From positions 1 through 35,018 of the IMG/VR virus record IMGVR_UViG_3300010885_034847: a stretch of 35,018 nt of DNA, one strand, 5' to 3'. The stretch is from a virus. Shown piece by piece: positions 1 through 35,018 of this stretch; position 1 is the first letter of the stretch, and the number at the start of each line of letters is the position of its first letter. The position numbers and the translations under genes are program-made. The notes below the pieces were generated by a model that had not been told where the DNA came from, made no database searches, and worked only from the letters and a program-made list of their open reading frames with translations.

Positions 1-71
1 CGGGCGTAGTCATCGAAGTCGCGAGCAAGACGAATACGCAGTTCGCGTTCGCGATCACTGAGGGAAGCCAT
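1..71 (-). CDS. terL: Terminase large subunit, duplicated 5' end (partial)
   Basis: This is the redundant N-terminal part of the large terminase gene, cut by the window edge. Its ATG at 71 corresponds to 34966 in the right copy of the terminal repeat, where the full gene is annotated. It should not be counted as a second gene. Confidence 0.9.
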   Translation of the reverse strand, partial: MASLSDRERELRIRLARDFDDYA

Positions 72-123
72 GGCCACCTTCGCTATGGGCTAAGGCCGCT
101 TCGACCTCGCCTAGTGCTTCCTC
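1..123. repeat. Terminal direct repeat, left copy (circular junction)
   Basis: Bases 1-123 are identical to bases 34896-35018. Terminase genes run continuously across the joined ends, so the repeat marks a circularly closed contig or a circularly permuted genome, not two biological copies. The unique genome length is then about 34,895 bases. Confidence 0.95.
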
Positions 124-384
124 TTGGCGGTTGATCGTCATTTGGCCGGAATGCTCGACGTTGGCCAAGCGCGGGTGGATGTAGGGCGCAGCAGCCTTGG
201 CGCAATCGATCTTGGTCGTTAGGTCGCCAGTGGTCCGCATGATGGACAACAAGACCTGCAGCGGGGTGTCCCCGTCTGACTTCAAAGCGTCAACAGCTTC
301 ACGCACGGCGGCACGCTCTAACGCGGTCTTAGCGTTGGAGCTTCCCTTTGGCCTTCCGGCTCCGGGACGTTTACCGCCGCGCAT
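55..384 (-). CDS. terS: Terminase small subunit (DNA recognition)
   Basis: This is a 109-residue protein with a basic N-terminus containing a GAGRPKG motif, a helical middle and an APYIHPRLA stretch. These are typical of a class of small terminase subunits that bind the pac site and load the large subunit. Across the circular junction it lies directly upstream of terL and overlaps its start by about 16 nt. The ATG at 384 is preceded by a GGGAAA stretch. The assignment rests on motifs and position; the exact TerS family is uncertain. Confidence 0.75.
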   Translation of the reverse strand: MRGGKRPGAGRPKGSSNAKTALERAAVREAVDALKSDGDTPLQVLLSIMRTTGDLTTKIDCAKAAAPYIHPRLANVEHSGQMTINRQEEALGEVEAALAHSEGGHGFPQ

Positions 385-420
385 CTGATTTCCCTGATAG
401 AAAAATCAAAATATCAATCG

Positions 421-516
421 TTAGCACTTGCCCTTCTTGCCACCCTTGGGCATCGGCATCGGGGCCGGGGCGGGCTTGGACATGCTGGCGGGCTTCATTG
501 CGGGTTTCTTGGCCAT
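421..516 (-). CDS. Lysine/proline-rich 31-residue peptide
   Basis: This is a short ORF of 31 codons with ATG at 516 and TAA at 421. An AAGGAA ribosome-binding site lies about 8 nt upstream. The product is very basic, built from Lys, Pro, Ala, Met and Gly with a Lys/Gly-rich tail ending in Cys. It lies 36 nt upstream of terS and 12 nt after the stop of the preceding membrane peptide, in the same leftward operon. No function is recognised. The charge suggests binding to nucleic acid or to an acidic partner, which is only inference. Confidence 0.6.
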   Translation of the reverse strand: MAKKPAMKPASMSKPAPAPMPMPKGGKKGKC

Positions 517-528
517 TGGTGAGGTTCC

Positions 529-699
529 TTACTTGCTGGCGAGCGACGTTGCGATAGTGACAATGCCCCAATCCATGAGGCTGCCGGGCAGTCCGTCGAT
601 ACGGATGCCGAACACCTTAACGCAGACGATGCACCCTGCCGCGACGGCAACGATGGCAAAGACCTGCTTAATGTTGGAGACGAGGCCGTTGAGATCCAT
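529..699 (-). CDS. Small single-span membrane protein (56 residues)
   Basis: The ORF starts with ATG at 699 and ends with TAA at 529. It begins with an amphipathic stretch, then has a hydrophobic segment at about residues 14-30 rich in Val, Ala, Ile and Cys, and a second weaker hydrophobic stretch near the C-terminus. It is the third gene of a cluster of four micro-ORFs between the late terminator and terS. A holin-like or other small inner-membrane role is possible but unproven. It is close-packed and co-directional with its neighbours, which supports it being real. Confidence 0.6.
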   Translation of the reverse strand: MDLNGLVSNIKQVFAIVAVAAGCIVCVKVFGIRIDGLPGSLMDWGIVTIATSLASK

Positions 700-708
700 T
701 TTCAAGTT

Positions 709-804
709 CTATCCCCTGAAGTAAGTTTGCAGCCACGCGCAAACGATCATCACTCCAACGGCGACCAACACTGTCAATCCAACGTCATGGATAGAGATCA
801 GCAT
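709..804 (-). CDS. Small membrane peptide (31 residues)
   Basis: The ORF starts with ATG at 804 and ends with TAG at 709. Almost all of its 31 residues form one predicted transmembrane helix (about residues 9-25), with a Tyr-Phe-Arg-Gly tail. Its first 20 nt overlap the 3' end of the preceding micro-ORF, suggesting coupled translation. No homologue is recognised. Confidence 0.55.
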   Translation of the reverse strand: MLISIHDVGLTVLVAVGVMIVCAWLQTYFRG

Positions 805-910
805 TGTCCTGGCGGGCGATGATGTAGAGCGCGATTGCGGTTGTTGAGCCGATGAGCACGAGACACGCGGGGAGGATCTTTGGAAGAAAGATCGTGATCG
901 TGATCGTCAT
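785..910 (-). CDS. Small membrane protein, first gene of the late operon (41 residues)
   Basis: The ORF starts with ATG at 910 and ends with TGA at 785. An AAAGG stretch lies just upstream. The N-terminus is a Thr-Ile repeat encoded by a repeated GATCGT unit. A hydrophobic segment covers about residues 8-32, and the C-terminus is polar. It is the first ORF after the terminator at 926-953, so it would be the first translated gene of antiterminated late transcripts. Its function is unknown; the position recalls the small lysis or regulatory genes that begin lambdoid late operons. Confidence 0.55.
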   Translation of the reverse strand: MTITITIFLPKILPACLVLIGSTTAIALYIIARQDNADLYP

Positions 911-925
911 GGGCCTTTGAAATGC

Positions 926-953
926 AAAAAGGCCCCTGGACGAACCGGGGGCC
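926..953 (-). terminator. Rho-independent terminator before the late operon
   Basis: On the minus strand a 9-bp stem (931-939 with 945-953, one G-T pair) has a 5-nt loop and is followed at once by five T residues (926-930). It lies between the end of the early replication operon and the first late micro-gene, where a lambda tR'-like terminator would be. Confidence 0.8.
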
Positions 954-983
954 ATTTCTCACACGTCTTGCGACGCTAGAACT

Positions 984-1012
984 GATTTGCTTTTGTTCGT
1001 AACGCGTGTCAA
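984..1012 (-). promoter_or_regulatory. Candidate late promoter (perfect -35, weak -10)
   Basis: A perfect TTGACA lies on the minus strand at 1012-1007, overlapping the stop codon of the preceding gene. The hexamer 17 bp downstream (CAAATC) is a poor -10, so the promoter is uncertain. It would produce a short leader ending at the 926-953 terminator, the same arrangement as lambda PR' and tR'. Confidence 0.35.
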
Positions 1013-1500
1013 GGGCGTTCGCGTGCGCGGCTACGATAGTTCGCGATTTTCCTCAAGCCGAGTTTGATGATCGCCAATCCTGCAATGAAAGACTGGGGCC
1101 GGTTCCCGCATTCAGGAAGCAAGCGGCGGCCGATATCCTGCGGGGTTGCTCGTTCTTCGACGGTATCGACCAACGCTCGCCACGTCATCGGACAGTCGAT
1201 GAGTTTAGACATGGCATCTAATGCCGCGTTGTGAACCGTGATCGCCGGCTGATGGTTATCAGACACTTCGCCAGAGCCCTTGTCGCCAACCTTAGCACCC
1301 ATAGCGCCCCAGTAGTGACGCTCTAGGTGTTCGGAAGCGTATAGCTCCTCGCTGCTAAGCTTCCCCGAGGCGTACAGGGACTGGAAGATCGACATGGCCC
1401 GGTACGCGTCCCGCTTGACCTTCTGGTCCGTGCTCGGGGTTTCGAACCGGCTCTTGTTCAACCGTTCCGGCGTCGGGGATAGGGTTTCTGTCAGGCTCAT
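1009..1500 (-). CDS. Hypothetical protein, possible late-gene regulator
   Basis: This is a 163-residue soluble, largely helical protein with no family I can name. It is the last gene of the leftward early operon, directly before the candidate late promoter and terminator. That is where lambdoid phages place the antiterminator Q or another late activator. It starts with ATG at 1500, overlapping the stop of the preceding 48-residue gene by 4 nt. The regulatory role is inferred only from position; no Q motif is visible. Confidence 0.7.
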   Translation of the reverse strand: MSLTETLSPTPERLNKSRFETPSTDQKVKRDAYRAMSIFQSLYASGKLSSEELYASEHLERHYWGAMGAKVGDKGSGEVSDNHQPAITVHNAALDAMSKLIDCPMTWRALVDTVEERATPQDIGRRLLPECGNRPQSFIAGLAIIKLGLRKIANYRSRARERP

Positions 1501-1643
1501 GGTGTGCCTCTGCGTTTGACGCGCACTTTTTTGGACTTCTGTTGGCGAATGCGGTCACTGACCGACTGCCGTTTGTTGGTGGTCTTCACCACCTTGCCGG
1601 ACTTGATAGAGAAGCCGAACCGTATCGCTATCTGCCGTGTCAT
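1497..1643 (-). CDS. Small very basic conserved-type phage protein (48 residues)
   Basis: The ORF starts with ATG at 1643 and ends with TGA at 1497. It forms an ATGA overlap with the next gene's start at 1500. A GAGG site lies about 10 nt upstream. The C-terminal half is strongly basic (runs of Lys and Arg interspersed with Gln and Val), suggesting nucleic-acid binding. It overlaps the 3' end of the upstream 86-codon ORF by 89 nt in another frame. It is easy to miss because of its length and overlap. The overlap geometry and coherent composition support it. No named function. Confidence 0.65.
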   Translation of the reverse strand: MTRQIAIRFGFSIKSGKVVKTTNKRQSVSDRIRQQKSKKVRVKRRGTP

Positions 1644-1815
1644 AGGTCTGGCGCCTCATCCTTGCGAGAATGTTGTAAGTCTCGTGTTCGGCCATGTTGA
1701 AGAACTTGGCGATCTCGTAAGTGTCCCATGGTTGGCCAAGGTGTTCGCCGCGCATCCATGCGTGCCAAACCCACGCGGGAAATCTGTTTCTCGTGCACAC
1801 GGCTCTCCGCTTCAT
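1555..1815 (-). CDS. Small HTH-like protein
   Basis: This is an 86-residue protein whose centre (about residues 31-55) reads as a helix-turn-helix. It has a Thr-Tyr-Glu-Ile-Ala-Lys start and a second helix ending in Ile-Leu-Ala-Arg-Met-Arg. The Trp-rich N-terminus is unusual. ATG at 1815 overlaps the preceding stop (ATGA). The last 89 nt are shared with another ORF, so the C-terminal 30 residues may be poorly constrained. It is probably a DNA-binding accessory of the early operon. Confidence 0.6.
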   Translation of the reverse strand: MKRRAVCTRNRFPAWVWHAWMRGEHLGQPWDTYEIAKFFNMAEHETYNILARMRRQTYDTADSDTVRLLYQVRQGGEDHQQTAVGQ

Positions 1816-2021
1816 CCAAACAGCCTTTCAGCTTCGCGCCATGCCTGCTGTGCGAGACGCTGTTCTTTGTCGGCTCGCTCGCGTTGGGCTTCAGTGCGGC
1901 GTCGGGCAATTTCTTTCGCAGCCTCAAGCTTGGTTGTGAGGTCTTCGACCTTGCGTTCGAGATACTGATTGCGGCGGACCAAAGCCGCGACATGGGGCTG
2001 TGCTTCTTTAGGAATGTTCAT
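1812..2021 (-). CDS. Coiled-coil protein (69 residues)
   Basis: Starting at the ATG at 2021, the 69 residues are mostly a charged coiled coil with Lys, Glu, Arg and Ala heptads (about residues 18-66). A longer reading from 2123 exists, but its extra N-terminal part overlaps the upstream gene and looks random. The gene sits between the putative replication loader and an HTH-like protein, with overlaps on both sides. Function unknown. Confidence 0.6.
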   Translation of the reverse strand: MNIPKEAQPHVAALVRRNQYLERKVEDLTTKLEAAKEIARRRTEAQRERADKEQRLAQQAWREAERLFG

Positions 2022-2523
2022 GCGTGTCATCCTTGTAGGCAAATGGCGCCTGCACATGCTTGAAGGTTGATTTTTTGGACGCGATTGGCGTGCCGCTCGG
2101 AGATTGCTCGAAACGCGGGTCAAACCGCACCGACCGTGTGCGGGTCAGGTAGTTGTCAAACGACCCGTACTGATTGACCATTTGTTCGCGCCACAAACGG
2201 GCGTCACGCCAGCGTTCGATGTCCTCGGGCCTATCGGGCGTGCGCAGGCTGCGGCCCACGTACTGCGCGCCGGGCGACCGCTCGCGGTCTGCGGCAATGC
2301 GCTCGGCGGCAAGCTGGCAGGCTTCGCGGCACTCCGAGGGGAGCGGGAATGATCGAAGCTTTCGCGTCATGACGATATGGTAGCAAGCCGACTGCAGCAC
2401 GTCGGGCGCTGTGCCGCGCAAGGCATCCACCATGGACTTGATCCATGCGGCCGACTGCTGCGGCGTGTCGTGCCGCGTCGGGAAATGCACCTGCAGCGTC
2501 GATATGAACTCGGTAACTGTCAC
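2008..2523 (-). CDS. Probable replication accessory protein (loader position)
   Basis: This is a 171-residue protein directly downstream of, and overlapping by 4 nt, the origin-containing initiator gene. In lambda-like phages this is the place of the helicase loader P. It has a conserved-looking helical core including an FPLPSECREAC stretch at about residues 58-68, and a polar, disordered C-terminus. I do not see a Walker ATPase motif, so it is not a DnaC-type loader. The replication role is inferred from order. Confidence 0.6.
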   Translation of the reverse strand: MTVTEFISTLQVHFPTRHDTPQQSAAWIKSMVDALRGTAPDVLQSACYHIVMTRKLRSFPLPSECREACQLAAERIAADRERSPGAQYVGRSLRTPDRPEDIERWRDARLWREQMVNQYGSFDNYLTRTRSVRFDPRFEQSPSGTPIASKKSTFKHVQAPFAYKDDTHEHS

Positions 2524-3188
2524 TGGCTTACCCCCATAGCTTCAAGCATGGCGTTCATTTCGGAAACGGTCATTTGGCGCGGGGGCGCCCATGGTGCGCG
2601 AACGGGCTCGGCAACGGGCAGGGATGCCGTGCGCTGCGTTTTGGCCTGCGCGACGGGCTTAGCAAAGTAATTCCAGGTGGTGATTGATCCTGGCGTTGCC
2701 CGAGCGGCCGTGGCGCGAATGGCGGGCAGCACGTCGAGTTCCAAATCGGCGCCATCGTTGAGCCAACCGAGCGGCGCGCTGACCATGAGCAAGTTGGGAC
2801 GGGACGCGGGGCTTGCTAGGGCTTTGCCGCCGGCTTCAAGCAACCTTTTGCTCAAAACCGTCAAATCAATCATATGATTTGAAACAGTAGTTTCTAGGTT
2901 AGTAGTTATATTATTATCTTCTACGCGTGCGCGAGGCGCCGCCTGTGGCGCTTGTGCGGGTGTACTGACGCCACCCGTGGCGTGTTTGGCGCTAGTGGCG
3001 GCGCCATCCGTGGCGCTTTTGGCGTTTGTTCTTTGTTCTGAGCAAACGCCATCCGTGGCGCATTCGAGCTTTAGTCGTTGCACAGTGCGAATGGGAATGT
3101 CGAGCGCAGCAGAGATTACTTTCGCCTCGTACTCACCCGTGGCAGCCATGTACGCACGCAACAGCTTCGCTGAGTTCGACAACGCCAT
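2520..3188 (-). CDS. Replication initiator (lambda O-like) with internal origin
   Basis: This is a 222-residue protein. The N-terminus (about residues 8-45) is a winged or simple helix-turn-helix with the pattern AKLLRAYMAAT then IPIRTVQRLK. The middle (about 42-90) is a low-complexity Ala/Thr/Gly/Asp linker encoded by repeated DNA units (the iterons). The C-terminal region is helical and could contact the loader. Placement of iterons and an AT-rich tract inside the coding sequence matches lambda O. It starts at ATG 3188 and overlaps the next gene by 4 nt. The name is by analogy; sequence identity to O is not evident. Confidence 0.65.
   Translation of the reverse strand: MALSNSAKLLRAYMAATGEYEAKVISAALDIPIRTVQRLKLECATDGVCSEQRTNAKSATDGAATSAKHATGGVSTPAQAPQAAPRARVEDNNITTNLETTVSNHMIDLTVLSKRLLEAGGKALASPASRPNLLMVSAPLGWLNDGADLELDVLPAIRATAARATPGSITTWNYFAKPVAQAKTQRTASLPVAEPVRAPWAPPRQMTVSEMNAMLEAMGVSQ
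2854..3061. other. Candidate phage replication origin
   Basis: The four iterons (2936-3061) adjoin a distinctly AT-rich stretch (about 2854-2922, including a run of TTATATTATTATC at 2906-2918). All of it lies inside the initiator gene. This is the iteron plus DNA-unwinding-element layout of lambda ori, which also lies inside O. The initiator N-terminal HTH would bind the iterons. Confidence 0.65.
2936..3061. repeat. Four palindromic iterons
   Basis: Four 16-bp units follow the pattern RCGCC-R-Y-C-Y-GTGGCG-Y, at 2936-2951, 2968-2983, 3001-3016 and 3046-3061. Each is an inverted repeat of CGCC(A) and (T)GGCG around a short centre. Start-to-start spacings are 32, 33 and 45 bp, near whole helical turns. 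A related half-site lies at 2985-3000. Confidence 0.8.
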
Positions 3189-3189
3189 G

Positions 3190-3432
3190 TCACGCGCTCC
3201 CCGCCGTTTGTGATTTGTGATGCCAAAGATGCCCCTCTTGACCGCAGAGGGATTGCGCGAACTGCCAGCCGTTGGCGGCCATGTCGCGAAGGAACAACAA
3301 GCCTTCCTGAGTGCATTCTGGCGGCACGAACTGGCCGCGCGAAACGTAGCTGTCGCCCCAAATCGTGATGCGTTCAGGCAGCGTTAATTGAGCCGCCTCA
3401 TTGAGGTCTTGACTGTGGCCTATATGTTTCAT
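3190..3432 (-). CDS. Hypothetical protein (80 residues)
   Basis: This is an 80-residue soluble protein with two Cys and a His/Trp-rich C-terminal half. It has no recognised family. It is the gene just upstream of the initiator (1-nt gap) and follows an intergenic region with a palindrome and a perfect hairpin. No good ribosome-binding site precedes ATG 3432. An ATACTAAT stretch abuts the start and could be a -10 giving a leaderless message, but this is weak. Confidence 0.6.
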   Translation of the reverse strand: MKHIGHSQDLNEAAQLTLPERITIWGDSYVSRGQFVPPECTQEGLLFLRDMAANGWQFAQSLCGQEGHLWHHKSQTAGSA

Positions 3433-3481
3433 ATTAGTATCGCGTCCGTAAGAGTTGAGTTTAGCCGCTCGAACTCGCGTA

Positions 3482-3533
3482 CCTGCCTCGGCAGGACGTA
3501 CTCACGCCGGAGATCTTCCCATGATCTCCGGCG
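3482..3533. promoter_or_regulatory. Palindrome and perfect 11-bp hairpin in early leftward intergenic region
   Basis: A palindrome of CCTGCC and GGCAGG with a 2-nt centre (3482-3495) is followed by a perfect 11-bp stem (3505-3515 with 3523-3533, 7-nt loop). The hairpin lies between the membrane-protein gene and the replication genes. There is no T-run on the minus strand and only a T-rich TTATTAG on the plus strand, so it could be an operator, an RNA processing site or a weak terminator. Confidence 0.55.
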
Positions 3534-3544
3534 TTATTAGTTTG

Positions 3545-4510
3545 TTAGGCAACCGCTCGCGCGATGCCCGTATGAGACGGAAGCTTCAGCTGACTAAGGT
3601 CGGGGGCTCCGGTTCCGGGGACGTAGTGCGCCGCCTGAAACGGGGTGACATTCGTCGGCACCACCGGGGCCGCGTACTGCATCACCGTCGGAGCAACAGA
3701 TTGTGCAGCGTGCGCCGGCAGATCGTCGGCGCCGTACACCAACAGCCCAAAGTGAATGCCGAACATGGCAATCATCATCATCGTAACGGCGCTAAAGAAG
3801 GCCATTGCGATCTGGGCGTTTTCGACGGTCAGTTCGAAGTAGCTGCCGACAAGGCCAGCAATCGGGTCAGCGGTCGCGATCTGCGAACCCGTGGTCGCCC
3901 CAACTGCCGTTGAAAGCGAAATAACGCGGCCCTCAAGCTCAGCCTTGCGCTTAGCGAGCCCAAGCTCGGCAGCAAGCGCGCCGTACAGGCGGCAGCTGTT
4001 GCCGTACTTGCCAACGTCCTTACAGCCGTCCGTGGCATCCCAGAATGTTTTGCCGCGCTCGGTTGCCATCGCAGCCTCAACGGTCGCAACCGGGCGAGCT
4101 TTGATGGTGGCGAGTTCTTCCTGCGCTTTGACAAGCTGCGTTGCCTGCGAACTGTAGACCGTTTGCTTGACGCCGACTTCAGCGGTTTTTTGCGTGCGCT
4201 GGACGCTGATCTGCTGGCCGGCAGCGAGCAAACCAAACCCGACGCAAAGGCCGATCAGGCCAAGCATGGCGTAGCTGTGGGAGACCTTGCCGCGCCGCAT
4301 GACGTACAAAACGCCGATAGCTGCGGACGCCACAAACATCTCGACGGCGATACCGCCGGCAGCATCAATGTATCGCATCCAGCCTTCAGAATACTTGGCG
4401 GCTGTGACTGCGTTTTTGCTTGCCTGATAAATCAGCGCGGTGATCGCAGATGCGATCATGACCGTTCCCGCAAGCTGGGGAAGGGTCCGCGTTCTCAGCC
4501 ATGTAATCAT
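3545..4510 (-). CDS. Four-span membrane protein downstream of cro
   Basis: From the ATG at 4510, which has a strong AGGAGGT site 6 nt upstream, this encodes 321 residues. A longer reading from 4618 adds an Arg/Pro-rich leader without a ribosome-binding site and was not used. Predicted membrane helices lie at about residues 13-30, 51-71, 79-97 and 232-258. A soluble, partly coiled-coil domain with two Cys sits between helices 3 and 4, and the Ala/Pro/Val-rich C-terminal tail is soluble. It is the first gene after cro in the leftward early operon. Lysogenic conversion or superinfection exclusion would fit the position, but no family is recognised. Confidence 0.75.
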   Translation of the reverse strand: MITWLRTRTLPQLAGTVMIASAITALIYQASKNAVTAAKYSEGWMRYIDAAGGIAVEMFVASAAIGVLYVMRRGKVSHSYAMLGLIGLCVGFGLLAAGQQISVQRTQKTAEVGVKQTVYSSQATQLVKAQEELATIKARPVATVEAAMATERGKTFWDATDGCKDVGKYGNSCRLYGALAAELGLAKRKAELEGRVISLSTAVGATTGSQIATADPIAGLVGSYFELTVENAQIAMAFFSAVTMMMIAMFGIHFGLLVYGADDLPAHAAQSVAPTVMQYAAPVVPTNVTPFQAAHYVPGTGAPDLSQLKLPSHTGIARAVA

Positions 4511-4554
4511 GGTTGCACCTCCTGGGCGCGGGGTTAAACGCGGGGGACGCAACG

Positions 4555-4630
4555 AAAAAGGACGGGGCTGGCCGACCGATCGAGAGGGAGCGCGCTTAAC
4601 GGGCAGGTTAGAGCGCAATCGACCAGCCCC
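4555..4630 (-). terminator. Candidate terminator after cro
   Basis: On the minus strand GGGGCTGG (4630-4623) pairs with CCAGCCCC (4571-4564), with flanking TCGA-like pairing and a long loop. Four bases later come five T residues (4559-4555). It lies between the cro stop and the next gene, like lambda tR1 or tL1. The 51-nt loop makes it uncertain. Confidence 0.4.
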
Positions 4631-4680
4631 GAGGCGATGCCATTGGGGGAAACAGGACGCTGGACGCTACGGCACTAATT

Positions 4681-4947
4681 TCAGGCGACGGCGCGGGCCT
4701 CAGCCCGACCGATAGGGCGGCCGAAAAGCTCCACAAACTCAGAATTTGTCAGCCCAAAAACCGATGGATCTATTGTCCGACCTTCACGACGCAGACGCGC
4801 CAAGATGCGAAGGTGCCAACCGGGCGGGATCGAACCCCTAACCTTCCAGTTGGCGACAGCCGGCTGCGATATGCCAAGCCAGTCGGCTAAAGCGGTATCG
4901 CCACCTAGCGCTGTAACCAAATCATCAATGGTCGTGATAGTATCCAT
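4681..4947 (-). CDS. Cro-like HTH repressor
   Basis: This is an 88-residue protein with a Cro/YdaS-type helix-turn-helix at about residues 18-41 (ALADWLGISQPAVANW). A Pro/Gly turn follows, then a short C-terminal helix. It is transcribed divergently from a CI-like repressor gene, the usual phage switch pair. A leftward promoter (4954-4982) with an operator in its spacer lies directly upstream. It would repress early promoters during lytic growth. Confidence 0.85.
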   Translation of the reverse strand: MDTITTIDDLVTALGGDTALADWLGISQPAVANWKVRGSIPPGWHLRILARLRREGRTIDPSVFGLTNSEFVELFGRPIGRAEARAVA

Positions 4948-4953
4948 GCCAGC

Positions 4954-4982
4954 ACCGTATCACGCGACGTTATTTTTCGCAA
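4954..4982 (-). promoter_or_regulatory. Leftward early promoter with operator O1
   Basis: TTGCGA (4982-4977) and TACGGT (4959-4954) on the minus strand are separated by 17 bp. The imperfect palindrome ATCACGCGACGTTAT (4959-4973) fills the spacer. It resembles the operators at 5437 and 5467. It would drive cro and the replication operon under repressor control. Confidence 0.6.
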
Positions 4983-5030
4983 TATCCCTCCCTGGGATTT
5001 GCGTGAATAACGCTCTTGCTGTTGATAGGG

Positions 5031-5327
5031 ATGATGATGATAGACCCCGACGACAGCGGAGATCTTAAGGTGGACGTGGCCCGAAGGCTCGCCCTGACCC
5101 GCTCCGCAATGGGGGTTGATCAGCAGGATTTCGGAACCGAGGCCGGCTTATCGCAGCCTCAGTACAATCAATTTGAAACCGGAAAACGTCGTCTAACATT
5201 GGACGCAGCACTAGCTTTATGTATGCATTACAATCTGACGCTTGACTGGCTATATCGTGGCGATCCGAGCGGCCTGCCCTATCGTTTGGCCGAAGCCATA
5301 AAGCAAGCTCGCAAGAAATCAGTCTAA
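5031..5327 (+). CDS. CI-like XRE-family repressor
   Basis: This is a 98-residue protein with an XRE/HTH_3 domain at about residues 14-64. The scanning and recognition helices include QDFGTEAGLSQPQYNQFETG. It lacks the S24/LexA-like peptidase domain of lambda CI, so SOS self-cleavage is not expected; induction would need another route. Three consecutive ATG codons (5031, 5034, 5037) follow an AGGG site. Spacing favours the second or third. A TTG start at 5016 is also possible. It faces away from cro and lies before the rightward operators. Confidence 0.8.
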   Translation: MMMIDPDDSGDLKVDVARRLALTRSAMGVDQQDFGTEAGLSQPQYNQFETGKRRLTLDAALALCMHYNLTLDWLYRGDPSGLPYRLAEAIKQARKKSV

Positions 5328-5376
5328 GGCAAACAGCTTAATCGTAAACTCACAAACGAGTTATACGTCTCTTTTG

Positions 5377-5387
5377 CCCCCCCCCCC
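5377..5387 (+). repeat. Eleven-base C homopolymer
   Basis: An uninterrupted run of eleven C residues lies 50 nt downstream of the repressor stop, in the untranslated stretch before the rightward promoter. Such tracts slip readily in replication and in sequencing. Its length may vary in the population or be an assembly error. Confidence 0.9.
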
Positions 5388-5436
5388 TGGCTACTTGGCT
5401 ACGTCCAGTTGGAATTGCAGTTTTGCACAGCCACCT

Positions 5437-5451
5437 ATCACAGGCTGTTAT
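5437..5451. promoter_or_regulatory. Operator O2
   Basis: ATCACAGGCTGTTAT is an imperfect palindrome matching O1 and O3 in its ATCAC half. It overlaps a possible second promoter, TTGCAC at 5423 and TGTTAT at 5446 with a 17-bp spacer. Its centre is 30 bp from that of O3, about three helical turns, which allows cooperative binding on one DNA face. Confidence 0.55.
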
Positions 5452-5459
5452 TTTTTTCG

Positions 5460-5488
5460 TTGACGTATCACAGAATGTGATTTATTCT
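5460..5488 (+). promoter_or_regulatory. Rightward early promoter with operator O3
   Basis: TTGACG (5460-5465) and TATTCT (5483-5488) are spaced by 17 bp, a good sigma70 promoter. The spacer contains the perfect palindrome ATCACAGAATGTGAT (5467-5481), so repressor binding would block RNA polymerase. It drives the recombination and integration operon from 5642. Confidence 0.75.
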
Positions 5489-5540
5489 CCCATGCATCAG
5501 ATCCAACGCACCTAAGCACCACGCGGCGGACCTGAGACAC

Positions 5541-5610
5541 GGACAAGGGGAGGGATTGCCCTTGTCCAGCATGGGAGTGGGCCCGGTCGCGGGGTCTCGG
5601 GCTCACTCCC
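5541..5610 (+). promoter_or_regulatory. Two tandem hairpins in the rightward operon leader
   Basis: Hairpin 1 pairs 5541-5549 with 5559-5567 (9 bp, 9-nt loop). Hairpin 2 pairs 5573-5585 with 5598-5610 (13 bp including one G-U, 12-nt loop). They lie about 45 nt downstream of the expected transcription start and 32 nt before the first gene. Neither has a T-run. They could be an antitermination (put-like or nut-like) element, an attenuator or an RNA-stabilising structure. The stretch 5328-5641 holds no gene, only these regulatory elements. Confidence 0.65.
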
Positions 5611-5641
5611 CCACACCACTAGGTCAATGGGAGGCCGGGAT

Positions 5642-5911
5642 ATGTTGAGGACCACAATTCATCTAAGCGACCGGAAAGGACACGTGCTCGTGCATGACCT
5701 CGACGTCGATCTTGAGATTGACGTCCACCAGTCGTGGGCAGAACTGATCAGCGTCGAAATTGATGGCGTAAAGATCCAGCCGACCGTTTATGGCCAACCG
5801 CTTTCCGACCCTTTGCATGACGTGATCTGGCGCCGTTGCAGCGCTGACTTAGAGGTCGGCCGGTTTCAGGATTACATCGACGCCAACCGTCCCGTGCGGA
5901 GGGCGTCATGA
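5642..5911 (+). CDS. Hypothetical protein (89 residues), first of rightward operon
   Basis: The start at 5642 is preferred because GGGAGG lies 7-8 nt upstream; the ATG at 5627 would contain that site. The protein is acidic and mixed alpha/beta in pattern, with no recognised domain. Its stop overlaps the next start (ATGA at 5908-5911). It is expressed from the operator-controlled promoter at 5460, so it is likely an early gene. Confidence 0.65.
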   Translation: MLRTTIHLSDRKGHVLVHDLDVDLEIDVHQSWAELISVEIDGVKIQPTVYGQPLSDPLHDVIWRRCSADLEVGRFQDYIDANRPVRRAS

Positions 5912-6135
5912 TCCAAGCGGTCAACATAATCAAAGCAGTCGATGCGCTCGCTGCGATGGGCAACGTCAAAACGGGCGTGGTCGATTTTAACCGCAAAATT
6001 TGCGCCCTTACCCACGTCAACGACGAAACCGGTTTGTTGCTCGAAAAGGTTTTGATCCGTTGGCAGGCGCTTATGGGCGATATTGAAAAGCTCGACGCCG
6101 CTCTTGTCGATGCGCGCTACGGGGTCAAGCCATGA
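5908..6135 (+). CDS. Hypothetical protein (75 residues)
   Basis: A helical 75-residue protein without recognised domain. It overlaps both neighbours by 4 nt (ATGA), a mark of strongly coupled translation in this operon. Function unknown. Confidence 0.6.
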   Translation: MIQAVNIIKAVDALAAMGNVKTGVVDFNRKICALTHVNDETGLLLEKVLIRWQALMGDIEKLDAALVDARYGVKP

Positions 6136-6383
6136 TCCGGAACGTTCAGCTTTACAAGGCCGGTTACGACGTCGGCCGCGTCAAGGGGCCATGCCCCAAA
6201 TGGTGTCTTACAGATTGGCAGCGCGGATACCGCGACGGCCTGCGCGTGGCGCTCAGCTTCGAAAACATGCCGCCGGTCAAAAAGGCCGTCAGGGAACCAA
6301 AGGTTTCGTTGCTTGACGCGGCCGAAGACAAGGCGATGCGCAAGCTTGTTGATCGGATGCGGCGGGAGGCTCATGCGTCATGA
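6132..6383 (+). CDS. Hypothetical protein (83 residues)
   Basis: This is an 83-residue basic protein with two Cys in a GPCPKWCLTDWQRGYRDGL stretch (about residues 19-37). The pattern is often seen in small phage proteins of unknown role. The ATG at 6132 overlaps the upstream stop, and its own stop overlaps the next start. Function unknown. Confidence 0.6.
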   Translation: MIRNVQLYKAGYDVGRVKGPCPKWCLTDWQRGYRDGLRVALSFENMPPVKKAVREPKVSLLDAAEDKAMRKLVDRMRREAHAS

Positions 6384-6604
6384 GCATTACGCGTTGCGAC
6401 CACTGCGAGCGGTCAATTGATACCGACTTTTGCGAAGAATTTTGCCCGTGTTGCGGCGAGGAATTTGAAACATGGAAAACGGATACGACCACGAAACCGG
6501 AGAAGTCACGCCGACTATCGGTCAGCGCGCCCAAATGGCCCTGCGCGAGAGGAAGCTCGTACATGATTTCGGTGTTCCCCAAGGATTCGGGGGAGACTAC
6601 ATAA
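6380..6604 (+). CDS. Small zinc-ribbon protein
   Basis: This is a 74-residue ORF. Its first 30 residues contain two Cys-x-x-Cys knuckles (CDHC and CPCC), a likely zinc ribbon. The rest is basic and Ser/Lys/Pro-rich and lies in the 133 nt that overlap the erf gene in another frame. The knuckles and ATGA coupling to the upstream gene support the N-terminal half. The C-terminal half may be only tolerated sequence. Confidence 0.6.
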   Translation: MSITRCDHCERSIDTDFCEEFCPCCGEEFETWKTDTTTKPEKSRRLSVSAPKWPCARGSSYMISVFPKDSGETT

Positions 6605-7188
6605 GGTTTATGGAAGCGTTTGCGCGGGCTGAAGCAAATTTTCCGGCTTGGATACAGAACGACGCCAAGGGAGCACACGGCGCCAGCTATGCGACGTTGA
6701 AGAAAATCAACGTCGAGCTTCGAGAGCCGCTGCGCAGCGCTCAGATCGTGCTGTCTCACTCCGCTGACTACCTGATCAGGATCGAGACGGGCACCGGCAA
6801 GGGCTACATTCTGCCCGTGTTTGCAACGCTCATTCATTGGCCATCGGGCGGCTGGCGTCAGTCTCGAATTGATATGCCGGTCGTGCAGTTCAATCCGCAA
6901 GCGGTCGGCAGTGCCTACAGCTACGGGAAGCGCTATGCGACGTTGGCGGCGTGTGGTCTTGCCACCGACGACGAGGACGACGACGGCGAGAAAGGCATGG
7001 GCAACAAGGTCGATGGTGACAGCATCATCGTGGCCAAATGCAAAGAAGAAATCGACAAATGCAAGTCAAATGCTGAGCTTGACGCGTGGTCGCGCAGGAA
7101 CGCGCCGCTGTTGAGGTCAATGGACCCTGCCGACCACGACGCAGTGGTTAAATATGGCAAAGAAAAGCGGGAGGCATGTCAGGCATGA
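6472..7188 (+). CDS. erf: ERF-family single-strand annealing protein
   Basis: This is a 238-residue protein. Residues about 45-165 match the ERF superfamily: an acidic MEAFARAEANFP helix, a YATLKKINVELREPL segment, a beta strand region, and the AVGSAYSYGKRYATLAACGL signature before an acidic DDEDDD tail. ERF proteins form rings that anneal complementary ssDNA. They support phage recombination, circularisation after injection and repair. Circularisation fits a P22-like phage with terminally redundant headful DNA. The C-terminal part is charged and helical. It is the main recombination gene of the rightward operon. Confidence 0.9.
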   Translation: MENGYDHETGEVTPTIGQRAQMALRERKLVHDFGVPQGFGGDYIRFMEAFARAEANFPAWIQNDAKGAHGASYATLKKINVELREPLRSAQIVLSHSADYLIRIETGTGKGYILPVFATLIHWPSGGWRQSRIDMPVVQFNPQAVGSAYSYGKRYATLAACGLATDDEDDDGEKGMGNKVDGDSIIVAKCKEEIDKCKSNAELDAWSRRNAPLLRSMDPADHDAVVKYGKEKREACQA

Positions 7189-7616
7189 TGTGCCCTCACT
7201 GCGGAAAGTCTGATCGCTCCCCGCGTTCGGGGTTAGATCATCGACGGCTGTTCGCAATCATCACTGCCGCGTTCGACAATTGGCCAGAGGATCATCACTT
7301 CAAGCCGAAGGATGCCGAGCATTTACGCAAATGGTTGCTGGTCGAGGCGGGAAGGTTCGACGTCGTGACCGTCGACAAGGGGCCGCTTGATTTGCTCGAA
7401 GCGTTTTCGATTGCGGTACAGGTCGCGCACCGGCTAAACGGGTTTGTGCGTGTCGATCCAGAAGCCGACAAACTGTACGTCGATGTTCCGCATTCGATGG
7501 ACTTTCGACGCATGTCACAACGCGACTTTGCGCCGGTTCGCAAAGCAATTGAACAAATCCTATGTGCTGAGTTGGGAGTGACAGTGCACGCGTTAGAGCG
7601 AGCGGATGCCGCATGA
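7176..7616 (+). CDS. Hypothetical protein with N-terminal Cys knuckle
   Basis: This is a 146-residue protein starting with a CPHC knuckle at residues 6-9. A helical body with a DNWPEDHHFKPKDAEHLRKW stretch follows at about 34-53. It overlaps the erf stop by 13 nt. Proteins of this type travel with ERF or RecT genes in phages and may be accessory recombination factors, but I cannot name the family. Confidence 0.65.
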   Translation: MSGMMCPHCGKSDRSPRSGLDHRRLFAIITAAFDNWPEDHHFKPKDAEHLRKWLLVEAGRFDVVTVDKGPLDLLEAFSIAVQVAHRLNGFVRVDPEADKLYVDVPHSMDFRRMSQRDFAPVRKAIEQILCAELGVTVHALERADAA

Positions 7617-7828
7617 CCAAGAAACAGGACATTATCGACATTATGCAGGACGCACTCGACAAGATGCGCGACGAAGCGGACCGCGCCGAAAAGCTCACCG
7701 CAGAGCAACTGCGCTTGGAACTTGCAAACGGCCTCGCGTTGTTGCGTCGAGTGAGCGCCACGGGCCGCTCGGCTCGCGACTTGGCAACGATGCGGGCGCG
7801 GTGGGCAAAGATATTGCGAGTTGCGTGA
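7613..7828 (+). CDS. Hypothetical helical protein (71 residues)
   Basis: A 71-residue, charged, fully helical protein. It overlaps the upstream stop by 4 nt and shares one base with the HNH start (TGATG). No function recognised. Confidence 0.6.
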   Translation: MTKKQDIIDIMQDALDKMRDEADRAEKLTAEQLRLELANGLALLRRVSATGRSARDLATMRARWAKILRVA

Positions 7829-8184
7829 TGGCCAGGGGCAGCAACACCAAATTCAGAAGGGAGGTTCAGCGTGCTTATCAACGGTATGATGATGTGGGCC
7901 CTTATCTGCCTTGCGGTCGCTGCCAGTATCGTATCCGCAATACTCGCGGCGAGCGATGGATTGCAGACCACCAAATCAGCCTTGGGGCCGGCGGCAAAGA
8001 CGACGCTGAAACCAACGGCTGGCCGTTGTGCGAGCTTTGCGACAACACAAAAACGCACACGGAAGATCGACCCGTTATTGATAAGTGCAGGCGAGTTACA
8101 GACAAGCATTTCGGCGTGAAGCAATCGCGCGGTTGGTACAAGCCGCCCGGCTACAAACACACATGGGGTCGTCGTGATGATTAA
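7828..8184 (+). CDS. HNH endonuclease
   Basis: Starting at the ATG at 7828 (TGATG overlap), this encodes 118 residues. It has the HNH fold signature: zinc Cys pair C29/C32, catalytic D47-H48 in ADHQISLGAGG, N63, second Cys pair C68/C71, and H77. A longer upstream reading from 7606 covers the previous gene in another frame and was not used. HNH nucleases near terminase assist packaging. This one lies in the recombination operon, so a recombination or host-DNA nicking role is more likely. Confidence 0.85.
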   Translation: MARGSNTKFRREVQRAYQRYDDVGPYLPCGRCQYRIRNTRGERWIADHQISLGAGGKDDAETNGWPLCELCDNTKTHTEDRPVIDKCRRVTDKHFGVKQSRGWYKPPGYKHTWGRRDD

Positions 8185-8254
8185 GATCGCAAGCTATTAC
8201 GTGCTCGCCATCGCGGCGGCTGGCTATCTTCTCTATACTCTGTGGGGGCTGTGA
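8177..8254 (+). CDS. Single-span membrane micro-peptide (25 residues)
   Basis: ATG at 8177 and TGA at 8252-8254 enclose 25 codons. Nearly all encode one hydrophobic helix with several Tyr and a Trp-Gly-Leu end. It overlaps the HNH stop and shares one base with the next start (TGATG), fitting the overlap style of this operon. The product is inferred from sequence only. Confidence 0.5.
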   Translation: MIKIASYYVLAIAAAGYLLYTLWGL

Positions 8255-8535
8255 TGGCGTTCTTTCCGCGCATCCTGCAGCAAGCCAATGACGTTGATGA
8301 CGTGCCGGTTACTGTTGGTCGCGTGACCATTGACGACCTTGTGCAAAACGTAAGGTCAGCGAACCAACGCGTCGAGACTTGCATCAAAGATCTAAACAAG
8401 GCTTTCAACGCAGCTTTCGAGGCAAAGTCTATTCTGGCGCAGCACGTCCATGAGCAAGGTTTGGGCGTCACAGTCGTTGTCGAGCCGCATCCCGACGAAC
8501 CGGCCTATATCCACATGAGGTCGGCCGATGAATAG
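8254..8535 (+). CDS. Hypothetical protein (93 residues)
   Basis: Starts at ATG 8254 (TGATG with the upstream stop) after a GGGGG stretch. It is a 93-residue acidic protein with a helical central part (about residues 20-65). No recognised family. The stop overlaps the start of the Xis-like gene by 8 nt. Confidence 0.6.
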   Translation: MAFFPRILQQANDVDDVPVTVGRVTIDDLVQNVRSANQRVETCIKDLNKAFNAAFEAKSILAQHVHEQGLGVTVVVEPHPDEPAYIHMRSADE

Positions 8536-8860
8536 CCTTCGGCTGCTGACATTAGAGGAAGCCGCCGCAAAACTGCGGAAAAGCCCTCGGACCCTCAAGC
8601 GTCGGCCTATCCCCTATATTCGCGAGGGCGGCCGGCGCATGTATCTTGAAGCGGACATCGACAACTATCTTGCGGAGTGCCGCGTATGTCCATCTTCAAG
8701 CGTGACCGCTCGCCGTTCTGGCAATGTGAAGTCGAAGTCGGAGGGCGTCGGTTTGCTCGAAGCACTGGCGAGATCGACAAGCGTAAGGCCCGCGAGTGGG
8801 AACGCAAGTTCCGGGCGGAGCTTGAAGCGCAAGTTGGGAAGCCTCAACGAAAGGAACTGA
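8528..8860 (+). CDS. Excisionase-like DNA-binding protein
   Basis: This is a 110-residue ORF. Residues about 6-52 form a winged-helix/MerR-type HTH_17 domain (LTLEEAAAKLRKSPRTLKRR, then a wing and YLEADIDNYLAE). This is the usual excisionase or AlpA form. It lies immediately upstream of the integrase and overlaps its gene by 175 nt. The residues after about 55 are Ser/Arg-rich and are encoded entirely in the overlap. It probably directs excision with Int, or controls int expression. Confidence 0.7.
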   Translation: MNSLRLLTLEEAAAKLRKSPRTLKRRPIPYIREGGRRMYLEADIDNYLAECRVCPSSSVTARRSGNVKSKSEGVGLLEALARSTSVRPASGNASSGRSLKRKLGSLNERN

Positions 8861-9720
8861 CCCTTGACCAAGCGTGTGCGCGATGGTGGCTTGAGCACGG
8901 CCAAAAGCTCGAAAGCGCCAAAGGCGAAGCTCGAAACCTCAAGCGAATTGTTGGATCGCTTGGAACAACAATTAATCTCAGCGATGTCACGAACGAGAAT
9001 GTTGCGTTGGTCGTTGACGGTATTGAACGAGAAGGGAATGGCCCGGCATCTGTTAACCGATGCCTTGCAACATTCCGGCGAGTGCTTAGGCGCGCTGGCC
9101 GCGTGTGGGGCCTTCATGTCAACCAAATCAATTGGCCGGACCATTTCAGGAAAGAGCCCAAAGGCCGCACGCGCTGGCTCACGGCGGCAGAAGTCGAACG
9201 GCTCTTGGCAGAGTGTCCCGAGCCGATCCGCGTTGCCGTCGTCTGGTCGATCCTCACGGGGTGCCGCAAGTCGGAAACGTGGCGCATCAAATGGGCCGAC
9301 GTCGATTTTGACCGGGGCCAAGTCAAAATCACCAAAGGCAAAACGGGCGCGCGGGTCGTCTGGCTAACGGACGAAACACGCGCGTTGCTGTTGACCTTGC
9401 GGCCGGAAACGCCCAATCCGGCCGCATCTGTTTTTGATGGCACGAACCACCGCAAGTTATTTGAGGCGGCTGTTGAGCGTGCCGGGCTTGAGGATTTCAC
9501 ATGGCACGATATGCGGCATACGTGCGCGAGTTGGCTGCGTCAGAAGGGGGCGCCGCTTGAGATCGTGGCTCGCGTGCTGGGACACGCCAGCATCAAGACC
9601 ACCGAGCGTTACGCCCACGTAGCAGACGAGGAAGTGACACAGGCCCTAGGCAAGCTGCCGAGCTTGAGCGTTCAACCAGAAGCGGGCAACGTGGTGCCGC
9701 TGAGGCGGAGGAAGAAATGA
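8686..9720 (+). CDS. int: Tyrosine recombinase (phage integrase)
   Basis: From ATG 8686 (GGAG 8 nt upstream; GTG at 8677 possible) this encodes 344 residues. An N-terminal arm-binding-like region (1-55) and a SAM-like core-binding domain (about 58-150) precede the catalytic domain. All catalytic residues are present: R194 in TGCRKSE, K219, H274 and R277 in HDMRH, H300 in LGHAS, and nucleophile Y309 in TERYAHV. It catalyses site-specific integration and excision. The candidate attP lies 392 bp past its stop. Full length for a phage integrase. Confidence 0.95.
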   Translation: MSIFKRDRSPFWQCEVEVGGRRFARSTGEIDKRKAREWERKFRAELEAQVGKPQRKELTLDQACARWWLEHGQKLESAKGEARNLKRIVGSLGTTINLSDVTNENVALVVDGIEREGNGPASVNRCLATFRRVLRRAGRVWGLHVNQINWPDHFRKEPKGRTRWLTAAEVERLLAECPEPIRVAVVWSILTGCRKSETWRIKWADVDFDRGQVKITKGKTGARVVWLTDETRALLLTLRPETPNPAASVFDGTNHRKLFEAAVERAGLEDFTWHDMRHTCASWLRQKGAPLEIVARVLGHASIKTTERYAHVADEEVTQALGKLPSLSVQPEAGNVVPLRRRKK

Positions 9721-10082
9721 GCTGCATGTGGTGTGTGCACTTTAATCGGCCGTACAGCGAAACCGATCGAAACAAGTCGCGGCTGGAATATTTGGCGGCA
9801 CCAGGCCAATGCACCCTGTCGCCAGAGTGGAAAGAGGTTTCGGGCCGCCACTATTGCGGGCAGTGGATGACGAAAGCCGACAACATATATGGCGACACAG
9901 CTTTAGCGCATTGGTATCTGAACATAGACGCCAGCGGAAAAATGATCGAACAGCAGCGCGCAGAGATCAAGCGGCTCAAGGAAGTCAACAGGAAACTGAA
10001 AGAAAAGCTCCGCGATAAAAATCACGCGCCCTTGGGCCGTTCTACCAGCACTGAGCACCAGCACAACGAAGACGACCATTGA
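9717..10082 (+). CDS. Cys-rich protein with C-terminal coiled coil
   Basis: This is a 121-residue protein overlapping the int stop by 4 nt. The N-terminal part has four spaced Cys (C3, C6, C32, C47) that may bind zinc, with Trp and His nearby. Residues about 74-100 are a basic coiled coil, and the C-terminus is His/Glu/Asp-rich. Last gene of the rightward operon before the attP region. Function unknown; a role in nucleoprotein assembly at att is conceivable. Confidence 0.6.
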   Translation: MSCMWCVHFNRPYSETDRNKSRLEYLAAPGQCTLSPEWKEVSGRHYCGQWMTKADNIYGDTALAHWYLNIDASGKMIEQQRAEIKRLKEVNRKLKEKLRDKNHAPLGRSTSTEHQHNEDDH

Positions 10083-10111
10083 ATCTAAACAATATTTCTT
10101 GAATGCATTCT

Positions 10112-10151
10112 TGATTAAAAGTCACGTGCTCTACCGCTGAGCTACCGGCCC
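10112..10151 (-). other. Candidate attP core: 5' half of tRNA-Lys(TTT)
   Basis: Read on the minus strand from 10151 there are 40 nt of canonical tRNA: a 7-nt 5' acceptor strand, D-stem GCTC/GAGC with a GG loop, the 5' anticodon strand CGTGA, the loop CTTTTAA with anticodon TTT, and the first three bases of the 3' strand. The match then stops; position 42 mispairs and no T-arm follows. With int 392 bp away, this is best read as the identity block where the phage recombines with a chromosomal tRNA-Lys gene. The surrounding region 10083-10404 has no gene. Confidence 0.75.
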
Positions 10152-10167
10152 ACGGCCCCGTGAATAC

Positions 10168-10380
10168 GGGGGTTTGGCTGGGAAGTCCAGCAGGAACGAC
10201 CGGACAAACGAAGACAGAACGAGTCACGAACCTATCCAGTCAAGCACCAGCACAAAACCCCAGCACTGGCAGACCCCCTGCTCCCAAAGCACATTGGCGT
10301 CCGTGAATGCCGGGGTTTCTGCCACCCGCCCCGGCTCGGGCTGGACAGGTCAACCCACGATGGAAGGTGCACCGGGGTTT
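10168..10380. repeat. Four GGGGTTT-type repeats beside attP
   Basis: Copies of GGGGTTT lie at 10169-10175, 10312-10318 and 10374-10380, and an inverted copy (AAACCCC) at 10255-10261. Two are preceded by CGTGAATRC (10159 and 10301). All are on one side of the tRNA fragment, as expected for integrase arm-type sites. Confidence 0.5.
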
Positions 10381-10389
10381 CGACTGGGC

Positions 10390-10410
10390 AGATAGGCACT
10401 TCTCCTATCT
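10390..10410. other. 7-bp inverted repeat at the dpdA 3' end
   Basis: AGATAGG (10390-10396) and CCTATCT (10404-10410) form a hairpin with a 7-nt loop overlapping the dpdA stop codon. No T-run follows on either strand, so it is not a standard terminator. It could stabilise the 3' end of the transcript or be an att-region protein site. Confidence 0.4.
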
Positions 10411-11088
10411 CTGAAACATATCCGGCACGACTTCGCGCTTGCTGTCGCCCCGTCGCCGCTTCTGGCTGTTGACCGCTTTTGCCATGCAATGGGTGCAGCC
10501 GGTCCTTACTCCGTAGTTCTGCGCCACGTTCGTGCTGTCGGCCGACCCGAATGGATAATTGCCGATTTGACCAAGCATCCGCAGACCGTGCAGCCAAGGC
10601 AAGCGAGGGGCACGCTTGTAAAGGTGCTCAAACGCCTGATCCATCCGGCGTAGCCATGTCTCGCTGCCTATCTCCCAATACTCGCCGGCAGACCCTAGGC
10701 ACACAGCGGGCCATTCGTCGGCTAACTCGGAAAGATAATCTAGCGGCTTGTCCAAGTGCCATACGGGCCACGAGAGGTCGCGCGAGAACGGCCAGCGATC
10801 CGTCATCATGCGTTGATCGTCAACACTTCCGCCGATCCGGTCCAGCACTACAGCTCGGTGCGGATGATACAAGCGCGGCTCAAGCCAAGCGTACAGCGCC
10901 GCCTCGTCTAGTACCTTGCCTTTGGTGAAGGCCGTAAACGCGCCATTATCCCACAGCACCGATTGCCCGAATTGCTCGCAGAAGTCCGCATCGCGCGGCT
11001 CCGCAAACGAAACGCAAAAGCTCTGTCCGGTCATCCGGTAGAGTTGCGCCTTGGGCGTGATCGGCGTGCCGTGGTAACAGATCGTCAA
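10405..11088 (-). CDS. dpdA: DpdA-type DNA 7-deazaguanine transglycosylase
   Basis: This is a 227-residue protein related to tRNA-guanine transglycosylases in the compact phage DpdA form. Visible blocks are: an N-terminal HGTP (about 6-9); DNGAFTAF (about 47-54); an acidic VVLDRIGGSVDDQ block (about 80-92) likely holding a catalytic Asp; PVWHLDKP (about 107-114); a HGLRML block (166-171) followed by SADSTNVAQN; and a C-terminal CTHC (197-200). The enzyme would exchange guanine in DNA for preQ0 or a derivative. The TTG start at 11088 overlaps the queD stop; a TTG at 11100 is also possible. Family named from motifs and from its queD neighbour. Confidence 0.8.
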   Translation of the reverse strand: MTICYHGTPITPKAQLYRMTGQSFCVSFAEPRDADFCEQFGQSVLWDNGAFTAFTKGKVLDEAALYAWLEPRLYHPHRAVVLDRIGGSVDDQRMMTDRWPFSRDLSWPVWHLDKPLDYLSELADEWPAVCLGSAGEYWEIGSETWLRRMDQAFEHLYKRAPRLPWLHGLRMLGQIGNYPFGSADSTNVAQNYGVRTGCTHCMAKAVNSQKRRRGDSKREVVPDMFQR

Positions 11089-11432
11089 GCTTCCACCCAA
11101 TAGCGCGGCGTTTCGTAAATGCGGACGGTCGGTGCATAACCTGGCAACGCGGCTTCAATCTGCCGCTTTAACCACATCACAAGCACTTCGGACGTTGGGT
11201 TTTCCAGCCCTTCGATCTCATTCAAAAACCGATGGTCCAACCGATCCACCAGCGGCTGCACCGCCGCGTCGAGTTCGGCGTAGTCGATCACAAAGCCGCG
11301 CTCATCAATGTCGCCGGAGATCGAAACCTCAAGCTTGTAATTGTGCCCGTGCAGCCGCTTACACTTGTGCCCATCGGGCAAGCGCAAAAGCTGGTGAGCT
11401 GCTTCAAATCCGTATGTTGCTGCAATCTTCAA
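11085..11432 (-). CDS. queD: QueD, 6-carboxy-tetrahydropterin synthase
   Basis: This is a 115-residue protein of the PTPS/QueD fold with all key residues: zinc ligands H13, H28 and H30 (the latter two in LHGHNY), catalytic C24 in HKCKRLHGH, D66-H67 in LDHRFLN, and E107 in IYETP. It converts dihydroneopterin triphosphate to 6-carboxy-tetrahydropterin, the first committed step to preQ0. Cys at the HKC position favours QueD over a eukaryote-type PTPS. It starts with TTG at 11432 with GGGAGG 6 nt upstream, and runs directly into dpdA. The pathway partners QueE and QueC are not in the window. Confidence 0.92.
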   Translation of the reverse strand: MKIAATYGFEAAHQLLRLPDGHKCKRLHGHNYKLEVSISGDIDERGFVIDYAELDAAVQPLVDRLDHRFLNEIEGLENPTSEVLVMWLKRQIEAALPGYAPTVRIYETPRYWVEA

Positions 11433-11443
11433 ATGGGGCCTCC

Positions 11444-11647
11444 CTAACTTTTGGTCGCCTCGACCAGCTTGCTGTATATCTCACTCCAATGAGCCGACGT
11501 CTTGTCGCGATCAGACTCAACCATCAACGAACTTTTGTCAGCAAACACGCAATATATGCCATCCTCGTCGATCACAATGGTGGCACCGTCTCGCCAACGC
11601 AATTCGATGCCGGCTTCCGATACGATCGTCGTGTCGGGCTTTCTCAC
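11444..11647 (-). CDS. Hypothetical protein (67 residues)
   Basis: This is a 67-residue protein with a GTG start at 11647 and a beta-strand-like pattern in its first 40 residues, then a helical end. It lies 11 nt upstream of queD and is probably co-transcribed with it. No recognised family. A role in the DNA modification module is possible only by association. Confidence 0.55.
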   Translation of the reverse strand: MRKPDTTIVSEAGIELRWRDGATIVIDEDGIYCVFADKSSLMVESDRDKTSAHWSEIYSKLVEATKS

Positions 11648-11658
11648 GGCAGTGATCC

Positions 11659-11826
11659 CTAATCGTTCTCAATGAACCAATACACGTCGGCTTGCTCGTC
11701 TAACTCAAAGCAATGCTTAAACCGTTCAAAGAATGCCCGTAGGTGATCGTGCTTCATCAACTGGTGCTTAGACAGTCCGCGACGGTTGCCTCGCGTCACC
11801 CATTGAATTACGACGGTCTGCGCCAC
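11659..11826 (-). CDS. Hypothetical protein (55 residues)
   Basis: This 55-codon ORF has a GTG start at 11826 preceded by a strong AAGGAGG site 6 nt upstream. It is rich in His, Phe and Arg with an acidic end. It lies 11 nt from the next ORF in the same direction. No family recognised. The strong ribosome-binding site and tight packing make it a likely real gene. Confidence 0.6.
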   Translation of the reverse strand: MAQTVVIQWVTRGNRRGLSKHQLMKHDHLRAFFERFKHCFELDEQADVYWFIEND

Positions 11827-11837
11827 GACTGCCCTCC

Positions 11838-12296
11838 TTATTCGTCGTCCTTACGCGGCCTGCCAACCTTCGGGCGACCGCTCTTGCCAAACTCCCTGAA
11901 TAGCGCCGTCACGTTCCAGCCAACGCACTTCGTTGCGGCTTGCTTGTTCGTCGGGATGCGCAGATCGAACCACAATGCTTCGGCGCGCTCCAGACTTGTC
12001 TTACGTTCTTTCTTCGGCCTACCACCCTTGCCGCCAGCAACCTTGGCGATCTTGCGAATCGTCCCCTTTCGCAGCCTTGGCAGGTTGTCCAACACCATTT
12101 CAGACAAATGCTTTCTGCTGTTGCGGCCCGTGGTCGTCTCGGTCAGTGACGCGCCCCGGTCGTGTATCTTGTTCAGCCGTTGAAGGCATTGAGCCAGCGC
12201 CTTAGTCTTGGGAACTAGGTCACTTAACCAACGCACTTCGAGCACGTCACCACGCCGAAGCTTGGTGATTTGTGATAGTACATCATCATCGGTCAT
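11838..12296 (-). CDS. Serine-resolvase-like DNA-binding protein lacking the catalytic N-terminus
   Basis: This is a 152-residue basic protein. Residues about 20-60 resemble the middle of serine resolvases (an RWLSDLVPKTKAL helix, then a DRGASLTETTTG strand region). A GGRPKKE hinge follows at about 91-97, and a C-terminal HTH-like stretch ends in GRPKVGRPRK, an AT-hook-like tail. The N-terminal part with the nucleophilic Ser is absent, so catalysis is unlikely. First gene of the queD-dpdA module, with ATG at 12296. It may be a regulator or nucleoid-type protein. The relationship is a visual impression. Confidence 0.55.
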   Translation of the reverse strand: MTDDDVLSQITKLRRGDVLEVRWLSDLVPKTKALAQCLQRLNKIHDRGASLTETTTGRNSRKHLSEMVLDNLPRLRKGTIRKIAKVAGGKGGRPKKERKTSLERAEALWFDLRIPTNKQAATKCVGWNVTALFREFGKSGRPKVGRPRKDDE

Positions 12297-12298
12297 AA

Positions 12299-12364
12299 AG
12301 TAAGTGCGTAACCCACAAGAAGTAAGGGCGCACGTAAATTATTTTTGGCGTTTTGACCTTACTT
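12299..12364. promoter_or_regulatory. AGTAAG repeats in a divergent intergenic region
   Basis: Direct repeats AGTAAGTGCG (12299-12308) and AGTAAGGGCG (12321-12330) are 22 bp apart, and an inverted AAGTAAGG lies at 12364-12357. They sit between the divergent 12296 and 12420 genes and abut a promoter -35 at 12366. They look like binding sites for a regulator, perhaps the protein encoded at 11838-12296. Confidence 0.4.
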
Positions 12365-12365
12365 A

Positions 12366-12394
12366 TTGACGTGGTTCGGCCTAGGGCCTATGTT
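12366..12394 (+). promoter_or_regulatory. Rightward sigma70-like promoter
   Basis: TTGACG (12366-12371) and TATGTT (12389-12394) are separated by 17 bp. Transcription would start near 12401 and read the small zinc-protein gene at 12420. It points against the leftward late operon. Confidence 0.65.
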
Positions 12395-12419
12395 GATTCT
12401 ACGAACACGGGAGACGGAT

Positions 12420-12563
12420 ATGGACCGCTGCGATTGCTGCAAATGCGCGATGAAACACAAGCGGATCACGAACGCGCTGTTTGTCTGCGACGACTGCCGC
12501 GCCTGGGGAATGAAGCAGCTTGGCGTGACGGCTACCGCCCTTCACGTCGGCATCAAAGCTTGA
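12420..12563 (+). CDS. Small zinc-finger protein (47 residues)
   Basis: The ORF starts at ATG 12420 with GGGAGA about 5 nt upstream and follows its own promoter. It has a CDCCKC cluster at residues 4-9 and CDDC at about 23-26. Together these make a four-Cys zinc knuckle inside a basic protein. It is a monocistronic gene on the opposite strand from both neighbours, a typical moron (independently expressed accessory gene). Function unknown; a small regulator or inhibitor is possible. Confidence 0.6.
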   Translation: MDRCDCCKCAMKHKRITNALFVCDDCRAWGMKQLGVTATALHVGIKA

Positions 12564-12650
12564 AAGAGAAAGGCCGCTAGGGCAGGCTTTTGAACGCCAG
12601 AAATGAAATCGTACCCCCTAGCCCTACGATTAGCACCAGCCAGGACCAAT

Positions 12651-12887
12651 CTAAGGCCGCAGAAACACGGCTGCGGCCTCTTTGATCCTGTCCCACTGAA
12701 GATGCGACAGAATTGTTATTGTCGGCACTATCAGGCCAATCCCTATACGGATCATCGGCCACGGATCGTAGGGCTTTGGCTGATGCTTGTGGGATCGCAT
12801 ATGGGCGCGGAAGTCGCGTCTCAGCTGTCGCACTTCGGCCCTCGTTTCCCCTACCAAGATGTGCAGCGATGTTAGCAAGTTGCTCAT
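12651..12887 (-). CDS. Holin-like single-span membrane protein
   Basis: This is a 78-residue protein with a charged N-terminal helix (an ETRAEVRQLRRDF stretch at about 14-26), a His-rich linker, and one transmembrane helix at about residues 45-63. The C-terminus is amphipathic. Its place at the end of the lysis cassette after the spanins suggests a holin or antiholin. A second frame (12577-12894) overlaps it completely and has its own C-terminal hydrophobic segment; a GAGG site favours the 12894 start of that frame, so the true reading is not fully settled. Confidence 0.55.
   Translation of the reverse strand: MSNLLTSLHILVGETRAEVRQLRRDFRAHMRSHKHQPKPYDPWPMIRIGIGLIVPTITILSHLQWDRIKEAAAVFLRP
12654..12684. 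terminator. Candidate terminator between convergent transcripts
   Basis: A 9-bp GC-rich stem (12654-12662 with 12671-12679, 8-nt loop) is followed on the plus strand by CTTTG and on the minus strand by TTAGATT. It could end the rightward transcript from 12366 and slow the leftward late operon. T-runs are weak on both sides. Confidence 0.45.
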
Positions 12888-12903
12888 GCGTCATATGCTC
12901 GCC

Positions 12904-13185
12904 TCACGGGCTAATCGGGTTTACTGACGCAGCCGCTACCTTCCCGGCGCCACCTACTATGCACGCCGGGGAATATACGATTATTCGGCCTCGGAGCATA
13001 GAGTCGAGGGCGCTGTGGTAGGCTTCAATTTGACGTTGTGTTTCGCACGTATCGGCCTTGGAATAGCTGATATGAGGCAGTGATTTTATGCGGCTGTCAG
13101 TCTCGGCGGTAGGGGCTGAGCTGCACCCTGCCAGCATCAGCGTCAGCGCGAGACTGACGAGCAGCGCCTTGGGCTCGATCAACAT
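12904..13185 (-). CDS. Outer-membrane spanin (Rz1-like lipoprotein)
   Basis: Starting at ATG 13185, this encodes 93 residues. A hydrophobic signal ends in the lipobox LMLAGC, with the lipidated Cys at residue 21. The mature part is 73 residues. The first 89 nt overlap the inner-membrane spanin gene in another frame, the classic Rz/Rz1 layout. A start at 13218 would add 11 residues ahead of the signal and is less likely. It would join the inner spanin to fuse the two membranes at the end of lysis. Confidence 0.7.
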   Translation of the reverse strand: MLIEPKALLVSLALTLMLAGCSSAPTAETDSRIKSLPHISYSKADTCETQRQIEAYHSALDSMLRGRIIVYSPACIVGGAGKVAAASVNPISP

Positions 13186-13342
13186 CGGTCCTGGCCTTTT
13201 TCTCGATCTGTTGGACAACGCGGGCGGTTACTTTGTTGTCGTGCTTCCAGACGAGCCCGGTGAAGACCAGACCAACGCCGACGGCGCCGACGACATACGC
13301 AATGACACGCATTCCAAGGGTAGCAATCAGCCACGCGATCAT
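13097..13342 (-). CDS. Inner-membrane spanin (Rz-like)
   Basis: This is an 81-residue protein with an N-terminal membrane helix (about residues 9-32) and a charged, helical periplasmic part rich in Gln, Arg, Ala and Asp. It is short for an Rz but has the expected type II topology. It overlaps the endolysin stop by 4 nt, and the lipoprotein gene begins inside it. This gene order supports the spanin reading. Confidence 0.7.
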   Translation of the reverse strand: MIAWLIATLGMRVIAYVVGAVGVGLVFTGLVWKHDNKVTARVVQQIEKKARTDVDRAQGAARQSRADADAGRVQLSPYRRD

Positions 13343-14076
13343 GTCTCTTGTGCCTTATGCCATAGATAAAGACCGCCAATGCACACGAGTACACCGGCAA
13401 TAGCCATCGGCTTGGATGCAAAGAACGTCGCCGCATTCATCAACGTTTCAACCGCCGACTGCCAGCTTGAGATTGCCGATATGTCAGGGGGCGCGCTGGC
13501 GAGCGCTGCAATGCTGGTTGTTCCAACGGTTGCCGCTGTAACCGTGGCTCCCGTGCTGACAGCAGGCGGCTGCGTAACGGTCTGGGGCATCTGGTCGTCG
13601 GGCTCGCCTTCGACTGGCGTTAGAAACAGTGCCGCCTCTGCATGGCGCCTGGCCGTCAGACCTTTGACGGGCTTACCGCCAAACTTGTTCCACGCCAACA
13701 TGGCGGTTGCCGCGCCCTGCCTATCACCGGCATTCAACTTGCGAATGACGGTCGACTTCGACAACCCGCCCGAGCCGATGTTGTACGACATGCTAATCAG
13801 CGCGTCGGCTTCGTTCTGGTTGATCTCGACTGTCACCATGCGGGCCACCGCATCAATGTGCTTGCGCAGCTCGCGCCTAAATGCGGCGTCGGCTTCTTCC
13901 TGTGTCCATACCGTGTCGCCGGTTACGCCCTCCGTGCAGCCATAGCCGCACGTCCAAATATCAAGCTTTCCGTTTATCTTGTCGCGGTAGGAACGGCAGC
14001 GCCCGTCAGGAAGCTTCTTCTCGTATCCTTCCCAGCCCTCGATGAATTTCAATCCGGCATCGCTTAGTTCAATCAT
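13339..14076 (-). CDS. Endolysin, GH24 lysozyme with C-terminal membrane anchor
   Basis: This is a 245-residue protein. Residues about 1-155 are a T4-type (GH24) lysozyme: E16 in WEGY as the likely acid (E13 is an alternative), D32 in YRDK, T42 in WTCGYG, and a NIGSGG block. A Pro/Thr/Ala-rich linker follows (about 155-222). A C-terminal transmembrane helix covers about 223-241. Most GH24 endolysins with membrane signals carry them at the N-terminus (SAR type), so the C-terminal anchor is unusual. It cleaves peptidoglycan glycan strands for lysis. ATGA overlaps on both sides. Confidence 0.88.
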   Translation of the reverse strand: MIELSDAGLKFIEGWEGYEKKLPDGRCRSYRDKINGKLDIWTCGYGCTEGVTGDTVWTQEEADAAFRRELRKHIDAVARMVTVEINQNEADALISMSYNIGSGGLSKSTVIRKLNAGDRQGAATAMLAWNKFGGKPVKGLTARRHAEAALFLTPVEGEPDDQMPQTVTQPPAVSTGATVTAATVGTTSIAALASAPPDISAISSWQSAVETLMNAATFFASKPMAIAGVLVCIGGLYLWHKAQET

Positions 14077-14387
14077 GCCGATGCCCTTTCAAGATCGCCA
14101 ATCGAGTGAATGTGCTTGAGGGGCGCATAGGTGGCGCGCACGTCCGCGATGCTTTCTTCAAGCGCTTTAATCGTGTGACGCTGGTCCGCGGATTCCGTTT
14201 CAAGCGCCACAATTCTGGCGGCTAACTGCGCAATAACGTCAGCCTGGGCGTTGAGCGCTGCCGCTACCGCCCCGTCGAGTTCAACGCGCTCCACCTCTTT
14301 TGTGTGGACGACTTCACGTACGCCACCTTCCTGTCGACGCCGAAACTCCGCCGCAGCTTCCGTAAGGGCAGACGCTGAAAGGTGCAT
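14073..14387 (-). CDS. Coiled-coil hypothetical protein
   Basis: This is a 104-residue, mainly coiled-coil protein (about residues 40-90) between the tail-fibre accessory gene and the endolysin, with overlaps on both sides. The C-terminal YAPLKHIHSIGDLE stretch resembles short motifs in tail-associated proteins. Function unknown; it may be a fibre chaperone or small virion part. Confidence 0.6.
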   Translation of the reverse strand: MHLSASALTEAAAEFRRRQEGGVREVVHTKEVERVELDGAVAAALNAQADVIAQLAARIVALETESADQRHTIKALEESIADVRATYAPLKHIHSIGDLERASA

Positions 14388-14989
14388 CAGGCACCTGTCG
14401 GCCAGTAACTATCCGACGCGTAATCAACCGGAATCGGGCTCGTATCTTTCAGCGCGCGACCCGCGAATAGATGGCCCGATTTCCACATTGCAGCCTTGGT
14501 CGCGAAGTCCCACGTCGTTTGCGCGTCCATGGTCACTTGAGAGTTGTCGTGCGCGATCCATGCAAAGTCTTTGTTGGCATCAGCCCAACGCAGATTGCCC
14601 GATTGTGCGCCGTTGATTATTGCGGCAAAAGCCAAGGTGCCAGCGCCCGAAATATTCGTCTGCCCGCCCTCGTCAAAGTCATACGTTTTCCCGCCGTAGG
14701 GAAACAGCCTCATGCGGCGGTCGCGCTCGGCATCAACCTGCGCCGACGTGATGACTTTTGTAACAACGAGGTTTGTGCCGTCAAACGATGACCCCGCCGA
14801 AGTGCCGAATGCAATCATTCGGGGCACTAGCCGAAATGCACCAACGGCATCACCGGCTTTGGCTCCATGCACGTTGTCGCTGTCAATGCGGATCACATCA
14901 GGAACACCAACAATCACGCCCGGCGTGTCGCCCCAATATTGAATTTCAACGTTGTTTGCATCGATCAGGCTATATCCAACCTGTTCCAT
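14387..14989 (-). CDS. Tail-fibre accessory protein with DUF4376-like domain
   Basis: This is a 200-residue protein. Residues about 78-185 match the DUF4376 pattern: AQVDAERDRRMRLFPYGGK, then a spaced ISGAGTLAFAAII region and a WIAHDN motif. Such domains occur in tail-fibre assembly or distal fibre proteins. It directly follows the Gly-rich adhesin gene with no gap, which fits a fibre assembly chaperone or a co-assembled tip protein. Confidence 0.75.
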   Translation of the reverse strand: MEQVGYSLIDANNVEIQYWGDTPGVIVGVPDVIRIDSDNVHGAKAGDAVGAFRLVPRMIAFGTSAGSSFDGTNLVVTKVITSAQVDAERDRRMRLFPYGGKTYDFDEGGQTNISGAGTLAFAAIINGAQSGNLRWADANKDFAWIAHDNSQVTMDAQTTWDFATKAAMWKSGHLFAGRALKDTSPIPVDYASDSYWPTGA

Positions 14990-16102
14990 TTACATTCCCA
15001 TCATTGCAAGATTGAACCCGCCGACTTGTGCCGTATAGGACAAGATCACAATTCCAGAACCACCCGCACCACCGTTAAAACTTGACGCAACGCGGCCGCC
15101 ACCACCACCACCGCCGCCTGTATTAGCCGTTGCATCAGATGCGGCACCGCTTAAAGTTCCAGACGATCCGCCGCCGCTTCCGCCTGTACCCGGCGTGCCA
15201 GTGCTATAAGCACCGCCACCGCCACCGCCTGCGTAAGTTACTGGCGATCCGGTAATACTTGAAGAACTGCCAGCACCACCATTGCCGCCGTTAATTCCGC
15301 TGCCAGCGCTGCCAACCGCACTAGCACCACCGCCGCCTCCGCAACCGTTTGTGTTGCTGCCTGCGCCGCCCGCGTTGCCTTGTCCAGCGGTTCCCGCAAG
15401 ACCCGCACCGGAGACCGGAATACCGCCACCCCCAGAACCACCAGTGGACCCTGCCGCAGAAATATCGGCGCTTCCACCTTTACCGCCACCTGTTGCGGTA
15501 AACGACGAAAATACGGAGTTTGACCCTTGACCACCTGTCCCGCCAGAACTGGCAGAACCGCCGGCGCCAACCGTTATCGTGTAGCTATTTCCAGGAGTGA
15601 CAGACGTTGAGTTGGTTAAAAGACCACCCGCACCGCCGCCGCTTCCGTAATAGCCACCACCACCACCACCGGCCACGACTAGATACGTGGCTGTTGTAAC
15701 ACCGCCAGGCGCTTGGTTGCCGGTCGGCCACGCCGAGGCTGTCGAATTGGACGTTGTATAACTGGCGACGGTTGCAAGATATTCGCGTTCGTTGGTTTGT
15801 CCGTCAGGGCAATACCAAACATGGTTTCCCACGTTCAAAAAATGACAGACGGTTTCAATGTGCCTGTTGGTTTCTATGTCAAAACTAGGCACGCCTGAAA
15901 ACGAAAGAGCATCAATCAAGTTGACAAACGGCCGTTGCCACAAAACAAGTCCAGAGCGTGCCGATTTGATGCACAGCTTATAAGTTGTTTTGTCGCCCTG
16001 CGGCATCCACCACTGCAGCGGGCGATTTTTATCTAAGCGCCATTCTGACGATAGAACCAAACGGCGCTGGCGAATCTCAGTGCCTATGCTGTCTATGATC
16101 AT
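14990..16102 (-). CDS. Glycine-rich distal adhesin
   Basis: This is a 370-residue protein. The N-terminal 130 residues form an ordinary mixed domain. From about residue 138 (TYLVVAGGGGGG) to 358 it is built of poly-glycine and Ser/Ala-Gly segments alternating with variable loops, ending in GIVILSYTA. This is the phage Gly-rich domain seen in receptor-binding tips (compare phage S16 gp38), where poly-Gly II helices display hypervariable loops. It likely recognises the host surface. It overlaps the main fibre gene by 4 nt. Confidence 0.8.
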   Translation of the reverse strand: MIIDSIGTEIRQRRLVLSSEWRLDKNRPLQWWMPQGDKTTYKLCIKSARSGLVLWQRPFVNLIDALSFSGVPSFDIETNRHIETVCHFLNVGNHVWYCPDGQTNEREYLATVASYTTSNSTASAWPTGNQAPGGVTTATYLVVAGGGGGGYYGSGGGAGGLLTNSTSVTPGNSYTITVGAGGSASSGGTGGQGSNSVFSSFTATGGGKGGSADISAAGSTGGSGGGGIPVSGAGLAGTAGQGNAGGAGSNTNGCGGGGGASAVGSAGSGINGGNGGAGSSSSITGSPVTYAGGGGGGAYSTGTPGTGGSGGGSSGTLSGAASDATANTGGGGGGGGRVASSFNGGAGGSGIVILSYTAQVGGFNLAMMGM

Positions 16103-19100
16103 TGCAGCGCCTTAATCAAATACGTCGACGATCCATAAATCTGGCGTGCCGTGAACACAAACTGACTTGCTGCGTTGCAGGTTTGTGTGCCGCTTTGTGA
16201 TCCGCTTGTGTTGATTGATGAGCCGCCTGGCGTCGTGGCCAGATTGAACGAATTGGCATCAATGTATTTGACGTAATAGACGGTAGAGGCTGTTAGACCT
16301 GTCGGCAGTGCGCCGCTGGTCGTAAACCAAACAGGATCTCCATCAGCACAACCATGACCTGTCCAAGACACAACGCACGGGCTGGCAATAGTCATTGTGA
16401 CGGTTGCCGTTGCTCGAACCGCCGTTGCTAAAGCGTCACCAGTGTTTGAACCGACACGCCATTTTGTTGAGCTGAGCGTAATAGACCCGGCGCTCGGTCC
16501 GGCGATGATTAACAAGTCAATAGCGTCATATGTGCCCGTTGCTGGCGGCGCCAACGTAAATGCACCGCCATTGATCAACATTTGATAGTTGCCGAGCGTC
16601 GGATCGAGCGTTGTCGTGCCTGACGACACTGTGCCGATCAGGTTAGGTGTGAGGGTGAAGCCTTTTGATATGACGCTTGTCGTATCCGGCTTCATGTAGT
16701 CTGTGCCGGCTGTTGCAGCGGATGCGATGCCGCTTGCTGCTTTGATAATGCCGGTCAACGATCCTAGCGGCGGCTTGCGATTGATTTGATAGTTTGTGCC
16801 GTCAGATATAACGCGGCAGCCTTGCCCGGTATTAAGGACTAGCGTTGATGCGCCGTTGATCGTTGATGTGGTCGGCGTGATTGTAACCGCGCCAGCGCCG
16901 AGGTTTATGACGTCGCAGAACCAGCCCGTTTTAAACGTCGTGGTCTGACCAGCTTGAGGCAGTGTTACGGCAATCGAAGCGGCGTTTGAGAACGTGACTA
17001 GCTTTGCCCGGTCCCCATCAACAACCGTGTAGCTCGTGCCCACCTGTGCGTTGACAGGTTCGGCGGCACTGATCGTGCCAGACGTGGTGATGGCACTGCC
17101 TGGCGCGTTAGCTGTTACGTCTGAGGTGACGCCATTGCCTGGTGTTAAACTTGTAAACGAACCTGAACCGTCCGCGCCCTTATCTCCCGAGCGCACAAAC
17201 ATCAGCGCAACGTTGACGGCTGTCAGTGATGTGGCACCTGACGCATAGTTGACAGTGATCGTGTCGTAACTGCCGTTATCAGTGATCGTGCCCGTGACGT
17301 TGAAATACACTCGGTTCGCCGGGTTGGTCGTATCGATGACGATTAACTGGCCTTTGGTCGTGTTGGTGCTGTCGTCCCATTGCTGAATAAATGTCGCCAG
17401 CGCATTGCCGAGACGGTCCGTCTCGTTGATGTAAATGGCCGTTGCGCTTGATAGCGTGGCGTTATTGGCGCGCAGCTTGCCAGAACCGGGATCAGCGGCA
17501 GACGTGCCCGTATCCCACGTATAATCAATCGGCACCGGACCAGATGCACCCGTTGCGCCAGTGGGACCGGCAGAACCCGTATTGCCGAGGTCTCCCGCGC
17601 GTATAAAATTGACCTTAACCGCATCGCTGTTTGAGATCGTGCCGGCGCTGGCAACAAATGCGACCGTGAACGTGTCCCACGTCCCGTTGTCCGTCATCGT
17701 GCCGGTAATCTGGAAGATCACGAAGTTGGCAGACGATCCAGACTTGCTGATTTTCAGCGTGCCTTTGACGGTCGATGTGCCGTCATCCCACGTCGCTATT
17801 TCAGAGGCGATGGATGCACTATCGCCGTTGGTTTCCGAAATATAAAGCGCGGTGGCGCTTGCCAATGTGGCATTATTGACCTTGATCTTGCCAGAGGTCG
17901 GGTCGGTCGCGGTCGTATCGGTTGACCACGTATAGGACCAGCCCGCATCAGCACCGGCCGAGCCTGTGGCACCCGTGGCGCCAGTTGGGCCAACAAGTGA
18001 CACGCCAGACGGCCAAGCACCCGCCGCTTTCGGCCCGAATATTTTGTTATTTGCCGTATCAATATAGAAATCGCCGTTGACGCCCGTTCCTGACGACGGA
18101 ACACCAGAGCCGTTATAAATCGTGTTCAGTGCGTTGGCGGCACCCGCTGCGGCTGCCGGATCGGCCATGATGATCGCCATAACGTTGGCGTTCGTCGGGC
18201 GGGTTTCGTTTCCGCCCGTGGAGCCCGTAACGTCGCCAGAACCGGCAGCACGAACGTTGATACCGCCGCCAGATTGAACAGCCGTTGCACCCAATGACAG
18301 CGAATGTGTGTGCGCCTTAAACCCGTCTGTTTGAACCGAGCCGACGTGATCACCCGTCTGGCCACCTGTCGCCATCGCGGTGCGGCTGGCTGCGTCAGGA
18401 TCACGACCAGCGCCATGGTCCCAAGCGCGGAAAAACCGGCCGCGATAATCGGGAATATTGAACGTTGTCGCGCCGTCGCCCTGGCCGTGGGTAACGCCAA
18501 TCTTAGCGAACAGCGCGGAGTAGGTCGTGCGCGAGACAGCCGCGCCGTTACACTCAAGCCAACCTGCAGGAACCGTTTCAGAAGCGATCAGCTTAATATC
18601 ACCTACGACCGCCAGACCGCCGACAATCCGGGTATCGAGAAGGTCTGAGGTGATCGCCCCTGATGACAGCGAGGACCGAGAAAACGCAAGCTGATGCCAG
18701 TTCGCGCCATCAGAGCAAAGAACGATGCTGTCGTACTGAGACGAAACGGTTTTGGAGCCTGCGCCATCAATCGTCTGGCTGGAAACCGGAACAACAGTCA
18801 CAGCATTGGTCGTGCCGATGTTGCGAATGGTGATCCAGTTGGATTTGCTGGACGCGTTGCCAACATCAACGGCAGATGGCAGCACGACCGTGATGGCTGC
18901 CGAGGTTGGGTTTAGGTTTTTGACCTTGCCGAGATCGCTAGTCGTCAGCGTGACGGTTGCCGCACCCGTATCAACCGGGGTTGCGGGCTTGGCGTAAGTG
19001 CCAGAGCCTGATCCGCCTGTGACCGCACCCTTGACGTTATCGTGGGTCGCTAAGGTGTTGTCATTGGCGTCGGTAATCAGGACTTTGTAATCAGCCGAAC

Positions 19101-19323
19101 CCGTATAAACGAGGGTCTTGGTTCCCGAGCCGTTGGCCGGATAACCGCCGCTATCGCATGTGACAACTGTCCCGAGCGACGTTGACAGCGTGTCATCGGA
19201 ATAGACCGTCAGCGGGGTCGTAGTGCCAGCGGCAAAGAATTTAAACTTGCCGCCGCTGACAGGGTTTCCACTTGCATCGAGCAAGCGAAATCCTGGCGGG
19301 ACGATGAGCACCGCGTCGGTCAT
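16099..19323 (-). CDS. Tail fibre with collar domain and collagen-like repeats
   Basis: This is a 1074-residue protein. Residues about 1-95 resemble virion-binding N-terminal domains of phage fibres. About 241-390 is a phage tail collar domain (VPAGWLECNG, then TFNIPDYRGRFFRAWD and AHTH). Short collagen-like Gly-x-y runs (about 446-460 and 580-597) separate two related domains (about 463-577 and 599-713), each with a YTW start and TDNG mid-motif. A third beta-rich region (about 755-845) and a C-terminal head follow. It is the main host-recognition fibre and a P22-type tailspike is not seen, so this phage has swapped the tailspike for fibres. Confidence 0.85.
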   Translation of the reverse strand: MTDAVLIVPPGFRLLDASGNPVSGGKFKFFAAGTTTPLTVYSDDTLSTSLGTVVTCDSGGYPANGSGTKTLVYTGSADYKVLITDANDNTLATHDNVKGAVTGGSGSGTYAKPATPVDTGAATVTLTTSDLGKVKNLNPTSAAITVVLPSAVDVGNASSKSNWITIRNIGTTNAVTVVPVSSQTIDGAGSKTVSSQYDSIVLCSDGANWHQLAFSRSSLSSGAITSDLLDTRIVGGLAVVGDIKLIASETVPAGWLECNGAAVSRTTYSALFAKIGVTHGQGDGATTFNIPDYRGRFFRAWDHGAGRDPDAASRTAMATGGQTGDHVGSVQTDGFKAHTHSLSLGATAVQSGGGINVRAAGSGDVTGSTGGNETRPTNANVMAIIMADPAAAAGAANALNTIYNGSGVPSSGTGVNGDFYIDTANNKIFGPKAAGAWPSGVSLVGPTGATGATGSAGADAGWSYTWSTDTTATDPTSGKIKVNNATLASATALYISETNGDSASIASEIATWDDGTSTVKGTLKISKSGSSANFVIFQITGTMTDNGTWDTFTVAFVASAGTISNSDAVKVNFIRAGDLGNTGSAGPTGATGASGPVPIDYTWDTGTSAADPGSGKLRANNATLSSATAIYINETDRLGNALATFIQQWDDSTNTTKGQLIVIDTTNPANRVYFNVTGTITDNGSYDTITVNYASGATSLTAVNVALMFVRSGDKGADGSGSFTSLTPGNGVTSDVTANAPGSAITTSGTISAAEPVNAQVGTSYTVVDGDRAKLVTFSNAASIAVTLPQAGQTTTFKTGWFCDVINLGAGAVTITPTTSTINGASTLVLNTGQGCRVISDGTNYQINRKPPLGSLTGIIKAASGIASAATAGTDYMKPDTTSVISKGFTLTPNLIGTVSSGTTTLDPTLGNYQMLINGGAFTLAPPATGTYDAIDLLIIAGPSAGSITLSSTKWRVGSNTGDALATAVRATATVTMTIASPCVVSWTGHGCADGDPVWFTTSGALPTGLTASTVYYVKYIDANSFNLATTPGGSSINTSGSQSGTQTCNAASQFVFTARQIYGSSTYLIKALQ

Positions 19324-19342
19324 GTCTGATTGTCCTGTGGAT

Positions 19343-21193
19343 TTAGTAGGGCTGGGCGTCGTCGCCGGAGGGGTTCAACAACGCATTACCGCCAATGATG
19401 GCGCCGGGCAGAGCTAGGGTTTTTCCTGCTACTGGTGACAACCGCCGGATTTTGTCGAAGTCGGTATCTGAGCGCGGTTCGCGCTTGAAGGTTTTGATGA
19501 ACCAGAGAACTCCGGTTTCCGTGTCTTTGATGCGTTGGGGCGTTACCGGAACGTCAACCAAATTGTTGGCAAAATCGCCCTTTAAGGCATCCGCTGTCTT
19601 TTGTTGCGGGGGCGCGCGTCCGAGCAAGTTTCTAGCTTGCATGTACACGTCTAAAGCGTCATTCTTTAGCGACTCAGGGAGATCTGGATATGTCTGGTAA
19701 GTCTGACGTGGATTTGGAGCTGCTGGCGGTTGACCGTTCTGGGGTAGAGCATTGGGTGCAGCCCCGTTCTGCCCTATCGCTATCGCTTGCCCGGGCGATC
19801 CTGCGGGTGGCGGACCAGGAGGCCGACCAGCGACCATCTGCGCTACGGTATTCCGCGTCCCGATTGCTCCCGGCAAGTCCAAAGTCTTCTCGGGGATAAG
19901 ACCGCCGAGCTTGTAGCCGGTGACTGCCGTGGGCAGGTTCATTAGAGCTTTTTTGCTCCACAAACCGACGTTGAAAGCGTTCTCCATCGCTTCCTGCTGT
20001 TTAGGCGACCCGTCCGGCAGCGTATTGGCGTCAATTTGATACGGCAGCATGTTGGCTTCTGCGCCAACGCCAGCACCCCCAAGGATGCCGGCCAGCGGCG
20101 TGCCATACTTAGACGCCTTGGCGCCCGTTGATTGGGCAGCCTCAATCGCCGCGTCCAGCTTGTTCCCGTATAGGCCCGCTTCGACCATATTTGGCGGCGA
20201 TGCCAGAAGCGCGTTATCTGCCGCTCTAGTGGCCGCTTGCACCCGTGAAGGGTTGGACGCATTCGACCACGAAAAGGCGTTCTTGGCGCCGCCTAGGAGC
20301 GCTGGGACGCCAGCTGACGCCGCCAGGCCAACAAGCGGAAGCCGGGCCGCAACGTCGGGCGCCCGTTCTTTGAATGACCGGCTGTTGCTGGCCCGCACAC
20401 TATCTTGATATTTCTTGTAAAGCGCGTCGGTCTCAGTCAGGGCGTTGGCGCGCGATGTCTGATCGGCGGCATAACGCCGATTGGCTTCCTGCTCGGCACT
20501 TTGAACCCCGAACTTGCGTCGGCCGTTGTCGTCTACCTCGTTGCGGACTTCGGTCAAGAAATCGGCTTTAGACTTCGCCGGCCCAAGACGTTCCTTTAGG
20601 AACTGGTCATAAGGCATTTCCTTTTGGGCCTGGCTGCTGCCGCCAAGCAAATCGTTGACCTGCCCCCAGAAGCCCGTTCCAGCTTTATCGTTACCGGCAG
20701 CCTTGTCGGCTTTGATCTGGTCTTGCGCGTAAGCTTCGCCAGAGGCCAGCAATCCGCCACCTACGGCGCTCGGTAGCAACGCATTGACAGCGGCGCTGGC
20801 GGCCGGCTTGAGCGCCTTAGACGCCACGCTTAGGCCAGGGGTTGCACCAAGCAAGATTTCACCCGAGCCGCCGGCAATTTGCCACGGGTCGCCGTCAGCC
20901 TTGGACAGCCGGTCAACACCACGCATGACGCTCGGAACGCCCGTTAGCTCAGCACCCAACGTGCCGAGCCCTTCGGATAGACGGGCAGCGCCTGGGCTGA
21001 CTTCCGTGCTGACCGGCGCGCCATCGCCTTCTAGCCGGTCTAGTGCTCGTTGGTCCCACCGTCCGCGACGACCTTGCCCCTGCGGCGCGCCGCTCACAAC
21101 TTGGCCCGCGCCATTTGGGCGACCGGCACCGATGATTTGGGCAACCTGAGACAACAGGTTTTCAAACTCGGCGCCCGTGGGAGCGTCAGCCAT
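19343..21193 (-). CDS. Large virion protein, likely DNA ejection protein
   Basis: This is a 616-residue protein, Ala/Gly-rich, with several hydrophobic Gly/Ala helices (about residues 60-150, 285-305 and 365-380) among polar, Pro-rich spacers. It is the third large protein of the block between the gp10-like hub and the tail fibre, where P22 encodes its ejection proteins (gp7, gp20, gp16). No sequence family recognised. Such proteins are packaged in the head and form a channel across the periplasm. A 94-bp gap (21194-21287) upstream holds no ORF. Confidence 0.65.
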   Translation of the reverse strand: MADAPTGAEFENLLSQVAQIIGAGRPNGAGQVVSGAPQGQGRRGRWDQRALDRLEGDGAPVSTEVSPGAARLSEGLGTLGAELTGVPSVMRGVDRLSKADGDPWQIAGGSGEILLGATPGLSVASKALKPAASAAVNALLPSAVGGGLLASGEAYAQDQIKADKAAGNDKAGTGFWGQVNDLLGGSSQAQKEMPYDQFLKERLGPAKSKADFLTEVRNEVDDNGRRKFGVQSAEQEANRRYAADQTSRANALTETDALYKKYQDSVRASNSRSFKERAPDVAARLPLVGLAASAGVPALLGGAKNAFSWSNASNPSRVQAATRAADNALLASPPNMVEAGLYGNKLDAAIEAAQSTGAKASKYGTPLAGILGGAGVGAEANMLPYQIDANTLPDGSPKQQEAMENAFNVGLWSKKALMNLPTAVTGYKLGGLIPEKTLDLPGAIGTRNTVAQMVAGRPPGPPPAGSPGQAIAIGQNGAAPNALPQNGQPPAAPNPRQTYQTYPDLPESLKNDALDVYMQARNLLGRAPPQQKTADALKGDFANNLVDVPVTPQRIKDTETGVLWFIKTFKREPRSDTDFDKIRRLSPVAGKTLALPGAIIGGNALLNPSGDDAQPY

Positions 21194-21287
21194 TGAATGC
21201 CATCCTAGGTTGTGTCAGCTTCTCTTGGGGCGCGAGCGGCGGAAGGGGCCCGTGCTAACATCCGGTGTTCATACCGCTGCGGAGATG

Positions 21288-23525
21288 TTACCGCGCCCCA
21301 CCTTGATCGTCGGTCAACGCACCTGGAACAGCGCCAGCGATGGCGTTGCCAGACCTGTCAATGTGATCTGCAAAGCGCATGAATACGTTGGGCCCGCCAC
21401 GCGCCGCTAACCGGCGCAAGATCTGATTGCGGGTTTCCGGGTCCGTCTCGAGCAAGCGTTGTGCCATCGCTAGTGCAACGTCTTGGCGGTACCCGAATAT
21501 CTTCTGGATGCCCGTTCCAATCGCCTCAATACCAATGTTGAATAAGCTGGGACTAGACCGAAATCTGTTCCACATGCTGCCGAGCGCATCGCCGGCAAAA
21601 CCGAGGTCGTCTTGATGATTGCGCGCCGTTGGCGATCCGCCCAAAGCCACGTTGCGGGTCTGCACCATGCGCGCCTCGCGGTTCATCAAATCGCCAAATC
21701 GCTCGGGACGATTGGCAAACACGCCGCCGCGCTGTGACCTGGGTATCATTTCCGACATGAGTTCCTGAATACGCCTCTGCTGAAACAGTTTCGTGATGTC
21801 GTTGCCGGCGGTCTTGGGGCCGACCATGTTGCGCAGCGTTTCCGAAAACCCCAGCCGGAACAACTGTTGCTGACCACGCGTAAGGTTTTGATATTGATCA
21901 ATGCCAATCTCGCTGCCTTGGTTCAGCGCTTCGCGGCCTAATTGAATGGCTTGGCGGTTTTCGGCCGCGCTGCCCCACGCGTTGCGAGCATCAGAATAGA
22001 TCGTGTTGAGAGTCGGCGCCCCGGTCGTCGGATCGGGCGCGTGGACGTGGTTAAGCAGGTTGCTCTTGAACCCCGTTAACTCGCGAACAAGGTTATTTTG
22101 TCCCCCGCGCTGCGCCTGCTCAATCATGTCGTCTAACGCCTTCTTAGAAGCGTCAAACCGCTGCAGATTGTTAACCGGCATACGCTGGGGAGAGTTGTCG
22201 CGAAACAGGTTTAGGGCGCGAAGCAATCGTGACTGAAACGGAGCCGGGTATTGCTGTGCCGTCAGCGCCAAACCGTCGAGTGCTGGCTGAATATCGAAAG
22301 CGTCTTGATTTTGAAACGCTTGAGAATAGAGGCGCTGGCCTTCGGCTGACTGCCGCTGCTGGATAGCTGTTTCAGTCTGGCGGGCAGTTCCTGACGACCG
22401 CAATTGCAAGGCCCGCTCCACATCGTCAAGAACGCGGGCCATCTGCCCATCAGGCGGCGCCGCCGGATCAACCGGCGCAAAGGGGTTTTCAGGGCCACGC
22501 TGACGCGCGTCGAGGCGAGTCTTGACGTAGTTGCCAGCCTCACCACCAGCCCTATAGAGGCTGCCGGTCAAGCGCTGCATTGAATCCGACGTATCGGCAA
22601 TGGCCTCCGGCAACGTCGCCTGACTATTACTGCCAAGGGTGGCCGCCTGCGTTTGTCCGCGTTGAAGCTCAAGGCGCTTTTGTGCCGGACTAGAGCCTTC
22701 GTTACCAATTCGTCGTGCTAAGATTTCTTCAGCGGCAGCGTCAGGCCCAAACATGCGCCGCGTAATGGCAGGTGAAATCGTATCAGCGGCAGCACCTAGC
22801 GCCCTAGTTGCCAATGATCCGGCAATCGGCAGCCCGCCGCCAATCATAGCGTCCTGCGTGATGTGATCGGTATCCAGTGCGCTATCGAGACGATTGCCGA
22901 CGCCACCTTCTCCCGCCGCAAACCTGTCGGCAGCTCCTACAGGAACGGCGATAGCCGCCCCTTGCGCCATGCGACCCGCCGTAGTCGCTGCCGGCGCTAA
23001 CCGAGCAAAAACCGGACCACCAGCGACAATGCCCGTGGCAAGCTTGCCGACTGCCGCCTCTGTTGGGTGCGCCGCGTCACCGGCTTGGCTTAGTGCACGC
23101 TGGTAGGCCAATGCCTCATCGTAGGGCTGTCCGGCGCGACCGTTCGTTACCGTGTTGATTGCGGCGTCGGCACCGGCCGCGATCTCGTCAAGCCAGTTGC
23201 CAAGGATCGGGATGCCCTGCGCCAAGATCGGCCGAACGTCATAGCCCTTTGCCGTCAACTGCCGCACACGATGCGCTGCCCATAGGTCTTGCGCGTCTTT
23301 CTGAGCGGGGACAGGAAGCTTAGAAATCGCTGACCGCGTGGCGTGCGGATCGCCAGAAAAGTCCAGCCCAAAGTTAAGGCTACCCAACACAGCCGGATCG
23401 CGCACGGCTTTGAGCGGCGCAACACTGTTCACCTGCTCAGTGTCCGGCGCTGTACCGTCTGCCGTGGCATCAGCAGGGGCGCCGTTCAACTGCGCTAGGA
23501 TGGCGGGATCTGAGACGGGCTTCAT
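21288..23525 (-). CDS. Large virion protein, likely ejection protein (gp16-like position)
   Basis: Starts at ATG 23525, giving an ATGA overlap with the upstream stop, and encodes 745 residues. A GTG at 23537 is less likely. It begins with two copies of a DPA(I/V)L-x-x-LN motif (about residues 5-12 and 42-49), then a helical body with hydrophobic Ala/Gly-rich stretches at about 150-265 and a long charged helical region with many Gln. Size and place match P22 gp16-type ejection proteins. The duplicated N-terminal motif may be a head-targeting or protease-recognition signal. Confidence 0.65.
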   Translation of the reverse strand: MKPVSDPAILAQLNGAPADATADGTAPDTEQVNSVAPLKAVRDPAVLGSLNFGLDFSGDPHATRSAISKLPVPAQKDAQDLWAAHRVRQLTAKGYDVRPILAQGIPILGNWLDEIAAGADAAINTVTNGRAGQPYDEALAYQRALSQAGDAAHPTEAAVGKLATGIVAGGPVFARLAPAATTAGRMAQGAAIAVPVGAADRFAAGEGGVGNRLDSALDTDHITQDAMIGGGLPIAGSLATRALGAAADTISPAITRRMFGPDAAAEEILARRIGNEGSSPAQKRLELQRGQTQAATLGSNSQATLPEAIADTSDSMQRLTGSLYRAGGEAGNYVKTRLDARQRGPENPFAPVDPAAPPDGQMARVLDDVERALQLRSSGTARQTETAIQQRQSAEGQRLYSQAFQNQDAFDIQPALDGLALTAQQYPAPFQSRLLRALNLFRDNSPQRMPVNNLQRFDASKKALDDMIEQAQRGGQNNLVRELTGFKSNLLNHVHAPDPTTGAPTLNTIYSDARNAWGSAAENRQAIQLGREALNQGSEIGIDQYQNLTRGQQQLFRLGFSETLRNMVGPKTAGNDITKLFQQRRIQELMSEMIPRSQRGGVFANRPERFGDLMNREARMVQTRNVALGGSPTARNHQDDLGFAGDALGSMWNRFRSSPSLFNIGIEAIGTGIQKIFGYRQDVALAMAQRLLETDPETRNQILRRLAARGGPNVFMRFADHIDRSGNAIAGAVPGALTDDQGGAR

Positions 23526-24790
23526 TCTTCGAACCAATCCGATCCGATCTGAACATACGACTTATTGCCGATGGTTTTTCGGGCGGTAATCTTGGGTTGC
23601 GCCGCTGTTGGCGCTGCGGCTGGCCTGCCGGCAGTCGAGGCACCCTGATTTACTGGCGGGAAGCTTGGCCGCTGATCGGTCGTGTATGGCTGCCGCATCG
23701 CTTGGGCTTTGGCGGCCATCCGGTTGTTGAGATCGTCAAGCACCCGGTAAGCGCCTTCAATGTCGCCATTATCAACGCTCGCCACAGCCTTGTTGTATTG
23801 CTGCCGCTCAAAGTCTGAAACAGCGCCTTGGCCCTTGTTAGCGGCCGACGTGATAGCGGCATTGATCTCTTGCAGTCGCGACCGAACAAGGTTTCTTTGG
23901 CGCAGTCGTTCTTTAGCACCCGAAAAACCGATTGGTGCGCTACTGACGATCGCCTCGTTGATACCGGAAGAAGAAACCGGGCCAAACACAGCCGGGTCAA
24001 CACTCGGCCTAAAGGTCTGCTGATTTGTTTTGGGATCAACCACGCGCGTACCAAGTAAGTCCCGAGCACCCGCAATGATGCGGGTCATTTCTTCGGCTTC
24101 CTGAGCCTTGGAAAGATCGCCAGCGCGTGCCTTTTCTTCCAAGGTTACGCGCTCTTTCATGCGCGCACCTTCTGCTGGCGACAACGAGCCCGGCGCGGAG
24201 CGAACTTCGCCCGTTTTCTTGTTGAACAATAGCCCGCTGTTGCCATCGAGCGACCAGTTCTGATCGGCCGACCCGGCAAGCGCGTAATCTTTGGCGGCTG
24301 ACGCCTTTTTGGCTGCAATCTCCGCCATGGTCATGTCGCGCTGGTACGGGTTGATGCCGGCTTCATTCATCAGGAAAGCCGTTGCCGCTTTATGGTCGTT
24401 CGGGTCTACACCGTATTTGGTGAGGTGCTGGGACAATTGCGGCACGGTATCGTGAACTTTGGCCCACATCGCCGCTTGCTTGGCGGGATCAGGCTCGGCG
24501 GCTACAGACTGCGACAGCGCCCCGAACGTCTTGGCTAGACGCTGCTCGTTTTGATAGTCGGCATCCTGCTTCGTTTGCTGCAGCTTTAGGGACGATATGC
24601 CAGATGCCATGTCGCCCTGATCAAATGCCGTCGAGGCCGCACCTTGATAGTCGCCCGTTGCCAGTTTTGAGCCTATGAGCTGGTTTTTGGCGCGCGTTCC
24701 AATTGCTGTGATGCCTTCCTCAACAGGCGCAAAGTTCAAAAGCGCATTACCGGGGTATTGATACGCTGGCAGGGGGGCATAAGACGGCAT
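23522..24790 (-). CDS. Virion protein, likely ejection protein (gp20-like position)
   Basis: This is a 422-residue, mainly helical, Gln/Ala-rich protein. Residues about 50-115 and 175-235 are likely coiled coils. The C-terminus (about 370-422) is Pro/Ala-rich and ends in a small KTIGNKSYVQIGSDWFE-type strand region. It lies between the gp7-like and gp16-like genes with minimal spacing, the P22 gp20 position. No motif-level match is claimed; the call rests on order, size and composition. Confidence 0.65.
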   Translation of the reverse strand: MPSYAPLPAYQYPGNALLNFAPVEEGITAIGTRAKNQLIGSKLATGDYQGAASTAFDQGDMASGISSLKLQQTKQDADYQNEQRLAKTFGALSQSVAAEPDPAKQAAMWAKVHDTVPQLSQHLTKYGVDPNDHKAATAFLMNEAGINPYQRDMTMAEIAAKKASAAKDYALAGSADQNWSLDGNSGLLFNKKTGEVRSAPGSLSPAEGARMKERVTLEEKARAGDLSKAQEAEEMTRIIAGARDLLGTRVVDPKTNQQTFRPSVDPAVFGPVSSSGINEAIVSSAPIGFSGAKERLRQRNLVRSRLQEINAAITSAANKGQGAVSDFERQQYNKAVASVDNGDIEGAYRVLDDLNNRMAAKAQAMRQPYTTDQRPSFPPVNQGASTAGRPAAAPTAAQPKITARKTIGNKSYVQIGSDWFEE

Positions 24791-24794
24791 AGCC

Positions 24795-25460
24795 TTAACC
24801 TCCTCGTGTCACGGTCGTTTGCCAACCACCAGAACCAGATCCGCCGGAGGACGGCCAAGCGCTGTACGCCTTGGCACCAGCACCAACGAGGCCAATCAGG
24901 TTATTTATGCCCGTCGATCGCGAAGCCGCTTGTGCGTTGCCGTAGTTGATCGCGTTGCCGGCAGACTGCGATCCGTAGCCGTAGGCCATGTCAGCCTGAC
25001 CGCCACGAATGCCGGCTTGCGCGTTCGTCGCCTGATAGCCTTGGCTGCCGGCGCCGTTCAGACGGTCTAGATATTGATTGTAGTCCTGCGACCCTCGTTG
25101 CAGCGAAGCACGGGCGGCAGCCAATCGCGAGGCGCCGCTATCAACCATGCCCTGCGCTCGATACCCGCGAAGCAGCGAGTTCGTGGCGTAGTCTTCGTTC
25201 TCCGCTCGAAACGGATCAGCAGACTTGTAGTTGTCCATGAAGGACTGTTGCGCGCCCTGGCCATTTACGCCCAACGCATTGTTGTACATGGTGGAGGCTT
25301 GCTGCCCTGACTTCGCATAGGGCGAATACAGGTCGTAAGCTTGGCCATAATAGCCGTTGGCGTTGTCATAGCCGGACTTCAGCGCGGCGTCAGATTGCTG
25401 CTTGGCTTTGGCGAGGTCGTCGCGCTGGTCATCGCCAAAAAACGAGCCGAAAAAACCCAC
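24795..25460 (-). CDS. Small ejection protein (gp7-like)
   Basis: This is a 221-residue protein starting MGFFGSFFGDDQ, the hydrophobic Phe/Gly N-terminus typical of many podophage ejection or internal virion proteins. A Tyr/Ala/Ser/Gln-rich helical repeat region follows, with a Gly-rich hydrophobic C-terminal stretch (about 185-215). It is first of the three ejection-type genes in the row. It starts 9 nt after the stop of the preceding gene. Confidence 0.7.
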   Translation of the reverse strand: MGFFGSFFGDDQRDDLAKAKQQSDAALKSGYDNANGYYGQAYDLYSPYAKSGQQASTMYNNALGVNGQGAQQSFMDNYKSADPFRAENEDYATNSLLRGYRAQGMVDSGASRLAAARASLQRGSQDYNQYLDRLNGAGSQGYQATNAQAGIRGGQADMAYGYGSQSAGNAINYGNAQAASRSTGINNLIGLVGAGAKAYSAWPSSGGSGSGGWQTTVTRGG

Positions 25461-25469
25461 TTGATCCTC

Positions 25470-25745
25470 CTAGGCAGCGACAGTTGAAGACGTATCGCAC
25501 GCGCGCCATGCGGTGCCGTCGTAGTACACCATCACGCCAGTTCCATTTCCTGCACTCTCACCGGCCTTCCGGCCGTTTGAGGCAAACGCGACACGCACAA
25601 CGCCGGACGTCGGCAATCCTGACACTGTGTAGGTCGGCAGCGGCAGCACCGGGAGTTGCTGCAAGATGCGATACCAGATCGGGCGGATCATGCCGTTGCT
25701 ATCAACGAACGGCTCTGTCTGACTGGGCAGGGCAATGTTTGCCAC
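25470..25745 (-). CDS. Small structural-type protein (91 residues)
   Basis: This is a 91-residue protein. Its PTQ-type opening (LPSQTEPFVDSNGMIRPIWYRIL at about 6-28) and C-terminal YYDGTAWRAC strand are recurrent in small tail or fibre-attachment proteins of podophages. It shares one base with the upstream stop. A minor virion protein is likely; no named family. Confidence 0.6.
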   Translation of the reverse strand: MANIALPSQTEPFVDSNGMIRPIWYRILQQLPVLPLPTYTVSGLPTSGVVRVAFASNGRKAGESAGNGTGVMVYYDGTAWRACDTSSTVAA

Positions 25746-26713
25746 TACTGCGCCCCTTGCGGATCGAGCAAGGCGTTGCCGCCTTGCTGCATCGCACCCT
25801 TGACCGCATCCATGCCGTACATGCTTGCAGCAGCGGCAATGCCGTATTTACGGATGATATCGATTAGCTTGTCGTCAAACACAACGTAGTTGCGCGTACC
25901 GTTGTTGGCGCGTTCTTGATAGGTATGGCCAGGGATGCCGGCGTTTTTAAAAAAATCCGTTACGCTGCTGCTTGGCCCTCGATTGTAATAAGTGCTGGCA
26001 GGCCCAACTTCACCTTCGGGCAACACGCGGTCCAAAGCGTAAGCAAGCCCGCCGCCTGTCGTGTATTTGCTCAATCCTTGATCAACAAGGGCGCGTTGCT
26101 GTTCTTCCGGCAAAGCTGATATGGCGCTCAACAGCTTTTGTTTGACCTCTGCAGGGTGCTCTGAAACAGCCTTGTCCCAATCGAGCATTTCTTCCGGCTT
26201 AGCGTTGATGTTGACTTCGTATGTTCGACCGTTCTTCTCCCGGCCTTGCAACTGCGGATCGCGGTAAAGCTTGGCGTAGTTTTCATCTGATGTCAGGTTG
26301 ATGCCGACGCCGTAGGTGTTTCCGCCTTCGCCAGTAAATCTTTTAGATAAGTCAAATTTATCAAAATCGTGAGGGGAACCGTGATAGGCGCGGATGCCTT
26401 GGGGTTGCTCCCCCTTGCCTTTGAAACCTGGCACAAACGCCATAGCGAGCGCCGCCATATCAGCAGCGTCCGGGGCCTTGCGATCCATCAGCGACGTGCC
26501 AACTGATCCAGCCGCTTGTCCCAGCCCATAAGCGCCCATCGTTGGGCTGATCGCTTCTGACACTGGCGCCAGGTAATCGTTGGGGCGCTCTGGTCCTGCT
26601 GTCAGCGTGTCGGGGCGGCGCAACAAGTTGTTCTGCAAGTATGGGTTGCGGGACGCCTGCCGCGCAAGGTCAAGCACGTTGTATTCCGGGACAAGTGCGT
26701 TCCAATCGCTCAT
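25745..26713 (-). CDS. ADP-ribosyltransferase-like (ART) protein in the virion gene cluster
   Basis: This is a 322-residue protein. After a 100-residue leader with hydrophobic Ala/Gly helices, residues about 107-285 match the ADP-ribosyltransferase domain of phage polyvalent proteins. It has AYHGSPHDFDKFDL (109-122), TGEGGNTYGVGINLTSD (127-143), GIPGHTY (259-265) and TRNYVVFDD (273-281). A short hydrophobic C-terminus follows. It is encoded between the gp10-like hub and the ejection proteins, so it may be packaged and injected to modify host proteins, like T4 Alt. Activity is inferred, not shown; the catalytic Glu is not certain. Confidence 0.7.
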   Translation of the reverse strand: MSDWNALVPEYNVLDLARQASRNPYLQNNLLRRPDTLTAGPERPNDYLAPVSEAISPTMGAYGLGQAAGSVGTSLMDRKAPDAADMAALAMAFVPGFKGKGEQPQGIRAYHGSPHDFDKFDLSKRFTGEGGNTYGVGINLTSDENYAKLYRDPQLQGREKNGRTYEVNINAKPEEMLDWDKAVSEHPAEVKQKLLSAISALPEEQQRALVDQGLSKYTTGGGLAYALDRVLPEGEVGPASTYYNRGPSSSVTDFFKNAGIPGHTYQERANNGTRNYVVFDDKLIDIIRKYGIAAAASMYGMDAVKGAMQQGGNALLDPQGAQ

Positions 26714-28119
26714 GTTCCCATGCTTTCCACGTCAACCGTGGCCCCTGTGAACCCTTTAACAACAGCAGCCGACACCGAGAATTTAAACGTCCGCCCATCT
26801 TCTCGAGCAACCCCGAGGCGATTGGCTTTGACACGAGCTTTTGTGTTGCCCTGCCGACCGATGGCAAACTGCCGCTCTGATGACCAGTTGATGCCGCCGT
26901 CCTCGCTCCACTGCAGCATGACGGCCGGGTCGAGGTCTGCCGGTGTTGTCGTGTTGAGGCCCACGCCTGGGATCACGTCGAGAAACAGCGCATTGAACCG
27001 CAACCGACCCGGATAGGAATGTACCGGAGGCGTCTGCACCGTCATAATCAGCGGCTGGCCGGCTTCGTCGTAGGTTGATCCTGACAGCTCGTAGAGCTTG
27101 GGACTTGCGTAGTCGCCAGCGATCACCTTGTTGCCAAAAATAACCGTAGATGATGCCGTCCAGCGCTTCAGCCCGTAGGATTGCCGCTCGTGCCAAAGCC
27201 CTGAGTTGAGGTCGTAAACCCAACAAAACGTGGTGTCTTGGATACCGTAATACTGCCGCCCGCCTTTGGAGTAGGCAAACGACGTTATCAAGGTCGGATC
27301 AGACGCGCCCGTAATTGAGCGCTCCACGGCATACGTCGAAATCCGCGTCCCGCCGTACCCGTCCATCCGGCGCACCGTGGCGTCGTTGGCGATCCAGACC
27401 AGCGTCCGGTCAACCTGTTGTACGCTGCCAGCGGCAAGGCATCCCGTTTGGATCGCCTGCACCGGAGAAAAGGCGAAGTCTGCACCACCCGTGTCCTGCC
27501 ACCACTCGATTGATTGTGAGCCAAAGAACACAAGCTCACGCTCGCGCGTGGCACTCATCACGGTCGCGTCGGGGTAGCGCTCTGCCGTGGCGAAGTCCAA
27601 GGCGTCGATGCTGAGCGCATCATTGACTGATGTCACGTACCACTTGTCAGAACCCGCCGTGGGCAGGATGAAATAACCATCGAGCTGCGTGATCGACGAC
27701 GGCGCCGGCAGATCGGGGTCGTTCACGAGGCTCATCACCCCGTTGCGGATCGCATAGTAAAGCCCGTCTGACACGATGCCGATATCGGCTACCGGCGCCC
27801 GCCGATTGCGCACCATCGTCACCGGGCCGTCAGTGGGTAGGCCCCCAATGCGTGTGTAACCGTAACCCGTATCAAGCTTGTAGACTGAGCGGCCCACGAC
27901 GGCATACAGGAAGCCATCAACCACGATCATGGCGCGCACGCCCCCATCAATGGGGAACGTCACGGCGCTTTTCAGCCCCGACACGGCATAGACAGGCCAG
28001 CGGGTTTTGCCCTCTTGGCCCGCATCTTCAGCGTGACAATTGATCAGCCGTGCGGCGCCTGCGGCCGGGTAGCGACCCGGGTTAGAGCTGACGCCTAGGC
28101 TAATCGGCTTGATCGTCAT
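26710..28119 (-). CDS. Head-closure / packaged-DNA stabilisation protein (P22 gp10-like)
   Basis: This is a 469-residue beta-rich protein with the P22 gp10 family pattern: RLINCHAE near residue 25, repeated beta-propeller-like blades (GGVRAMIVVDGFLYAVVG; VFFGSQSIEWWQDTGG; TLVWIANDATVRRMDGYGGTRIST), and a C-terminal strand domain. It plugs the portal vertex after packaging and forms the tail hub. It follows the gp4-like gene via a 28-codon ORF, and its ATG overlaps that stop (TAATG). Confidence 0.88.
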   Translation of the reverse strand: MTIKPISLGVSSNPGRYPAAGAARLINCHAEDAGQEGKTRWPVYAVSGLKSAVTFPIDGGVRAMIVVDGFLYAVVGRSVYKLDTGYGYTRIGGLPTDGPVTMVRNRRAPVADIGIVSDGLYYAIRNGVMSLVNDPDLPAPSSITQLDGYFILPTAGSDKWYVTSVNDALSIDALDFATAERYPDATVMSATRERELVFFGSQSIEWWQDTGGADFAFSPVQAIQTGCLAAGSVQQVDRTLVWIANDATVRRMDGYGGTRISTYAVERSITGASDPTLITSFAYSKGGRQYYGIQDTTFCWVYDLNSGLWHERQSYGLKRWTASSTVIFGNKVIAGDYASPKLYELSGSTYDEAGQPLIMTVQTPPVHSYPGRLRFNALFLDVIPGVGLNTTTPADLDPAVMLQWSEDGGINWSSERQFAIGRQGNTKARVKANRLGVAREDGRTFKFSVSAAVVKGFTGATVDVESMGT

Positions 28120-28205
28120 TAGTCGAGGTGGTCAGCAGCGTACAGGCCGAAACACACACCAAGCGAAACGAACAGCACCATCTGCCAGAAATAGAGCATG
28201 TACAT
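28119..28205 (-). CDS. 28-residue membrane micro-protein between gp4 and gp10 homologues
   Basis: ATG at 28205 and TAA at 28121-28119 enclose 28 codons. The product is one hydrophobic helix (Leu, Phe, Val, Gly and aromatic residues) ending in Ala-Ala-Asp-His-Leu-Asp. TAATG overlaps join it to both the upstream stop and the downstream gp10-like start. That makes it an exact fit in the operon, hard to explain by chance. Function unknown: a tiny virion or lysis-timing membrane peptide is possible. A further role may be purely to couple translation. Confidence 0.6.
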   Translation of the reverse strand: MYMLYFWQMVLFVSLGVCFGLYAADHLD

Positions 28206-28807
28206 TAGCTGATGTTCCCATCTGGAAGCAGCACGCCAGACACGCTGAAACGCTGGCTGGGCATGGTCTGCAGGGCCAAATCGTACTTAGCGCCGGGGGT
28301 CACAAAGAAGTCTTTCAACAGCATCTGCCAGCCGGCCTGTGCTTTCGCTGCCGTGATTGGAGACGCTTGCACCGAGAACAACGGCGCAATGTCCATCGCC
28401 AGCAACGAGATCACGCCACGGTCGTGCAGTGAGTTGAGCGGTATGGAAGCGTCAAGCGTCAGCGGCAGCGCCGTGGTTGCCGTGTAGCTCCAATAGGTCG
28501 CGTACAGCGGCGTCGTCGGCGGGCGGTCATTGGTCGTCGAGTAATGCGCCAGGATGCACGCAAACGTCAGGCCATCGACCGTAACACCATCACCGATGGC
28601 ATAGGTCTGGTTCACGTCCCACGGGCCACGCCAGCGCGTTGCAGACGGATAAGCGAGCGTAATGCCCCAACCCTGCCAAGCGTACATCATGGCGTTAAGT
28701 GCATCGAGCCCGTCTGAAATTGCAGCCGCGCTTGGGTCTTCACCTTCGGCGTAGTACTGCAGTTCTTTGAGGGCGCGCGTAACGGCCTGCCTAGCTGTTA
28801 GGCTCAT
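28205..28807 (-). CDS. Tail accessory factor (P22 gp4-like) with inserted sugar-binding-like module
   Basis: This is a 200-residue protein. The helical gp4-type framework (MSLTARQAVTRALKEL; LDALNAMMYAWQGWG; C-terminal helices) is split by an insert at about residues 60-107. The insert has the pattern W, QTYAIGDGVTVDGLTFAC, H, PP, YW, which resembles CBM5/12 carbohydrate-binding modules. gp4 proteins attach below the portal and hold gp10; the insert would be displayed on the outside of the neck. Overlaps the upstream gene by 17 nt. Confidence 0.8.
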   Translation of the reverse strand: MSLTARQAVTRALKELQYYAEGEDPSAAAISDGLDALNAMMYAWQGWGITLAYPSATRWRGPWDVNQTYAIGDGVTVDGLTFACILAHYSTTNDRPPTTPLYATYWSYTATTALPLTLDASIPLNSLHDRGVISLLAMDIAPLFSVQASPITAAKAQAGWQMLLKDFFVTPGAKYDLALQTMPSQRFSVSGVLLPDGNIS

Positions 28808-29159
28808 CTGTCACCTTGCGAGGACGGCCGCGCTTTTTCGGGGGCTGAAGATAATTGACGGGCTCACCGTCTGCCAGCGTTTCCGGCTCAACGTCAGGCT
28901 CGGCTTCATCTTCGGTCTCTGCCGCGTGCTCCGCGTCAATCGAGGCCTGCAGCAAGCCTTTGAGGTCTTCCGAGCTTTCCGGCACGCGTGGTTCGATCAC
29001 CGCCGGCGTTGGTTCTGCTGCTGCCCCGAACGTGATCTCACCATCAGGATTAACCACCATGTCGGTCGGCGGCGTATCCTGCCAGCCCTCATTGGCCGGC
29101 ACGTCGGAGAGAGAGGCGAATAGCTTCGCCTCCCCCTTCCGATACATGAAGACCGGCAT
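28791..29159 (-). CDS. Acidic small head-region protein with AT-hook-like tail
   Basis: This is a 122-residue protein. The N-terminal 45 residues form a small domain. The middle (about 48-105) is very acidic and disordered-looking. The C-terminus has KKRGRPRK (108-115), an AT-hook-like DNA-binding motif. It lies between the coat protein and the gp4-like gene and shares one base with the coat stop. It may be a small head or DNA-contact protein. No named family. Confidence 0.65.
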   Translation of the reverse strand: MPVFMYRKGEAKLFASLSDVPANEGWQDTPPTDMVVNPDGEITFGAAAEPTPAVIEPRVPESSEDLKGLLQASIDAEHAAETEDEAEPDVEPETLADGEPVNYLQPPKKRGRPRKVTDEPNS

Positions 29160-30397
29160 TAGGTGCCGGACATGCGGGTCGCGAGGCGCGGATCGATCAG
29201 CTTGCGTCCATAGAGCAAGTCAAGACGCCACTTGCTGATGTCGTTCGTCCCGTCATAGATCGGGATGACACGAACCGATAGGCCCTTATAGCTCTGACGC
29301 GAGCCGTTATAGGCGGCCTGCGGCATTTCCATCGGGACCACGGCCAGGCTCATCGCGTTCTTATGGAACACGAGGTTGTTGCGGTAGGCCGTCGAGGCTG
29401 TGCCGAGGAACGTCAAGGCGGCGTTATCTGCCGGCACGCTGTCGACCGTCTGGAATGCACCCGACGAGATGATCGGCGGCGATACCGTCAGCGTCAGGTT
29501 GCCTGAACCGTCAGACGAACCGTCAGCCGTCACAACGAACTGCTGCAGAACCGAGGTTTTGACCTTGGTTTTGGGGTTGACCATGTACACGTTGGCGATA
29601 GTGAAAATATCACCAGCCTTGACGCGCGAGGCAGCAGAAGCCGTCCAGCCGTCCGTGATCAGGCTCGAAGTCCACGTATTCTTCGCAGTGTCATAGGTGA
29701 CGTTCTGCGAGGCACCGTTGACCAGCGGCGTGCCACCGAGCGGACCAACCGTGTGTGTGGGCAGAACTTGGGACATCTTGGTATCGATGCCGCCGATTTT
29801 GCCGAGGTCGCCGTCACGGTAGGCCGTGCCAACCAGCGTTGGCGAATATAAAGCCGTTTGCGAACCAACGAGGCCCCAAAAGTCAGTTGGATGCAAACCG
29901 GCGGTACGGCCTTCCATCGGAACCGACATGAGGTCAAGACGTTCAGCCGCCTTCGCAAAGCCTGCGAACGTGGTCAACGTCGTACCGGGCGTACCAATCC
30001 AGTTATAAGTTCCCTGATACATCTGCGTAAACACGTCGGACGCCATGCTGTTGACGATTGAACTCATCGCAGGCTTGATCACGCGCTCGGACAAGTCGCC
30101 AATCTTCAACGTCAATTCCTGGGACGTGAACTGGAAATCGACACCGATCTGCTGGTCGATCGTCAGCGTGGTCTTGCCTTCGATCACGTCCTGCGTGGAC
30201 AGCGTGGCGCCGGAACGAACCGTAAAGTCAGCCGGGCGACGGATGTTGATCGTATCACCGATCTTGTAGCCGTTGACGCTGTTGGTGAACTCGTCTTCGT
30301 GCGCGCGATGCAGGTTTTTCAGAATGCCAAGCTCGTTTTCGAGGATGACAAGTGCCTCCTTCGCGACGATGGAGGCTGTTAGTGCTGTATTGCTCAT
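29159..30397 (-). CDS. Major capsid protein (P22 coat-like)
   Basis: This is a 412-residue protein of the P22 coat family. The N-terminal NTALTASIVAKEALVILENEL and the following VNGYKIGDTINIRRPADFTV block are diagnostic. The centre contains an insertion domain, and the C-terminus ends in a YGRKLIDPRLATR strand. It builds the icosahedral head around the scaffold. It lies directly after the scaffold gene (22-nt gap), the P22 order portal-scaffold-coat. Confidence 0.92.
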   Translation of the reverse strand: MSNTALTASIVAKEALVILENELGILKNLHRAHEDEFTNSVNGYKIGDTINIRRPADFTVRSGATLSTQDVIEGKTTLTIDQQIGVDFQFTSQELTLKIGDLSERVIKPAMSSIVNSMASDVFTQMYQGTYNWIGTPGTTLTTFAGFAKAAERLDLMSVPMEGRTAGLHPTDFWGLVGSQTALYSPTLVGTAYRDGDLGKIGGIDTKMSQVLPTHTVGPLGGTPLVNGASQNVTYDTAKNTWTSSLITDGWTASAASRVKAGDIFTIANVYMVNPKTKVKTSVLQQFVVTADGSSDGSGNLTLTVSPPIISSGAFQTVDSVPADNAALTFLGTASTAYRNNLVFHKNAMSLAVVPMEMPQAAYNGSRQSYKGLSVRVIPIYDGTNDISKWRLDLLYGRKLIDPRLATRMSGT

Positions 30398-30419
30398 GGC
30401 TGCCTAGCCTTTGATTTGG

Positions 30420-31226
30420 TCAGCCGTTCCCTTTCCGCCACGCTGCATATTCTTCCATGGTCATGTTTCCGGGGTCTTTGGCCCCAGGGGTAGCACCACC
30501 ATTCAGCGTGGGGGGAGGCGACGGCGCGGTTGAAACCTTGCGAACAGTCGGAGCGGATGACACCCGATGCTCAATGTCTTTGATGGCAGCGCCTTGAAGA
30601 TGATCCGGGAGTGAGCTGATGTAATGAGCATCACGCGGATTGTTGGCCAGATAGTACGCAATTTCTGGCGCTTTATCGCTTGCAGCGATAATTTCCGCAG
30701 ACTTCTCAGTCACCGGCACACGAGCAAATTTCTCAATTAGATCCGGCATCCGATCAGCAACCGCTTCGACTTTCGTCAAAAACGTTTCTTGCTGAGCCCT
30801 TAACGCGCGCTCATTTTGTATTGCTGCTGCGGACTGTGCTTCTTCTAGCCGTTCAGCTTTGACCGCTGCACGAACGCGCAAGCTGTCCTGCTGATCGTAG
30901 GGAAGTTCATCAACTTTGACGTTGGTGAGCTTTTCCAACTCTGACCGGAGGCGCGCAACTTCCTGCAGGGCGATCGACCGTTCGGCCTCTGCCTGCTTCT
31001 TTTGCGCGTGGATTTGAGAAATACGCTCTGAAAACGGTACTTTCGGCTTTTTCTCGTCTGGCTTCTGCTGTTCGTCGGGGGTTTCGGTCTCCGACGGCTG
31101 ACCGGGCGCACCATCTTGAACGGGTGCGGGCGTTTCCGTTGGCACAGGCTGCAACGGTACAGGTGACGCATTAGGTATGACTTTCGGACCGTCCTCTAGG
31201 ACGGTTTCCGTGGGTAGATCAGTCAT
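30420..31226 (-). CDS. Scaffolding protein
   Basis: This is a 268-residue, highly charged protein with a Pro/Glu-rich N-terminus (about 1-60), a long coiled coil (about 65-150), an acidic/helical middle and a basic C-terminal part ending in MTMEEYAAWRKGNG. The composition, size and place between portal and coat match P22 gp8-type scaffold proteins, whose C-terminus contacts coat. It directs procapsid assembly and then exits. Confidence 0.82.
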   Translation of the reverse strand: MTDLPTETVLEDGPKVIPNASPVPLQPVPTETPAPVQDGAPGQPSETETPDEQQKPDEKKPKVPFSERISQIHAQKKQAEAERSIALQEVARLRSELEKLTNVKVDELPYDQQDSLRVRAAVKAERLEEAQSAAAIQNERALRAQQETFLTKVEAVADRMPDLIEKFARVPVTEKSAEIIAASDKAPEIAYYLANNPRDAHYISSLPDHLQGAAIKDIEHRVSSAPTVRKVSTAPSPPPTLNGGATPGAKDPGNMTMEEYAAWRKGNG

Positions 31227-31268
31227 GGTGGTTTGCTCACTGGTTACTTACGGCCGAGGCCGGGGGTA

Positions 31269-33392
31269 TTACGGGCTAGGCGGTATCTGCCCGGGATGCT
31301 GCTGAGCTTGGAACTCAGCTAACTGTTGCGGATCAATCGGACCCTGACCGCCACCCGGAGGAACATTCATGGGCGGGCCTGGCATTGGTCCGGGTGGCGG
31401 TCCCTGTGGCGGGATTTGCGGGGGCATTTCATCGCCAAACTGCACCGGGAACTGTTCGGCCAATCCCTGCGGCGGAACCATCGCTTGCGCGAGTTTCACC
31501 ATCGTATCGGCGCGTAAGTTCTCGGTCTTGGCGTGCAGCTCAGCGGCTTTGCCAGCAGCCATCGCCACGTTGATCTGATCCATTTGTTGCTTGACCGGAT
31601 CAGGTGGCGGCTGCGTCTCGGGTTTGTCAGGATCGGCCAAAATGTTAGGCGGTATCGTGTTGCGCAGGCGCTTCGCAAGCTCGTCAGCACCGGGCCAATC
31701 AAAGTTCTTAGCAATCAGGTCGGCCGACACGGCGCCAGCCTGTGGCACGGCCTGAACGAACTGCAGCATGCTGTCGGCGGCTTCAGCGCGTTTCGTCGAG
31801 TAGGACTTGCCGACCTTGACGCGAATATCAAACTTGCCGGCCGACAGGTCATTGACCATGACCGGCACGCCACCGACGCCCATCACCACCTGATTGATCG
31901 TGACGGGCTCGTGCTCGTTATTGTTGGCGCCCTCATCCGGCATCAACCGAATAACGCGTTCGTTATCGTAGACCTTGGGTATGAGGTCAATCAGCACCCG
32001 GCCAGCGTATTCAAGTGACCGCTGCAGGTTGTCGGCAAAGTGATAGTTGGCAACGTCGCTTTCGTGCTGGCGTCGGCCAATAGCAACGCCTGACGTTTCA
32101 TTCGATTGCTTGCCGAGACCAGCATCATAAATGCCGGTCGTCGCCTTCATATCGTCGGAGGCGATCTGCGCCTCTTGGATCAATGCCGTTGGCAGCGGTG
32201 GCGGCGCCTCACGGAACGGCTTGGCGCCTGGCGCATCCTTATCGGGCTGATACGGCAGATACGGGCGGTTGGTCTTTCCTGCCGTGTCCCACAGACCCTT
32301 GAATGGCGCCACCATGTTGGGCGTCACGAGGTAGGGCGCCTTGGGGGCTAGCGCAATCGCTTCAGCCGTAGCCGTGCGGTAGTAGTTGTAGAGCTGCTGG
32401 GCGTCGCGGGCGAACCGGATCACACCATAGCGATAGGTGCGGTTTTCAAGTGGGAACTCGCCGCCGATCACCGGCACAATCGGGATGTACTTTCCCGGCC
32501 ATTTATGCGGGCCTGACAGCACCTCGGCGCCAGACACCATGTAGCTCTCAACGTCGTAGGCATCGACCTCACGCGTCTTGGCAATGGGGAAGTAGCCTAA
32601 CTCCCCTTCACCCCTGCCGGTAATGTCGATCACGCGCCCGTCTTGAAGCTGGGCTAACGTCTTTTTGACCTTGACCTTGCGCCAGTACTCGGCAATCCGC
32701 ACCGTGTCGGACGTGCTCCAAAAAAGCGTCGTCTCTTTGGTATCAAGCGGGCGCTCGATTGAGACTTCCTGTGCCTTTGGATAGGCCGCCTTGAAGGCCG
32801 TGCGCGGGATAACCTCGCTGACGATGCGCCACATCGCGTCGGAGCGATCATGCTCGATGGCCGCCGGATCGTCATAGACGGACAGCGGGTTGCGGATGCT
32901 CTTGAACTTGATCTCAAGGTCAAACGCATCGTCGTCGCTGTACTCGGTGACAATCCGAAACCAGCCGATCCCGCATGAGGCTTGATGCTCGGCGGCAATC
33001 GAGAACACATGCGTGGCGCTTGAGCGGTACTGAATTTGCCGGATCAGACCGTCGTAAATCTTGGCCAGCTTCGGATCTTGCTGGTCGTCTTCCGGGATCG
33101 CCTTGATTGCGAAGTCGGCCTGCCGAATGTCGTTCGTGACCTGACGCACGAACTGCGGCAGCCGGTTCAGCGTCAGCATCGGACGGCCGGCGGCTTCACG
33201 CTCGCGCCGTACCGCGTCAGGCCATTGCTCGCCGGCTAGAAACGACAGATCAGACGCCGCATCGTGCCGGTTGTAGCGATCATGCTTCCAGCTATCGTCA
33301 ATGCGCGTGCGCACCTCGTCAACGATAGCGTCCGCATCAGCCTTTGAGAGCTTCTTCGCGGCTTTGGTTGCGGGCTGCGATGTGTCTTGCAT
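31269..33392 (-). CDS. Portal protein (P22 gp1-like)
   Basis: The start at ATG 33392 shares one base with the terL stop (TGATG), giving 707 residues; an upstream GTG at 33407 is less likely. The N-terminal DDSWKHDRYNRHDAASDLSFL, LNRLPQFVRQVTNDIRQ and HVFSIAAEHQASCGIGWFRI blocks match the P22 portal family. The C-terminus (about 640-707) is Gln/Pro/Gly-rich, where the P22 barrel would be. The dodecameric portal is the DNA channel and the headful sensor. Confidence 0.92.
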   Translation of the reverse strand: MQDTSQPATKAAKKLSKADADAIVDEVRTRIDDSWKHDRYNRHDAASDLSFLAGEQWPDAVRREREAAGRPMLTLNRLPQFVRQVTNDIRQADFAIKAIPEDDQQDPKLAKIYDGLIRQIQYRSSATHVFSIAAEHQASCGIGWFRIVTEYSDDDAFDLEIKFKSIRNPLSVYDDPAAIEHDRSDAMWRIVSEVIPRTAFKAAYPKAQEVSIERPLDTKETTLFWSTSDTVRIAEYWRKVKVKKTLAQLQDGRVIDITGRGEGELGYFPIAKTREVDAYDVESYMVSGAEVLSGPHKWPGKYIPIVPVIGGEFPLENRTYRYGVIRFARDAQQLYNYYRTATAEAIALAPKAPYLVTPNMVAPFKGLWDTAGKTNRPYLPYQPDKDAPGAKPFREAPPPLPTALIQEAQIASDDMKATTGIYDAGLGKQSNETSGVAIGRRQHESDVANYHFADNLQRSLEYAGRVLIDLIPKVYDNERVIRLMPDEGANNNEHEPVTINQVVMGVGGVPVMVNDLSAGKFDIRVKVGKSYSTKRAEAADSMLQFVQAVPQAGAVSADLIAKNFDWPGADELAKRLRNTIPPNILADPDKPETQPPPDPVKQQMDQINVAMAAGKAAELHAKTENLRADTMVKLAQAMVPPQGLAEQFPVQFGDEMPPQIPPQGPPPGPMPGPPMNVPPGGGQGPIDPQQLAEFQAQQHPGQIPPSP

Positions 33393-34966
33393 CACATGCC
33401 CAACCAATCACCCTCAGACGTTGCCACTGAAAAGCTGCTCCAATCCTGAACTTTGGCGGTGCTCATATCGATGGCAAACGTCAGTGCTGCCGCGTCTCCC
33501 AAGTCAGGGGAGAACGACAGCCGCTCTTTCACATGGTCTTTAGGTTCCAACAGCAATTGGCCGCTGGAGTTGAAGCGGGTAGCGCCGGCTCCCCGAATGA
33601 TCGAGCAAACGTCGCCCTGGAAATCATCGCTGTCCGGCACCTGAACACCTGCGGGGTCGTCAAACCACTGCCGCATCAAATCCCACATCTCTGCGCGGCG
33701 GTTGGCATAGGCTTTGGTTTCGTAAGCCTTGGCCCCAAAATTCACCCCTTCGATCACGTCGCCCATGATCTCGCGCAAACGGTCGTAAAGACCGGCGCCG
33801 AGACCCGTAGTGTCGATCACCACCTTGGCGGCGTTGATCTGTTTGGCGATGCGCTGGACCTCGCCAGCGACAGCCATCAGGTCGTTGTGATCAATCCTCT
33901 TACAGATGTTGCCACCCAATCGGCGGCCCTGGCGGTCGATGAGCCCCGTTTTATCGCCTCCTCCGCGTGCAGGATCAACACCGAGAATGACGGGTCCATA
34001 TCCTTGAACAGTGCGGTTCTTTCGTGCGGCGATAACTGCGGCAGAGCTGATAAAAGCGTCCGCACCTGACGTTTGAAAAGCTTCATCTGCTGTTGCTGGA
34101 TACTCTTGTCTAAACATCCAGCAGGGTTCATCAGGATTGCCTCCGGCTAGAACGGCCATCTCGCGGTTTTTGCGCCATGCCCAATAGGTTTGATCGCGGG
34201 TCAGGCTGAAATGGCGCTCGTACTGTTCCCAGGCGTCAGGGATCACCCAATCGTCGTCTGGCGCGCGGGTGTATTCCTCATGCCAAAACCACGGAATGAA
34301 CACGGCCTCGTAATCGCTGTCACCGCGTTCGGCCGCTTTCCACTCAGCATGGAACACATTGCCGATACCGTTGGCGGTACTCTCGAAGATGACCTCGGTT
34401 CCGGCCTGATCGGCGACGGCTTGGCGAATACCTGCAGCGTGGTTCTGCGCATTAGGCCAGAACGCAACTTCTGAGCCGTGAAACAATTGGATTGTTTGCG
34501 AACGGCCGACTTCAGCACTGCCAGCGGTGCCGACCTTGTAACCGCTATCAAGGCCAGAGAAGAACAGCTCTTTGGCGTTGCTCTTGCCAGTATCTGGGCG
34601 CCACATATCAGGGCAGTTGTCATGGAGCCGCTTTGCCATCCCGAATAGGTTGTCGGAGGCTTCGTCCAAGTGCGTGAGGATGAAAGCTCGATAACCGCGC
34701 TTATGGGTAATGCGCCAATAAAACCTGCCGGCGATGTATGTGCTGATACCTACTTGGCGCCCCTTCAGGACTAGAGCGCGGACTTTGCCGAGGCGAGCGC
34801 GCTGCGCTTCTAGTCGCTCGTGCAGGTAAGCTTGGCTACGATTGAGCCTGAATGGTGTAACGCTGCCAGACTTGGCGCGTATCTTAAGACAGGCACGGGC
34901 GTAGTCATCGAAGTCGCGAGCAAGACGAATACGCAGTTCGCGTTCGCGATCACTGAGGGAAGCCAT
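33392..34966 (-). CDS. terL: Terminase large subunit
   Basis: From ATG 34966 this encodes 524 residues (a GTG at 34972 is also possible). The ATPase part has a Walker A-like LVLKGRQVGIS (about 65-75) and a VIFESTANG block (about 191-199) in the Walker B/coupling region. The RNase H-like nuclease has three acidic clusters: VDPARGGGDKT (about 330), VVIDTTGLG (about 382) and DLGDAAAL (about 488). It pumps DNA into the procapsid and cuts it headful. It follows terS across the circular junction. Confidence 0.93.
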   Translation of the reverse strand: MASLSDRERELRIRLARDFDDYARACLKIRAKSGSVTPFRLNRSQAYLHERLEAQRARLGKVRALVLKGRQVGISTYIAGRFYWRITHKRGYRAFILTHLDEASDNLFGMAKRLHDNCPDMWRPDTGKSNAKELFFSGLDSGYKVGTAGSAEVGRSQTIQLFHGSEVAFWPNAQNHAAGIRQAVADQAGTEVIFESTANGIGNVFHAEWKAAERGDSDYEAVFIPWFWHEEYTRAPDDDWVIPDAWEQYERHFSLTRDQTYWAWRKNREMAVLAGGNPDEPCWMFRQEYPATADEAFQTSGADAFISSAAVIAARKNRTVQGYGPVILGVDPARGGGDKTGLIDRQGRRLGGNICKRIDHNDLMAVAGEVQRIAKQINAAKVVIDTTGLGAGLYDRLREIMGDVIEGVNFGAKAYETKAYANRRAEMWDLMRQWFDDPAGVQVPDSDDFQGDVCSIIRGAGATRFNSSGQLLLEPKDHVKERLSFSPDLGDAAALTFAIDMSTAKVQDWSSFSVATSEGDWLGM

Positions 34967-35018
34967 GGCCACCTTCGCTATGGGCTAAGGCCGCTTCGAC
35001 CTCGCCTAGTGCTTCCTC
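34896..35018. repeat. Terminal direct repeat, right copy
   Basis: This is the exact copy of bases 1-123. It contains the 5' end of the terminase large subunit gene and the 3' end of the small subunit gene. Headful-packaging (P22-type) phages have circularly permuted DNA, which assembles this way; an excised circular form would look the same. Confidence 0.95.
34950..35018 (-). CDS. Terminase small subunit, duplicated 3' end (partial)
   Basis: This is the redundant C-terminal part of the small terminase gene, lying in the right copy of the terminal repeat. The full gene is at 55-384. The small subunit stop lies about 16 nt inside the start of the large subunit gene, so the two are probably translationally coupled once the circle is closed. 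Confidence 0.85.
   Translation of the reverse strand, partial: EEALGEVEAALAHSEGGHGFPQ

Follow-up and report, generated by a model that had tools for sequence, protein, structure and literature searches.

Introduction

The locus described here raises the question of what a phage does with a compact transglycosylase of the DpdA type when queD is the one gene of the precursor pathway that accompanies it. The first-pass annotation of the window, by which we mean the whole 35,018-nt stretch of phage DNA that was analysed, had proposed that the two genes serve to place a 7-deazaguanine base in the DNA of the phage. Here, we examined the completeness of the genome, the identity of both proteins, the fold and probable substrate of the transglycosylase, and the company that its relatives keep in viral and bacterial genomes.

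A complete integrase-bearing phage genome with an accessory cassette

The window is bounded by a terminal direct repeat of 123 bp, with identical copies at positions 1-123 and 34896-35018, and contigs from two other assemblies (L250 and L251) cross the repeat junction at 99.99-100% identity. Because independent contigs bridge this junction, the 35-kb genome can be considered complete. Profile searches, in which the QueC profile was seeded on 9g QueC, found no QueC, QueE or FolE in it and, the genome being complete, these three proteins are therefore truly absent from the phage. The earlier view that QueD is the sole pathway gene besides DpdA, with the host needed for QueE, QueC and FolE, is thus supported. 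The phage had also been taken for a temperate P22-like podophage, in agreement with the genes that we found. Indeed, a tyrosine integrase (8677-9720, plus strand; PF00589 at 3.4e-28, phrog_1) converges on the cassette, and a run of late genes on the minus strand (13339-34972) encodes endolysin, tail fibre, head closure, coat, scaffold, portal and large terminase, including a P22-like head module; Erf is also encoded.

The cassette is located at the downstream end of the late-gene run, on the same strand, past the endolysin and facing the integrase. Just upstream of queD, and on the same minus strand, two small ORFs with no family match (11444-11647, 67 aa, and 11659-11826, 55 aa) are perhaps co-transcribed with the cassette. 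A promoter scan around the cassette gave nothing better than shuffled sequences, and no tRNA gene was found in the 35,018-nt genome. A search for near DNA relatives of phage positions 1-25000 among 50,697 phage records returned no match. Phages whose terminase is about 70-72% identical are devoid of dpdA, and the closest relatives of this dpdA (L011 and L152) come from phages that lack this portal; the cassette is thus accessory and mobile between phage types.

The queD product has the hallmarks of a genuine QueD

The queD gene (11085-11432, minus strand) encodes a protein of 115 aa from a TTG start codon that is preceded by the Shine-Dalgarno sequence GGGAGG. The protein scores above the curated cut-offs of both Pfam PF01242 (103.7 bits) and the NCBIfam equivalog TIGR03367 queuosine_QueD (97.6 bits for a cut-off of 89.25). 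Members of the QueD family possess a catalytic cysteine in a CxxxHGH motif, three zinc-binding histidines, an Asp-His pair and a glutamate; all of them are kept here (C24 in CxxxHGH, H13/H28/H30, D66-H67 and E107), as had been read at first pass. By its match to the equivalog model and its intact residues, the product is assigned as a QueD (6-carboxy-5,6,7,8-tetrahydropterin synthase).

The neighbouring gene encodes a compact member of the DpdA family

Head to tail with queD and on the same strand lies the dpdA-like gene (10405-11088, minus strand), whose TTG start codon at 11088 shares bases with the stop codon of queD in the sequence TTGA. The overlap and the length of 227 aa are as first described, and a longer frame of 231 aa is also open from 11100. 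The four blocks DNGAFTAF, VVLDRIGG, HGLRML and ADSTN, which had suggested a transglycosylase, are all present in the protein. It falls into phrog_887 (E 8.3e-38), a family that is common to this protein, 9g DpdA (2e-98) and MED16 DpdA. While its identity to 9g DpdA is 26%, hhalign of a profile of 113 relatives against 9g DpdA gave an E-value of 5.8e-10 over 148 columns, pairing DNGAF with DSGAF, LDRIG with LDGIG, WHLDKPLDYL with FHAGEPFEYL, HGLRM with HGFGI and ADST with CDSS (phage and 9g, respectively). Moreover, an HMM of the compact family scores 44.9 bits on 9g DpdA.

Residues D47, D83, H111, G132, H167 and R170 are identical in all 113 relatives, and D184 is kept in 112 of them, the exception being a shortened copy. 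From the order of the motifs, we infer catalytic roles for the conserved Asp and His residues. H167 aligns with H196 of 9g DpdA. The DpdA2 group, which is without a histidine equivalent to 9g H196 (PMC6884629), was considered as well; membership of this Vibrio phage nt-1 type was ruled out, H167 being invariant in the 113 relatives. Compared with its relative L002, the dpdA-like gene has a dN lower than dS (0.29 vs 1.43). Altogether, the phrog_887 match, the phage homologs, the invariant residues and dN below dS argue that this gene is not a chance ORF.

More general searches were negative. At E-values up to 1, no Pfam family, hence no TGT PF01702, matched the 227-aa protein, and there was no NCBIfam match. 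PADLOC recognised neither cassette protein, and its DpdA model gave nothing at E-values up to 1, although 9g DpdA itself also reaches only E 0.02 with this model. PDB sequences compared with the transglycosylase by phmmer, and with the profile of 113 relatives, yielded nothing meaningful. Of the DpdA and TGT families against which an HMM search had been suggested, kinship was thus recovered with DpdA, through phrog_887 and the 9g hhalign, and not with the Pfam TGT.

The fold is that of a transglycosylase and the probable substrate is DNA

The AlphaFold2 model of the 227-aa protein has a pLDDT of 92.1 and a pTM of 0.88. When it was compared with the PDB by VIA-align, the top rows were Cap10, archaeosine TGT and bacterial TGTs, with Z-scores of 13.9-15.6 over 201-217 residues, the best match being Cap10 of type IV CBASS (9ntn_B, Z 15.6). 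A plain Foldseek search of the same model against the PDB returned generic TIM barrels only, with a best E-value of 0.014 that is not significant. In the model, the protein is a short TGT-type TIM barrel, with 227 aa vs about 370 for TGT. The proposal of a compact DpdA-family transglycosylase is therefore upheld by phrog_887, by the hhalign to 9g DpdA and by the fold, the predicted structure having matched TGT-family chains best in VIA-align. The protein belongs to the DpdA sequence family and to the TGT superfamily.

Cap10 of type IV CBASS is tied to the 7-deazaguanine modification of protein. Since the top structural match modifies protein and the others tRNA, the fold does not discriminate between substrates, and it is the kinship to the DpdA proteins of 9g and MED16 that points to DNA as the substrate of the phage enzyme.

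Relatives of the compact dpdA usually adjoin one supply gene

Relatives of the compact dpdA are found on at least 568 viral contigs, and homologs are present in 104 of 50,697 deposited phage records, including Lederbergvirus BTP1. The impression that a small temperate phage of the P22 type would rarely have such an enzyme is not supported, BTP1 and many lambdoid phages having the same compact enzyme. In Salmonella phage BTP1, the compact DpdA homolog is the gene annotated as queuine tRNA-ribosyltransferase (L010, 22463-23218).

The flanks of dpdA were searched with profiles for QueD, the YhhQ/QPTR importer (PF02592, VUT/DUF165), QueC, QueE and FolE. The close relatives considered are not a random sample, since they are the 80 best out of at least 568. 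Viral loci were clustered at 90%, leaving 56 clusters with both flanks, and a supply gene was counted when it was on the strand of dpdA and no more than 1.5 kb away. An importer was present in 36 clusters, queD in eight, both in none and neither in 12 (Fisher 9e-5; Fisher values are guides only here, as independence is overstated for related clusters). Because of these 12 clusters, and because the gammaproteobacterial dpdA branch is mostly without a supply gene, such genes are not obligatory. The 41 whole records gave a similar distribution, with 29 importer matches, five PTPS-family genes and no record with both. In the reverse search, 18 of 20 viral relatives of the phage QueD lie near a DpdA-profile match, mostly overlapping it (two of these 18 matches are weak, and at one of the two loci the pathway is more nearly complete). 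The same proximity to a DpdA-profile match holds for most relatives of the importer. As a control, 52 loci around relatives of this phage's terminase (591 kb) contained no dpdA, queD or importer. We also looked for a third recurrent neighbour of dpdA; apart from the two supply genes, the recurring families were all generic ones (replication, nuclease and ParB-like).

When the supply genes are mapped on a tree of 113 dpdA proteins, the state of queD switches 15 times, and well supported branches impose at least 10 of these switches; for the importer, the number of switches is also 15. As an example of a swap, L077 (queD-queE-queC) is placed beside L028 (importer). The phage dpdA itself is one of the four members, all of the queD type, of a supported clade. 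This distribution suggests that queD and the importer were exchanged repeatedly in the course of dpdA evolution. The pattern that a compact dpdA usually adjoins one precursor-supply gene, queD or importer, is reported here as new. A survey published in 2019 stated that the YhhQ homologs of phages do not correlate with any group of phages (PMC6884629); it is against this survey that we judge the alternation to be new, an earlier description elsewhere being possible, and our pairing result qualifies its statement for phage YhhQ.

Partial pathways also occur around compact dpdA genes: L071 and L212 have an importer and QueC, L077 has a queD-queE-queC-dpdA arrangement and L114 a queE-queD pair. 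In addition, several PTPS-family partners have another residue or a gap at the catalytic cysteine of CxxxHGH while keeping the zinc histidines (L006, 4711-5007; L011, about 5400-5800; L033, L103, L158-L168 and L170). Since the catalytic cysteine is missing in these relatives, not every PTPS partner need be a QueD, and the cysteine-less proteins are possibly a different pterin enzyme.

Bacterial genomes carrying compact dpdA

In the genome contigs, a scan with the single protein found no dpdA relative, but a scan with the alignment did. The five bacterial contigs with queD beside dpdA all come from QueC-bearing genomes, most of which hold a second PTPS-family gene. Since these genomes have QueC and mostly a second PTPS, a booster role seems to suit the queD of the phage better than that of a replacement. 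Full QueC and QueD are both missing, with TGT present, in three of the eight importer-type genomes (L099, L105 and L115), vs none of 20 other genomes (P 0.017, for few genomes, some of which are MAGs). These three are probable salvage hosts.

A probable minimal cassette for DNA modification

Taken together, we propose that the pair is probably a minimal 7-deazaguanine DNA-modification cassette, in which QueD feeds the compact DpdA and the host supplies the rest. Host FolE would make dihydroneopterin triphosphate for folate, QueD would turn it into 6-carboxytetrahydropterin, and host QueE and QueC would complete preQ0. QueD performs the first committed step, diverting dihydroneopterin triphosphate from folate synthesis, and the phage gene could therefore raise the flux, with host QueE and QueC finishing preQ0. 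In the DNA of the phage itself, the compact DpdA would then put preQ0, or a 7-deazaguanine related to it, in the place of guanine, as its kinship to 9g and MED16 suggests; the resulting nucleoside may be dPreQ0, dADG or another. The alternative pairing leads us to propose that precursor supply, and not the transferase, would limit modification, which would account for the presence of queD, and that other phages would meet the same need with the YhhQ/QPTR importer.

Published measurements are in line with such a limit. In E. coli, plasmid DNA acquires preQ0 through the action of 9g DpdA: about 0.3% of plasmid G was modified with 9g dpdA alone, and far more with gat-queC (PMC6884629). About 30% of G is modified in phages with preQ0 genes, against 0.02% and 0.13% in the dpdA-only phages 7-11 and MED16 (PMC6884629, PMC8306585). 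By analogy, these levels suggest that precursor supply limits the level of modification. By extension from the wider family, the likely benefit of the cassette would be protection against nucleases, although the MED16 relative, with dADG at about 0.13% of G, was not protected from the restriction enzymes tested (PMC8306585).

The same low levels in 7-11 and MED16, and the absence of a restriction effect in the latter (PMC6884629, PMC8306585), could also mean that the cassette is a passenger moron whose effect is small or nil, with trace activity of dpdA and with queD as an independent metabolic gene. The phages with about 70-72% identical terminase that do without dpdA are compatible with this reading, which is nevertheless quite improbable given the translational overlap of the two genes, the recurrence of the queD-dpdA pairing across distant dpdA lineages, the conserved active sites and the dN below dS.

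Two other explanations keep the chemistry and change the substrate. QueD could raise the host's queuosine precursor and the transglycosylase act on tRNA, tuning translation during infection. This would fit the TGT fold (Z about 14 with TGTs of bacteria and archaea) and the name queuine tRNA-ribosyltransferase that PHROGs and GenBank give to the family, and extra preQ0 would also feed the host TGT. We consider it unlikely, as the Pfam TGT profile does not match the protein at E 1, the protein has 227 aa vs about 370, a TGT is already present in 26 of the 28 bacterial genomes examined, and DNA is the substrate of the closest relatives that have been characterised, 9g dpdA failing to complement a tgt mutant (PMC6884629). 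A role like that of Cap10 in type IV CBASS, in which the enzyme would conjugate 7-deazaguanine to protein, perhaps for counter-defence, is highly improbable: the best structural match is indeed Cap10 (9ntn_B, Z 15.6), but this is only about 1 above archaeosine TGT, the 9g-QueC-seeded profile finds no QueC-like (Cap9) gene in the phage genome, the sequence kinship is to 9g DpdA, and PADLOC matches neither cassette protein.

With the DNA-modification cassette as the preferred reading, a broader proposal can be made, on which our own judgement is evenly balanced. Compact transferases may form a plug-in kit with one interchangeable gene, queD in preQ0-making hosts or the QPTR importer (including for non-makers), chosen by the queuosine capacity of the host and swapped often. 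The phage would thereby add the one step that its host lacks or keeps scarce. Such a pattern offers a testable answer to why many phages keep the transferase without the pathway, and questions the 'queuine tRNA-ribosyltransferase' labels in temperate phages such as BTP1.

Comparison with known systems

The cassette shares with 9g (PMC6884629) the family phrog_887, 148 alignable columns, the motif blocks, the conserved histidine and a QueD near DpdA. It differs by its 227 aa, the 9g DpdA having 317, and by having QueD only, whereas 9g encodes the whole FolE-QueD-QueE-Gat-QueC pathway including an amidotransferase domain. Pantoea phage MED16 (PMC8306585) belongs to the same compact subfamily (about 38% identity) and also depends on its host for the precursor, but its dpdA is without a supply gene, and dADG was measured in its virion DNA at about 0.13% of G. 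In Caulobacter phage DMCA (PQ480021), a phage isolate, a PTPS-family gene likewise overlaps a compact dpdA; there, the partner has 98 aa and lacks the QueD cysteine, and the dpdA-like gene bears a 'hypothetical' annotation. Rhizobium phages RHph_N3_2 and RHph_X2_30 and Pseudanabaena phage Pam5 also combine a compact dpdA with one nearby supply gene, which is of the VUT/DUF165 type (YhhQ/QPTR, PF02592) and would serve import and not synthesis. Finally, Lederbergvirus BTP1 is, like this phage, temperate and P22-like and has a compact DpdA homolog (32% identity), but its gene lies in the early region near int with no supply gene adjoining.
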